Source: Candidatus Neomarinimicrobiota bacterium
GTDB lineage: Bacteria; Fidelibacterota; Marinisomatia; Marinisomatales; TCS55
Direction of reading: 5' to 3'
Assembly (NCBI GenBank): GCA_018651745.1
Contig: JABIDL010000019.1
Span: 1-49,631 of the forward strand
Length of the DNA stretch: 49,631 nt
Part shown: positions 1-49,631 of the stretch, piece after piece
Layout: each line of letters starts with the position of its first letter
Position numbering within the stretch: the first letter of the stretch is position 1
Position numbers and translations under genes: made by a program
The notes under the pieces: model-generated
The model's database searches: none
What the model was told of the DNA's origin: nothing
The model's input: only the letters and a program-made list of their open reading frames with translations

Positions 1-95
1 ACTGCGTTCAGATCCAAAGAAAACAGCTTAACCAACTGTCTAAATTTCTTCTCAGAAATATGGGAACGCTTAACATACTTGTTTCTCATTGTCAT
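1..95 (-). CDS. IS1595 family transposase, N-terminal fragment (continues off the left edge)
   Basis: About 31 codons are visible, read leftward from ATG at 95 or the in-frame ATG at 89. The peptide includes MRNKYVKRSHISEKKFRQ followed by LVKLFSLDLNA. This is the typical opening of IS1595/ISXO2-like transposases (short basic start, then a K/R-x-S-x-IS-x-KFR segment before the DNA-binding region). An in-frame TGA about 13 codons upstream of the ATG at 95 confirms that this is the true gene start region. The catalytic DDE-type core lies outside the window, so activity cannot be judged. The family call rests only on recognising the N-terminal pattern. Confidence 0.55.
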   Translation of the reverse strand, partial: MTMRNKYVKRSHISEKKFRQLVKLFSLDLNA

Positions 96-140
96 ACAAG
101 AATTTACAGCCTTTTGTCTTATGCATTCTAGTCATGACCC
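1..140 (-). mobile_element. End of an IS1595-type insertion sequence (partial, cut by window edge)
   Basis: The outermost 140 bases hold the 5' end of a transposase gene and its leader. On the minus strand the presumed element tip reads GGGTCATGAC, starting at position 140, directly after the stop codon of the neighbouring gene. A GGG-type tip fits what I recall of IS1595 termini. The other end lies outside the window, so the inverted repeat and target duplication cannot be seen and the boundary at 140 is inferred. Confidence 0.5.
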
Positions 141-989
141 TTAATAAAATAAATCTTCTGTTCGAGTTAACAACCATTCCGCTCTCTGCCGTATAATCAT
201 GTTTTCAATTTCATTATTATTTTCTTGATTAAGCACTTTGTTCACTTTTTTTAAAAATTCATCCTTATCCTGAGATTTCACCGAAACTGTTTCAGCAAAT
301 GTAAGTTGAGCAGCTGTATGGAATCCACCAGAAGCTCTATCGGCTTTGAAAAGATAATTTTCAGCAGTTCTTAAGTTCGAAGAATAATTATCAGGCTGGC
401 TCATTGAAAATGATATCATTGCAGAATAAAGGGCACCTTTTTTCCAATCCGGGTTAATAGATAACGCTCCCTTAAATAATGTACCAACTTTCGGAAGACG
501 AATTATCCAATTTGGATTTCCACGGCTGGATGAAATTGCGCCACCCAATGCTGCGCCCGTCCAATATAAAATAGACACATCATATTCATCAAAGTTAGGT
601 TTAATTTGGGATTTCCCACTCAACCATTCACCAAATCCGGGGTGTTTTTCTTCGATAGCTCTTTCACCGAAATGGTAAGCTTTGATAAAATTCAAATGAG
701 ATTCTGCATACAATTTCGTTCCTTTATCGTAGTCAATCTCAATCATTCGATCAGCCAATTCCATAGTAAAAGCATACTGATACATCGTCATTAAGGAACA
801 TGCATTTACCAATATTTCAATGGTAGCAGATCCTTCCTCAGCGGCATTTTTCGCCCGATCAGATTTGTGCAATAGATAGGCTTTTGCAATATCAGGATGA
901 TGGTGATAAATAAAAGCAGGCGAACATCCCGCAATGAATAAGAAAAATATAATTGTTCCGTATGCAAAAGTCCGATGTGGATTTTTCAT
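141..989 (-). CDS. TRAP transporter TatT-component-like lipoprotein (TPR fold)
   Basis: The 282-residue protein starts with a lipoprotein signal peptide: a hydrophobic stretch at residues 9-21 and the lipobox IAGC, Cys 22. The remainder looks like the TatT family: a helical repeat protein with an ILYWTGAALGGAIS segment near residues 140-153, followed by a residue block typical of TPR-like scaffolds (FKGALSINPDWKKGALYSA). TatT proteins are periplasmic lipoproteins linked to some TRAP transporters, but no dctP/Q/M genes are in view, so the substrate and even the transport role are unknown. It follows glyA by about 50 bp on the same strand. An insertion sequence begins directly at its stop codon, so the last residues could have been altered by that insertion. 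Confidence 0.6.
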   Translation of the reverse strand: MKNPHRTFAYGTIIFFLFIAGCSPAFIYHHHPDIAKAYLLHKSDRAKNAAEEGSATIEILVNACSLMTMYQYAFTMELADRMIEIDYDKGTKLYAESHLNFIKAYHFGERAIEEKHPGFGEWLSGKSQIKPNFDEYDVSILYWTGAALGGAISSSRGNPNWIIRLPKVGTLFKGALSINPDWKKGALYSAMISFSMSQPDNYSSNLRTAENYLFKADRASGGFHTAAQLTFAETVSVKSQDKDEFLKKVNKVLNQENNNEIENMIIRQRAEWLLTRTEDLFY

Positions 990-1038
990 AGAACAGTTTA
1001 AGAAATTTAATTGAGGCTAGAAAGCAAATCAGGCTTCA

Positions 1039-2334
1039 TTAATTCTCAAAAATCGGAAATGAATAACATAAATCATTTATTTGGGATCGAACTGAATTTG
1101 ATATTTTTTCATCTTCAGGATTGGCGATAACCTCATCAATCATGGATACAATCAATTTCATTTCGTTTTGATTCATCCCACGGGTTGTAATAGCAGGAGT
1201 TCCAATACGAATTCCACTGGTAATCATTGGACTTCTAGAATCAAACGGAACCATATTTTTATTCACTGTAATGCCTGCTCTTCCAAGCGCATTCTCAGCA
1301 GCTTTACCATGAATATTTTTATCCGTCAAATCAATAAGCAAAACATGTGTATCTGTTCCTCCGGACACAAGATGGTAACCTTTGCTTTTAAACTCAACTT
1401 CCATGGACTTTGCATTATCAACTACTTTCTGAATGTAAGATTTGAAATCCGGTTTTAATGCTTCGCCAAATGCAACAGCTTTTGCAGAAATAATATGCAT
1501 TAATGGTCCCCCCTGAATCCCGGGCATAACGGATGAATCAATCAGCTCCGAGATCATCTTTGTTCGACCGGATTTTGGTGCAACTTTTCCCCATGTATTT
1601 TCTTGGTCCTTACCCAATAAAATCATTCCTCCTCTTGGACCTCGAAGGGTTTTATGGGTAGTTGTCGTGACCACATCACAATACGGCATTGGTGATGGAT
1701 GATGACCCGTTGCGACAAGACCCGCAGGATGAGCAATGTCAGCCATTAAAAAAGCACCAATTTGGTCAGCAATTATTTTAAAATCTTCAAATTCGATCAT
1801 CCTTGGGTAAGCACTTCCTCCACAAATTATTAATTTGGGTTTGTGCTCCTTTGCCAATTGACTTACTTCATCAAAATTCACTCTTCCGGTATCTTTATTC
1901 ACCTGATAGGAAACCACATTAAATAATCTGCCTGAAAAATTCACCGGGCTTCCATGCGTTAAATGTCCGCCGTGAGCAAGATCAAGCCCCATAATAGTAT
2001 CACCCGTCTCTAAAAAAGTAAGGAGAGCGGCCATATTGGCTTGCGATCCGGAGTGTGGTTGAACATTCACATACTCGGCATTAAAAAGCGTTTTAGCCCG
2101 TTCGCGCGCAAGATTTTCGGCCTCATCTACATGTTCACATCCACCGTAATAGCGCTTCCCTGGATAACCTTCGGCGTATTTATTGGTCATTACCCCACCG
2201 GAAGCCTCCAAAACAGAATAACTTACAAAATTTTCAGATGCAATAAGCTCTAAAGTTGATTCTTCCCGTGATATTTCCCGACCGATAATTTCATATAATT
2301 CAGGATCGCTGGATTTGATATAGTCTAACGGCAT
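1039..2334 (-). CDS. glyA: Serine hydroxymethyltransferase
   Basis: Cytosolic PLP enzyme that interconverts serine and glycine, passing a one-carbon unit to tetrahydrofolate. The 431-residue length is close to the bacterial norm. Diagnostic segments are all present: LIASENFVS near 30-38, [14 protein letters not shown] at 52-65, the DIAHPAGL block around 199-206 and the PLP-lysine motif [16 protein letters not shown] with Lys 228. The ATG at 2334 gives a normal N-terminus. The gene follows the TPR lipoprotein gene with a 13-nt gap and may be transcribed with it, but function gives no obvious reason for the pairing. Confidence 0.97.
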
Positions 2335-2347
2335 TCGACAAAAATCT

Positions 2348-3613
2348 TTACCAAGATGAATCTTTTTTCAGTTCTTCTTTTATCCAATTGTAACACTGCG
2401 AATTGGGGGTTATAGAGCCTTGTAATTTCCTATTTTTATCCATCATAAACCATTCAGCTTTTCCAAATAATACTTCATTTGCTTTTAGCCAATCTAGTGA
2501 ATTTTTATAACGTCTAAATCCTTTTGCTTCCGCAGCTTCATAGTTTTGTTTTGCTAAGGTTGCTACAATTTTATCTTCTATTGAGATATCCCTGGATCTG
2601 CAAAATTGAAAAGCTTTGTAATAAACATTACCTTTTTGTGCAAAAGATTCACCGGCAGCAGATATAGAAATTGCTTTATTTACCCAACGAATAGCATTTT
2701 CAAAATCATCTAATTCAACTTGAATAGATGAAATCTTGATGGCTACCCGATGATCTCTCTTTCCCAACTTAAATAGTTCACCATAGGAATCGGCTGATTT
2801 TTCTAGGTCGTTTGCACCGTAATAAGCTTCAGCAAGTTTTCGCCAAGCGATTTTGCTTGTTCTATCAACGTTCAATACGGATCTTAACACGTTCGTTGCT
2901 TCAGAAGGTCTATCTGCTACCACTAACCGATCAGCGTAATCTATACCATAAGATACATTTTCTTGGTTTTTAAGCCACCTTGCTTCAAACACATCCATTG
3001 GATCTTTTCCACTGAGTTCGTAGGCATTTGCAAGATCACCTTGAGCAGATTCATTATCAGGATCTAAATTTAAAATTTCCTTTAATATAATAATTTGGTC
3101 AGAATATCTTTTTTGGCTTCCATATAATTCAGCTAATTCTTTTTTAAATGCAATATCATCAGGTGCCAATAGAGTTAATCTGTCATACTCTTCAATTTGC
3201 TCTTCAAGTTTATTTTGCTTTTTATAAGAATACGCTAATCGTTTTCTCAGTTCCACATTATCCGGTAAAATTTGTAGGCCTTGCAACAGTACTGATTCAG
3301 ATTGGTCAAATTTCCCTAAATATTCATACGCGATTGCATAATAAAGGTACACACCTTTAGGATCTAGTTGATCACACCCTAAATCCACTATATCGCCATA
3401 AACCCTAACGGTTGATTCCCAGTCTCTATTTTTATAATACTCAGCAGCGCTACTCATTAATCTAGGACACTTAACGCGTCTTAACGAATCTAACCGTGCA
3501 GTTTCTCTTTCATCAATTCCATCCGTATCAACAGGTGGAGCGCACATAGTTAAAACCAACCCAGCAAATATTAAAATATTGGGAGCAACTGTTTGTTTAA
3601 TAATATTTTTCAA
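2348..3613 (-). CDS. TPR-repeat protein, probable lipoprotein
   Basis: About 421 residues. A hydrophobic N-terminal segment ends in LTMC, an imperfect lipobox, followed by a short linker. At least five TPR-like helical repeats follow, for example the blocks around [37 protein letters not shown] and [18 protein letters not shown] prefer the TTG start at 3613. A GGAG lies nine bases upstream of it, and the TTG overlaps the TGA of the upstream barrel gene as TTGA, the usual mark of translational coupling. A TTG at 3640 is also open but has no such site. Its role is probably scaffolding in the periplasm or at the outer membrane with the two genes before it. No specific function is recognised. Confidence 0.75.
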
Positions 3614-4869
3614 TTTCGATGTCTCCTTTTTATGAACCAAATATCTGTTAAATTTACACTAACTGTAAGTCGTCGAATTGATTCAGTTTTCGTCGATCCC
3701 ATTTGTCTTTCACCTGCCATTAATGCGATGTCAATTTGGTTGACAGGGAACCCGAAATTTATTCCAAAACCTAATGAAGCGCCAAGTTCAATCACAGAAT
3801 TCTGATTATTTAAAAATTCATCTTTTCGCGTATAAGCACCAGTCCTAAAATGAAAAGTTTCATACCATACCTTTGGAGTGGGTGAAGCAAAAGATACCAA
3901 ACTCACATTCATATGAGTCCATTGTTTAATGTGATCATCTAAAATTGAAAAATCTGCAGTAACATTGGCACCATTTTTCCAAACATAAACCTCGCTTAAT
4001 AAGTGAACAGATTCCGTTATACCAATGTCAAATCCAAATCCAAATTCCTGTGGTGAATATGCATTTAATGTGGTAGATATCTCTTCGGAAACAGAATCGG
4101 GAAAATCATAAATATCGTAAATACCATTATTATTGATATCTTGATAAAGTTGATTCGTTGTTTTATGCACAGTAAGTGGACTTAAGGTTAGGCCGGCAGA
4201 TGCAAATGTGTGAATTTCCTTATTAAATAATTTGAATCGATTTGATGAAAGATAAACATTCAGCACTGTTCCGGAATAAAAATGTCTTGAGTTGGTTTGG
4301 AATCGATCTGAATCTATTAATAAATTATTTGTGAATCTGGATGATCCAAAAAGGAAATCAAATTTAATTCCGACTTGGTCTTTTTCAGATATTGGAAAGC
4401 TAATTCCAGTGTACAATGATGATATTCCTCCCCTACCTGAAAATTCTTTAGATAGCGTTAGCGTGTCTTGATCCAAAATCATTGAACCTGATTCATAAGT
4501 GAAAGAAAATTTTTGCTGACTATAGGGTTTTATTCCGAGGCCAAAACCATATTTTCCTTTTATCGGAATAATAAATTGCAATCTATCTAAACCGGAAATT
4601 TCATTCCTTACTGATGACGAAAGTTGATCAACACGTAAACCACTATAAGCACTGGAAAGTGTTGAAAACATAAATCGGTTCCATGTAGATGGATTATTGA
4701 GAGATAAACCGAATCGATACGCTGGTACTAAGCCTGTCCCGGATATACCAAGTGTTGCACCATCTTGCGCAGGAAAATGCATTCCCAACCCGTATGCATG
4801 ATACATACTTTGAGATCCACCTAACGATGTCAGCAATCCGAGTATAAATATCAGTTTACGGGTAAACAT
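3610..4869 (-). CDS. Outer-membrane beta-barrel protein of unknown function
   Basis: The 419-residue protein has a cleavable signal peptide (residues 1-20, KLIFILGLLTSLGGSQS). A body of alternating hydrophobic strands follows, with PorV/FadL-like opening features such as GTGLVPAYRFGLSLNNPSTW and repeated GFGLGIKP, TGISFPIS and GFGFDIGI strands. An internal loop reads DINNNGIYDIYDFPDS near residues 238-253, which resembles a calcium-binding dockerin/thrombospondin-type loop. It overlaps the lipoprotein gene upstream by 14 nt and is coupled to the TPR gene downstream. The barrel call is from strand periodicity and signal peptide. A PorV-type transport or secretion role is possible but unproven. 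Confidence 0.65.
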   Translation of the reverse strand: MFTRKLIFILGLLTSLGGSQSMYHAYGLGMHFPAQDGATLGISGTGLVPAYRFGLSLNNPSTWNRFMFSTLSSAYSGLRVDQLSSSVRNEISGLDRLQFIIPIKGKYGFGLGIKPYSQQKFSFTYESGSMILDQDTLTLSKEFSGRGGISSLYTGISFPISEKDQVGIKFDFLFGSSRFTNNLLIDSDRFQTNSRHFYSGTVLNVYLSSNRFKLFNKEIHTFASAGLTLSPLTVHKTTNQLYQDINNNGIYDIYDFPDSVSEEISTTLNAYSPQEFGFGFDIGITESVHLLSEVYVWKNGANVTADFSILDDHIKQWTHMNVSLVSFASPTPKVWYETFHFRTGAYTRKDEFLNNQNSVIELGASLGFGINFGFPVNQIDIALMAGERQMGSTKTESIRRLTVSVNLTDIWFIKRRHRN

Positions 4870-6094
4870 ATTGTACCTTCAATATTGGATCTATACTGTC
4901 AGGACTCGCTGTTTCCAGATGTATCATTTGATATGGATCATTTGTAACGCTAGAATACAATTTGATTCCGTAATTTTGAATTTTCCCCTGCATAATCCCA
5001 TGAATATAGTATTTTAAATCCAGAGTAATGATTCCACCGGATACCGTACCACTGATAAAATATGAGGTTTCCGTTTGATATGAATCTTCAATCAATTCTT
5101 GATAAGAAAAAGTCAGTGGATTGCTTTCTAGCGGATAACCAATTACTTTGAATCCATCGAGTGAATCACCTTCTTCAACTTCAAAAGTAAAATCTGCTTT
5201 CCGAAAGGTAGTATTTGTGGGAAAATCGAGTGAATCTATATCAAGTTTCACCAAAGATTTAAAGCCATTCGCTCTACCAATTGTGAGATTTGTAGAATCG
5301 GAATCCACGACTCCAGGTGCTTGGGTAAAAGATAAATCAGCAACGGTAAGAAACGATGTAGAAATTGTATCGGTTGTTGTAACGCCTAATGTATCTGTTG
5401 AAGTGTACTGATAATTTAGATGATATCTGGGAGATAAAGTAGTACCACCCTCCCTACTTTCAAATCCGATACGAGAATCCAATGAATCTACAGCTGTAAT
5501 CATGAAAGTATAATTTGCCAGCATTGTATCTGCAAAAGCGAGAATTACAGATGAATCTATGGGAAAATATAAGTAAGGAGGCGCTTGATTATCAGATACA
5601 GTGTCCTCTGATTCTTGCACCAAAGTTGTCTGTGCAATTTGTACTGATATAGCAGATAATTCCGTAAAGGATGGATTAAGATAATGACTTTCATATTCAC
5701 TAAAAATCGAATCAACTGTATTTGGGAAATAGGACAACTGAAACGTAGAAGTAATATCTATAGAGTCTGCAGCATACCATAATTGGAAAAATGTACTATC
5801 TACAACATAATTAGAATCATCCAATTCATGCATAGCTAAAGTTCTACTTATATTTTCGTTTGAAAGTTTAATTAAAATATATTGATTGGAAAACCCGTTT
5901 CCATCACCTAGATACAAAGTTGAGAGGGTTCCCATTTCTGGTGGCGATTGGAATGTAGTAGATTGAAATGAATGAACTGTAAGCGTATCAAGTTTTAAAT
6001 CGGTGTCGCTTAAATCGTAAGGAATTGATTCTTCAATGCAACCGGCAAGTACACATAAAATTGCGATGAGGCTTAATTGTCGTTTTGTCGACAT
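4856..6094 (-). CDS. Secreted lipoprotein, unknown function (possibly DUF4270-like)
   Basis: Starting at the ATG at 6094, the protein has a textbook lipoprotein signal (MSTKRQLSLIAILCVLAGC) with Cys 19. An ATG at 6124 is also open but adds ten residues with no function. The mature part, about 390 residues, is Ser/Thr/Asp-rich and predicted to be beta-rich, with many short hydrophobic strands and no catalytic motif that I recognise. In Bacteroidetes, from memory, a DUF4270 lipoprotein commonly sits beside a short glycogen-synthase-domain gene as here. The arrangement and overall architecture suggest an analogous protein, but I cannot confirm homology. It precedes the barrel gene with a 14-nt overlap, so the two are probably co-expressed. 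Confidence 0.6.
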   Translation of the reverse strand: MSTKRQLSLIAILCVLAGCIEESIPYDLSDTDLKLDTLTVHSFQSTTFQSPPEMGTLSTLYLGDGNGFSNQYILIKLSNENISRTLAMHELDDSNYVVDSTFFQLWYAADSIDITSTFQLSYFPNTVDSIFSEYESHYLNPSFTELSAISVQIAQTTLVQESEDTVSDNQAPPYLYFPIDSSVILAFADTMLANYTFMITAVDSLDSRIGFESREGGTTLSPRYHLNYQYTSTDTLGVTTTDTISTSFLTVADLSFTQAPGVVDSDSTNLTIGRANGFKSLVKLDIDSLDFPTNTTFRKADFTFEVEEGDSLDGFKVIGYPLESNPLTFSYQELIEDSYQTETSYFISGTVSGGIITLDLKYYIHGIMQGKIQNYGIKLYSSVTNDPYQMIHLETASPDSIDPILKVQYVYP

Positions 6095-6149
6095 TAATTT
6101 AGGAGTGATTTTGGATGAGGTCATGGATTTCGAGAATACTAACTCGAAA

Positions 6150-6980
6150 TCAGGAAAAAAGTTTCTGAAGTACAGTATTTACGGAACCAGCAATTTTATT
6201 ATAATCAGGATTTTCTACATCCGATCCCTTGATTAACGATACTTTTTTCTTCGATTTCTTAAAGGCATCAAGTTTCATTATTTTACCGGAAAGTTTCTTT
6301 TTATCATCATCGAGAACAATTACAGCATCTGCACATTCTGCTGCAATTTCGAAAGCATTAATTTTTTTCCTTTTTCCAAACAACTTGTCAAAATCAAGCC
6401 CAGATTTTCGATACGATTCAACGTCAAATTTGGAATATTCATCCAAGGAGTGAACCAGAACTACGGTTTTGATATCTTTGTAGAATTTATCTTGCGCATA
6501 TAATTGTTTGTAAACAGCAGGTATTACTGATGCTTGCCAATCATTACAAATCAATATATCTGGTTTCCAAAATAAATGCGGTAATGTTGCTAAGGTCGCA
6601 TTCGCATAAAAAGTATAACGATCAGAATTATCAGCAAGAACTCTTCCATTTTTTGATTTGTAAATAAGATCCGTTAATGGTTGAAACCAATCCTCGTGTT
6701 CTAAGAAATATACTTGGACGCGAGTTTTTGGAATAAAAGCACTCTTTGCAGATGCTAATTGGTCTTGACCATCAAAAGAAAATGGGATTTCACGAAGGCG
6801 AATTACTTCACGTAAAATGTATTTCCTTTGGCTGACATAACCATATTTTGGCAACATAGTACGAATATCATGGCCCATTGTTTGTAGTGCAAGTGGTACT
6901 TTCGCCGAAAACTCTGCGAGCGGGTATGTATTAGCAAACGGAGTTATTTCCGTCGTGATATAAAACAGTTTCAACGACAC
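6150..6980 (-). CDS. Glycogen/starch synthase N-terminal (GT5) domain protein, stand-alone
   Basis: The 276-residue protein matches only the first Rossmann half of GlgA-type glucosyltransferases: LFYITTEITPFANTYPLAEF, MGHDIRTMLPKYG, YFLEHEDWF, DNSDRYTFYANATL, KPDILICNDWQ and VVLVHSLDEYSKF all align with GlgA landmarks. The C-terminal GT-B half, which binds the nucleotide sugar, is absent. The KTGGLADV loop is replaced by NTYPLAEF at 17-24, and HDWH by NDWQ at 146-149. Ordinary glycogen synthesis is therefore unlikely. A regulatory or divergent carbohydrate-binding role is an inference. The start is GTG at 6980, one base after the stop of the CpoB-like gene, so the two are coupled. Similar short GT5 proteins are known in Bacteroidetes. 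Confidence 0.75.
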   Translation of the reverse strand: MSLKLFYITTEITPFANTYPLAEFSAKVPLALQTMGHDIRTMLPKYGYVSQRKYILREVIRLREIPFSFDGQDQLASAKSAFIPKTRVQVYFLEHEDWFQPLTDLIYKSKNGRVLADNSDRYTFYANATLATLPHLFWKPDILICNDWQASVIPAVYKQLYAQDKFYKDIKTVVLVHSLDEYSKFDVESYRKSGLDFDKLFGKRKKINAFEIAAECADAVIVLDDDKKKLSGKIMKLDAFKKSKKKVSLIKGSDVENPDYNKIAGSVNTVLQKLFS

Positions 6981-6981
6981 G

Positions 6982-7785
6982 TTAATTTACACTCAACTGA
7001 CGGATCGCATCTTTGGCTTTGGGGTAAAATTCACTTCCGGGGAAATATTCCAAGAGTCGTTTATACTCTTCTCTCGCCTTATCAATATTACCCATACTCA
7101 GGTAGGCATGCCCTAACTTCAGCTGAGCATCATCGTTTTTATCGGTTCCGGGATAAGTGAACACTTTTTCCAGCTCAATAATAGCGCGTTTATAATTTTT
7201 TTGGGTATAATAACATTCAGCCAGCCAATATTGACTATTATCAGCCAATGGATTATTTGGACTCCCAAGTACCAATTCTGAAAATCCCTTTATAGCGGTG
7301 GTATAATCCCCGTTTTGATAATGACTCAGTGCTTCGATATATTGTTTCTTATAAGTTGTGGATGTAAACGAGGAAATTGATGGAGACCCTTCAACCGATT
7401 CATTTTTCAATGAATACATTTCAGTAAAACTGTTTGCCATAGTGATAATTTTATTTTCAATCATAACCAACTGAGAAAGAATTTGGAAATTTGTACTGTC
7501 AGAATAGGCGGCTTTATCTTCCAATAATCTAATTTTGTTTTGAAGGGTATTTATTCGGTTGATCAACATAATCGCTACCGAATCCGTTTGCTGTTTTGCA
7601 GCCAAAGTTGCTTGCAGCGCATTTTTCAAATCTGGCAATAAAATCTGAATTTCTGTTTCAAGAGATTTTATTTTAGCATCTTGTTTAGAAATCTTAGCAT
7701 TCAACGATTTAATCTGTTTTGTCACACTACTTTGTGCAGAAATCGTTGAACACATAAGGATCACTAAAAGAGACACAATTCCCAT
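6982..7785 (-). CDS. CpoB/YbgF-like periplasmic coiled-coil and TPR protein
   Basis: The ATG at 7785 gives a signal peptide (MGIVSLLVILMCSTISAQ). A TTG at 7866 is also open but would bury the signal 27 residues in. After the signal comes a coiled coil of about 100 residues (KQIKSLNAKISKQDAKIKSL and onward). The C-terminal 120 residues carry three TPRs in the YbgF/CpoB pattern: YIEALSHYQNGDYTTAIKGF, DNSQYWLAECYYTQKNYKRA and AQLKLGHAYLSMGNIDKAR. In E. coli CpoB coordinates peptidoglycan synthesis with Tol-Pal during division. Here it follows rodA by about 100 bp instead of lying with tol-pal. Confidence 0.8.
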   Translation of the reverse strand: MGIVSLLVILMCSTISAQSSVTKQIKSLNAKISKQDAKIKSLETEIQILLPDLKNALQATLAAKQQTDSVAIMLINRINTLQNKIRLLEDKAAYSDSTNFQILSQLVMIENKIITMANSFTEMYSLKNESVEGSPSISSFTSTTYKKQYIEALSHYQNGDYTTAIKGFSELVLGSPNNPLADNSQYWLAECYYTQKNYKRAIIELEKVFTYPGTDKNDDAQLKLGHAYLSMGNIDKAREEYKRLLEYFPGSEFYPKAKDAIRQLSVN

Positions 7786-7892
7786 TCGTTTTATCAATCG
7801 AAAACTCAAACTATTTATTATTGTTAATATACTCGGATTATTGAATCCGGAATTTAACTTTGACAAATTCGATCTTCCAATCCTTTTAATAC

Positions 7893-9116
7893 TTAACCCA
7901 TTCTGTTAACAGCAAGGTTCATACTTAGGCCCGTCATCATAAAAGCTGCCATTAAGAATGACCCTCCATAGGATATAAACGGGAGCGGAAGTCCCTTGAC
8001 TGGAATTAAACCAACAGTCATCGCACAGTTCACAAATACATGCGCAAGAAAAATAGATGCAAATCCAATTAGTACGAGGCTAGAAAATCTATCATTGGAT
8101 TCAAAAGCAGAGCGTGTAATTCGATAAATAAAAAAGGTAAAAACAATTAACATAATCAAAAGGGTAATAAAGCCTAATTCTTCGCCCATTACCGAAACGA
8201 TAAAATCTGATTCCTGTACCGGAAGAAATTTAAGGTGAGTCTGGGTCCCCTGTCCCCATCCTTTTCCAAAAAATCCACCGGATCCAATCGCCATTTTACT
8301 TTGAATAATCTGATATCCTGCACCCAAAGGATCCAATTCCGGGTTTAATAAAGTTAAAACTCGTTTTTGTTGGAATGGTCTTAATAGACCCCATACCACC
8401 GGAGTAAGTAACCCTAAAAATATATTTCCAAAAAACAACCCTACGCCATGAAACACTTTCGGTTTTGAAACAAAAATGATAATTGCCATCATACCTGCCC
8501 ATATGAAAAATGAAATGATATGAAATGCAGTTAAAATGCTAAAAATGGGAGCTAGAAACAGAAAAAGATGAAAAGGCCTCGCTCCGACCCAAAATAACAT
8601 GGGAATCAGAGGCATCATTAAAATAGTGGCAGTGCCAAGATCCGGTTGTTTTAATATAATAATGGATGGCAATATTACTATTAGGGATGGAAATATAAGA
8701 GATCCAAAATGTTGCATTTGCAAATTTCTGTCAGAAAGGTAACGTGCCAAAGCAATAACAATAATAATTTTAGCAAATTCAGATGGTTGAATACCGACCG
8801 GAAGCCCTAAGTCAATCCAACGGTGAGTGCCAGCAATCGTATTTCCTAAAAATGGAACAAACAGTATTCCAAGTGTCAAGAAATACAATACATAAATATA
8901 CTTATGTATCAATTTTCGAGAAATTATAAATGTTCCGAAAAAACCAATTAATGCAGGTATCAATATTATGGATTGTTTGAAAAAATGATTTTGCGTTAAT
9001 GAAGTTCCCTGATGTAGCGAAATGCTGTATAATGTCACCAACCCCAGCCCGAAAAGAAATAAAGAAAGGCCAAATAGAGATTGTGGGGTATTGGCTAATT
9101 TTCTTGAAAGAATCAT
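7893..9116 (-). CDS. rodA: Rod shape-determining glycosyltransferase RodA (SEDS family)
   Basis: Integral membrane peptidoglycan polymerase of the elongasome, working with PBP2. The 407-residue protein has about ten transmembrane segments. It carries SEDS signatures: GTHRWIDLGLPVGIQPSEFAK, QPDLGTA, a GAGYQIIQSKMAIGSGGFFGKGWGQG block and FLPVQESDFIVSVMGEELG, with a C-terminal KGLPLPFISYGGS. The ATG at 9116 overlaps the TGA of mrdA by four bases, so the two are translationally coupled. This is the usual mrdA-rodA pairing. Confidence 0.96.
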   Translation of the reverse strand: MILSRKLANTPQSLFGLSLFLFGLGLVTLYSISLHQGTSLTQNHFFKQSIILIPALIGFFGTFIISRKLIHKYIYVLYFLTLGILFVPFLGNTIAGTHRWIDLGLPVGIQPSEFAKIIIVIALARYLSDRNLQMQHFGSLIFPSLIVILPSIIILKQPDLGTATILMMPLIPMLFWVGARPFHLFLFLAPIFSILTAFHIISFFIWAGMMAIIIFVSKPKVFHGVGLFFGNIFLGLLTPVVWGLLRPFQQKRVLTLLNPELDPLGAGYQIIQSKMAIGSGGFFGKGWGQGTQTHLKFLPVQESDFIVSVMGEELGFITLLIMLIVFTFFIYRITRSAFESNDRFSSLVLIGFASIFLAHVFVNCAMTVGLIPVKGLPLPFISYGGSFLMAAFMMTGLSMNLAVNRMG

Positions 9117-10888
9117 GGGGACATTTCGGCAATTTTTGTTGAAGATTGATTAAAATATGCCGCAAATATTCGCCGAGCTTTTGGGGCTGCCACCTCTCCA
9201 CCGTGCCCACTGTTTTCGATCAATAGTACCAACGAAACCTGTTTCCCATGTTTATTTCCAAAACCAATAAACCATGCATGCGGTAAACCATGAGGATTCT
9301 CCGCCGTACCAGTTTTCCCTGCAAGTATCAATCCATTTATTTTGGGGTTCGCTGATTTTCCGGTACCACTCAATCCATACACCACTTTTTTCATATAAGC
9401 ATTCACTTGATTCCAAATGTGACTGCTATAATGTGGGCTTGATTCAGAAAGAACTTTGTTTCCTTTTAAAAAATGTAATTTCCCGGCTTTACCTTCTGTT
9501 GCGAGATGATTGATATACGTCGCCATTTGAATTGGTGTAACCAAAATTTCTCCCTGCCCAACAGCCATGTTTAAGAGATTCCCTTTTGCCCATCCACGTC
9601 TTCCGTATCTTTTGTTCATAAATGCCCTGTCAGGAATTATGCCTTTTGATTCAGTCGGAAAATCAAATCCTAATTCTTGACCAAATCCAAACTGTCTCCA
9701 TACTGTCCACAATTCTTTGAGGGAAAGGCGTTGGACAGTCTGATAAAAATAAACATTACACGATTGTTCAATGGCTTGTTCCAAATTGACAAATCCATGA
9801 CCGGTTTCTTTCCAACAACGGAAAAATCGATCACCAAACTCATAAGATCCTGTACATTCTAATTTTTCAGCAGGATTCACCCTTTGATTTTTTAACAATG
9901 CGATCGTTGTCAGCATTTTGAAGGTTGAACCGGGAGGATATAATCCATTTGCAAATCGATTTAATAACGGTTTATTGGTATCATAAATAACTTGGTTCCA
10001 ATCCTTTCCTGACATCGATCCACGAAATAATTCCGGTCTGTAATCAGGAACACTAACGCAAGCAATAATTTCTCCTGTTTCCGGGATGGATAAAATACCT
10101 ACGCCTCGAAGATCCTTTAATTCTTGTTCTAATGTTTTCTGGATAGAAATATCAATAGTTGTAACTAGATTTTTTCCGGGAGTCGGAAGCAATTCATTCC
10201 CTTCTAATACAACACCAACTTCTCGTCCAAATGCATCCACTTGATAGAATGAAGCTCCCTTTTCTCCTCTTAAAATTGATTCAAATTGTTTTTCAAGTCC
10301 CATCCATCCTATCAAGTCACCTGCTTTGTAATCACTGTGTTTTTCTTTAATCTTAGAAGATGTATTATCTAAATCTTTCATATATCCAAGAATATGAGAC
10401 GCCCGAACTTCTTGGGTATAAATCCGTTCAGGATGCTGTTTATAAAAAACGCCCGGAAGGGCTAATTTATTTTCTTCAATTCTACTAAGCTGATCAAATG
10501 ATAAATCTTTTGCCAGTTTCGTAGGTAAAAATCGAGAACGGTAATATTTTTTATAATTGGATTCCAAAATGGATTCTTCCAAATTGATATCTTTGCTTAT
10601 GATCGAAAATTCCAATCTCCTATTTTCCAACTCTCCCGGAATGCAATACAAAACGTAGGTTGGATAATTGTCCACTAATATGGAACCATTTCTATCTAAT
10701 ATGAGCCCTCTTGGTGCTTCTAACGAAACACCTCGAATACGGTTTCCATCTGCTTGTTTTCTATAAATATCATAATTCATGATCTGGATATTGAAAAACC
10801 GCGCAAGCAATAGAAGCATTAACAAAATTGTCATTCCGTTGAATATGATATATCGGTTTTTTGGGACTTGGTTATCAGTTTTCAGCAT
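9113..10888 (-). CDS. mrdA: Penicillin-binding protein 2 (peptidoglycan transpeptidase)
   Basis: Bitopic inner-membrane class B PBP that cross-links peptidoglycan for cell elongation. From ATG at 10888 the protein has 591 residues: one transmembrane helix near 18-38, a PBP dimerisation domain, then the transpeptidase domain. The catalytic motifs are complete: STFK with Ser near residue 321, SCN (in IEQSCNVYFYQ) and KTGTAE. An AAGG seven bases upstream supports this ATG over an upstream TTG at 10903. The gene overlaps mreD by 14 nt upstream and rodA by 4 nt downstream. Confidence 0.96.
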   Translation of the reverse strand: MLKTDNQVPKNRYIIFNGMTILLMLLLLARFFNIQIMNYDIYRKQADGNRIRGVSLEAPRGLILDRNGSILVDNYPTYVLYCIPGELENRRLEFSIISKDINLEESILESNYKKYYRSRFLPTKLAKDLSFDQLSRIEENKLALPGVFYKQHPERIYTQEVRASHILGYMKDLDNTSSKIKEKHSDYKAGDLIGWMGLEKQFESILRGEKGASFYQVDAFGREVGVVLEGNELLPTPGKNLVTTIDISIQKTLEQELKDLRGVGILSIPETGEIIACVSVPDYRPELFRGSMSGKDWNQVIYDTNKPLLNRFANGLYPPGSTFKMLTTIALLKNQRVNPAEKLECTGSYEFGDRFFRCWKETGHGFVNLEQAIEQSCNVYFYQTVQRLSLKELWTVWRQFGFGQELGFDFPTESKGIIPDRAFMNKRYGRRGWAKGNLLNMAVGQGEILVTPIQMATYINHLATEGKAGKLHFLKGNKVLSESSPHYSSHIWNQVNAYMKKVVYGLSGTGKSANPKINGLILAGKTGTAENPHGLPHAWFIGFGNKHGKQVSLVLLIENSGHGGEVAAPKARRIFAAYFNQSSTKIAEMSP

Positions 10889-11363
10889 CACAAACCTTGG
10901 CAAAAGGAATCATAAATTGCAGTACAATTAAAAACCCAAGTGTATAACCGACAGAAAAAATCCAATTCAAAAAGAAAATCCCCGGGTTCGTATTAAAAGT
11001 GTATTGAAATCTTACAAAGGAAAAAATTAGAAAATGAATGAACACAATACTAACCCATCCTGCATGAAAATACATGGGAATCCAGCTACGATATCGTCCA
11101 TGCAAAAACCCCGCCAAATACCCCGTAATGGAACAAGTGAGCGATGTAAGCCCAAAAAACGATCCGACGCCTGCTAAATCGACTAAAAAACCTGCAATAA
11201 AGCCTGCAATTACGCCAGCAAACCTTCCATGCGTTACACCAATATACAGGACGAGAATCATGATGAAATCCGGACGTATTGCATTAATGGACATCACTTC
11301 GGCAAAAAAGAATTGTAGCAAGAAAATGCCAATGACCCAATAGATTAATTCACTCCGGCGCAT
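10875..11363 (-). CDS. mreD: Rod shape-determining protein MreD
   Basis: Small inner-membrane protein of the elongasome that binds MreC. The 162-residue product has five or so hydrophobic segments, and the RPDFIMILVLYIGVTHGRF motif near residues 30-48 is characteristic of MreD. It is placed exactly between mreC (14-nt overlap) and mrdA (14-nt overlap), the canonical order. Confidence 0.9.
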   Translation of the reverse strand: MRRSELIYWVIGIFLLQFFFAEVMSINAIRPDFIMILVLYIGVTHGRFAGVIAGFIAGFLVDLAGVGSFFGLTSLTCSITGYLAGFLHGRYRSWIPMYFHAGWVSIVFIHFLIFSFVRFQYTFNTNPGIFFLNWIFSVGYTLGFLIVLQFMIPFAKVCDAEN

Positions 11364-12150
11364 TTACAATCTTTGTAATAATAAATACATTTAATAATGA
11401 ACTCAAGTCATTATGCATTTTGACACTCACGATTTTATGAAAACTTGCACGTTCGTCTTGTATGCCGATCACTTCTCCAACGGGAATTCCTTTTGGAAAG
11501 AAATCACTAAATCCGGAAGTAACCACAGAATCTCCTACACGGATAATTGCATTTTTCTGGACTTCACGAATCTCACATATGCCTGCATTCAACCATCGTA
11601 AAATTCCGGTTTGACCACTGGGGAAAATCCTCACACTAATACGAAAATTATGATCCGATAACAATTGGACTACCGAACTGCCTTCACCAACCAATACAGT
11701 TTTCCCAACAATTCCTTTGGGCGTTAATACAGGATTGTTTTCTGAAATACCATCAAGTTTTCCCACATCTACCGTTAAAGAAATCATATTTGACATTAAA
11801 CCTTTATTGATCACATTTGCCGGCTGAAGAGTTATTTTACTCTCCCTCTTAAAATTTAACATTTCTCTTAAATTTCTGTTTTCTTGAGCTAAACGAAGCA
11901 TCGTCTCCATTTGAAGTGTAAGCTGTAGGTTTTTTTCCCGAAGCAGGTTTGCTTCTTCTTTTAATGTCCCAACAGATCTGATCCAAGCCATTGGAGTATA
12001 TAAAAAAGAAAAGACATCATTCGCTTTTGCGCGTAACACTTGGATATCTTTAGAATCGTTTGTAAAAATCAGAGTGATGGATACTAAAACCGTCAGAATC
12101 AGTGTCAGGTGGTCTTTTTGTCGAAGAATAGCGAGATAAATGAATCTCAT
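11350..12150 (-). CDS. mreC: Rod shape-determining protein MreC
   Basis: Periplasmic scaffold of the elongasome, anchored by an N-terminal helix (about residues 15-30). After the anchor comes a coiled coil (LKEEANLLREKNLQLTLQME) and then the beta-rich MreC domain with the recognisable segments NVINKGLMSNMISLTVDVGKLDG, VLTPKGIVGKTVLVGEGSSVVQLL and RVGDSVVTSGFSDFFPKGIPVG, described by position because of length: roughly residues 115-235. The 266-residue length is normal. It follows mreB after a 173-bp gap, which may hold its own promoter or simply separate the abundant mreB product from the rest. Confidence 0.95.
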   Translation of the reverse strand: MRFIYLAILRQKDHLTLILTVLVSITLIFTNDSKDIQVLRAKANDVFSFLYTPMAWIRSVGTLKEEANLLREKNLQLTLQMETMLRLAQENRNLREMLNFKRESKITLQPANVINKGLMSNMISLTVDVGKLDGISENNPVLTPKGIVGKTVLVGEGSSVVQLLSDHNFRISVRIFPSGQTGILRWLNAGICEIREVQKNAIIRVGDSVVTSGFSDFFPKGIPVGEVIGIQDERASFHKIVSVKMHNDLSSLLNVFIITKIVNAPE

Positions 12151-12323
12151 TTAAAGTATCCTGATTAAATCATTACCCACAAAAACATTCAGACATAATT
12201 TTTTTTAAAGTGTTATAAACGATAATTATCTTCACGTTTTGGCAGTTATAAATTTTGGTTTGTAATTCTATTTGATTTATGTCGAGCCTTGGTATTTATT
12301 TTTCGGAGAACAGCAAAATCAGG

Positions 12324-13352
12324 TTAAATCAATACAGACTCGTATTTTTCAATATTTTCGAGAACCATTCCGGTGCCGCGAACTACAGAAAGTAATGGCT
12401 CTTCTGCACGGTTCACGGGAACGTTGGTTCTGTCTCGGATTAATTGGTCTAAGTCTTTTAGCATACTTCCGCCGCCAGTCATAATGATACCACGGTCTAA
12501 AATATCTGCCGATAATTCAGGAGGTGTTTTTTCTAAGGCTCGCTTAACTGCTTCTACAATGTCGTTTACCGTATCTTTTAATGCTTGCCGGATTTCATCA
12601 GAAGACACATCAATGGTTTTCGGAATTCCGGAAATAAAATCACGTCCCTTCACCGGAACTGTTTCAGATTGCGTACGCATCGCAGATCCCACCTGTTTCT
12701 TGATCTTCTCTGCGGTAGAATACCCAATATCGAGTTTATGTTCATCTTTAAACCATTTGATAATTGCCTCATCCATTTCATCTCCGGCAACTTTGATGGT
12801 TTCGTTTAGCACGACTCCATCCAATGCAATGACCGCAATTTCAGTTGTCCCACCGCCGATGTCCACTATAATATTTCCTACAGGTTTACTAATGTCCAAC
12901 CCGATACCGACAGCAGCAGCCACCGGCTCTTCGATGAGGAATACTTCCCGCGCGTTGGCTCGTTCACCGGAATCTTTGACTGCTTTCGTTTCGACTTCGG
13001 TAACACCGGATGGAATGCAAATAACCATACGAGGACGGGCGAGGCGGTTCATGTTAATTTTTCTTACAAAACCCTGAATCATTCCGTCAGTCATATTGAA
13101 ATTGGCAATCACGCCGTCGCGTAATGGGCGAATAGTTTCAATGGCCCCATGTGTTTTCCCAATCATTGCCTTCGCTTCATTTCCCACTGCAATGATCGAC
13201 CCATCATTCACAGATCTTGCAACCACCGACGGCTCGTTGATCAGGACACCTTTGCCTTTAACCCAGATTAGCGTATTCGCTGTTCCAAGATCAATAGCAA
13301 TGTCTCCCGAAATCCAGGAAAAAGTATTGGATAGGTGATTTAAAAAGGACAT
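12324..13352 (-). CDS. mreB: Actin-like cell-shape protein MreB
   Basis: Cytoplasmic actin-fold ATPase that forms membrane-associated filaments directing lateral wall synthesis. The 342-residue length is standard. The phosphate-1 motif DIAIDLGTANTLIW is near residues 17-30. Other signatures are RPLRDGVIANF, the VIDIGGGTTEIAVIALDGVV-type phosphate-2 block (VDIGGGTTEIA) and the adenosine motif IIMTGGGSMLKDLD near 289-302. It heads the mreBCD-mrdA-rodA cluster. The gap after it to mreC (12151-12323) is AT-rich and contains a short palindrome GATAATTATC, but no clear terminator. Confidence 0.97.
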   Translation of the reverse strand: MSFLNHLSNTFSWISGDIAIDLGTANTLIWVKGKGVLINEPSVVARSVNDGSIIAVGNEAKAMIGKTHGAIETIRPLRDGVIANFNMTDGMIQGFVRKINMNRLARPRMVICIPSGVTEVETKAVKDSGERANAREVFLIEEPVAAAVGIGLDISKPVGNIIVDIGGGTTEIAVIALDGVVLNETIKVAGDEMDEAIIKWFKDEHKLDIGYSTAEKIKKQVGSAMRTQSETVPVKGRDFISGIPKTIDVSSDEIRQALKDTVNDIVEAVKRALEKTPPELSADILDRGIIMTGGGSMLKDLDQLIRDRTNVPVNRAEEPLLSVVRGTGMVLENIEKYESVLI

Positions 13353-13401
13353 TGTCTCGTTACGTCTTCATATTGATTCAAATTCGAAGGGTAAATCTAA
13401 C

Positions 13402-14217
13402 TCAACTTGATGAAGATGGCATTAGGAATTCATCTGCCGTTAAACGTTTTTTATTCGGAACCGAATGTATCAACATTTGGGTATAATCATGTTCAGGATA
13501 CTTAAATACTTGTTTCACATTTCCGGATTCGACAATCCGCCCTTTCGTCATAATAAGGACATTATTCGCGAATGATTCTACCACATGCAAATCGTGAGTC
13601 GTAAATAATACCGCAATTGACTTCTCATTCGACAAATCCTTAATCAGGTTGAGAATTTTGGCCTGTACCGACACATCCAATGCCGAAACTATTTCATCAC
13701 AAATTAACACATCAGGCTCCACTGCAAGCGACCTTGCAATGCAGACACGTTGCCGTTGTCCTCCACTCAGTTCATGCGGATATTTGGATACCGAATCCTT
13801 CGGAAGTTCTGTTTGGTCAAGTAGAGATGATAATCTTTTATCTGGGTTTAATTCATTGGGATAAAACTCAACGACTTCGTTTAGCGTTTCGGAAACGGTC
13901 ATTCTCGGGTTGAGAGAACTATATGGATCTTGAAAAATAATCTGAATCTTTTTCCTTAAATGATTCATCACGGAAGGTTGGTATTCTTCAGAATTGAACT
14001 CAAAAGATCCTCCAACCTTCGGAATTAAGCCAATAATAGATTTCCCAAGAGTGGATTTTCCGGAACCTGATTCGCCCACAACCGATAGAATTTCACCCGG
14101 ATTTAAATCAAAATTGATTTCAAATAAAATTTGAGTCCATCCGCCTGTACCAAATAACGTTGTAGCAGACGAAGGATAATAAGCAGAAACATTTTTAAGT
14201 GACAACACAGATGACAC
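13402..14217 (-). CDS. Peptide/nickel-type ABC transporter ATP-binding protein (OppF/DppF-like), orphan
   Basis: The 271-residue ABC ATPase has an intact nucleotide-binding site: Walker A GESGSGKS at 48-55, Q-loop IIFQDPYSSLNPRMTV, signature LSGGQRQR, Walker B VLICDEIVSALDV and switch His in TTHDLHVV. The SSLNP motif after the Q-loop and a C-terminal YTQMLIHSVP tail are hallmarks of the OppD/OppF/DppF branch that powers peptide import. No permease, binding protein or partner ATPase is nearby, so its transporter is encoded elsewhere or has been lost. The GTG start at 14217 is five bases after the RNase H-like gene. mreB follows 49 bp downstream on the same strand. Confidence 0.85.
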   Translation of the reverse strand: MSSVLSLKNVSAYYPSSATTLFGTGGWTQILFEINFDLNPGEILSVVGESGSGKSTLGKSIIGLIPKVGGSFEFNSEEYQPSVMNHLRKKIQIIFQDPYSSLNPRMTVSETLNEVVEFYPNELNPDKRLSSLLDQTELPKDSVSKYPHELSGGQRQRVCIARSLAVEPDVLICDEIVSALDVSVQAKILNLIKDLSNEKSIAVLFTTHDLHVVESFANNVLIMTKGRIVESGNVKQVFKYPEHDYTQMLIHSVPNKKRLTADEFLMPSSSS

Positions 14218-14222
14218 GAAAA

Positions 14223-14732
14223 CTAATCCCGACCGCTCATCATGGCTTGCTTACTCAGTTTATCAGCTACTGTATTTTTTTCTCGTGGAATATGTTCGGC
14301 AGTCCAAGAATCCAATTTTTTCAAAAATCCGTGCGCAGTGGAATGCAACACTTTCATGCGATCATTTTTTACCTTATAATCACCATTAATTTGGTTTATT
14401 ACAAGCTGGCTATCTGCATATATTGCTAAAGTTGTAAGTTTTAATTCAACGGCAAGTTCTATGCCTCGAATTAAGGCGGAATATTCTGCTTCGTTGTTGG
14501 TTTTATCATCTAAATATTCCGAAAATGAATAAAGTTCTTCATCATTTCGATATAACACGCCGCCAATTCCTGATGTTTTTGAATGCAAATCCGCTGCACC
14601 ATCTACATATAATTTGATGATTCCTGAATCTGTCATTTTTTCGTATAGATTGTTTAATACATCTGACGATCTGACTTTTGAATCAGACAGCAGATCGCGG
14701 ATGGCGTTTATTTCGTCTTTATTTAGCTTCAT
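14223..14732 (-). CDS. RNase HI-like (reverse-transcriptase-like) ribonuclease
   Basis: The 169-residue protein has an N-terminal extension of about 37 residues followed by an RNase H fold. Catalytic acids are in place: Asp 44 in LYVDGAA, Glu 83 in NNEAEY, Asp 107 in YADSQL and Asp 157 in NTVADKLS. This pattern (G-G-V-L-Y, T-N-N-x-A-E-Y, AD-S-x-L-V) is that of the plant/archaeal-like RNase HI branch that degrades the RNA of RNA-DNA hybrids. The N-terminal part lacks the aromatic hybrid-binding motif of eukaryotic RNase H1. It lies between the 48-codon ORF and the OppF-like gene. Confidence 0.85.
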   Translation of the reverse strand: MKLNKDEINAIRDLLSDSKVRSSDVLNNLYEKMTDSGIIKLYVDGAADLHSKTSGIGGVLYRNDEELYSFSEYLDDKTNNEAEYSALIRGIELAVELKLTTLAIYADSQLVINQINGDYKVKNDRMKVLHSTAHGFLKKLDSWTAEHIPREKNTVADKLSKQAMMSGRD

Positions 14733-14822
14733 CGGTGGGCGAGAAAATACTGATATTTTTTATATAAATTGAGTGATAAGGAAAATCGATCCAGATTTTT
14801 TCAACTTATAAAAAAAGGCAAG

Positions 14823-14969
14823 CTAAAAAAAACCTTTATTAAAAATGTATAGAAAAGTCGCCACTAACAGATCATAAAACGGCGGCGCATCCGGCCAGTA
14901 GTAATTCCAAATCACGATGTAAATAAGCCAGGGTATCATCAATAAATTTGGATTTATATTTTTTTTCAT
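14823..14969 (-). CDS. Putative 48-residue membrane protein
   Basis: A short open frame in the 264-bp gap between the RNase H-like and nuclease genes, reading from ATG at 14969 to TAG at 14823. It begins MKKNINPNLLMIPWLIYIV and has two hydrophobic stretches (about residues 9-24 and 33-48) separated by a WPDAPPFYD turn, consistent with a small two-helix or hairpin membrane protein. There is no clear ribosome-binding site. The coding case rests on gap placement, strand, hydrophobicity and aromatic-rich composition. The rest of the gap (14733-14822) shows nothing I recognise. It could be a chance ORF. Confidence 0.4.
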   Translation of the reverse strand: MKKNINPNLLMIPWLIYIVIWNYYWPDAPPFYDLLVATFLYIFNKGFF

Positions 14970-14996
14970 ACCGATAAATTTTTAACGTTTTATCCA

Positions 14997-15797
14997 CTAT
15001 CCTATAAATGGATTAGTACCACTTTGTGCGGGGCATTCTTCCCAATAATAACACCAATTGCAAAGGATCATTGGTTTTGGCGGAAAATGATCTTCATTTT
15101 TAATGTTGAATTGAATTTCATTAATCCTATTTTTTACATTTTCTACCAAAAATGTTAGTTGCTTCTGTGTTCGTGCTGACCTTATTTCTTTATCATGCTG
15201 CAAAAAATGCCAAACTAGAGTCACAGATTTCACAGAGTCTTTTTGGCTTTCAAGAGCAATCTGATACAACGCAAGCTGTCCATCTTTGTCAGCGGCATTT
15301 TGGCTAAGCGCGCGTTTCCCGGTCTTGTAATCATGGATTTCATAATTCCCATTCCCATCATGATCAATGCGGTCGGCGATACCTTTTAATATATATTTAT
15401 CAGAATCATCGAGCTTAAAAATAAATTCGACTTCATTTCCTTCCACAGGCTCCTCAAAAGGTTGGTATCTACGATAAAAAGTCGCAAGACATTTTTCGCC
15501 AAGACGATAATAAAATTCCGGTGAATTTTCTGTACGGACAATGGCAACACGTGCATGCCATTTCTCTTTCCACAATTCTTTGTATTTCGCTAAAACACTG
15601 TCAAAAAATACAATTTTCCCATCCAAAACTTCATTGTAGAGATATTCAAGAGCCTCATGGGCACGTTTCCCCATAAAAGCTTCAATCCCTTCGTCATCTT
15701 TATAGATTTTGTCTATGTAGCGAAATTTGAATTGAGCCGGACATTTTTTATATGACTCAAGACTGCTATAAGAAAATCGTTTAATCAAATCGTTCAT
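14997..15797 (-). CDS. PD-(D/E)XK nuclease with Cas4/AddB-type Fe-S cluster motif
   Basis: The 266-residue protein opens with FSYSSLESYKKCPAQFKFRY, typical of RecB-family nucleases. It has His 47 (GKRAHEALE), Asp 142 (GIADRID), the core DYKTGK with Asp 156 and Lys 158, and motif QLALY with Gln 174/Tyr 178. Four cysteines, C19 and C246-x2-C249-x5-C255, have the spacing of the [4Fe-4S]-binding nuclease domains of AddB and Cas4. It is therefore a probable Fe-S exonuclease acting on DNA ends. No cas genes or helicase are next to it. GAGG lies just upstream of the ATG. The 122-bp gap before it is AT-rich with no clear signal. Confidence 0.85.
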   Translation of the reverse strand: MNDLIKRFSYSSLESYKKCPAQFKFRYIDKIYKDDEGIEAFMGKRAHEALEYLYNEVLDGKIVFFDSVLAKYKELWKEKWHARVAIVRTENSPEFYYRLGEKCLATFYRRYQPFEEPVEGNEVEFIFKLDDSDKYILKGIADRIDHDGNGNYEIHDYKTGKRALSQNAADKDGQLALYQIALESQKDSVKSVTLVWHFLQHDKEIRSARTQKQLTFLVENVKNRINEIQFNIKNEDHFPPKPMILCNWCYYWEECPAQSGTNPFIG

Positions 15798-15919
15798 TTA
15801 AACCTCATTTGTCAGTATTTAATGCTAGACCGTAAAGTTTCTATTATAAGTAAGGAAACTAGTTTTCATGATGAAATTTTTGATTCTTTGCGTGGATAAA
15901 ATTTTAATTCTAATTTATT

Positions 15920-17194
15920 TTAATATTGACGCATAAACGGAGTTGTTAATCTAAAATCGCCAAATCCTGTATCATCCACAAAAACAAAAGATCGGTTGAT
16001 ACGATAATAATGCCATGTACGCCGTGCATATCCTTTACTGGGCTGATCATAGCGTTCTACTTCATCCGGAGGACCAAACATAATGTAAATCATTCCCATA
16101 TCTGTCTTCCATCCGGGCTGGAAAGATTCAAAATTTTGTTTGGCGTATGCAACTCGCATATAATACTCATCCATTAATTCATTTTTCGAAGTTTCCGGTG
16201 TTGGATCGCGGTCTGCCCAAAAAGATAAAAATAACTGTTCTCGCTCATGCCGGTTGGCATCTTTTAGCAATTTGCGTTCATCACTTTCCAAGATGTAACG
16301 CATTTGTTCCATGGCTTCATCCACATTGGTAATTGTGCGTGAAATTCCCGGTCTTTTCATCATGATGGGTTTTCTTTGACTAGCGGACTTTTTCCCTTGG
16401 GTAATTTCCCCAGCAATAAACATTTTAATGGAACTAAACTCGTCTCGCGGCACAATGATTCTCTCAGAAAATATTCCTGAGTCAGACATGTGATCGACGC
16501 TATAAGTCCAATCATCCACTTTTTTGGTTTCAGAAATTGCCGATTTGATCTTAAATGTGCCTGGGTTGACTTTCCCGGAAAAAAGAATGGTAAGCGTATT
16601 TTTTCCCACATCCAAACGAGACCCTGAAATTGGAAATTCATTTTTTCCGAATCCCCATTCACCCTCTTTTTCTTCCAGTAAAACCGGATAAAGAAGAAAT
16701 ACAGGTTCGCCTAATTTTATTAATTCAATGGATTCTTTTTTCACGCCAGCTTTCCGTGTATCATTATCCAGCACATTTCCTATTACGGTGTACGATCCTT
16801 TGCCGACTGTGAATTCGGTTGTTAAGTATTGAACCATTTCACGGGAAGTGGTTTCGATATAGTTGTTTACATGAATATTCTTTTGCCAAGATTTTTTGCC
16901 AACTTGAATCCCATCATTATTCACCAAACTGATTGTGGCTTCAAATGCCGCACTAAACCCATTTTCTGATTTTAAGAATTGAAGCGCTGTACTTGGCACA
17001 TCTAATCGAGCAACAACCCGAACAGAATCCGCCGATTGCATTTCGGTAAACCCATTGAGCTGAAATTGATGAATCGCGCTCGATCCTTTTTTCGATCTAT
17101 CAATACGCTGCGCATCCAGATTTCCATCCTGAAAACACACAACAATCATGAGTAGAATAATTTGAATTCGTAACATTAAAGGTCTTTTTTCCAT
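15920..17194 (-). CDS. GWxTD-domain secreted protein
   Basis: From ATG at 17194 the protein has about 424 residues and an N-terminal signal peptide (MEKRPLMLRIQIILLMIVV, ending near DAQR). The C-terminal 130 residues carry the GWxTD domain: the sequence GWKTDMGMIYIMFGPPDEVE and the following RTWHYY...F.F.D..GFGDF pattern. The middle is beta-rich. GWxTD proteins are found across Bacteroidetes, Acidobacteria and relatives, and their function is not established. An ATG at 17176 that forms TAATG with the upstream stop, and one at 17230, are alternative starts. The overlap with the propeller gene suggests co-translation. Confidence 0.85.
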   Translation of the reverse strand: MEKRPLMLRIQIILLMIVVCFQDGNLDAQRIDRSKKGSSAIHQFQLNGFTEMQSADSVRVVARLDVPSTALQFLKSENGFSAAFEATISLVNNDGIQVGKKSWQKNIHVNNYIETTSREMVQYLTTEFTVGKGSYTVIGNVLDNDTRKAGVKKESIELIKLGEPVFLLYPVLLEEKEGEWGFGKNEFPISGSRLDVGKNTLTILFSGKVNPGTFKIKSAISETKKVDDWTYSVDHMSDSGIFSERIIVPRDEFSSIKMFIAGEITQGKKSASQRKPIMMKRPGISRTITNVDEAMEQMRYILESDERKLLKDANRHEREQLFLSFWADRDPTPETSKNELMDEYYMRVAYAKQNFESFQPGWKTDMGMIYIMFGPPDEVERYDQPSKGYARRTWHYYRINRSFVFVDDTGFGDFRLTTPFMRQY

Positions 17195-18888
17195 CGGAAC
17201 ATTATTAAGCCTTCGGAAGTTCCGAGCCATAAAAGGTTCTTGTCAATATACAAATCATTTACTTGACCAATAAATGGGTAATTGTACATTCGGAAGAAAT
17301 CATTATTTGTATCCACTCGAAATATTCCATTATCAGTTCCAATAAATAAATGCTGTTTTGTTCCTGCTAAACTTTTGGGAATTGATCCGCCATATTTTGA
17401 CGGTTCCGATAATACCGACCATTTTTGTGTTTGCAAGTCAAGTCCGATAATACCGAAAGATGTCGCCGCCGCAAGCGTGTTGCCATAATGCGCAAGTGCC
17501 GTGAATTGGAATAAACCGATCTCCCTTTCTGCAATAGCTGAAATTTGTCCAACATTTCTAAAGTTTGTTAGAGAATTTTCTTGGGAAGAATAAACCATTA
17601 ATTGGTATTCAGTTGCGATCCAAAGGTCGCCTTCTACCTCAATCAGATCATAAATAAAGACACCTTTAAGCTTGTCCCCAAGTTCAGTATTTTTCAGGCG
17701 TTTAGTTTCTTTCGAAATTCCAGAAATTCCTCTTGAAGTTGCGACCCAAACAATTTCATCTATTGCTACCATCGCCCGGACTCGTCCCATCGGGAATCCT
17801 CTTTCGGAACCATAAAATCGCCAATAATCTTTCTTTTTATTGTAAATCATTACGCCATCCATTGAGCCGAACCAAACTTCGTTATCAATTTCAAGAATTT
17901 CATATACGGGTAAATTATCCATATTTAGCGTGAGGTCAAATTCAACCGGATGAAATACATGGCGCTTTGGGAAAAATTGGGTAATTCCTTTTGACTCTTT
18001 ACTCCATCGTCCGCCAATCCACAACCCATTTTTACCAAACAAAGACATAACATCTGAATTTGCAAGCCCGGATTGAATTGGCGTAAGAGCTTTCATTTGC
18101 GTACCACCAAGAAAAATCATTCCATCAGAACATCCAATCCAAATATCTTTGAATTTCCCGGTATGAGCCGTTCGAATAAATGCACGCTTTCCTTTGGGAG
18201 AAAGAAATCCATCTTGAACATAAAGCCATCCATCTAACACAGAATATGATTCTAGTATATTTGTAGGAATATCCATTGCCGAAAGTCGTCCGCTGCTCCA
18301 ATCAATATCATCAATATCAGGTGAGGAAAACATCCCAAGCATAATGCCAGAAGAACGGTCTAATTTTATGAAAAGCGATCCAGAACGAACCCACAGCGAT
18401 TCCTTCGATGATCCGATTTGTTCAATACGGGTATTTCGGTTTAATCCAATATCAACCAGCGAAACCCGATGCCAATCACCTTCATGATTAAAACTATACT
18501 CTAACGACTGATTGGTCGCTGCCCAAAGGATACCGGTATCTCGGTCAAAATGAATGGCAGTTATGGTATTACTTGCCAACCCTTGTGCGCGTGTAATCGG
18601 TTCTTCAAATCGTTTTCCATAGTTTTGATAACGAAGAATTCCACCATTTTCTGTTCCGAAATAGACATACGTAAATCCTTCAGAAATAGATGTGATATCA
18701 CCATTTTGGCGATATTGAACCCAATCCATCGTCCCAAACCGTGGATTGGGCTGAGCGGTTATATTTGAAAATCCCCCGAATAAAACTGAGGTATAAATAA
18801 AGATGCGGGAAAAATTAATCAGAATTGTGGTGAGTATAAATGTCTGACAACATAGCTTCAGTAATAGGAACAACCCCAATTTCCTCAC
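17176..18888 (-). CDS. Secreted beta-propeller protein (two-component-regulator-propeller type)
   Basis: The 570-residue frame has a hydrophobic N-terminus ending in an ITAQPNPR cleavage-like site near residue 45. Many blade-like repeats follow, each with a W-[VIL]-[GA]-T motif: LWAATNQSLEYS, VWFGSMDGVMIYN, VWVATSRGISGIS, LWIATEYQLMVYS, LFIGTDNGIFRVD and LWLGTSEGLIMF. This is the Reg_prop/YVTN-like propeller signature seen in hybrid two-component sensors, but no transmembrane, kinase or output domain follows. The start is uncertain: GTG at 18888 overlaps rfaE1 by 74 nt, and TTG codons at 18879 and 18873 are alternatives. Confidence 0.7.
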   Translation of the reverse strand: MRKLGLFLLLKLCCQTFILTTILINFSRIFIYTSVLFGGFSNITAQPNPRFGTMDWVQYRQNGDITSISEGFTYVYFGTENGGILRYQNYGKRFEEPITRAQGLASNTITAIHFDRDTGILWAATNQSLEYSFNHEGDWHRVSLVDIGLNRNTRIEQIGSSKESLWVRSGSLFIKLDRSSGIMLGMFSSPDIDDIDWSSGRLSAMDIPTNILESYSVLDGWLYVQDGFLSPKGKRAFIRTAHTGKFKDIWIGCSDGMIFLGGTQMKALTPIQSGLANSDVMSLFGKNGLWIGGRWSKESKGITQFFPKRHVFHPVEFDLTLNMDNLPVYEILEIDNEVWFGSMDGVMIYNKKKDYWRFYGSERGFPMGRVRAMVAIDEIVWVATSRGISGISKETKRLKNTELGDKLKGVFIYDLIEVEGDLWIATEYQLMVYSSQENSLTNFRNVGQISAIAEREIGLFQFTALAHYGNTLAAATSFGIIGLDLQTQKWSVLSEPSKYGGSIPKSLAGTKQHLFIGTDNGIFRVDTNNDFFRMYNYPFIGQVNDLYIDKNLLWLGTSEGLIMFRWKKDL

Positions 18889-19798
18889 ACACTCTTCCGG
18901 CAGCTAAATTGGCAATATTCGCAGATTCTTCCGGAGTGGCACCGGATACGTCTGCAAGTGTAAAAACCGAAATAACTGTATCGCCTGCACCCGAAACATC
19001 ATGCACTTTGCGAGCTTGGGTCGGGATGGTTTGCATTCCATCTTTTGTAAAGAGAGTGGAACCTTTTTCGCTACGCGTTACCATCACAATGTCAGCGTCC
19101 AATTTTTCTCGAAGATTTTGCCCATACGTCTCAAATTGGTTTGGCGAATAACCGGCGGATAACGCAGATTCAAACTCATTGAGATTTGGCTTGAAATACC
19201 GCACATGTCTGAAATTGAGAAAATTGTCCTTTTTGGGATCAACATAAATTGGGATTTTAGCTTTCCCCAAACTTTCAAGAATACGTTTCAATGAATCGTG
19301 ACCAAAAAATCCCTTATTATAATCCTGAAGAATAACTCCATCTAAACCTGACAAGTGAGATTCGACAGCTTCTACAACCGAATTTTCTACCTCATCGCTG
19401 AGGACCCATGTCACTTCTCTATCGGTGCGAACCACTTGGTGTCCTTGAGAAATGACCCGAGCTTTAACAGTTGTAGGGCGGTCAGCATCTCGGACAATTC
19501 CATCTGTATTAATTCCAGTATCCGATAATAAATCTTTAAGCACCAACCCTTCAGAATCTTCTCCAACAACGCCCACTACCGAAACATCAACACCCAACGA
19601 AGCAAGGTTCAATGCTACATTGGCTGCCCCTCCCGGATTATTTTCTACAGAAGTTACATGGACAATGGGAACCGGCGCTTCGGGAGAAATCCTTTCTGAA
19701 GTTCCCCACATGTATGTATCCATCATCAAATCGCCAACCACAAGAATTTTCTTGCTAGAAAATTGACCGGTTATTTCTACAAAGCGTTTCTGTTTCAT
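18815..19798 (-). CDS. rfaE1: D-glycero-beta-D-manno-heptose-7-phosphate kinase (HldE N-terminal type)
   Basis: From ATG at 19798 the protein has 327 residues, the size of a stand-alone RfaE1 (HldA) kinase. It belongs to the PfkB/ribokinase fold: VVGDLMMDTYMWGTSERISP, the NPGGAANVALNLASLG sugar-binding motif and the catalytic DVSGAGDTV anion hole near residue 280. It phosphorylates heptose-7-phosphate at C1 in ADP-heptose synthesis for LPS inner core. The adenylyltransferase half (RfaE2/HldC), which is fused in E. coli HldE, is absent and not adjacent. An upstream start at 19906 would overlap the PspC gene and is unlikely. Confidence 0.9.
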   Translation of the reverse strand: MKQKRFVEITGQFSSKKILVVGDLMMDTYMWGTSERISPEAPVPIVHVTSVENNPGGAANVALNLASLGVDVSVVGVVGEDSEGLVLKDLLSDTGINTDGIVRDADRPTTVKARVISQGHQVVRTDREVTWVLSDEVENSVVEAVESHLSGLDGVILQDYNKGFFGHDSLKRILESLGKAKIPIYVDPKKDNFLNFRHVRYFKPNLNEFESALSAGYSPNQFETYGQNLREKLDADIVMVTRSEKGSTLFTKDGMQTIPTQARKVHDVSGAGDTVISVFTLADVSGATPEESANIANLAAGRVCEEIGVVPITEAMLSDIYTHHNSD

Positions 19799-19806
19799 TT
19801 TTATAT

Positions 19807-20439
19807 TTATTCTTCTGAAATGGGTGTTTCTTGAGGAAGAATCAAAGAAAGAACTATATATAGAATGATGCCGATTCCTGCGCTTAATAATGTACCAAAA
19901 ACCCACAAGAAACGAATTAAAGTTGGGTCAATCACCAATGTTTCACCTATTCCTCCGCATACACCTGCAATTTGCTTATTGTCTAAAGAGAGATGAAGTG
20001 GGTAAGTGGACTTAACATCAAAAATCCCAGATAAATCGCTTTTCTTGGTTACAATCATGTAAATGCCCAATGCTATTACAAACAGGCCAAGAAAAATATT
20101 CAATCCTGAACTCCAGAATTTACTCCATGCCAGACCAACAATATCACTGTGCTGAATCAATAACACGATTCCTAACACGATGAGCAATAATCCCCAAATA
20201 GGTTGTAATTGATGATCTTTTTTGGTGGGAGGCGTTTCACCTTTGACCTCAAATTCTTGAGGAAGGATGAATAAAGCAACGATGTAAGCAAGAATTCCTG
20301 ATCCGCCGAACAATGTAACCAGTATCCAAATAATCCTTACTAACGCAGGATCTACTTTGAAATATTCCGCAAGTCCTCCACACACACCGGCAAGCACGCG
20401 ATCTGTCTGAGATCTATATATTTTTTTGATAGGATTCAT
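19807..20439 (-). CDS. Membrane protein with two PspC domains
   Basis: The 210-residue protein has two PspC domains: residues 5-65 (RVLAGVCGGLAEYFKVDPALVR then a hydrophobic helix) and 145-205 (IAGVCGGIGETLVIDPTLIR then a helix). Between them are two further hydrophobic segments. PspC proteins sit in the inner membrane and in E. coli belong to the phage-shock stress response, but many stand-alone PspC proteins have unknown roles. No pspA or pspF homologue is in the window. It ends 8 nt before rfaE1 on the same strand. Confidence 0.85.
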   Translation of the reverse strand: MNPIKKIYRSQTDRVLAGVCGGLAEYFKVDPALVRIIWILVTLFGGSGILAYIVALFILPQEFEVKGETPPTKKDHQLQPIWGLLLIVLGIVLLIQHSDIVGLAWSKFWSSGLNIFLGLFVIALGIYMIVTKKSDLSGIFDVKSTYPLHLSLDNKQIAGVCGGIGETLVIDPTLIRFLWVFGTLLSAGIGIILYIVLSLILPQETPISEE

Positions 20440-20507
20440 TGATTGATTTTATCTTCAAACTACCTGAGTTTAATTCTCATTGCTGATATTCAAAACATGA
20501 ACTTTTA

Positions 20508-21218
20508 TCATCTTCGATTTGATTTTTTGTAGGGTTTTCCACGCTGTTGCTTCTTTGTTCCAGATCGGATTTTAGAAACATGACCTTTATCAAGATAAAT
20601 CATAACCGAAACAAATTGACGTAAAAAATGATCAGATTGGGATGCAAGAATAATGGTTGTCCCCAAATTCTGACCCATATTTTTGATATTTTTCCTATAA
20701 TCAGATTCCTGTTCCGTTGTCATATAAATACCATAGTCATCCATAATTAGCACTCTTGGATCGCTTTCAACCGCCAATATGGAGGCCAAAACTGCCCGCT
20801 CGCCGTGGGTCATGTTTCCCAATCTAGTTGTCCAAAGTTGCCCAAATCTACTTTTTAAGAAATGCTTTTTGTGAATTTCATTTACCTTTTCTGGGAATGT
20901 ATTTCGGACGATAGATTCTCCGGTACCATTTCCATTCAGACGGTTCCCCCCGACGATTTTAATATCAGGGTTTTGAATCGGTTTCCCCAACCAATTGGAT
21001 TGAAACGGTTTATTATCGTACAATACGGTTCCGGCTGAAGGTTTCTCTATTCCGGATATTACATTCAGGAAGGATGATTTGCCACTACCGGCAGGTCCTG
21101 CAAGTCCATAAATAATCCCTTTATGAAATTCCAGCTTTTTTATATTGAGGATTTTTCTTCCTCCGCGTTCTAAAGACAAACCTTCTGCCTGTAAAATAAG
21201 CGATGCTCTTTGGTTCAT
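20508..21218 (-). CDS. Divergent ABC-type ATPase with altered signature and Walker B motifs
   Basis: The 236-residue protein has the overall ABC nucleotide-binding domain plan: Walker A GPAGSGKS at residues 41-48, a Walker B strand VLIMDD at 156-161 and an H-loop-like DHF with His 197. The signature reads LGNMTHGER instead of LSGGQ, and the catalytic glutamate after Walker B is Asp (MDDYG). No canonical Q-loop is obvious. The C-terminal tail is very basic (KKQQRGKPYKKSNRR). It may bind ATP but hydrolyse it slowly, or act in a non-transport role. GGAG six bases before the ATG supports the start. No permease gene is adjacent. Confidence 0.75.
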   Translation of the reverse strand: MNQRASLILQAEGLSLERGGRKILNIKKLEFHKGIIYGLAGPAGSGKSSFLNVISGIEKPSAGTVLYDNKPFQSNWLGKPIQNPDIKIVGGNRLNGNGTGESIVRNTFPEKVNEIHKKHFLKSRFGQLWTTRLGNMTHGERAVLASILAVESDPRVLIMDDYGIYMTTEQESDYRKNIKNMGQNLGTTIILASQSDHFLRQFVSVMIYLDKGHVSKIRSGTKKQQRGKPYKKSNRR

Positions 21219-21261
21219 ACTTTACTCCATTCAGATTGTAAAGCTCAGAACCGGGATAAAG

Positions 21262-22188
21262 TTAATTTTGTGCTTCTAGGTACTTTTCTGTGTCAATGGC
21301 AGCCATACAACCTAATCCGGCTGCTGTAATTGCCTGCCGGTAAACATGATCTGTTACGTCACCGCAAGCGAAAACACCTTTTACCGATGTAGCAGTGGAC
21401 CCATTCTGGGTCACAATGTATCCAACATCGTCTAAATCGACCTGTCCTTTGAATACACCGGAATTTGGATTATGCCCAATTGCCATAAAAATTCCATCAC
21501 AAGATTCTTCTCTAGTGTCGCTCGTATTTGTGTCTTCAAGCGTCAGACCTGTTACACCGGTTTCTTCAGTACCATGGATTTCCTTAATGGTTGAATTCCA
21601 TGCAACCTTAATCTTGGGATTATTGAGAGCCCGCTCCTGCATAATTTTCGAGGCACGGAGTTCATCCCTTCGATGAACAATAATGACTTCGGACGCAAAT
21701 TTGGTTAAAAATATAGCTTCTTCCATAGCAGAGTCTCCTCCTCCAACCATGTATACTTTTTTATCTTTATAAAAGAAGCCATCACAGGTTGCACAGGCAG
21801 ATACCCCATGCCCCATGAGTTTTGTTTCCGATTCAAGTCCCAGCAATTTCGCAGAGGCTCCTGTGGCAATAATAACAGAATTGGATGCGTATTCTTCTTC
21901 TCCAACCCATACTTTAAATGGGTGGGATGAAAAGTCCACTTTAGTTACCGATTTAAAATAACATTCAGATCCAAATCGTTTGGCTTGATCACGGAATAAA
22001 TCCATAAGATCCGGCCCCATTATGCCATCCGGGAACCCCGGATAATTTTCCACATCAGTGGTGATGGTTAACTGACCACCCGGCTGGTTTCCCTCAAATA
22101 CAAGAGGATTCAGATTTGCCCGCGCGGCATAAATAGCTGCTGTAAGCCCCGCAGGTCCTGAACCAATGATAATAACTTCCCGATTCAT
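21262..22188 (-). CDS. trxB: Thioredoxin reductase (NADPH)
   Basis: Cytosolic FAD enzyme that transfers electrons from NADPH to thioredoxin. The 308-residue length is typical. FAD-binding GSGPAGLTAA is at 9-18, the redox-active CATC at 132-135, the NADPH motif GGGDSAMEEA near 153-162, and a second FAD site in GVFACGDVTDHVYRQA near the C-terminus. It follows trxA after 13 bp, so reductase and substrate are made from one transcript. Confidence 0.97.
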   Translation of the reverse strand: MNREVIIIGSGPAGLTAAIYAARANLNPLVFEGNQPGGQLTITTDVENYPGFPDGIMGPDLMDLFRDQAKRFGSECYFKSVTKVDFSSHPFKVWVGEEEYASNSVIIATGASAKLLGLESETKLMGHGVSACATCDGFFYKDKKVYMVGGGDSAMEEAIFLTKFASEVIIVHRRDELRASKIMQERALNNPKIKVAWNSTIKEIHGTEETGVTGLTLEDTNTSDTREESCDGIFMAIGHNPNSGVFKGQVDLDDVGYIVTQNGSTATSVKGVFACGDVTDHVYRQAITAAGLGCMAAIDTEKYLEAQN

Positions 22189-22201
22189 TGCTTATGTTAA
22201 A

Positions 22202-22528
22202 TCAGATAGACTGATCTAACAGTTGTGTGATATTAGTTTTTGGAACAGCTCCAATGACCTGGTTGGCAACTTTTCCATCTTTGAAAATGAGCAGTGTTGG
22301 GATACTTCTCACCCCGAACTGCAGTGATAATTCCTGATTTTCGTCAACGTTTACTTTTCCAACTTTGACTTTACCTTCATATTCAGTGGCAATTTCTTCA
22401 ACAACCGGTGCAATTGCCTTACAAGGACCGCACCATTCTGCCCAGAAATCAACCAATACAGGAACCTCTGATTGTACTACTTCTACATCAAAATTATCTT
22501 TTTTTAATTCAGCAACATTGTCTGCCAT
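22202..22528 (-). CDS. trxA: Thioredoxin
   Basis: Small cytosolic disulphide reductant, reduced by the adjacent trxB product. The 108-residue protein has the canonical WCGPCK active site (Cys 33, Cys 36), the [10 protein letters not shown] context and the cis-proline loop SIPTLLIF. A strong ribosome-binding site (GGAGAAAG) lies eight bases before the ATG. The 101-bp upstream gap probably holds the trxA-trxB promoter and contains a perfect inverted repeat. Confidence 0.97.
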
Positions 22529-22605
22529 AGTTCTTTCTCCAATTTGAGTTAAAAATAAGGAATCGAGTTTACATGAAATCTAAACACTGTAAAACATCAA
22601 AATTC

Positions 22606-22629
22606 AATTTTGTCTATATGGACAAAATT
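22606..22629. promoter_or_regulatory. Perfect inverted repeat upstream of trxA / downstream of natB
   Basis: Nine-base arms AATTTTGTC (22606-22614) and GACAAAATT (22621-22629) flank a six-base loop TATATG. It begins right after the natB stop codon and about 80 bp before the trxA start. No long T-run follows, so it is either a weak terminator for natAB or an operator for trxA-trxB. Both are inferences. Confidence 0.4.
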
Positions 22630-23847
22630 TTAAGCTCTTGCCCACCGCCAAATTTCTTTTAATGATATTTTTTTTCCGTACATTAAAACGGTTGTATGGA
22701 AGATTTTTCCAGCAAGCCGGATCGTCAGATAAATACATACAATCAGAAGACTTAAGGTAGATATAATTTCAAAGGTTGTTGCTTCGCCTGTTGTTACTCT
22801 CAGAATCATCATAAAGGGTGTTATTGGCGGAATGAAGGATAATATCTTGGTAATCGGCGCTCCGGGATTATTAATGAAATAAATTGCGCCTATCATAGGA
22901 ACCATCGCCACAATGGATATTAATCCCATAGACTGCTGCGCTTCCTGCTCGGAATCGAACAAAGTTCCCATCGTTGCATAAATTGCGGCGTAAAAGAAAA
23001 ATCCCGCAAGAAAAAATGCGATAATAATTGGCAGAGTATCATACGGAAGATTTGGAAGTTCAAAATAAGTTCCCATCCCCGCGCCAACTGCAATATAAAA
23101 TGTGACTTGCGTCACTGCTAATAAACAAAGTCCCAAAATTTTTCCTGCCATCAATTGCCGCGGTGTAACAGTGGACAATAGGATTTCCATCATTCTACTT
23201 GTGCGTTCTTCAATGACACTACGAAGCAATAATTGACCATTTATAAAAATAACCATGGTGAGTAAAAACATAAAAAAGAATGGTATGAGAAATCCTGTTA
23301 TTTTATCCCCTTTTTCTATGCCTCCATCTTCATCAACTTCAAAAAGATCTAGATGAACCCTCCGACTCAATTCATTTACTAAACTGGGATTGATATTTTC
23401 ATCAATCATCCGTTGGGTTACAACCGTTCTGCTGAGGGTTCCACGAATACCGGATTGGATTTTCATATTGCTCAGGTTTCGGGCATAAAAGGTCGGCACT
23501 TCGTCAAGCATAATTCCCTCAGGGATCACTATAAAAGCAGAAATTTCTTCATCCAGCAAAGCAGCTAATGCATCCGTTTCTTGTTGAAACTGAGTCGGAT
23601 TAAACATGGATGATCCGTCTTCCAATTTTATTTCTGTTTCAAGCCGATCCAGATAATCACCGCCGATGCCTGAATAATCGACAATGCCGATATGATAGGA
23701 TTCCGTGCCTTCCTTGTCTGCAAGATAGCCGCTTAAAAACCCAGATCCTACCATGAGAATCGGGAATAAAATCGTTGTTAAAATAAAGATCTTCGACCGT
23801 ACCCTTATCATGTATTCCCAAGCTATTATTTGAAAAACTTTATTCAT
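22630..23847 (-). CDS. ABC-2 type transporter permease, NatB-like
   Basis: The 405-residue membrane protein has an N-terminal helix (about 20-40), a large extracytoplasmic domain to about residue 180, then five to six transmembrane helices. This is the layout of ABC-2 permeases of the NatB/YhaP type. The segment RSVIEERTSRMMEILLSTVTPRQLMAGKILG (in short, ERTSRMMEILL...GK) is the family hallmark. It overlaps the ATPase gene by 4 nt (ATGA), so it forms an exporter with it. The substrate is not known; Na+ efflux is the role of the Bacillus NatAB prototype. Confidence 0.88.
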   Translation of the reverse strand: MNKVFQIIAWEYMIRVRSKIFILTTILFPILMVGSGFLSGYLADKEGTESYHIGIVDYSGIGGDYLDRLETEIKLEDGSSMFNPTQFQQETDALAALLDEEISAFIVIPEGIMLDEVPTFYARNLSNMKIQSGIRGTLSRTVVTQRMIDENINPSLVNELSRRVHLDLFEVDEDGGIEKGDKITGFLIPFFFMFLLTMVIFINGQLLLRSVIEERTSRMMEILLSTVTPRQLMAGKILGLCLLAVTQVTFYIAVGAGMGTYFELPNLPYDTLPIIIAFFLAGFFFYAAIYATMGTLFDSEQEAQQSMGLISIVAMVPMIGAIYFINNPGAPITKILSFIPPITPFMMILRVTTGEATTFEIISTLSLLIVCIYLTIRLAGKIFHTTVLMYGKKISLKEIWRWARA

Positions 23848-24731
23848 GAGGAAGCTCTGACTTCTTCTATGAAAATTTGTTCTAAACTAGGTTTGTCTAT
23901 TTGAAATGATTCAATATCTACCTTTGGATTTAGCCATTTTAAGAATTCCCGTGGAGGTTTTTTTAAAACACCTTTAAGCGAGGCACCAATCACTTTTGGA
24001 TCATCCATAAAGTCAGATAATCCAGCCCCGTTCAAATCACCTCTAAATTGAACTTCTACGGCATCTTTCGAATGTTTTGTTCGTACATCCTCGAGCGATC
24101 CATTAATTAACACTTTCCCTCGATTGATTAGACAAATATTAGTACATAACCGTTCCACCTGTTCCATTTGATGTGTTGAAAAAATAAATGTTACACCTTC
24201 CTGTTTCTGTTCTTCAATAATATCCTTAAGTAGTAACTGGTTTAAAGGATCCAATCCTGTAAACGGTTCATCTAAAATTACAAATTTTGGCTTCTGAATT
24301 AATGCCATTATAAATTGGACTTTCTGCTGATTCCCTTTTGATAATTCCTGAATTTTTCGATGTGTATTTTGAGCTAAATCAAACCGTTTCAGCCACGCCA
24401 TGGTATCTTGTTTTAATTGGTCTTTCGGAACACCTTTTAAGCTTCCTAAATACATGAGTGTTTCTAAAAGTTTTTGGTTTGGATACAAGCCTCGCTCCTC
24501 AGGGAGATAGCCCAATAATTTTCTGGAAACTTCTAACATGGGCGTTCCATCTAAATGAATGGTACCTGAGTCTGGCTCAATAATGCTCATTAACATTCGG
24601 ATAATGGTTGTCTTCCCAGCACCGTTCGGACCAAGCAAACCAAAAATATCGCCAGTCTCAACGGAAAAACTGACATGATCCACAGCTGTTACTTTGTCGT
24701 ATTGTTTATGGATGTTTTGTATTTTAATCAT
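23844..24731 (-). CDS. ABC transporter ATP-binding protein, NatA-like
   Basis: Partner ATPase of the NatB-like permease. The 295-residue protein has Walker A GPNGAGKT near 34-41, the signature ELSKGNQQKVQF, Walker B FVILDEPFTGLDP and the switch FSTHQMEQVE. The C-terminal 70-residue extension (DUF4162-like) is typical of the NatA/YhaQ group. It overlaps both neighbours by 4 nt (the permease downstream, the phosphatase upstream). Confidence 0.9.
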   Translation of the reverse strand: MIKIQNIHKQYDKVTAVDHVSFSVETGDIFGLLGPNGAGKTTIIRMLMSIIEPDSGTIHLDGTPMLEVSRKLLGYLPEERGLYPNQKLLETLMYLGSLKGVPKDQLKQDTMAWLKRFDLAQNTHRKIQELSKGNQQKVQFIMALIQKPKFVILDEPFTGLDPLNQLLLKDIIEEQKQEGVTFIFSTHQMEQVERLCTNICLINRGKVLINGSLEDVRTKHSKDAVEVQFRGDLNGAGLSDFMDDPKVIGASLKGVLKKPPREFLKWLNPKVDIESFQIDKPSLEQIFIEEVRASS

Positions 24732-26347
24732 TCAATTTCGTTCCGAATAGGTTTTCCATCTACTTTTTCAGGAAATGGGATGTTTAGAATTCGTGCAATA
24801 GTTGGCGCAATGTTGACGGAAATTTGTCGTTTATCATATTCTTCTGACTGAAAAGATTGCGATGAAAATACCAAAGGCACGTGCGTATCATATTCATACG
24901 GCGTTCCGTGCGTTGTTCCGATTTCTTTCCAGAGAAGATAGTGCTCTTTTTCCAGAATCATCAAATCAGGACTTAATTCAGGATGAATCATATTCCGAAA
25001 CATCCTTTGCTCTGATTCTGAGAGTCCGCTGGATTCAAGCGCACGTAAATCAACAACACCACGGATACCTTCAATATCCTTAAATGCGTTTCTGAAGATT
25101 TCAACAACAATGTTTCTATCTATGCCAAGATTATCCAGATCGTTCTGAAAAAAATACACTGTCTGCCCATAAATATGTAAAAAATCAAATGGACCGTATT
25201 TTTTCCGAATCTCTTCCTTTGCATTGTCAATACCAGCAAGAATCGTAGATCTGTTGATGCGTCCAGCTTCAATTCCGCTTAAAGAAGCATATTCAGGAAT
25301 GGTTGCAGCACCGTGGTCAGAAGTCAACACAAATAAGATATTTTCTAATCCAACTTTCATATCTAAAACCGATATAAAACGGCCAAGATATTTATCAAGT
25401 TTAAGAAACACATCTGCTATTTCTTGAGAATAAGGCCCATAATCATGACCCATATAATCTGGAGATGAGAGTCCAATAGCCAACAAATCCACTACCGAAT
25501 CCTGACCTAAATCCTCATGTTCAAAAATCGTCAGTGCTAAATCTAAAGTTGTTCTCCCAAACCAGGGGCGTCCCGGCATATCAATAAATAATTTTTCTGT
25601 TGAAATATCATCATCAAACCCTATTGGAAACACTGGAGAATAAGGCTCGGAATGATACGAATCCAATTCCCCTTCAAAAAAATCCAGGCGTGCAATATCT
25701 AAATACACAGACGGTTCCAATTCGCGAATCCAGACAGAATCTTTATACGTTTCCAAATGAAGTTTTCTATTAAATTTCCGAAGCCAAGTTGGAATTCGAT
25801 TCGCATAGTAGGATGTTGTTATAAATTGACCTTTGCTGTTGTACCATGTTGCTAAATCGGGGTTTTTCCCACCTAGAAAAATGGCAGCTCTATCCTTTCC
25901 TCCAATAGAAAATACCTTTGTTTTAGGATTGGCATCTTTCATCCAATCACCGAGTGCAGTTGCGTTTACCAATCTATAAGATCTTGGTTTCCCTTCATAA
26001 GCGATTGGTTTTGCTTCAAGATCTTCAACACAGTTCACCCGTTTTTCCCGAATTCGATCGTACCAGCGATTCCCGATAATTCCACCCGTTCCCGGATGCA
26101 TTCCTGATCCGAGAGTGAAATAGCCGGTACCTGTTACCGTGTATGCGTGATCATGGTGCGTATTTGAATATAAATGTCCATGATCCAGCAACCAGCGAAA
26201 TCCCCCGGTAAAATATGGATTGAGCCTTTCCAAAATATGATATGGAAATTGATCAATCGCAATATACACCACTAGACGAGGATTTGGATTTGCAACTCCT
26301 ACAGTAAAAACAATGGCCGCCATCGGAAGCCATTTTCTAAATATCAT
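24728..26347 (-). CDS. Alkaline phosphatase family protein, PafA/type I phosphodiesterase-like
   Basis: A 539-residue secreted or periplasmic phosphatase with an N-terminal signal sequence. It has the alkaline phosphatase superfamily metal and nucleophile sites: Asp 32 in YIAIDQF, a nucleophile Thr within YTVTGTG (70-72), Asn 93 in GNRWYD, the [14 protein letters not shown] metal block, TSDHGA, and [15 protein letters not shown] near the C-terminus. The opening plan matches PafA, the phosphate-insensitive phosphomonoesterase of Bacteroidetes. Phosphate scavenging is the likely role, but phosphodiesterase activity cannot be excluded. It overlaps tyrS and natA by 4 nt each. Confidence 0.85.
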
Positions 26348-27540
26348 ACTATAATCCTTAAAAATCTTCTTTTCCCCACTTTAATAACCACTGATTTCTC
26401 GGGTTTCAAACTGTCTTGGATATCCGCAATGGGGATGCCGTCTATTTTAACTGCATTTTGATTAATCATTCGGCGCGCTTCTCCTTTGCTCGTAACCAAT
26501 TCGGCATTAAAAATAATTTCAACGACTTTTTCTTCCTTTTTCAATTTGTATTCATCAATATTGTCCGGTGCAACTTTTCTGACAACAACTTTGTCAAAAT
26601 GCTGTTCAGCTTTTTCAGCAGCTTCTTCAGAGTAATATAATGCTACAATTCGTCGGGCTAAATCTCGCTTTATGTCTCGAGGATTTTGGGAAATATCGTT
26701 TAATTTTTCTTTTACGTCACTTACCACTTCGATGGACGCATCGGCGGCAAGTATGAAATATTTTTCAATTAAATTATCAGGAATTGACATCGTTTTTCCG
26801 TACATATTTTCAGCCGAATCGGTTAATGCAATGTGATTCCCATAAGATTTTGACATTTTTTCTACTCCATCTGTTCCTTCGAGCAATGGAGTCGTAATAA
26901 TAACTTGCGCTTTTTGTCCGTGCCTTTCTTGGAGGTCTCGCCCAACCAACAAGTTAAATGTCTGATCAGTTCCACCGAGTTCTACATCTGCTTCCAAATG
27001 AACCGAATCCATTCCTTGCGCCAGCGGATACAAAAATTCATGGATTGAAATGGGTGTTTTTGAGTCAAATCGTTTCGTGAAATCATCACGCTCAAGCATC
27101 CGCGCGACAGTGTATTTACTAGCAACATCAATCACATCACTAAAATTCATTGCATTAAGCCATTCTGAATTATATACAATGTTAATCTTGGTTATATCAA
27201 GTATAACCTTAGCTTGATCAACAAATGATTTTGCGTTGGATTTTGCTTCTTGCAATGTGAGCTGTGGACGAGTTTTATTCCTACCGGAAGGATCGCCGAT
27301 CATGGCGGTAAAATCGCCAATTACTAGAATTGCGTCATGCCCAAGATCTTGAAAATGTCTAAGTTTTCGTAATACTACTCCATGACCAATATGTAAATCC
27401 GGTCGACTTGGATCGCATCCGAGTTTTATTATTAATGGACGATTTTCTTTAAGTTTAGAAACCAATTCCTTTTCGGGAATAATGTCTTCAACTCCGTGTT
27501 GAATGATTGCTAACTGTTCTTTAATTGGTAAAAATGTCAT
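26344..27540 (-). CDS. tyrS: Tyrosyl-tRNA synthetase (TyrZ type)
   Basis: Class I aminoacyl-tRNA synthetase that charges tRNA-Tyr. The 398-residue protein has the HIGH motif (PDLHIGHG, His 50 to His 53), the tyrosine pocket [16 protein letters not shown] and a KMSKS motif in EKMSKSYGN. That motif and length put it with the TyrZ-like bacterial branch. A C-terminal S4 RNA-binding domain is present ([18 protein letters not shown]). It is coupled to smpB upstream by a 4-nt overlap. Confidence 0.95.
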
Positions 27541-27995
27541 TTGTATTGTTCCTTGATTTCTTTATCAGTTTCACGACGGATATCTAATTCTTTTTTTGCT
27601 GCCTTTTTGTCGTAATGTTTTTTTCCTTTTGCTAACCCAATTTGCACTTTTGCCCATCCCCGAGAATTAAAATACATTTTCAGTGGAACGGCAGTCCTGC
27701 CTTTGATATCCAATTGTTTTTGAATGCTATTAATTTCCTTAGCATGTAATAAAAGTTTTCGACTTCGAATAGGATCATGAGAAACATACCCTTGATGGGA
27801 ATACGGACTGAAATGCGCACCCACAAGAAAGACCTCACCCCTACGAATGTGAATGTACGATTCCTGAAGGTTTGCACGTCCTTCTCTCAAGCTTTTCACT
27901 TCGGTACCAAGTAATTCGACTCCGGCATCAAATGTTTCAAGAATATGATATTCGTGACGTGCTTTCCTATTTGTAACAACAATGTTTGTTTCCAT
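27537..27995 (-). CDS. smpB: SsrA-binding protein SmpB
   Basis: Binds tmRNA and delivers it to stalled ribosomes for trans-translation. From ATG at 27995 the protein has 152 residues, the family length, starting [20 protein letters not shown]. The conserved [23 protein letters not shown] and the basic C-terminal tail [20 protein letters not shown] are recognisable by position (about 30-52 and 123-142). An upstream start at 28130 would run into the tRNA gene on the other strand and is rejected. The ssrA gene is not in the window. Confidence 0.95.
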
Positions 27996-28054
27996 AATCA
28001 AAAATAATGATCGAAAAATTAGCCTTAAACTAAAGGTCGGTACAAGTTTATTCC

Positions 28055-28084
28055 TTGAAATCTGTGGAGCGTTACAACTAAAAT
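28055..28084 (+). promoter_or_regulatory. Probable sigma70-type promoter of tRNA-Leu
   Basis: TTGAAA (28055-28060) and TAAAAT (28079-28084) are separated by 18 bases. The second box ends 16 bases before the tRNA. Spacing and sequence are reasonable for a housekeeping promoter serving the tRNA and possibly the following gene. Not tested by transcription data. Confidence 0.4.
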
Positions 28085-28100
28085 CCGCAATGTAAAATTT

Positions 28101-28184
28101 GCCCGGGTGGTGAAATTGGTAGACACGCACGGTTCAGGTCCGTGTGCTCTAACAGGCATGCTGGTTCGAGTCCAGTCTCGGGCA
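28101..28184 (+). tRNA. tRNA-Leu (anticodon CAG)
   Basis: A cloverleaf can be folded by eye. The acceptor stem GCCCGGG pairs with CTCGGGC (one G-T wobble), discriminator A is at 28184, and no CCA is encoded. The anticodon stem CACGG/CCGTG closes a seven-base loop TTCAGGT with anticodon CAG at 28135-28137. A long variable arm (TGC...GCA) is as expected of tRNA-Leu, and the T arm is CTGG-TTCGAGT-CCAG. It reads CUG codons. Confidence 0.93.
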
Positions 28185-28196
28185 CTTTTTAATAAA

Positions 28197-29291
28197 ATGA
28201 ATATTCTATTACTAGAATCCTATTTTACCGGTTCACATAAACAATGGGCTGAAGGATACGCAAAAAATAGTCGGCATGATGTCCGGATAATTTGTTTAAA
28301 AGGACAATTTTGGAAATGGCGAATGCACGGAGGTGCTGTCACTTTAGCACGAGAATTCAACAACATGAATTGGCGTCCGGATATAATTCTTGCGACAGAT
28401 ATGTTGGATTTGACCACATTCCTTTCCCTCACAAAAAATAATTCTCATGGAATTCGCACAGCTATGTATTTCCATGAAAACCAAATTTCGTATCCGTGGT
28501 CATCTACAGATCGGGATATTCTAAATAAGCGTGATACCCATTATGGATTTATCAATTATACTTCTGCACTCGCTGCGGATACTGTTTTTTTTAATTCTGA
28601 ATTCCACATGGATTCTTTCCTCAAAGCACTTCCACCTTTCCTTCGCCAATTCCCTGATCATCAAGAATTGGAATCAGTAGATTTTATTCGCGATAAAAGC
28701 CAATTGCTCTACTTAGGGTTGGATTTACAAAAATTTGATGCACAAAAAATAAATCACGAGAAAACTCCGATTATCCTTTGGAATCACCGCTGGGAATATG
28801 ATAAAAACCCGGACACTTTTTTCTCGGTTTTAAAAAAAGTGAACAAAAGCGGAATTGATTTTAAACTGGCTGTTTTAGGCGAGAATTTTAGTCAATTTCC
28901 TGAAACTTTTTCTGAAGCAGAAAAAACGTTTCAACAACACATTGTACAATGGGGTTATTCTGCTTCCTTTCCCGATTATGCTCAATGGCTCTGGAAGGCA
29001 GATATTATCCCCGTTACATCCAATCAAGAATTTTTTGGGGGAAGCGTGATGGAGGCTATGTATTGCAATACGTGGCCAATTTTACCCAATAGACTGACGT
29101 ATCCGGAATTACTTCCACCTGATCTGCATCATGGACATTTATATGAGAATGAAAATGATTTATGTGAGAAAATAATAGATGCGATTCAAAATATCAAACA
29201 GGTCAGATCTACCTATTTTCACAAAATCGCAAAACCTTTTGATTGGGAAAGCATGGCGCCCAAATACGACGACGCCATGGAAAATATATGA
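28197..29291 (+). CDS. DUF3524 glycosyltransferase, homologue of tRNA-queuosine mannosyltransferase (QTMAN/GTDC1)
   Basis: The 364-residue protein has a GT-B plan that matches the animal protein GTDC1, identified as the enzyme that mannosylates queuosine in tRNA-Asp. Shared blocks are ESYFTGSHKQW (7-17), FWKWRMHGGA (38-47), MYFHENQISYP (90-100), FFNSEFHMDSF (131-141), WNHRWEYDKNPDTFF (195-209), LAVLGENF (224-231) and EFFGGSVMEAMYC (278-290) with TYPE after it. The N-terminal DUF3524 half and the C-terminal GT1-like half are both complete. A long insertion present in the human protein is absent. The ATG at 28197 lies only 12 bases after tRNA-Leu, so the two may share a transcript. Whether bacterial members act on tRNA is not settled to my knowledge. 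Confidence 0.8.
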   Translation: MNILLLESYFTGSHKQWAEGYAKNSRHDVRIICLKGQFWKWRMHGGAVTLAREFNNMNWRPDIILATDMLDLTTFLSLTKNNSHGIRTAMYFHENQISYPWSSTDRDILNKRDTHYGFINYTSALAADTVFFNSEFHMDSFLKALPPFLRQFPDHQELESVDFIRDKSQLLYLGLDLQKFDAQKINHEKTPIILWNHRWEYDKNPDTFFSVLKKVNKSGIDFKLAVLGENFSQFPETFSEAEKTFQQHIVQWGYSASFPDYAQWLWKADIIPVTSNQEFFGGSVMEAMYCNTWPILPNRLTYPELLPPDLHHGHLYENENDLCEKIIDAIQNIKQVRSTYFHKIAKPFDWESMAPKYDDAMENI

Positions 29292-29315
29292 GTTTTAAGT
29301 ATAAAGTTTTGGAAT

Positions 29316-30638
29316 CTAAAGCGTCAACGAAAAAGCATTCACTAAAATCCCTGGGCAAATGGTTCCACCAATTTCTCTTCCGTTATATGTTTCAATTTCT
29401 GGAATTATTTTTACTTCATCCCCAACTGCTTCCAATTCCGTCCCAAAATACCGATAAATTGTGTCGTCAAAACGCATAGTCTCTATGGGTGCAACCAATT
29501 CACCATTTTCTACTTTAAAACACGCATAACGCGTCAATCCGGTTACACGTCCGCCGGCATTATCGCTCCAATTTAAATAATGGATATTTGATAAAAATAA
29601 GCCGTCCCCGATGGCATCAACCACCGAATCTGAATTTAAATCCCCGGTATTCATTTTAGGAGCTCGCAGATATTCACCTGATTCAGCAAAATTTGATACT
29701 ACACCAAATTCAGAAGCCGTTCGTGAACTCACCAACCCATTGATTAATTCCCCATTTTTAATCAGAGGCAAATTGGGGTTAGCAATTTCTCCAAGATTAT
29801 TGAATTTTGGTACAAGTCCAGAAGTAAAATCTTCGTCCAATGAAAAATGTGGTGAAAGTTTAACACCATCATAACGCATTTTTCCAAAACTGCTCGACCG
29901 ACGTTGAATTGCACCTTCGCTGATTCCGTACCAAGAAAACATCCCCAAAAAATCAGAAACGGCTTCCGGTTCAAACCAGGTTCTATAATCCCCGGGGGTT
30001 ACTTTAACCGGTTTCCGATCCATTAATGTGAGTTTGCGTACACTATTCGCTATATTTTTTTCGTACTCATCTTGGTTCCAATCCTGTCCTGAAAAAGTTC
30101 CTTTGACCATTTGGTGATTTGGGGTAACTAACGAATAATCTAAGGAAAATGAATCCGTTTCAAACCAATGAAATTGTCCAAGCGAATTGGCATTACCGCG
30201 ATAAATTTTTCCACTCGCCCAAATACCAACTAGATCAGCATCGGCCATTGCAGGTATTAAAGCACCAACTGCATCGTCGATGTGCAATCCATTCGCAGTT
30301 TGAATTTCATCACTCGAAGGCGACCCTTTCGGAATTACGATAAAAGGATCTTCGGGCAGTTGGACGATTTCCTCCCTCAAATTACCTAATATTTCCAAAG
30401 ATTGGGCTTCGTCAAATTCTGAGTGGCCAGACAAAGTGATTCCTCCTGAAACGGTTCGCCCATTATGAATCATTTTCAGCCCTAAATCAAAATCATGAAC
30501 AAGACCAGTTTGGCGAATTTTTGCTTTGCTGAGTCGAATGAACTGACTGTTCTCTCCACTCAAAGAAACGGACAAAATTTCGCCTTCTTTCAGGGAATCA
30601 AATAACGTACTTGAAATCGATTTAAATAATTGCTTCAT
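29316..30638 (-). CDS. pmbA: TldE/PmbA family protein (protease subunit)
   Basis: Partner of TldD in the TldD/TldE metalloprotease, which matures peptides (for example microcin B17) and degrades unfolded peptides. The 440-residue protein has the family fold but lacks the HExxxH zinc motif, as expected for the E subunit. Recognisable segments include the FSLDEDFTSGLVPKFNNLGE region and a C-terminal NIHYLNWSDNAGGRVTGLTRYACF block (about residues 353-376). A strong GGAGG site lies nine bases before the ATG. It follows tldD by two bases and converges with the DUF3524 gene on the other strand. Confidence 0.88.
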   Translation of the reverse strand: MKQLFKSISSTLFDSLKEGEILSVSLSGENSQFIRLSKAKIRQTGLVHDFDLGLKMIHNGRTVSGGITLSGHSEFDEAQSLEILGNLREEIVQLPEDPFIVIPKGSPSSDEIQTANGLHIDDAVGALIPAMADADLVGIWASGKIYRGNANSLGQFHWFETDSFSLDYSLVTPNHQMVKGTFSGQDWNQDEYEKNIANSVRKLTLMDRKPVKVTPGDYRTWFEPEAVSDFLGMFSWYGISEGAIQRRSSSFGKMRYDGVKLSPHFSLDEDFTSGLVPKFNNLGEIANPNLPLIKNGELINGLVSSRTASEFGVVSNFAESGEYLRAPKMNTGDLNSDSVVDAIGDGLFLSNIHYLNWSDNAGGRVTGLTRYACFKVENGELVAPIETMRFDDTIYRYFGTELEAVGDEVKIIPEIETYNGREIGGTICPGILVNAFSLTL

Positions 30639-30640
30639 GA

Positions 30641-32086
30641 TTAAGCACCTCCAAAAACTTGAATATTCTCAAATAAACATAAAGGTGAGGCATGCCCCAC
30701 CCGAATGATTTGACTCGGCTCCCCTTTGCCACAATTCGGCGTCCCATAAATGCCAAATGTGTCCTTATTTCCTACCATTTTTAAACTATTCCAAAAAGGA
30801 TTGCTGATACCACGGTAATTTGGGTTTTTAATCGTTTTTGTCAATTTCCCGTTCTCAATCAATTTGCCATATTCACATCCAAATTGAAATTTGTTTCTAT
30901 AATCATCAATAGACCAAGATCGATTACTTTCCATGTAAACACCTTTTTCAACAGAAGCGATAATTTCATCTCGAGTGGCATCGCCAGGTTCTAGATTCAA
31001 ATTTGCCATTCGATCAATGGGGGAACGATTCCAATTGCTGGCTCTAAAATTAGCGACCCCTTTTATACCCGAGCGAATTTGACTTTCCATGCCACCTAAC
31101 CCACGCAATAATGTTCCATCTTTAATGATAAACTCACGTTCCGCCTTCAATCCGCCATCGTCAAACCCATACGATGCAAACTCGCCAGATACGGTAGGAT
31201 CAAAGGTTATATTCATGAGATTTGACCCATATTGCAAGTTTCCGAAATCTTCTAACTTCACAAAGCTCCATCCTGCGAAATTCCGTTCATCTCCAAGAAT
31301 TCGATCAATTTCGAGCGCGTGCCCAACACTTTCATGAATTTGTAACATCATTTGGTCGGGTGCCAAAATAATATCCATCTCACCTGTTGGACATTCTACT
31401 GCATCCAATAATTCGATGGCTTCTTCGCCGATTTGAACCGCCCGACTGACTAAATCAAGGGAATCAAAATATTCAAACCCAATTTGTTTACAATTTCCAC
31501 GCATCCCACCAAAAGTTCGTGTTTGCTGATTGGTTCCCTCTGAAGCTGTGGCTGACATATCGGTCTCAAGCAAAAGGAAATTTTGCGTAATATCACTCCC
31601 ATTTGTGCTTACAAATTTGAAATGTGTTTCTATCACCTGAACCAGCGAACTTGCACTAACAATTTTATCCGATACTTTTAAAGCTGAATTCATATTGAGA
31701 AGCATTTCATTTAGTTGCCCAGGCGATATAGCATCGCTATTTTTTGCGAACGGCGATTGATATTTTCCTTGATATGCCGGACGAACTTCTTCTGTAAAAG
31801 AAACCAAACCGAATTTCGATGCCAATTTTGCTTGTGTGTAAGCATTTTTAGCAGCGTCTGAAATGCCTTCGGCGGTAATATCTGAAGTTCCATAATAACC
31901 GAATTGTCCCTCAATCAAAACTTCAACCATTACGCCATGTGTTGCATACGATCCATTTGCAACAGGAACGCCATCACGGATCATTCGTGGAGTTACTTTT
32001 TCGTAAACCTCACGTAGTCCGATCCAATCAGCCGAAACTTGGACCTCGTTTAATAATTGGTTTAAATCAATTTCTTTTCTAGTCAT
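30641..32086 (-). CDS. tldD: TldD metalloprotease
   Basis: Catalytic subunit of the TldD/TldE protease. The 481-residue protein carries the zinc motif HESVGH at residues 251-256 within MMLQIHESVGHALEIDRI. It also has the usual downstream glycine-rich region (MESQIRSGIKG, MESNRSWSIDDYRNKFQFG). It overlaps nothing and precedes pmbA by two bases, the standard pair. It follows the DegT-family gene by 15 bp on the same strand. Confidence 0.92.
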   Translation of the reverse strand: MTRKEIDLNQLLNEVQVSADWIGLREVYEKVTPRMIRDGVPVANGSYATHGVMVEVLIEGQFGYYGTSDITAEGISDAAKNAYTQAKLASKFGLVSFTEEVRPAYQGKYQSPFAKNSDAISPGQLNEMLLNMNSALKVSDKIVSASSLVQVIETHFKFVSTNGSDITQNFLLLETDMSATASEGTNQQTRTFGGMRGNCKQIGFEYFDSLDLVSRAVQIGEEAIELLDAVECPTGEMDIILAPDQMMLQIHESVGHALEIDRILGDERNFAGWSFVKLEDFGNLQYGSNLMNITFDPTVSGEFASYGFDDGGLKAEREFIIKDGTLLRGLGGMESQIRSGIKGVANFRASNWNRSPIDRMANLNLEPGDATRDEIIASVEKGVYMESNRSWSIDDYRNKFQFGCEYGKLIENGKLTKTIKNPNYRGISNPFWNSLKMVGNKDTFGIYGTPNCGKGEPSQIIRVGHASPLCLFENIQVFGGA

Positions 32087-32101
32087 TTTTCCGCTTTCTC
32101 A

Positions 32102-33325
32102 TTAATTAAATAATTTTGGGTTGTTCTTTAAGGCATATGTCACTTTCACAAATGCATCTATAATATCTTGGGTATCTTTTTCTGACCCTAATAGATGATG
32201 CTGCTTTAGCCAAACCGCTTGCTCATCTGCAATCATTTCGGTAACAGGCATCGTTAACGATTTGTAATCTTTATCTTTAAGCCAAGGATATTCATCAGAA
32301 TTTGTAATAAATAATTTTTCTCGATACAACGGTGAATATCCCATATAGGTATAGACGCCTTCTGCCTGCATTGCTTTGAAAAAAGTCTCTCTCGAAATGT
32401 TATTAAAAGCAGATGTATCGTATTTGGTAATATAAAGATGGTGCGCTTGGCGAGTTGTCCCAGAATACGATTCCACAGGAGTAATGCCATCTATTTGTTT
32501 CAAAGCTTCATCTAGCTTAGTCTTATTTCGGTCTCGGATTTCCATATCATTATGAATGGATTTAAGCTGCGGAAAAAGCATACTTGCCGCCATTGCATTC
32601 AGTCGGAAATTTCCGCCAAGATGAGAATGTTCGTACCATTCACCACCTTTGACCCGACCGCAATTATGGTAGGAAAAACACGCATCCATAAATTGATCGT
32701 CATTAGAAATGATAGCGCCACCTTCGCCGGAAGTCATATTTTTTGAGGTCTGAAAACTAAAAATTCCTCCCAAACCCAAAGCACCTACTTTTTTTCTATT
32801 CCATTCTGCACCATGCGCTTGTGCTGCGTCTTCGATAATTGGAATTCCATGTTTTTTCCCAATAGCAAGAATCGAATCCATATCAGCAGGATTTCCTGCA
32901 ATATGGACCGGCATAATCGCTTTGGTTTTATCCGTAATTGCTTCCTCAACTTTATCCGGATCCATATTGAATGTTTTGGGATCTATGTCAGCGAAAACAG
33001 GCACAGCATTTGCCATGAGCACTGCTGACGCAGTTGCAATGAAAGTGTAAGGCGGAATAATGACCTCGTCGCCTGCTTTAACACCGGCCGCTTTAAGCGA
33101 AACCCAAAGTGCTGTTGTGCCGGAACTTGTGCTTATACAATATTTGGCATCCTGAAATTCTGCAAATCCGGATTCAAATTCCGTAATAATTGCACTGCCA
33201 ACACCCCAACCTTCAGAATCAAAAGTCTTCATCAAACTTTCACGCAGTTCTTTCGTTGATCTCGGCCAATCAGGAAACGGCTCGGTGCGGATAGGGTTAC
33301 CGCCGAATAATGCTAAATCACTCAT
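32102..33325 (-). CDS. DegT/DnrJ/EryC1/StrS family PLP aminotransferase
   Basis: From ATG at 33325, with an AAGGTGG site just upstream, the protein has 407 residues. It is a fold-type I PLP enzyme of the sugar-aminotransferase family: STSSGTTALWVSLKAAG, EVIIPPYTFIATASAV, the IEDAAQAHGA aspartate block (PLP ring nitrogen) and the Schiff-base lysine in FSFQTSKNMTSGEGG (Lys 195). Members transfer an amino group to keto-sugars for surface polysaccharides or antibiotics, and some are regulatory. No sugar-nucleotide genes flank it, so the substrate is unknown. GPNPIRTEP-like opening residues (FGGNPIRTEPFP) resemble the AHBA-synthase/StsC-like branch. Confidence 0.88.
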   Translation of the reverse strand: MSDLALFGGNPIRTEPFPDWPRSTKELRESLMKTFDSEGWGVGSAIITEFESGFAEFQDAKYCISTSSGTTALWVSLKAAGVKAGDEVIIPPYTFIATASAVLMANAVPVFADIDPKTFNMDPDKVEEAITDKTKAIMPVHIAGNPADMDSILAIGKKHGIPIIEDAAQAHGAEWNRKKVGALGLGGIFSFQTSKNMTSGEGGAIISNDDQFMDACFSYHNCGRVKGGEWYEHSHLGGNFRLNAMAASMLFPQLKSIHNDMEIRDRNKTKLDEALKQIDGITPVESYSGTTRQAHHLYITKYDTSAFNNISRETFFKAMQAEGVYTYMGYSPLYREKLFITNSDEYPWLKDKDYKSLTMPVTEMIADEQAVWLKQHHLLGSEKDTQDIIDAFVKVTYALKNNPKLFN

Positions 33326-33640
33326 ATACCACCTTATTAATTCTATCAAAATTACATGAATTCAATTCAATCTCACCTAAATATTTTCTCTTTTTTAACG
33401 CAAATTGATGCATAAAGTAAATCGTTTCGAGAAAACTATTTTCAACGGCTCGAAATCAATTTAAATGAGTTGAAGAAAATCAGATTTGCCAAAACTGCAG
33501 AAGTGTGGCAAAGAAATAAATCTACGTCTGCCAATTATTCAAACCTTCTGCCAAAACCGAATGAAGAATTAGTTTGGTACACATTTTGTCCAATTCAGAA
33601 GTGAAAAGTTTCAAAAACACATAAACGAAAGGAAATAAAC
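33326..33640. other. 315-bp divergent intergenic region between the aminotransferase and hsp20
   Basis: No convincing ORF. It must hold the promoters of both flanking genes. It is AT-rich and contains four copies of a TYTGCCA-type motif (listed separately). hsp20 has its own ribosome-binding site, AAAGGA, eight bases before the ATG. Confidence 0.6.
33485..33554. repeat. Four copies of TYTGCCA upstream of hsp20 (candidate operators)
   Basis: TTTGCCA at 33485-33491 and its exact reverse complement TGGCAAA at 33506-33512 form an inverted pair with a 14-base spacer. Two direct copies of TCTGCCAA follow at 33527-33534 and 33547-33554, exactly 20 bases apart. They lie 87-156 bases before the hsp20 start. 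The 20-base spacing (about two helical turns) suggests a repeated protein-binding site. No known regulator is recognised. Confidence 0.4.
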
Positions 33641-34084
33641 ATGAAACTCATAAAATGGACTCCTCAGCAATCAACATTTGGCAATTTCGACAGAATGTTA
33701 AATGATGTTTTTGGTGATGGATGGAACCTTCCGCAGCAAAATGTAAATCGATCAGCGTGGACACCTGCATTGGATGTTTCGGAAACAGACAACGCATATC
33801 TTCTTACTGCGGATTTGCCCGGATTGTCTAAGAAGGAAGTCAAGATCCAGATTAAAGATGATCTACTGATTCTGACAGGTGAACGGCAGGAAGAAACGGA
33901 TAATTCTAATGAAAATTATCACAGACGTGAACGTCAATTCGGTTCATTCGAACGATCTTTCCACTTGCCAGAAGATGTAATGGAAGATAAAATAACCGCC
34001 AAATTTAAAAATGGCCAGTTGATGGTTTCACTTCCAAAGGCTGAAGTCGTTCAACTAAAGGGTAGAGAAATCAAAATCTCGTAA
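33641..34084 (+). CDS. Small heat-shock protein, Hsp20/alpha-crystallin family
   Basis: A 147-residue ATP-independent chaperone that holds unfolding proteins. The alpha-crystallin domain spans about residues 40-135, with WTPALDVSETDNAYLLTADLPGLSKKEVKIQ near its start, then the GERQEE and RRERQFGSFERSFHLPEDV segments and the characteristic AKFKNGQLMVSLPK strand. A short C-terminal tail follows. It is monocistronic: a strong terminator follows 25 bases after the stop, and the upstream region has candidate operators. Heat or stress control is likely but not shown. Confidence 0.93.
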   Translation: MKLIKWTPQQSTFGNFDRMLNDVFGDGWNLPQQNVNRSAWTPALDVSETDNAYLLTADLPGLSKKEVKIQIKDDLLILTGERQEETDNSNENYHRRERQFGSFERSFHLPEDVMEDKITAKFKNGQLMVSLPKAEVVQLKGREIKIS

Positions 34085-34108
34085 TTTGCATATTGCCGGA
34101 CCAAAGAA

Positions 34109-34140
34109 AAAGGGCTCAAAAATGAGCCCTTTTTTATTAT
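34109..34140. terminator. Bidirectional rho-independent terminator between hsp20 and fabG
   Basis: A perfect 10-bp stem AAAGGGCTCA / TGAGCCCTTT closes an AAAA loop (34109-34132). It is followed on the plus strand by TTTTATTAT and preceded by an A-run that gives a T-run on the minus strand. It can end both converging transcripts. Confidence 0.9.
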
Positions 34141-34165
34141 CAAGATATGTATGAAATAAAAACTA

Positions 34166-34915
34166 TTAACTTATTTGAGCACCGCCGTCCACGTTGATGG
34201 TTTCGCCATTAATATAGGAAGACAGATCGCTAGCGAGAAAGCAATATAATTGTGCCACTTCTTTGGGTTCGCCCCATCTTCCGAGCGGAATATTTTCAGA
34301 TAGCATCTCTATTACATTTTCCGGTATTCCCGCTGTCATATCAGTCTTAATAAATCCCGGCGCAATAGCGTTCACTCGAATTCCATCTCGAGCCAATTCT
34401 CTTGCCCACACCTTGGTCATTCCAATCACACCTGCTTTAGACGCCACATAATTCGTCTGTCCAAAATTTCCGGATTTCCCGACGATAGAAGACGCATTTA
34501 CAATAACACCTCCCCCTTGTTCTCGCATAATGTCGGCTGCTGCTTTTGTGCATAAATATACACCTTTCAAATTCACATTGATCACACGGTCGAACTTTTC
34601 CTCATCTAATTTCTTTAGAGTGCTATCCATTAAAATTCCCGCATTATTAATTAGGATGTCCACACGTCCAAAGTGTTGTTGGACGCCTTTAAATAATGCT
34701 GTTACACTTGCTCCATCCTGCACGTCAACCTGGAAATATGCAGCTGAATCACCAATTTCCATTGTGGTAGCTTCTCCTGCATCTGCATCAAAATCTGCGA
34801 TGGCAACCATTGCACCTTCATCAGAAAAAAGTTGGGCCACAGCTTTCCCAATTCCCTTTGCGCCACCGGTGATGACAGCCACCTTTTCTTTTAAAATATA
34901 TTTTTCAGAGCTCAT
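34166..34915 (-). CDS. Short-chain dehydrogenase/reductase, FabG-like (3-oxoacyl-ACP or acetoacetyl-CoA reductase)
   Basis: A 249-residue classical SDR. The NAD(P) motif TGGAKGIG is at 16-23, NNAG at 90-93, and the catalytic Ser 142/143, Tyr 156 and Lys 160 are in the NASSIVG and YVASK segments. The APGFIKTDM motif and C-terminal INVDGG follow the FabG pattern. Sequence alone cannot separate fatty-acid FabG from PhaB-type acetoacetyl-CoA reductase. No acpP, fabD or fabF is adjacent, so a role outside core fatty-acid synthesis is possible. It is divergent from cysK and ends at the shared terminator. Confidence 0.85.
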   Translation of the reverse strand: MSSEKYILKEKVAVITGGAKGIGKAVAQLFSDEGAMVAIADFDADAGEATTMEIGDSAAYFQVDVQDGASVTALFKGVQQHFGRVDILINNAGILMDSTLKKLDEEKFDRVINVNLKGVYLCTKAAADIMREQGGGVIVNASSIVGKSGNFGQTNYVASKAGVIGMTKVWARELARDGIRVNAIAPGFIKTDMTAGIPENVIEMLSENIPLGRWGEPKEVAQLYCFLASDLSSYINGETINVDGGAQIS

Positions 34916-34980
34916 AGTTTATTGGTTGTAATTTGAAGGATGAAATTAGATAAACATGGTAATCATTGAAAGGATTCTCG

Positions 34981-35934
34981 ATGGCGTTTAATTCCATTTT
35001 AGAGGCAACCGGAAATACGCCGGTTGTAAAACTCGAAAAAATAGGTTCCCCTCTGGATTGTCAATTATTCGGGAAATGTGAATTTTTTAATCCGGGTGGA
35101 TCGGTTAAAGACAGAATTGGTGTCCGCATGATTGAAGAAGCGGAAAAATCCGGACGCATAAAACCCGGCGATACGCTTATTGAACCCACTTCCGGGAATA
35201 CGGGAATCGGGATGGCGCTTGCCGCTGCGGTAAAAGGCTACAAAATGATCATTGTCATGCCCGAAAAAATGAGTATGGAAAAGCAGGTTGTTCTAGAAGC
35301 ACTCGGCGCTGAAATTGTCCGGACGCCAACAGAAGCCGCTTGGGACGATCCTGAAAGTCACCTGAGCATTGCCAATAAAATGAACAAAGAAATACAGAAT
35401 TCCCACATCCTGGATCAATATGAAAATCCTGATAACCCTGATGCACATTATTATGGGACTGCCGAAGAAATCCTGACCGAATTCGGAACCGACCTTGATA
35501 TGGTTGTGATGGGCGTGGGGACCGGCGGAACCATCACCGGAGTTGCCAAAAGACTTAAAGAAGCCATACCGAATGTTACCATCATTGGTGCAGATCCTTT
35601 CGGATCCATTCTTGGCGGCGGTGACGTCGTAGAATCTTATCTAGTCGAAGGAATCGGCTACGATTTTTTCCCCGATGTGCTCGAAAACAATTTGATTGAC
35701 CGATACATCAAGGTGAATGATGAAAATAGTTTTAACATTGCGCGCCGACTAATCAAAGAAGAAGGTCTTTTATGCGGTGGATCAAGCGGCACTGCGGTTT
35801 GGGCTGCGCTACAGGAAGCTAAAACATTAACAGAAAACCAAAAATGCCTTGTCATCCTTCCGGACAGTATTCGCAACTATCTGAGTAAATTTGTTTCTGA
35901 TTCATGGATGGAAAAACAAGGGTTTAATGGCTGA
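34981..35934 (+). CDS. cysK: Cysteine synthase (O-acetylserine sulfhydrylase)
   Basis: PLP enzyme joining O-acetylserine with sulphide to give cysteine. From ATG at 34981, with AAAGGA seven bases upstream, the protein has 317 residues. The Schiff-base Lys 43 is in [12 protein letters not shown], the substrate loop is [14 protein letters not shown] and the phosphate loop is [15 protein letters not shown]. The CysK rather than cystathionine-beta-synthase assignment follows from length and the absence of C-terminal CBS domains. An upstream TTG at 34966 lies in the ribosome-binding region and is rejected. Confidence 0.93.
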
Positions 35935-35958
35935 TGGATTAGGATTAAGGTTAGGAAT

Positions 35959-36516
35959 ATGGAAAATTGGATAAAGATGATAACTAGAGAATTCACCATT
36001 TTATTTTTGATTTCACATTTCATTTTTGGGATAGAACCGGATGACCGTGGCTATATAGTGAAAATTGGCGATATATGTCCCGATTTTTCCCTCGAATTAA
36101 TTCATGGGGAATCCATCTCATTATCAGATCTAAAAGGAAAAGTGGCAGTTCTGCAATTCACCGCCAGCTGGTGTTCTGTCTGCCGAAAAGAAATGCCCCA
36201 TTTGGAGAAGGAAGTCTGGCAGCGCTTCAAAGATAAAGATTTTATTTTGATCGGTGTGGATCGGGATGAACCGCTGGACGTGGTTAAAAAATTTACCAAA
36301 GAAATGAAAGTTACCTATCCGATGGCGCTTGATCCGGGTGCGGGAATATTCGGATTATTTGCCAATAAAAAAGCCGGCGTTACACGAAATATCGTAATCG
36401 ATCAAAATGGAAAAATTGTTTTCTTGACGCGCTTATTTGAAGAGAATGAATTCAATCGGATGATTGAGGTGATTAGAGAACTCGTTTCAGAAAAACAGAA
36501 TAACGATAATAACTAA
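35959..36516 (+). CDS. TlpA-like thioredoxin-fold disulphide reductase
   Basis: The 185-residue protein has an N-terminal hydrophobic segment (residues 8-24, probably a signal peptide or anchor) and a redoxin domain with the active site WCSVC (Cys 72, Cys 75). It has the TlpA/ResA layout: GDICPDFSLELIHG, LSDLKGKVAVLQFTASWC and DQNGKIVFLTR. It probably acts outside the inner membrane, reducing disulphides, for instance in c-type cytochrome maturation, but the partner is unknown. It follows cysK by 24 bp. ATG at 35977 is an alternative start. Its stop codon overlaps that of the convergent subtilase gene. Confidence 0.85.
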   Translation: MENWIKMITREFTILFLISHFIFGIEPDDRGYIVKIGDICPDFSLELIHGESISLSDLKGKVAVLQFTASWCSVCRKEMPHLEKEVWQRFKDKDFILIGVDRDEPLDVVKKFTKEMKVTYPMALDPGAGIFGLFANKKAGVTRNIVIDQNGKIVFLTRLFEENEFNRMIEVIRELVSEKQNNDNN

Positions 36517-38375
36517 GGTTGATTATTCATGATGTCCACTATCAGTAAAAAATCAAAAATGGTCAGTGTGCCGTCAAAATCAACATCAGATGTGCATATT
36601 TCTAAATCTGTTTCTTCTCGGTAGCCCAATATAAATTGTAGTACTCGATAAGGATCGGCGATACTAATTCGCCCATCAAGCGTTGCATCTCCTCGCATGC
36701 ATCCCTCTCCCGTTGGAGTAACTCTCACGATAGCAGGAATACTGGTGGAATCATTAGAAGTAAGAGTCGTAATAAGTGAGAATGAATATTGAATATTCCC
36801 CGGCAGGGATTCTTGTGTAAACGTCTCCGTTCCTGAATTCACATTCACAATAAATTGATCATCCCTAACCACTTTGATAAAAAATGAAGAAATCGGATAT
36901 CCACCGGCTAAATGTGTTGGGTCCACCCATGTTAGAACCACTTTATTATCCATCGGAATCGCTGCAGAAAGTTCGCTCACCGGGTTGGGATCCAAGGAAT
37001 CTGCTGATGCCATTCCATTTACAAGCAAGGCAGAGTTATAAAGATTTAGCCTTCCTCCACTGACGGTAATTCCTTCTAAGCTTCCAAGTGTGTCAACACC
37101 CGCTAAAAGGATTTCTTTTAAATCTAATGCGGCATCGGCAGGTGAATTTTTATAATATTGTGCAAACCCGTTGCTGGCAGCCGCGTGTAAAAACCCAATC
37201 GCACCGGCGACATGCGGAGTTGCCATGGATGTTCCCGTAAGACTGGATGTTGATCCATTTGAATAGGTTGATAATATATTCGAACCCGGAGCGCCCAAAT
37301 CAATGGTCGTCGCACCGTAAGCTGCGCCACTATTTTTCGCATCGTTTCTGGTGGTATTGGTAACAGTCACAAGATATTCACTTTCACATCCGGTCGGTAC
37401 ATCACCGTCAGTATCTACATTCGCATTGCTATTAATTGTTGCTGCAGCGCTCAAAATTCCTGCTTCACCCAATGCAGTGTACATGTTGTCCCACAAAACA
37501 TAATCACCTGAAGAGCAATCGGCAAAGTCAACGCCAAAACTGGAATTGGTCGCAACTACAAATGCACCTTGTCCACCGTTACTTGAATCATAAACAATGC
37601 GTTGATCCAATGCATAACCATATGCTTCTAACACAGTTGAGGTATTTGACGACGATCCTGCAATTGCCATCAATTTCACTTCCCAATTCACGCCGGAAAC
37701 ATGCAGGCCGTTATTTCCACGGGCACTCACAATACCGCCGACATGTGTTCCGTGCCCATCACTCGGTATTGAACCATCAGAACTGTACGCATCCCAACCG
37801 TTCACATCATCTACGTATCCGTTTCCATCATCGTCAATATTATTCCCTGGAATTTCTCCACGATTGACCCACAGATTGTCTTCAAGATCAGAATGGCTAA
37901 GCATCATTCCGCCATCTACAACGGCAACTACAATGGTGTCGCCAAGCAGAGTCACACCAGATGTAGTAATATCCCAAGCCTCCGGCGCATCAATGTCTGC
38001 GTCTGGCGTGCCACCGCCTTGACCAGTATTTTTGAGGGACCATTGATCGGAAAATTCAGGATCGTCCGGAATGGTTTCGCGCGGAGTGACTTTATGATCC
38101 AGCTGCGCTGCCTGAACCCATGGATTTGCCCTTAATTCATTTACAGCATCCGGCGCAGACTGCATATTTTGATCGGCAAGACGGATACGGTAAATCCCCA
38201 ATCGCTTTACGACCACCTTCTCTATTTCATATTTCTGCGGATTTAAGGTTGATGCAAATACAGATCGCCCGACATTTTTGTGAAGCTGAACTAGAATAAC
38301 GTTAGGATCAAATTCGGCCGACTGTAAACAAAGCGGAAAAAGAAACAATACCCATGCTGTTTGTAAGGATTTCAT
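36513..38375 (-). CDS. Secreted S8 (subtilisin-type) serine protease with C-terminal dockerin-like repeat
   Basis: The 620-residue protein has a signal peptide (1-19), an I9-like propeptide region, then the peptidase domain with catalytic Asp 154 (AVVDGGM), His 208 (SDGHGTHVGG) and Ser 383 (LTGTSMATPHVAG). The oxyanion Asn 277 is in VATNSSFG. A calcium loop NNIDDDGNGYVDDVNGWD lies after the Asp. Then come a fibronectin-type III-like region (about 470-555) and a dockerin-like pair of EF-hand loops (DATLDGRISIADPYR and DVDFDGTLTIFDFL) at about 565-615. It is predicted to be exported, and calcium-dependent folding is likely. It converges with the TlpA-like gene by a 4-nt overlap. Confidence 0.92.
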   Translation of the reverse strand: MKSLQTAWVLFLFPLCLQSAEFDPNVILVQLHKNVGRSVFASTLNPQKYEIEKVVVKRLGIYRIRLADQNMQSAPDAVNELRANPWVQAAQLDHKVTPRETIPDDPEFSDQWSLKNTGQGGGTPDADIDAPEAWDITTSGVTLLGDTIVVAVVDGGMMLSHSDLEDNLWVNRGEIPGNNIDDDGNGYVDDVNGWDAYSSDGSIPSDGHGTHVGGIVSARGNNGLHVSGVNWEVKLMAIAGSSSNTSTVLEAYGYALDQRIVYDSSNGGQGAFVVATNSSFGVDFADCSSGDYVLWDNMYTALGEAGILSAAATINSNANVDTDGDVPTGCESEYLVTVTNTTRNDAKNSGAAYGATTIDLGAPGSNILSTYSNGSTSSLTGTSMATPHVAGAIGFLHAAASNGFAQYYKNSPADAALDLKEILLAGVDTLGSLEGITVSGGRLNLYNSALLVNGMASADSLDPNPVSELSAAIPMDNKVVLTWVDPTHLAGGYPISSFFIKVVRDDQFIVNVNSGTETFTQESLPGNIQYSFSLITTLTSNDSTSIPAIVRVTPTGEGCMRGDATLDGRISIADPYRVLQFILGYREETDLEICTSDVDFDGTLTIFDFLLIVDIMNNQP

Positions 38376-38410
38376 CTAATAAAGTTACAATAAATGTTAA
38401 TATTTAAAGA

Positions 38411-38422
38411 TGATTTAAATCA
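38411..38422. promoter_or_regulatory. FNR/CRP-like palindrome upstream of the subtilase
   Basis: The perfect 12-base palindrome TGATTTAAATCA lies 36 bases before the subtilase ATG (minus strand) and after the uvrC stop. Its TGAT-N4-ATCA core resembles the FNR/CRP-family box TTGAT-N4-ATCAA, with the outer bases differing. Binding is not demonstrated, and AT-rich palindromes can arise by chance. Confidence 0.3.
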
Positions 38423-38442
38423 CAGTTTTAATCAAATGGATA

Positions 38443-40269
38443 TTATTTTTTGGTGATGGATTTCGCTTTTATCACAATTTCCTTCGCCATTGGCATGGGA
38501 ATTTTGATGGTTTTCGAAATAATTTCAGGATTCTCTTTTGCGATTTCCTTAGCCGAATCAAAATGTGCAAATAGATTTTGAATGCGCTTGGGCCCCATTC
38601 CTTTGATGGAATCAAAAACCGATTCGGTAATTGCGGCGGTTCTTTTTTGTTTTTGGAACGTAATCGCAAACCGATGCGCTTCATCACGAATTCGTCTTAG
38701 CAAAATGAGTCCCGGCGAAAGTTTATGAATTGATTGCGGATCTGACTGTCCAGGCACAAATACTTCCTCCAGCCGTTTTGCCAATCCCACAATCGGAAGG
38801 TAATCCAATCCAAGCTCTCGCAATGCAGAAACTGCCATGCTTAGTTGTCCTTTTCCACCGTCAACCAAAATCAAATCCGGCAAGCTTCCCTTCTCTTTTT
38901 TGACTCGCTTGTACCGTCTTAAAACGATTTCCCTCATAGAGGCGAAATCATCAATCCCTTTCACAGTTTTTACATTGTACTTCCGGTACTGAGATTTCTT
39001 TGCTTTTCCATCCACAAAACAAACCATCGAAGCCACCGGGTTGGTTCCGCCCAAATGCGAAATGTCAAATGCTTCTATCCGTCGCGGAGGTGCTTTCAAA
39101 ATTAAGTCGTCTTGAAGCGTGGTGATCATTTTTGGGATGAGCTCTCTTCTTTTTTTCCTTTCCAAATGCCACTCACCCAAAAGCAGTTTTGCATTCTGAA
39201 ATGCGAGCCGTACTTCCCTCGCTTTTTCTCCACGCTGTGGTTGATGAATTTTTATGGCACCCTTACGTTTTCCTTTAAGCCATTCCGTCAAGATGTTTAT
39301 TTCGCCCGGCATGACAGGCACAGTTATTTCTTTGGGAATAAAATCAGCCTCTAAATAAAACCGAGTAATTAGCGAATTCATAAGAACCGCCTCATCCTCA
39401 TCTAAACTGCGAAGTGATATTTTTTCCCGGCTCAAAATCCGCCCACTTCTGATTCTGATGATAGTCGCAATTCCAAAGTCATCTTCACGAGCGACCGCAA
39501 ATACATCCCTATCTTCGAAATCCGCAGCTACCTTACGCTGACGTGCCTTAAAACTTTCTATCGCTTTCAGCTGGTCCCGATACATCGCCGCATCTTCGTA
39601 CCGTTTTCCTTTGGATGCGCCAACCATTTCCTTTTGTATGAATTCCTCTGTTTCTTTGGTACGCCCATGCAGAAAGTCAATCACGCGGGTAATCATTTTA
39701 TTATACTGTTTTTCACTGACCAATCCTTCGCACGGTCCCTCACATTTCTTAATGTGATAGTCAAGACAGAGCTTCACTTTTTTCTGCGCAATCAAATCTT
39801 CGTCCAAAAAATAACTGCATGACCGAACGGGGAAAATCTTGTGCAATGCCTTTAGCGACTTTCTCAGAAGAAACACATCAGTAAAAGGACCAAAATATTT
39901 CGAACCGTCTTTAACGATTTCACGCGTCAGCAGCACTTGTGGATAAGGTTCTTTCGTGATTTGAACATAAGGATACGATTTATCATCTTTGAGATCAATG
40001 TTGTACTTAGGGCGATGTTCTTTGATCAAATTTGCTTCTGTGAGCAATGCTTCTACTTCCGAACCGACCACGATCCAGTCCAGATCTGCAATGCGTTTGA
40101 CCATGGAAATATTCTTCGCCAGCTGATGCTTGGATTTCTGGAAGTAAGAACGAACACGGTTTCGAAGGTTTTTTGCCTTTCCGATATACAAAATTGTGCC
40201 CTTTCCGTCTTTGAATCGGTACACTCCCGGTTTGGTCGGGATTTGCTTCAGTTTTGATTTAAGGGACAT
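38443..40269 (-). CDS. uvrC: Excinuclease ABC subunit C
   Basis: Nucleotide-excision repair nuclease that makes the dual incision with UvrAB. The 608-residue protein is full length: a GIY-YIG domain (KPGVYRFKDGKGTILYIGKA near 13-32), a central Cys-containing region (CLDYHIKKCEGPC), the UVR helix pair (KGKRYEDAAMYRDQLKAIES), the C-terminal RNase H-like endonuclease domain (RIEAFDISHLGG, LILVDGGKGQL) and a terminal helix-hairpin-helix (GMGPKRIQNLFAHF). The only uvr gene in the window; upstream is a 378-bp non-coding stretch. Confidence 0.96.
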   Translation of the reverse strand: MSLKSKLKQIPTKPGVYRFKDGKGTILYIGKAKNLRNRVRSYFQKSKHQLAKNISMVKRIADLDWIVVGSEVEALLTEANLIKEHRPKYNIDLKDDKSYPYVQITKEPYPQVLLTREIVKDGSKYFGPFTDVFLLRKSLKALHKIFPVRSCSYFLDEDLIAQKKVKLCLDYHIKKCEGPCEGLVSEKQYNKMITRVIDFLHGRTKETEEFIQKEMVGASKGKRYEDAAMYRDQLKAIESFKARQRKVAADFEDRDVFAVAREDDFGIATIIRIRSGRILSREKISLRSLDEDEAVLMNSLITRFYLEADFIPKEITVPVMPGEINILTEWLKGKRKGAIKIHQPQRGEKAREVRLAFQNAKLLLGEWHLERKKRRELIPKMITTLQDDLILKAPPRRIEAFDISHLGGTNPVASMVCFVDGKAKKSQYRKYNVKTVKGIDDFASMREIVLRRYKRVKKEKGSLPDLILVDGGKGQLSMAVSALRELGLDYLPIVGLAKRLEEVFVPGQSDPQSIHKLSPGLILLRRIRDEAHRFAITFQKQKRTAAITESVFDSIKGMGPKRIQNLFAHFDSAKEIAKENPEIISKTIKIPMPMAKEIVIKAKSITKK

Positions 40270-40647
40270 TTTGCAGTATTAATTCTATAGTTGACCTGTT
40301 GAAAACTACTATTATTTTTAGTCTTCCCAAAAAATTGTTTAATAATCTAATTGATTTATTTCTGCAGGAATGTTTTTGTATTCTATTGAAACAGATGGAT
40401 TCAGGCAAACTCGGAAGATGGTGCTACTGAAATAATCCACAATTGTCATTCCGATCCGCCGGTTGCCGGAGAGGAATCTTCATTTGCGAAACACCGAGGT
40501 TAAAAGAAGAAGATTTCTCTCTGCGTTCGGAATGACTCATTTCTTATAGTCATTTTTTATTTACCATTATTTTGTTTCAGGAAATCCATCATGGTAAATT
40601 GAAGGAACGATCAGAATACCTCAATCCAAATCCAAATTCAAAAATAA
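40270..40647. other. 378-bp intergenic region between divergent uvrC and a DUF1801 gene
   Basis: No ORF above about 21 codons. It should contain promoters in both directions. Its central part is a 92-bp inverted-repeat element described separately. The rest is AT-rich without a recognised motif. Confidence 0.6.
40445..40536. repeat. 92-bp inverted-repeat element (REP/MITE-like)
   Basis: Perfect 10-base termini GTCATTCCGA (40445-40454) and TCGGAATGAC (40527-40536) enclose a partly complementary interior: GAGAGGAATCTTC on one side and GAAGATTTCTCTC on the other. The termini and the GGAATCTTC arm resemble a GTCATTCCGA...GGAATCT family of dispersed repeats that I recall from Bacteroidetes-type genomes. 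It is more GC-rich than its surroundings. Copy number in this genome cannot be seen from one window. Confidence 0.55.
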
Positions 40648-41094
40648 ATGGTCCAAAGTAAATCCCAAACTGCCGAAGCGTATTTACAAGAACTTCCCGA
40701 AGATAGACGGGAAATCGTTTCTACAATTCGAGAAAAAATCTTGGATAATCTACCGGACGGATATGTCGAATCTATGAATTGGGGTATGCTTTGTTATGAG
40801 ATTCCTCTAGAGACTTATCCGCACACTTACAATAAACAGCCGCTCGGCATTGCGTCCATCGCTTCGCAAAAAAACCACATCGCTATTTACATGATGGGTT
40901 GCTACATGGTTCCGTCTCAACGCAAAAAACTAAAAAAAGCCTTTTCCGATATGGGCGTTAAACCCAACATGGGAAAATCCTGTATTCGCTTTACGAAACT
41001 AGAAAAAATTCCCCTCAAAACTATTCTAGAACTCATTCGAAATTTTTCTGTAAATGAATACATCAAACATTACGAATCTGTGAAGAAAAAATGA
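40648..41094 (+). CDS. DUF1801 domain protein
   Basis: A 148-residue cytosolic protein of the DUF1801 (YdhG/MM3355-like) family: AYLQELPEDRREIVSTIREKI, the MNWGMLCYEIPLETYPH strand block, HIAIYMMGCYM and the C-terminal GKSCIRFTKLEKIPLKTILELI are the family landmarks by position (about 12-32, 44-60, 76-86, 112-134). Function is not established. It overlaps rlmN by 4 nt (ATGA), so the two are co-translated. Confidence 0.8.
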   Translation: MVQSKSQTAEAYLQELPEDRREIVSTIREKILDNLPDGYVESMNWGMLCYEIPLETYPHTYNKQPLGIASIASQKNHIAIYMMGCYMVPSQRKKLKKAFSDMGVKPNMGKSCIRFTKLEKIPLKTILELIRNFSVNEYIKHYESVKKK

Positions 41095-42149
41095 ATTCTA
41101 TGAAGAAACAAGATATCCGTTCCTTTAACTTGTCAGAAATCACTGCATTTTTTGAAGATCGCAACGAAAAACCCTTCCGCGCCAAGCAGGTTTATGAATG
41201 GCTGTGGAAAAATTCCGCCGAAGATTTTGATGATATGACCAATCTTTCGAAAGATATTCGCGAACTCTTGAAAAATCATTTCATGATCAATCCAGTCACG
41301 ATTGCAGAATCGCAGGTAAGTAAGGACAGAACTACTAAATTTTCATTTCTACTGCAAGACGGACTTTTTTGCGAAGGCGTTTTGATTCCAACTTCAAGCC
41401 GCATGACTGCCTGCATTTCTTCCCAAGTCGGCTGCAGTTTATCCTGTGCTTTTTGCGCGACCGGATCCATGCAAACTTTTCGAAATATCAGCGCGTCTGA
41501 AATGTATGATCAAGTCAGACTTATTCGAGACTGGGCCAATAAAAGATTTGACCGACCTCTCACAAATATTGTGTATATGGGAATGGGCGAACCACTTTTG
41601 AATTACGGAAATGTTTTGGATTCCATAGAAAAAATTACATCCATAATCGGACTCGGAATTTCACCGCGGCGCATTACCATATCCACCGCCGGAATTTCAA
41701 AAATGATCCAGAAACTGGCAAACGATAAGGTGAAATTCAATCTTGCGCTTTCACTCCATTCCGCCATTGACGAAAAGCGAAAAAAAATCATGGAAATCAA
41801 CGAAAGCAATAATTTAGAATCTCTAAAAACTGCCCTACTCTACTTCTGTAAATCCACCGAAAAAATGGTTACACTTGAATATATTTTGTTCGACCAGTTT
41901 AATGATACTCAGAAGGATGCCAAAAGTCTCGCAGATTTTTGTTCAAGTATGGATGTAAAAGTAAACATTATTGAATATAATCCAGTGAAGGGTGTCCCCT
42001 ATCAGAAATCAAATCCGGAAGCAACCCGTCAATTTCAAGCAATTTTGGAACGCAGCGGAATTGAGGTCAATATTCGGCGAAGCCGTGGCAAAGATATTGA
42101 TGCCGCATGCGGGCAACTCGCATCTAAACTAGAAAAGGGCTTGGCATGA
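41091..42149 (+). CDS. rlmN: Dual-specificity RNA methyltransferase RlmN (23S rRNA A2503 / tRNA A37 C2)
   Basis: Radical-SAM enzyme that methylates C2 of A2503 in 23S rRNA and A37 of some tRNAs. The 352-residue protein has the cluster motif C115-x3-C119-x2-C122 (CSLSCAFC), the substrate methyl-carrying Cys near residue 340 in DIDAACGQL, and the conserved NIVYMGMGEPLLNYGNV and RRITISTAGI blocks. The N-terminal accessory domain (AKQVYEWLWK) is present. It may be read from its first ATG at 41091 or from Met 4. Confidence 0.95.
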   Translation: MNSMKKQDIRSFNLSEITAFFEDRNEKPFRAKQVYEWLWKNSAEDFDDMTNLSKDIRELLKNHFMINPVTIAESQVSKDRTTKFSFLLQDGLFCEGVLIPTSSRMTACISSQVGCSLSCAFCATGSMQTFRNISASEMYDQVRLIRDWANKRFDRPLTNIVYMGMGEPLLNYGNVLDSIEKITSIIGLGISPRRITISTAGISKMIQKLANDKVKFNLALSLHSAIDEKRKKIMEINESNNLESLKTALLYFCKSTEKMVTLEYILFDQFNDTQKDAKSLADFCSSMDVKVNIIEYNPVKGVPYQKSNPEATRQFQAILERSGIEVNIRRSRGKDIDAACGQLASKLEKGLA

Positions 42150-42223
42150 AAAACTTTCTAATTTCTCGGTACCTCTGCGTCTTTGCGTTGATTCATTATT
42201 CGACGAGAAAATCTAGCTGAAAC

Positions 42224-42742
42224 ATGCATCCACTTTTAAAATCACTATCCTATGGCGACAAGCGCATGGTGAAAGGTGTTGAAGATGTTGTTGTATTAGT
42301 TAAAAAGGATCCTTCCTTATTTTCAATTTTAATTAATGGAATTTCCAGCAACAACGAATTGATTGCCATGCGGTCAGCAGATGCAATTGAAAAACTAACT
42401 ACTAACTATCCTGAATGGTTGAATCCTCATAAAAACCGATTAATTGAATTGATTTCTCAAGCCGATCAGCAGGAAGTCCGGTGGCATTTATGTCAAATCG
42501 TTCCACGCATACCACTAAGTAAAAGGGAACGGAAAGATTTGATCAAATTATTTCAACGATTTCTAACAGACAAAAGCAGAATTGTGGTCACCTTTACAAT
42601 GCAAGCATTGACTGATTTAGCCGGAAATGATAAAGAAATAATTCAGGAAGTATTCCCTATTATTAAAGACTTAACTGAAAACGGTTCCCCTGCCATGAAA
42701 TCGAGAGGCAGAAAACTTTTGCGGCATTTGGCAAAAGCCTGA
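42224..42742 (+). CDS. HEAT-repeat protein
   Basis: A 172-residue helical protein with about four HEAT/PBS-like repeats, for example NNELIAMRSADAIEKLTTNYP, QQEVRWHLCQIVPRI, KSRIVVTFTMQALTDLAGND and GSPAMKSRGRKLLRHLAKA. Such small repeat proteins bind other proteins. No enzyme motif or signal peptide is visible. It lies 74 bp after rlmN on the same strand and ends 4 bp before the convergent SPOR gene. Confidence 0.7.
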   Translation: MHPLLKSLSYGDKRMVKGVEDVVVLVKKDPSLFSILINGISSNNELIAMRSADAIEKLTTNYPEWLNPHKNRLIELISQADQQEVRWHLCQIVPRIPLSKRERKDLIKLFQRFLTDKSRIVVTFTMQALTDLAGNDKEIIQEVFPIIKDLTENGSPAMKSRGRKLLRHLAKA

Positions 42743-42746
42743 ATTT

Positions 42747-43187
42747 TTAATATTTAAACGGTTTTTGAGTTTCAATTCGTGTTCGGATAATCCACGCATT
42801 GCGGTAGCCAATTTCATTTAACCTCTTCTGAAGCCGTTCGGCATCTACCCTGTTTATACAGTTCCCCAAACGAACTTTGTAATGAGGTACTTCAAATGTA
42901 ACAAAAACCGGTTCCTGGATAATATTTTCTAAAACTATCTTCATACTATCAGCTTTTTCTTTTTGATCTGACGCAAAAACCTGCACCCGAAATCCTTCTA
43001 GAATAAGTTGGGTTGAATCCAATCCAAGCGCTTTATCAAGATCGCTTGTATTTTTTATAAGCGGATCCAATACGGCCGGCCAATTGGGTTGAGGGGTTTT
43101 TAATATCGAAGCATCGAATGATTCATTTTTCAGAGAATCTTGCCCGGAAGCAATCACGATGAACAGGATTGGGATAACGAAATTCAT
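42747..43187 (-). CDS. SPOR-domain protein at the end of the bat operon
   Basis: A 146-residue exported protein with an N-terminal signal sequence (MNFVIPILFIVIASGQ) and a C-terminal SPOR domain (EGFRVQVFASDQKEKADSMK, YKVRLGNCINRVDAERLQKR). SPOR domains bind denuded glycan strands of peptidoglycan, often at division sites. Its start overlaps the batE stop by 4 nt, which makes it the last gene of the bat operon. Confidence 0.85.
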   Translation of the reverse strand: MNFVIPILFIVIASGQDSLKNESFDASILKTPQPNWPAVLDPLIKNTSDLDKALGLDSTQLILEGFRVQVFASDQKEKADSMKIVLENIIQEPVFVTFEVPHYKVRLGNCINRVDAERLQKRLNEIGYRNAWIIRTRIETQKPFKY

Positions 43188-43939
43188 AAGGCTCGCAGTG
43201 TTTTATCGGGAATCCACCCTTTCTTCCCATCAAGCAAAACAATTTCCACCCATTCCGGATAATCTTGAGTTATTTGTACAACGGTGCCTTCATGGATACG
43301 AAACAGAATCTTATCATCTGAACCGGCCGGTGATGAAAGTGCTTCTACTACGGGCGTAATAACTACTGCCTGCTGCGATCCGGTAATATCCCAATACAAA
43401 TCCAACATAAATCCGTGAATTGCAAGTACACCTATGACCGATGGAAGAATAATCCTGCGATATGCACGCCCACGAATGAAACCAAATAATTTTCCAACCC
43501 AACTTACAGCCGATATCAGAAGAAAAATTCCGCCAAGAATAAAAACATCGCCTAAAGTCACTTTTTGCTTCAGCGACCGATAATAATCAACGAGAATCAT
43601 TCCTTTTGGGAAATCAATCCTGTCTCTTACATGCGCCCTTACCAACGCATTGTTGTGCTGTAAATCCTTGTCCCGCGGATTAAACTGAAGACCTTTTTCG
43701 TACGCCCAAATAGCATTGCCAATTTCCCCTTGCCTGAAGTATGCATTGCCCAAATTATAATAAAGATCTTCATGCTCAACAGAATGAATTAATGATTCAT
43801 ACAATTGAGATGCTTCTTGAAATTGATCAGACGAATAGTATGCATTCCCTTTGTTGTATAAATCATCAGCAGATTCTTGACCTGAAAGCATTCCAGAAAT
43901 AAAACAAAAAATTACTCGTTTAATTAGATAATCTTTCAT
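43184..43939 (-). CDS. batE: BatE: TPR and SH3-domain membrane protein
   Basis: Inner-membrane protein of the Bat (Bacteroides aerotolerance) system. The 251-residue product has an N-terminal hydrophobic segment, two to three TPRs (ADDLYNKGNAYYSSDQFQEA, DLYYNLGNAYFRQGEIGNAI), two transmembrane helices (about 128-148 and 160-180) and a bacterial SH3-like domain (VVITPVVEALSSPAGSDDKI then KGWIP) at the C-terminus. It overlaps batD and the SPOR gene by 4 nt each. Confidence 0.85.
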   Translation of the reverse strand: MKDYLIKRVIFCFISGMLSGQESADDLYNKGNAYYSSDQFQEASQLYESLIHSVEHEDLYYNLGNAYFRQGEIGNAIWAYEKGLQFNPRDKDLQHNNALVRAHVRDRIDFPKGMILVDYYRSLKQKVTLGDVFILGGIFLLISAVSWVGKLFGFIRGRAYRRIILPSVIGVLAIHGFMLDLYWDITGSQQAVVITPVVEALSSPAGSDDKILFRIHEGTVVQITQDYPEWVEIVLLDGKKGWIPDKTLRAL

Positions 43940-45660
43940 GATAATTGTTCATCAATTTTCGTAAGAACAGATTGTGCTTCTTCAATTAATTCTGCTGCTT
44001 CAAGTTCTTGGCCGGGAGCATATCGAATTGCATCGCAGGCGGATAGAATCCTGATAATTTCAAATTGTAATGCTTCCGATATTTTGTTTTGTAAAATGTC
44101 TTGAGCGCCCATGGGATCCATTGCTCGGACATCTAGTCCGCATTTTTCAGATAAATAATGATAAATCGTTCCGGGAATTTCAGAATCCGGATTTTCTGAT
44201 ACTTTAGATAGCGTTTTCAACGCCTTTCTTAAAGCAGCTTTCGAACGTCGTTCCGGAGCAGATGCGATGGCTTTCTTGCGTGCAGTTTCCAATGGATACG
44301 GCGACAGAAATAATAACGCAGAAAATCCATACATCAGCCATGCAACAATTGAAATAGGGCTCGCCCCCTTTTTATGCCACGAAGGCACGTCTGTTTTGAT
44401 ATAATGAATGTCCTCTTTTAGTAATTCCACTTCGCTTCTTGAAAGACCGGGCGCAACAGCAGTTTGATCCCCTTCCTCTACAATCAAACTATGTCCGGGC
44501 GTTTTGGCACGATCCCATGATTTTGTTTCAGGATTAAAATATACAAGCTCAACTTTTGGGATGTACACTCGGCCTGCTTCTCTCGGAATCAAAATATACT
44601 CAATGGTTAGCTCGCCGGTAAGTTGATCTCTAAGCGTTTCTTTTTGAAAAACAGATGTTGGCGAATGGACTTGAATATCGCTTTGAAAAGTAATTTCAGG
44701 AAGACTAAACAGATTAAAATTTCCTGTGCCTCTTAGGTTAATTTTAAAAGTTACTGCCTCATTAACTTTCAATTTTTGGGCATCCAATTTTGAATCCAAT
44801 GTAAATGTGCCAACCGCTCCAGTAAAATCTGAAGGTTTACCGCTTGGGTATGGTATAACATTCAATTTTACCTTCTTTGATTGAATTACTTTTTGCACCG
44901 TTTGGGTGAAAAATGAATCAAAAAATGGTGAATCAAAAAATGGGTCTTTTTTCCGTTTTTGGTTGACAGAAACTGCACAGTTCACTTTCATTGGATCCAC
45001 AAAAAGATCGCCTGTTTTCGTCGGAAAAAAGGCAGCTTCGTACAAAGTATAAGAACGGTATCGAACACCATTCACCTGAGTGTCTCGATGCCTCGGCGAT
45101 GCCGGCTTTCGAAGATCTTCAACCCAAAATCCGGTTCCTTTTGGATATTCCACATTAGACAAAGACAAATTCACTTTGGTGAACAATTTGTACGAAACAG
45201 TAACCTGTTCACCAACAAAAGCGGTTTCTTTATCCGCAGAGGCAATGATGAAAATATCTGCGTTGGTTGCGTCGGTATTCCCATCGGATTTCACCACCAT
45301 GTTGATAGGATTTGTTTTATATCGCATCCCCCCAAGCGTAATACTTAAAGACGGTATTAAAATTTTCCCATTTTTGGTTGCTGTGAGTGTCCACGTTAAA
45401 CTTCGAGAACTTGTCATTTTCCCATTCACCCATTGAACATTCGTTTGCTGCGCCGGACCGCTCACGATATTGAAGTTTTTAAGTAGCGGGGAAATATCCA
45501 CATTCGGTGTTTGATCGGCATCTTTCGCTACCACCTTATAGGAAAATACGTCACTCCGGCTGATGATATTAGCGTCCACGGAAGCAGATACACTTACCGC
45601 TCCCAGGTGCGTTATTATTCCAACTATCGTAGGAAACAAATATTTGAAGATTCTCTTCAC
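43936..45660 (-). CDS. batD: BatD: oxygen-tolerance protein
   Basis: A 574-residue envelope protein with a signal sequence (residues 1-26), a large beta-rich periplasmic region with BatD-type repeats (SASVDANIISRSDVFSYKVV, FVGEQVTVSYKLFTKVNLSL) and a C-terminal transmembrane helix near 440-460 followed by a cytosolic tail of about 110 residues. Bat proteins were linked to aerotolerance in Bacteroides; their mechanism is unresolved. The start overlaps batC by 4 nt. Confidence 0.88.
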   Translation of the reverse strand: MKRIFKYLFPTIVGIITHLGAVSVSASVDANIISRSDVFSYKVVAKDADQTPNVDISPLLKNFNIVSGPAQQTNVQWVNGKMTSSRSLTWTLTATKNGKILIPSLSITLGGMRYKTNPINMVVKSDGNTDATNADIFIIASADKETAFVGEQVTVSYKLFTKVNLSLSNVEYPKGTGFWVEDLRKPASPRHRDTQVNGVRYRSYTLYEAAFFPTKTGDLFVDPMKVNCAVSVNQKRKKDPFFDSPFFDSFFTQTVQKVIQSKKVKLNVIPYPSGKPSDFTGAVGTFTLDSKLDAQKLKVNEAVTFKINLRGTGNFNLFSLPEITFQSDIQVHSPTSVFQKETLRDQLTGELTIEYILIPREAGRVYIPKVELVYFNPETKSWDRAKTPGHSLIVEEGDQTAVAPGLSRSEVELLKEDIHYIKTDVPSWHKKGASPISIVAWLMYGFSALLFLSPYPLETARKKAIASAPERRSKAALRKALKTLSKVSENPDSEIPGTIYHYLSEKCGLDVRAMDPMGAQDILQNKISEALQFEIIRILSACDAIRYAPGQELEAAELIEEAQSVLTKIDEQLS

Positions 45661-46433
45661 CAGTCCTTCTCAAGTTTGCGGGATTTTACACGTGCCATCT
45701 GTCGTTTCTGAAGTATTTTTTCATCTTCTTTTAATGCATCTAAAATACGCTCAGCATTCCGTAAATCTTCCATTTCTTCGGCAGAAGTTTCGTCCTGTTT
45801 TGCAGGAGACTGTTCTTCGGAATTTTCATCTTGATCATTTTGGCCATTTTGTGATTCTGATTCTTTCTGTTCTCCTTCGTCTTGCTTTTGATCATCTTCA
45901 CTCTTTTGCTGATTTTCTTTCTGATCACCCTCTTCCTTATTTTCGGATTCCTGTTTCTGCTGATCTTGTTTATCCTGATCTTCGCTTTGTTCTGAATTAG
46001 AATCTTGGTTTTGCTGTTGTTCCTGATTTTCTTGTGCCTGATATCGAATCATTTCATAATTATATTTGGCATCTGTATCGTCAGGGTTCAACTCAAGCGC
46101 TTTTCTAAAAAATGCTAGACTTTCTTCATTCCGCTTGGCATTGAATAGCGCGTTTCCCATATTGTAATACGCTTTTGCTTTCAACGCATCGTCTTCCGTA
46201 TTCAACGCTCGTTCAAAGGCATCCATCGCCATTTCTACATTGCCTTGACTTAAAGCAGAAGTTCCGATGCCAAAATGCGCTTTATCCTCCGAACCGCCTT
46301 GGCCCAAGGTGGATTCGTAATATTGAATGGCTTTGTCAAATTCACCCTTTTTGAAATGAGAAAGCCCTTTATCGTCCTCCGCATTTGCGAAAGACAATGC
46401 TATAATGATGAAAATGAAATTAATCTTGATCAT
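45657..46433 (-). CDS. batC: BatC: TPR protein with acidic low-complexity tail
   Basis: From ATG at 46433 the protein has about 258 residues: a signal peptide (MIKINFIFIIIALSFANA), three TPRs (about residues 20-125: FKKGEFDKAIQYYESTLG, IGTSALSQGNVEMAMDAFER, YNMGNALFNAKRNEESLAFF), then a long Q/E/D/K-rich disordered region with QNQDSNSEQSEDQDKQDQ-type runs and a charged C-terminal helix. It is typical of BatC. The start at 46433 overlaps batB by 14 nt. The longer frame to 46574 is excluded because it runs inside batB. Confidence 0.85.
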   Translation of the reverse strand: MIKINFIFIIIALSFANAEDDKGLSHFKKGEFDKAIQYYESTLGQGGSEDKAHFGIGTSALSQGNVEMAMDAFERALNTEDDALKAKAYYNMGNALFNAKRNEESLAFFRKALELNPDDTDAKYNYEMIRYQAQENQEQQQNQDSNSEQSEDQDKQDQQKQESENKEEGDQKENQQKSEDDQKQDEGEQKESESQNGQNDQDENSEEQSPAKQDETSAEEMEDLRNAERILDALKEDEKILQKRQMARVKSRKLEKDW

Positions 46434-47436
46434 GGTTTCGTTTTCTTGAAGTTGGATAGACAAATCCTGCAATCCAAAACAGCATGGATAAGGCCGTAAA
46501 TATTTGGTATCGATCTTCGAATTCCGAATATACAAATGTTTTAAATGTTTTCTTTTCCATATCATCGACGGCATTTAGCAACGCGTTAAATCCACCTTGC
46601 CGATTATCAAACCGAGTATAAATACCATTTCCCGCCTCCGCAAGATCTTTCAGGATTCCCTCATTTAACATGGTTGTAACCAATTTCCCGCTTCGGTCTC
46701 GTTTATATTGCATATTGTTTTCCCTTTGGTGAGGGACAGGAATCAGCGATCCTTTAAGGGTACCTACACCTACCGTATGAATGGTCATTCCATTTTTTGT
46801 CGCCTTTTCAGCAATAGCAACCGCTTCGCCTTCATGATCTTCACCATCAGATACAAGAATGACCACTTTATGTTTTTGGCTCTCTTCTTGAAATCCTGAA
46901 ATTGCCGTATTGAGAGCAGAACTCAGTGAAGTGCCTTGCGTTGGAATCATTCCCGTATCGATATTTTCCAAAAAGAGCTGCGCCGCTTCGTAATCCGTTG
47001 TCAGCGGAAGATAGAAATGGCTGACGCCAGCATATACAATCATAGCAACTCTGTCACCTTTCAATCTTCGAATGACTTGAGAAATTTCATATTTTGCTTT
47101 TTCAAGACGGCTGGGTTTTACATCTTCCGCATTCATGCTGTTGGATACATCAATGGCAAAAACGAGGTCTATACCTTTGCGTTCCACAGGACTAAGCCGA
47201 ATTCCGATTTGCGGACCGGATACTGCGAAAATGAGAAGCATTAAGCTAAACGCAAAAAACCATCCTTTTCGTTTCTTTCGGTTTTCATCCAAACCGGAAA
47301 GCAGTGCTTTTTGCACTGAGGCTGAACTTCCCTTCAGCCACGGCGTACGCTTCCTATTTTGAGCCAGCCACACAAGCATCAAGCCTGCAATTGGAATCAG
47401 TATTAGTAAAAATATGGGATGGCGAAAAGCTATCAT
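46420..47436 (-). CDS. batB: BatB: VWA-domain membrane protein
   Basis: A 338-residue inner-membrane protein: N-terminal helices (residues 5-25 and about 58-75), then a von Willebrand A domain with an intact MIDAS site, D96-x-S98-x-S100 in FAIDVSNSMNAEDV, a Thr in PTQGTSLSSAL and Asp in VILVSDGEDHEGE. A C-terminal helix is near residue 315. It overlaps batA by 4 nt and batC by 14 nt. VWA domains bind metal-dependent partners, probably the other Bat proteins. Confidence 0.92.
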   Translation of the reverse strand: MIAFRHPIFLLILIPIAGLMLVWLAQNRKRTPWLKGSSASVQKALLSGLDENRKKRKGWFFAFSLMLLIFAVSGPQIGIRLSPVERKGIDLVFAIDVSNSMNAEDVKPSRLEKAKYEISQVIRRLKGDRVAMIVYAGVSHFYLPLTTDYEAAQLFLENIDTGMIPTQGTSLSSALNTAISGFQEESQKHKVVILVSDGEDHEGEAVAIAEKATKNGMTIHTVGVGTLKGSLIPVPHQRENNMQYKRDRSGKLVTTMLNEGILKDLAEAGNGIYTRFDNRQGGFNALLNAVDDMEKKTFKTFVYSEFEDRYQIFTALSMLFWIAGFVYPTSRKRNHDQD

Positions 47437-48404
47437 GTTCGCTTCCTTAATACGTGCCGCTCAAAGGATTCTGTGCCCAATCCGGCCACCAATGCCGGCA
47501 GCAGGAACCACGCAAATAATTCCTCGTACCGAGTATATTCCTTCACTTTGATTTCGGTCCGTTCGAGAGCATTGATTTCAGCATACACCTCTTCTAATCC
47601 GAATCTGTCCTTTGCCCGGAAATACCGGCCTCCTGTTTTATCGGCAATACTTTTCAATGTTTTTTCATCAATAACATTTCTCATATTTCCCCGCCCCGGC
47701 ACGAAGGAAACCGATCGGTCGGTTCCTGCGCCGATAGTATAAATTTTTATTCCAAATTGACTTGCGAGATCGGCCGCCGTCAACGGATCAAGTTCGCCGG
47801 CATTGTTGCTTCCGTCCGAAAGTAAAATCATGACCTTACTTTTTGCTTTGCTGTTCCTGAGCCGGTTGGTTGCGTTGGCAATTGCCATGCCGATGGCGGT
47901 TCCGTCATACGCTTGCTCTGCCACGCGGACATCCGCCAGTAGTCGCCTCACCACATCCTGATCTACCGTCAGCGGACATTGAATAAACGTTTCGCCGGCA
48001 AAAACAAGCAATCCCATTCTGTCGCCTTCCCGTTCCTGAATAAACATATCGGCCGTCTTTTTTACCGCTTCGAGGCGGTTCGGCTCAAAATCAGTCGCCA
48101 GCATACTGCTCGAAATATCAATGACGAGCACGATATCCACCACATCCACATTCGTTTCCTGAAGGGTGTCAATTCTGCGCGGACCGGCGAGACCGACAAT
48201 AATAAGAGACAAAACAGAAAGCCGAAGGATTTTAAGAAGACGGGATTTCAGAATTCCTTTTTTCTTGATGCTTTCCGGAAAAATGCGATGGGATGAAACC
48301 AAAACTGTGCCCTCCAGTTTTTGGCCTGCCTTCAGCATCCAAATCCACAGTATTGGAATAAGCGCCAGGAATATGAGAATCCAGGGATGAGAGAACTCAA
48401 TCAT
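47433..48404 (-). CDS. batA: BatA: VWA-domain membrane protein
   Basis: A 323-residue protein with two N-terminal helices (8-24, 60-74) and a von Willebrand A domain with MIDAS D96-x-S98-x-S100 (VIDISSSMLATDF), a Thr in YDGTAIGMAI and Asp in ILLSDGSNNAGE. A C-terminal hydrophobic helix ends the protein. It heads the bat operon; the usual moxR and DUF58 genes are not upstream, where a T9SS cargo gene lies instead, 35 bp away on the same strand. Confidence 0.92.
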   Translation of the reverse strand: MIEFSHPWILIFLALIPILWIWMLKAGQKLEGTVLVSSHRIFPESIKKKGILKSRLLKILRLSVLSLIIVGLAGPRRIDTLQETNVDVVDIVLVIDISSSMLATDFEPNRLEAVKKTADMFIQEREGDRMGLLVFAGETFIQCPLTVDQDVVRRLLADVRVAEQAYDGTAIGMAIANATNRLRNSKAKSKVMILLSDGSNNAGELDPLTAADLASQFGIKIYTIGAGTDRSVSFVPGRGNMRNVIDEKTLKSIADKTGGRYFRAKDRFGLEEVYAEINALERTEIKVKEYTRYEELFAWFLLPALVAGLGTESFERHVLRKRT

Positions 48405-48439
48405 GGTTTCAAAACTGGCATTGTTTGATAAAATTCATA

Positions 48440-49631
48440 CTATTTCAACAAAATCATTTTATTAGATTGTGTAAACATTCTGCCGGTCTTTAAAGACTTG
48501 GATGTCAGTTTACAGATGTACATACCAGTGGCAACTTCTCTTCCGGTTTTATCCCTGCCGTCCCAGATAACCTTGTGCCTGCCGGAGGTTTTTACTTCCT
48601 GAACCAGTTGAGTTACTTCCCTGCCGTAGATATCATATACCGTCAGGTTTATGTTGGCGGAAGTTTCTATATCAAACCGAATGGTGGTTGTTGGATTAAA
48701 GGGATTGGGATAGGCGGGATACAGGGTAAATGATGTTGGAACTGCTGGGGTGGTTTTTATCTTTTTACTGTTTGCTGACTCTAAACCAGCCAGAAACGTA
48801 AACGGGGAGTCGGGATAGTTTTCTTTTAGTTTTCGGTACACCTCTTTTGTACTTAAGTGTACATGGCTGCCTGCAGTGGTTCTGCCTAAAGGACCATCGC
48901 CTCGTTTCTTGGCAATTAGAAATTCTTCGTACAAAAGTTTGGGTTCCATCTCATTATTCGGGTATTCAGTGCGGATAGTATGAATGTGACCTTCTGCTTC
49001 TAAAAGCATTGCTAGTTCCCCGTCTTTAATCTTGTGAGAAGACAAGAGTGAATGAGCGTGTTTATGTACACCGGTTCCTTCAAATTGCTCTGAAATAGAT
49101 ACAAGTGCCAGTATCATAGCTTCTTCTTGATTCAGTGCCTTGTAACAGCGTGCCAATCCGTACAGGGAAAGTTCGCCAGGTTTTTCATTGGGGACTGCCG
49201 TTACAACCTGAGCATAAAGATCCAGTGCAGCTTCAAAATCGCCTGCTGCTTCCAGTTTAGATGCCTTGTGATACAGCTCTTCTATATTGGCAATCTCAGG
49301 GGAAGGAACCAGTTCTGCTAAAACCGGTTCCCACAACACATTCTCAACAGATGCTTCATCAAAACCAAACGGACCGGTAAAAGAACAGGATTGTAAAGAC
49401 CAGTTATTTCCTATGGCGTAGATGGTACTTCCCTGATTATGAAAATTAACCTCGTTACCGTAAATAGAGTTGTAACCCAATAAATCGTAGGAAACATCAA
49501 GCCAGGGTCTGAGTCTGTAGGGACCATGACCCAGATTGGGGGAAGACATATGCCAGGTGTGTACTGCAACATCACAATTTTTAATCACATTATTGGTGGT
49601 ATTACAGGATCTCATGGCAGTGATGCCGTTG
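48440..49631 (-). CDS. T9SS-secreted protein, C-terminal part (5' end outside the window)
   Basis: The reading frame stays open to the right edge, and the residues before the first visible ATG (NGITA) are in frame, so the N-terminus lies outside the window. Visible parts in order: the end of a parallel beta-helix (NNVIKNCDVAVHTW...YNSIYGNEVNF), a TPR-like helical region (LYHKASKLEAAGDFEAALDLYAQVV), a linker with a Lys-Lys run, and a T9SS type A sorting domain (YPAYPNPFNPTTTIRFDI, YDIYGREVTQLVQ, GMYICKL, ending MILLK). It should be exported by the type IX system and anchored to the surface. The ligand or substrate is not visible. Confidence 0.85.
   Translation of the reverse strand, partial: NGITAMRSCNTTNNVIKNCDVAVHTWHMSSPNLGHGPYRLRPWLDVSYDLLGYNSIYGNEVNFHNQGSTIYAIGNNWSLQSCSFTGPFGFDEASVENVLWEPVLAELVPSPEIANIEELYHKASKLEAAGDFEAALDLYAQVVTAVPNEKPGELSLYGLARCYKALNQEEAMILALVSISEQFEGTGVHKHAHSLLSSHKIKDGELAMLLEAEGHIHTIRTEYPNNEMEPKLLYEEFLIAKKRGDGPLGRTTAGSHVHLSTKEVYRKLKENYPDSPFTFLAGLESANSKKIKTTPAVPTSFTLYPAYPNPFNPTTTIRFDIETSANINLTVYDIYGREVTQLVQEVKTSGRHKVIWDGRDKTGREVATGMYICKLTSKSLKTGRMFTQSNKMILLK

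What the first reader, a model, noticed from the sequence alone, without database searches (positions are those of the whole stretch)
28101..29291. A bacterial homologue of the queuosine-tRNA mannosyltransferase sits 12 bases behind a tRNA-Leu gene
The 364-residue protein shares at least seven well-spaced blocks with GTDC1/QTMAN (for example SHKQW, FHENQ, HRWEYDKNP, EFFG), so a tRNA-glycosylating role is plausible. GTDC1 modifies queuosine in tRNA-Asp; bacterial tRNA glycosylation of this kind is, to my knowledge, not established. The neighbouring tRNA reads CUG and has no Q34 position, so it is probably not the substrate. The close spacing may only mean a shared promoter and processing.
Basis: partly seen in the sequence, partly recalled or inferred. 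Interest (0 to 1): 0.65.

Follow-up and report, generated by a model that had tools for sequence, protein, structure and literature searches.

The report
Bacterial relative of animal tRNA mannosyltransferase
This marine bacterium carries an intact relative of the animal enzyme that puts a mannose on the modified wobble base queuosine of tRNA-Asp, together with the genes to make both queuosine and the mannose donor, so bacteria probably also make sugar-decorated queuosine, which no paper found here has reported.

Summary
An intact 364-codon gene (28197-29291, +) starts 11 bases (ARAGORN) or 12 bases (Rfam) after tRNA-Leu(CAG). Its N-terminal half matches the whole Pfam model QTMAN_N (206 bits, E 4.5e-61) and its C-terminal half a GT1/GT4 domain; the AlphaFold model (pLDDT 93.8) is GT-B and matches retaining GT4 enzymes. 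The family is a widespread chromosomal bacterial family: 590 or more encoding stretches in at least nine phyla, strongly conserved, not found in phages, plasmids or viral contigs. The window's genome has Tgt, QueA, QueG and a ManC-type GDP-mannose synthase, so acceptor and donor can be made; it has no GluQRS. In the phylum, all 32 near-complete genomes with the gene have QueG, against 45 of 66 without it, but phylogeny explains much of that. The tRNA-Leu neighbour is a synteny of the phylum, split by a terminator-like hairpin in some relatives, and is not evidence about the substrate. Most likely function: a bacterial Q34-tRNA hexosyltransferase, probably mannose from GDP-mannose. Sugar, hydroxyl and tRNA are untested. 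Desulfuromonadales carry both this gene and GluQRS, so tRNA-Asp as sole substrate is not safe. A new member of a known family; what would be new is the modification in bacteria.

The parts
28197..29291 (+). QTMAN-family glycosyltransferase gene, 364 aa, ATG start, TGA stop
   Evidence: PF12038 206 bits over residues 2-175; PF00534 50 bits over 181-332; start supported by relatives
28200..28721 (+). QTMAN_N domain (acceptor-side Rossmann domain of the GT-B fold)
28473..28484 (+). HENQ motif, residues 93-96, just after a beta strand ending at residue 92; inferred active-site loop
   Evidence: H93, E94, Q96 invariant in 59 family members, N95 nearly so; placement from the model; role inferred from GT4 knowledge
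28788..28805 (+). R198...K203 of HRWEYDK; inferred donor-diphosphate-binding pair, as in the GT4 R-x4-K motif
   Evidence: invariant in 59 family members; role inferred
29028..29054 (+). E278-x7-E286 motif (EFFGGSVME), a GT4 hallmark; inferred donor-sugar and nucleotide contacts
   Evidence: only E-x7-E in the protein; consensus DFFGxSVVEA in the family, so the first acidic residue is often Asp in relatives
28101..28185 (+). tRNA-Leu(CAG), no encoded CCA; syntenic neighbour, not a Q34 tRNA
   Evidence: same order in many relatives of the phylum with spacing 11-644
28055..28084 (+). promoter-like site upstream of the tRNA (TTGAAA-18-TAAAAT)
   Evidence: consensus match only; 9 sites found against 5.0 expected in shuffles
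27540..27995 (-). smpB, divergent neighbour, conserved beside the gene in the phylum
   Evidence: NF003843 194.7 bits; neighbourhood
26344..27540 (-). tyrS, tyrosyl-tRNA synthetase, conserved with smpB
   Evidence: TIGR00234 371 bits; neighbourhood

Best explanation
The gene encodes a cytoplasmic, retaining GT-B/GT4 glycosyltransferase that adds one hexose, most likely alpha-mannose from GDP-mannose, to a hydroxyl of the cyclopentenediol of queuosine at position 34 of a GUN-anticodon tRNA, most likely tRNA-Asp. It acts after Tgt, QueA and QueG have made Q. Shown here: family, fold, motifs, intactness, strong conservation, and presence in the same genome of the enzymes for acceptor (Q) and donor (GDP-mannose). 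Inferred: that the acceptor is Q-tRNA (from family membership and co-occurrence), that the sugar is mannose, and which hydroxyl and which tRNA are used. The tRNA-Leu next door is a positional accident kept in this phylum; in this strain the gene may be read from the tRNA promoter.
For: QTMAN_N over the full model, 4.5e-61, and in all 59 aligned members. Model pLDDT 93.8, pTM 0.91; best PDB folds are retaining GT4 and related enzymes, including the GDP-mannose enzyme PimA (2gej, E 3.4e-10). Human manQ carries alpha-mannose from GDP-mannose (PMC8654956; PMC12518689), which fits a retaining GT4 enzyme. Genome G000: Tgt 490 bits, QueA 418, QueG 321 over cut-off 200, ManC-type protein with GMP beta-helix 52 bits over cut-off 27. 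Phylum, genomes at least 90% complete: QueG in 32 of 32 with the gene, 45 of 66 without. In a panel of 58 carriers from this and other phyla, QueG or QueH over cut-off in 54. 51 invariant columns in 59 sequences. Usually one copy per genome, not found in phages, plasmids or viral contigs, and no recurrent sugar-gene cluster around it.
Against: No biochemical data. Tgt is near-universal in the groups sampled (94 of 98, 147 of 150), so its co-occurrence proves little. The QueG association is confounded by phylogeny: 15 of the 21 genomes without QueG lie in two families, and one of these has reduced genomes. Four Desulfuromonadales-type carriers, including the isolate Geomonas paludis, also have a true short GluQRS, the enzyme that already modifies Q in tRNA-Asp. 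No queuosine gene lies within about 6 kb of the gene in the fetched loci. The protein is mildly acidic (pI 5.8). The human protein was not compared directly.
Confidence: 0.65

Rival explanations
1. It glycosylates Q34, but with another sugar, at another hydroxyl or on another tRNA than the animal enzyme (for example tRNA-Tyr, -His or -Asn, or a glucosyl-Q).
For: Family members co-occur with GluQRS in Desulfuromonadales, where Q of tRNA-Asp would already be taken. Eight of 58 carriers have no ManC-type hit over the cut-off. The best PDB matches include UDP- and ADP-sugar enzymes.
Against: ManC is present in the window's genome and in 50 of 58 carriers. The motifs of the family are strongly conserved. 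In human cells the enzyme is strictly selective for its hydroxyl (PMC12518689).
Confidence: 0.2
2. It is an ordinary GT4 glycosyltransferase for a glycan, glycolipid or small molecule, and the Pfam name over-reaches from one animal member to a bacterial family with another job.
For: The C-terminal domain is a generic GT1/GT4 domain; weak NCBIfam hits are EPS glycosyltransferases far below cut-off; the fold is shared with BshA, MshA, PimA and glycogen synthases.
Against: It lies alone beside smpB-tyrS or in unrelated contexts, not in recurrent sugar operons. It is far more conserved (51 invariant columns) than I would expect of surface-glycan enzymes. The N-terminal domain matches the QTMAN model end to end. 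It is never found without QueG in the near-complete genomes of the phylum.
Confidence: 0.13
3. The gene and tRNA-Leu(CAG) form a functional unit: the enzyme modifies this tRNA or is regulated through it.
For: Same-strand order with spacing 11-12 in the window and the same tRNA upstream in many phylum members; a promoter-like site before the tRNA.
Against: Only seen in this phylum. Spacing varies from 11 to 644 and a terminator-like hairpin with a T-run separates the two in L002, L005, L009 and L027. CAG has C34, so no queuosine.
Confidence: 0.02

Closest known systems
Animal QTMAN (GTDC1), tRNA-queuosine alpha-mannosyltransferase
   Same: Same Pfam N-terminal domain over its full length and a GT4-type C-terminal domain; acceptor pathway (Q) and donor pathway (GDP-mannose) present in the genome.
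   Different: Bacterial host that makes Q itself; activity, sugar and tRNA untested; some relatives share a genome with GluQRS.
GluQRS (YadB), bacterial glutamyl-Q tRNA-Asp synthetase
   Same: A bacterial enzyme that further decorates Q34.
   Different: Adds glutamate, not sugar; an unrelated fold (GluRS paralogue). Not in this genome: the only hit is full-length GltX, 484 aa.
PimA, BshA, MshA and other retaining GT4 enzymes
   Same: GT-B fold, E-x7-E motif, R...K donor motif.
   Different: Sequence identity 11-17% in the structural matches; other acceptors; the QTMAN_N domain is specific to this family.
QTGAL (B3GNTL1), Q-tRNA galactosyltransferase
   Same: Glycosylates Q34 (tRNA-Tyr) in animals.
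   Different: A different glycosyltransferase, beta-galactose on the other hydroxyl (PMC12518689); not in question here.

Membership tests
QTMAN family (PF12038 + GT4 domain) | QTMAN_N domain over the curated cut-off | tested here: met
   206 bits against 25, model 1-168 of 168
QTMAN family (PF12038 + GT4 domain) | C-terminal GT1/GT4 domain with E-x7-E | tested here: met
   PF00534 50.2 bits against 26.4; E278-x7-E286
QTMAN family (PF12038 + GT4 domain) | GT-B fold of retaining glycosyltransferases | tested here: met
   model pLDDT 93.8; Foldseek hits to GT4 and related enzymes, E down to 4.5e-14
Functional Q34-tRNA alpha-mannosyltransferase | Queuosine made in the same cell (Tgt, QueA, QueG or QueH) | tested here: met
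Functional Q34-tRNA alpha-mannosyltransferase | GDP-mannose available (mannose-1-phosphate guanylyltransferase) | tested here: met
   352-aa ManC-type protein with PF22640 over cut-off; below the cut-off of the bifunctional model TIGR01479, of which it covers positions 1-351 of 467
Functional Q34-tRNA alpha-mannosyltransferase | Co-occurrence with the completed Q pathway across genomes | tested here: inconclusive
   32 of 32 against 45 of 66 in the phylum, Fisher p 1.2e-4, but not corrected for phylogeny; 54 of 58 carriers with QueG or QueH
Functional Q34-tRNA alpha-mannosyltransferase | Transfers mannose to Q34 of tRNA-Asp | not testable with these tools
   needs LC-MS or an in-vitro assay
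Functional Q34-tRNA alpha-mannosyltransferase | Substrate pocket like human QTMAN | not tested
   no QTMAN structure found in the PDB by sequence; a human sequence may not be folded here
GluQRS | Short GluRS-like protein over the TIGR03838 cut-off in this genome | tested here: not met
   only GltX, 484 aa, 253 bits against cut-off 276.7

The most novel reading that the evidence does not exclude
Glycosylated queuosine is a widespread bacterial wobble modification, present in at least nine phyla and missed because the usual laboratory bacteria lack the gene; in lineages that also carry GluQRS it acts on another tRNA or hydroxyl, and the animal enzyme is a late branch of this bacterial family.
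Probability: 0.5. Interest if true: 0.7.

Novelty: new member of a known kind. Interest (0 to 1): 0.5.

Why it matters
Glycosylated queuosine is described as a feature of animals, and its purpose is unknown (PMC12518689, PMC8654956). If many bacteria make it, the modification gains simple genetic systems, an evolutionary source for the animal enzyme, and a third bacterial form of Q beside oQ and GluQ. The gene's absence from the 14 control genomes, among them E. coli and B. subtilis, would explain why it has not been seen. E. coli should make Q and GDP-mannose, so a single-gene expression test is cheap.

Tried and rejected
Functional tie to tRNA-Leu: rejected. Neighbouring queuosine genes: none among the fetched loci by BLAST with Tgt, QueA, QueG and QueH seeds (a first attempt used some wrong seed ORFs and is discarded). 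Exclusion between GluQRS and this family: rejected, both occur in Desulfuromonadales. Tgt dependence in the Chloroflexota class of G260: uninformative, Tgt in 147 of 150 while the gene is in 63 of 150. Mobile element or phage gene: no match in phages, plasmids or viral contigs. Solved-structure relative by sequence: none with the single protein; only a generic glycosyltransferase fragment, 5i45, with the profile.

Full report
Observation. The tRNA is tRNA-Leu with anticodon CAG at 28101-28185 (ARAGORN; Rfam ends it at 28184). The next ATG, at 28197, opens a 364-codon gene that ends with the stop at 29291. The gap is therefore 11 or 12 bases. A longer mechanical ORF that starts inside the tRNA is an artefact: relatives begin at the same M-x-I-L-L-x-E residues. 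The protein matches Pfam QTMAN_N (tRNA-queuosine alpha-mannosyltransferase N-terminal) over the full model with 206 bits, E 4.5e-61, and a C-terminal GT1/GT4 domain with 50 bits. NCBIfam has no equivalog for it; its best hits are exopolysaccharide enzymes far below their cut-offs.

Family. Of 245 genomes of the same phylum, 81 carry the gene, the window's genome G000 among them. In a Chloroflexota class 63 of 150 genomes have it. Fourteen control genomes, E. coli and B. subtilis among them, have none. No match in 50,697 phage records or 72,556 plasmid records and none confirmed in viral contigs. The tree groups rows mostly by phylum, with some mixing among Chloroflexota, deltaproteobacteria and Planctomycetota (MAG binning errors are possible). 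Over 59 members, 51 columns are invariant and mean column identity is 61%. This looks like an old, mostly vertically kept chromosomal gene with many losses or gains.

Anatomy. The AlphaFold model is confident (pLDDT 93.8, pTM 0.91) and matches retaining GT-B enzymes, for instance GlgM, BshA, MshA and the GDP-mannose enzyme PimA. E278-x7-E286 is the only E-x7-E in the protein; the family consensus has Asp at the first position. R198 and K203 fall where GT4 enzymes hold the donor diphosphate, and H93 follows a beta strand where PimA-like enzymes have their active-site histidine; these last two assignments are inference from established GT4 knowledge. The invariant GSHxxW, WKWRM, HEnQxxYPW and NS segments lie in the N-terminal, acceptor-side domain.

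Pathway in the same genome. G000 has Tgt (490 bits), QueA (418) and QueG (321), each over its curated cut-off and confirmed on the retrieved proteins. It has no QueH and no GluQRS; the only GluQRS-model hit is full-length GltX. It has a 352-aa ManC-type guanylyltransferase with the ManC beta-helix domain, so GDP-mannose should be available.

Co-occurrence. In the phylum, among genomes at least 90% complete, QueG is over cut-off in 32 of 32 carriers and 45 of 66 non-carriers (Fisher p 1.2e-4). Fifteen of the 21 genomes without QueG belong to two families (f9, reduced genomes; f23, where QueH replaces QueG in the one genome tested), so the p-value overstates the case. Four tested members of the reduced genus lack QueG, QueH, ManC and this gene alike. 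In a panel of 58 carriers from many phyla, QueG or QueH is over cut-off in 54; the four exceptions are metagenome-derived drafts. QueA is found in 56 of 58. Tgt is over cut-off in 44 of 51, and three of the six with no match at all still have QueA, which suggests assembly gaps. Tgt is nearly universal in the groups searched, so that part does not discriminate.

Neighbourhood. In Neomarinimicrobiota the gene often lies beside divergent smpB-tyrS, with tRNA-Leu(CAG) upstream on the same strand at 11 to 644 bases. In L002, L005, L009 and L027 an intrinsic-terminator-like hairpin with a T-run separates tRNA and gene. In the loci from other phyla the tRNA-Leu is absent. In the window a promoter-like site precedes the tRNA, so read-through is possible, but the pairing carries no information on the substrate. 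No queuosine gene was found in the fetched flanks.

Explanation. The best reading is a bacterial Q34-tRNA hexosyltransferase, most likely using GDP-mannose. Human manQ has alpha-mannose on the allylic hydroxyl of Q in tRNA-Asp, and mannose transfer to Q from GDP-mannose has been shown (PMC8654956; PMC12518689); a retaining GT4 enzyme fits. What is shown is family, fold, motifs and the presence of both pathways; the reaction is inferred. The main doubt about the exact substrate comes from Geomonas and three relatives that carry both this gene and a true short GluQRS: either two decorations share tRNA-Asp, or the bacterial enzyme uses another tRNA or hydroxyl there.

Literature and novelty. Nine searches of an open-access library found five papers that name QTMAN; I read the relevant passages of three and none concerns a bacterial enzyme. 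The founding paper (Cell 2023) is not held, so whether it mentions bacterial homologues is unknown to me. Pfam already names the domain after QTMAN, so the prediction is implicit in public annotation. I file it as a new member of a known family with an untested and testable bacterial function.

Noticed in passing
L109 (G000 contig C10), 1213-2271 and 13108-14241: The ManC-type guanylyltransferase and tgt lie about 11 kb apart on one strand. In many other genomes of the phylum, with or without the QTMAN-family gene, the hits of the two searches also lie within about 5-25 kb on one contig. Probably synteny; not tested.
   Followed up: partly
G266, G287, G288, G290 (Desulfuromonadales-type genomes, including Geomonas paludis): These genomes carry a true short GluQRS, the QTMAN-family gene and two tgt hits (in G266 the second is a fragment), so they may have more than one Q-type product.
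   Followed up: partly
family f9 genus g16 of the phylum (G039, G048, G049, G058 and others): Reduced 0.8-1.0 Mb genomes keep Tgt and QueA but have no QueG or QueH hit, so their tRNA may stop at epoxyqueuosine.
   Followed up: partly
window 6150-6980, strand -: A 276-aa protein that holds only the N-terminal starch-synthase domain (PF08323, 142 bits), without the C-terminal glycosyltransferase half.
   Followed up: no
L028, 5877-6000: Between tRNA-Leu and the gene lies a stretch that repeats the tRNA 3' end (CCAGTCTCGGGCA), perhaps a scar of a tRNA-end duplication or insertion.
   Followed up: no
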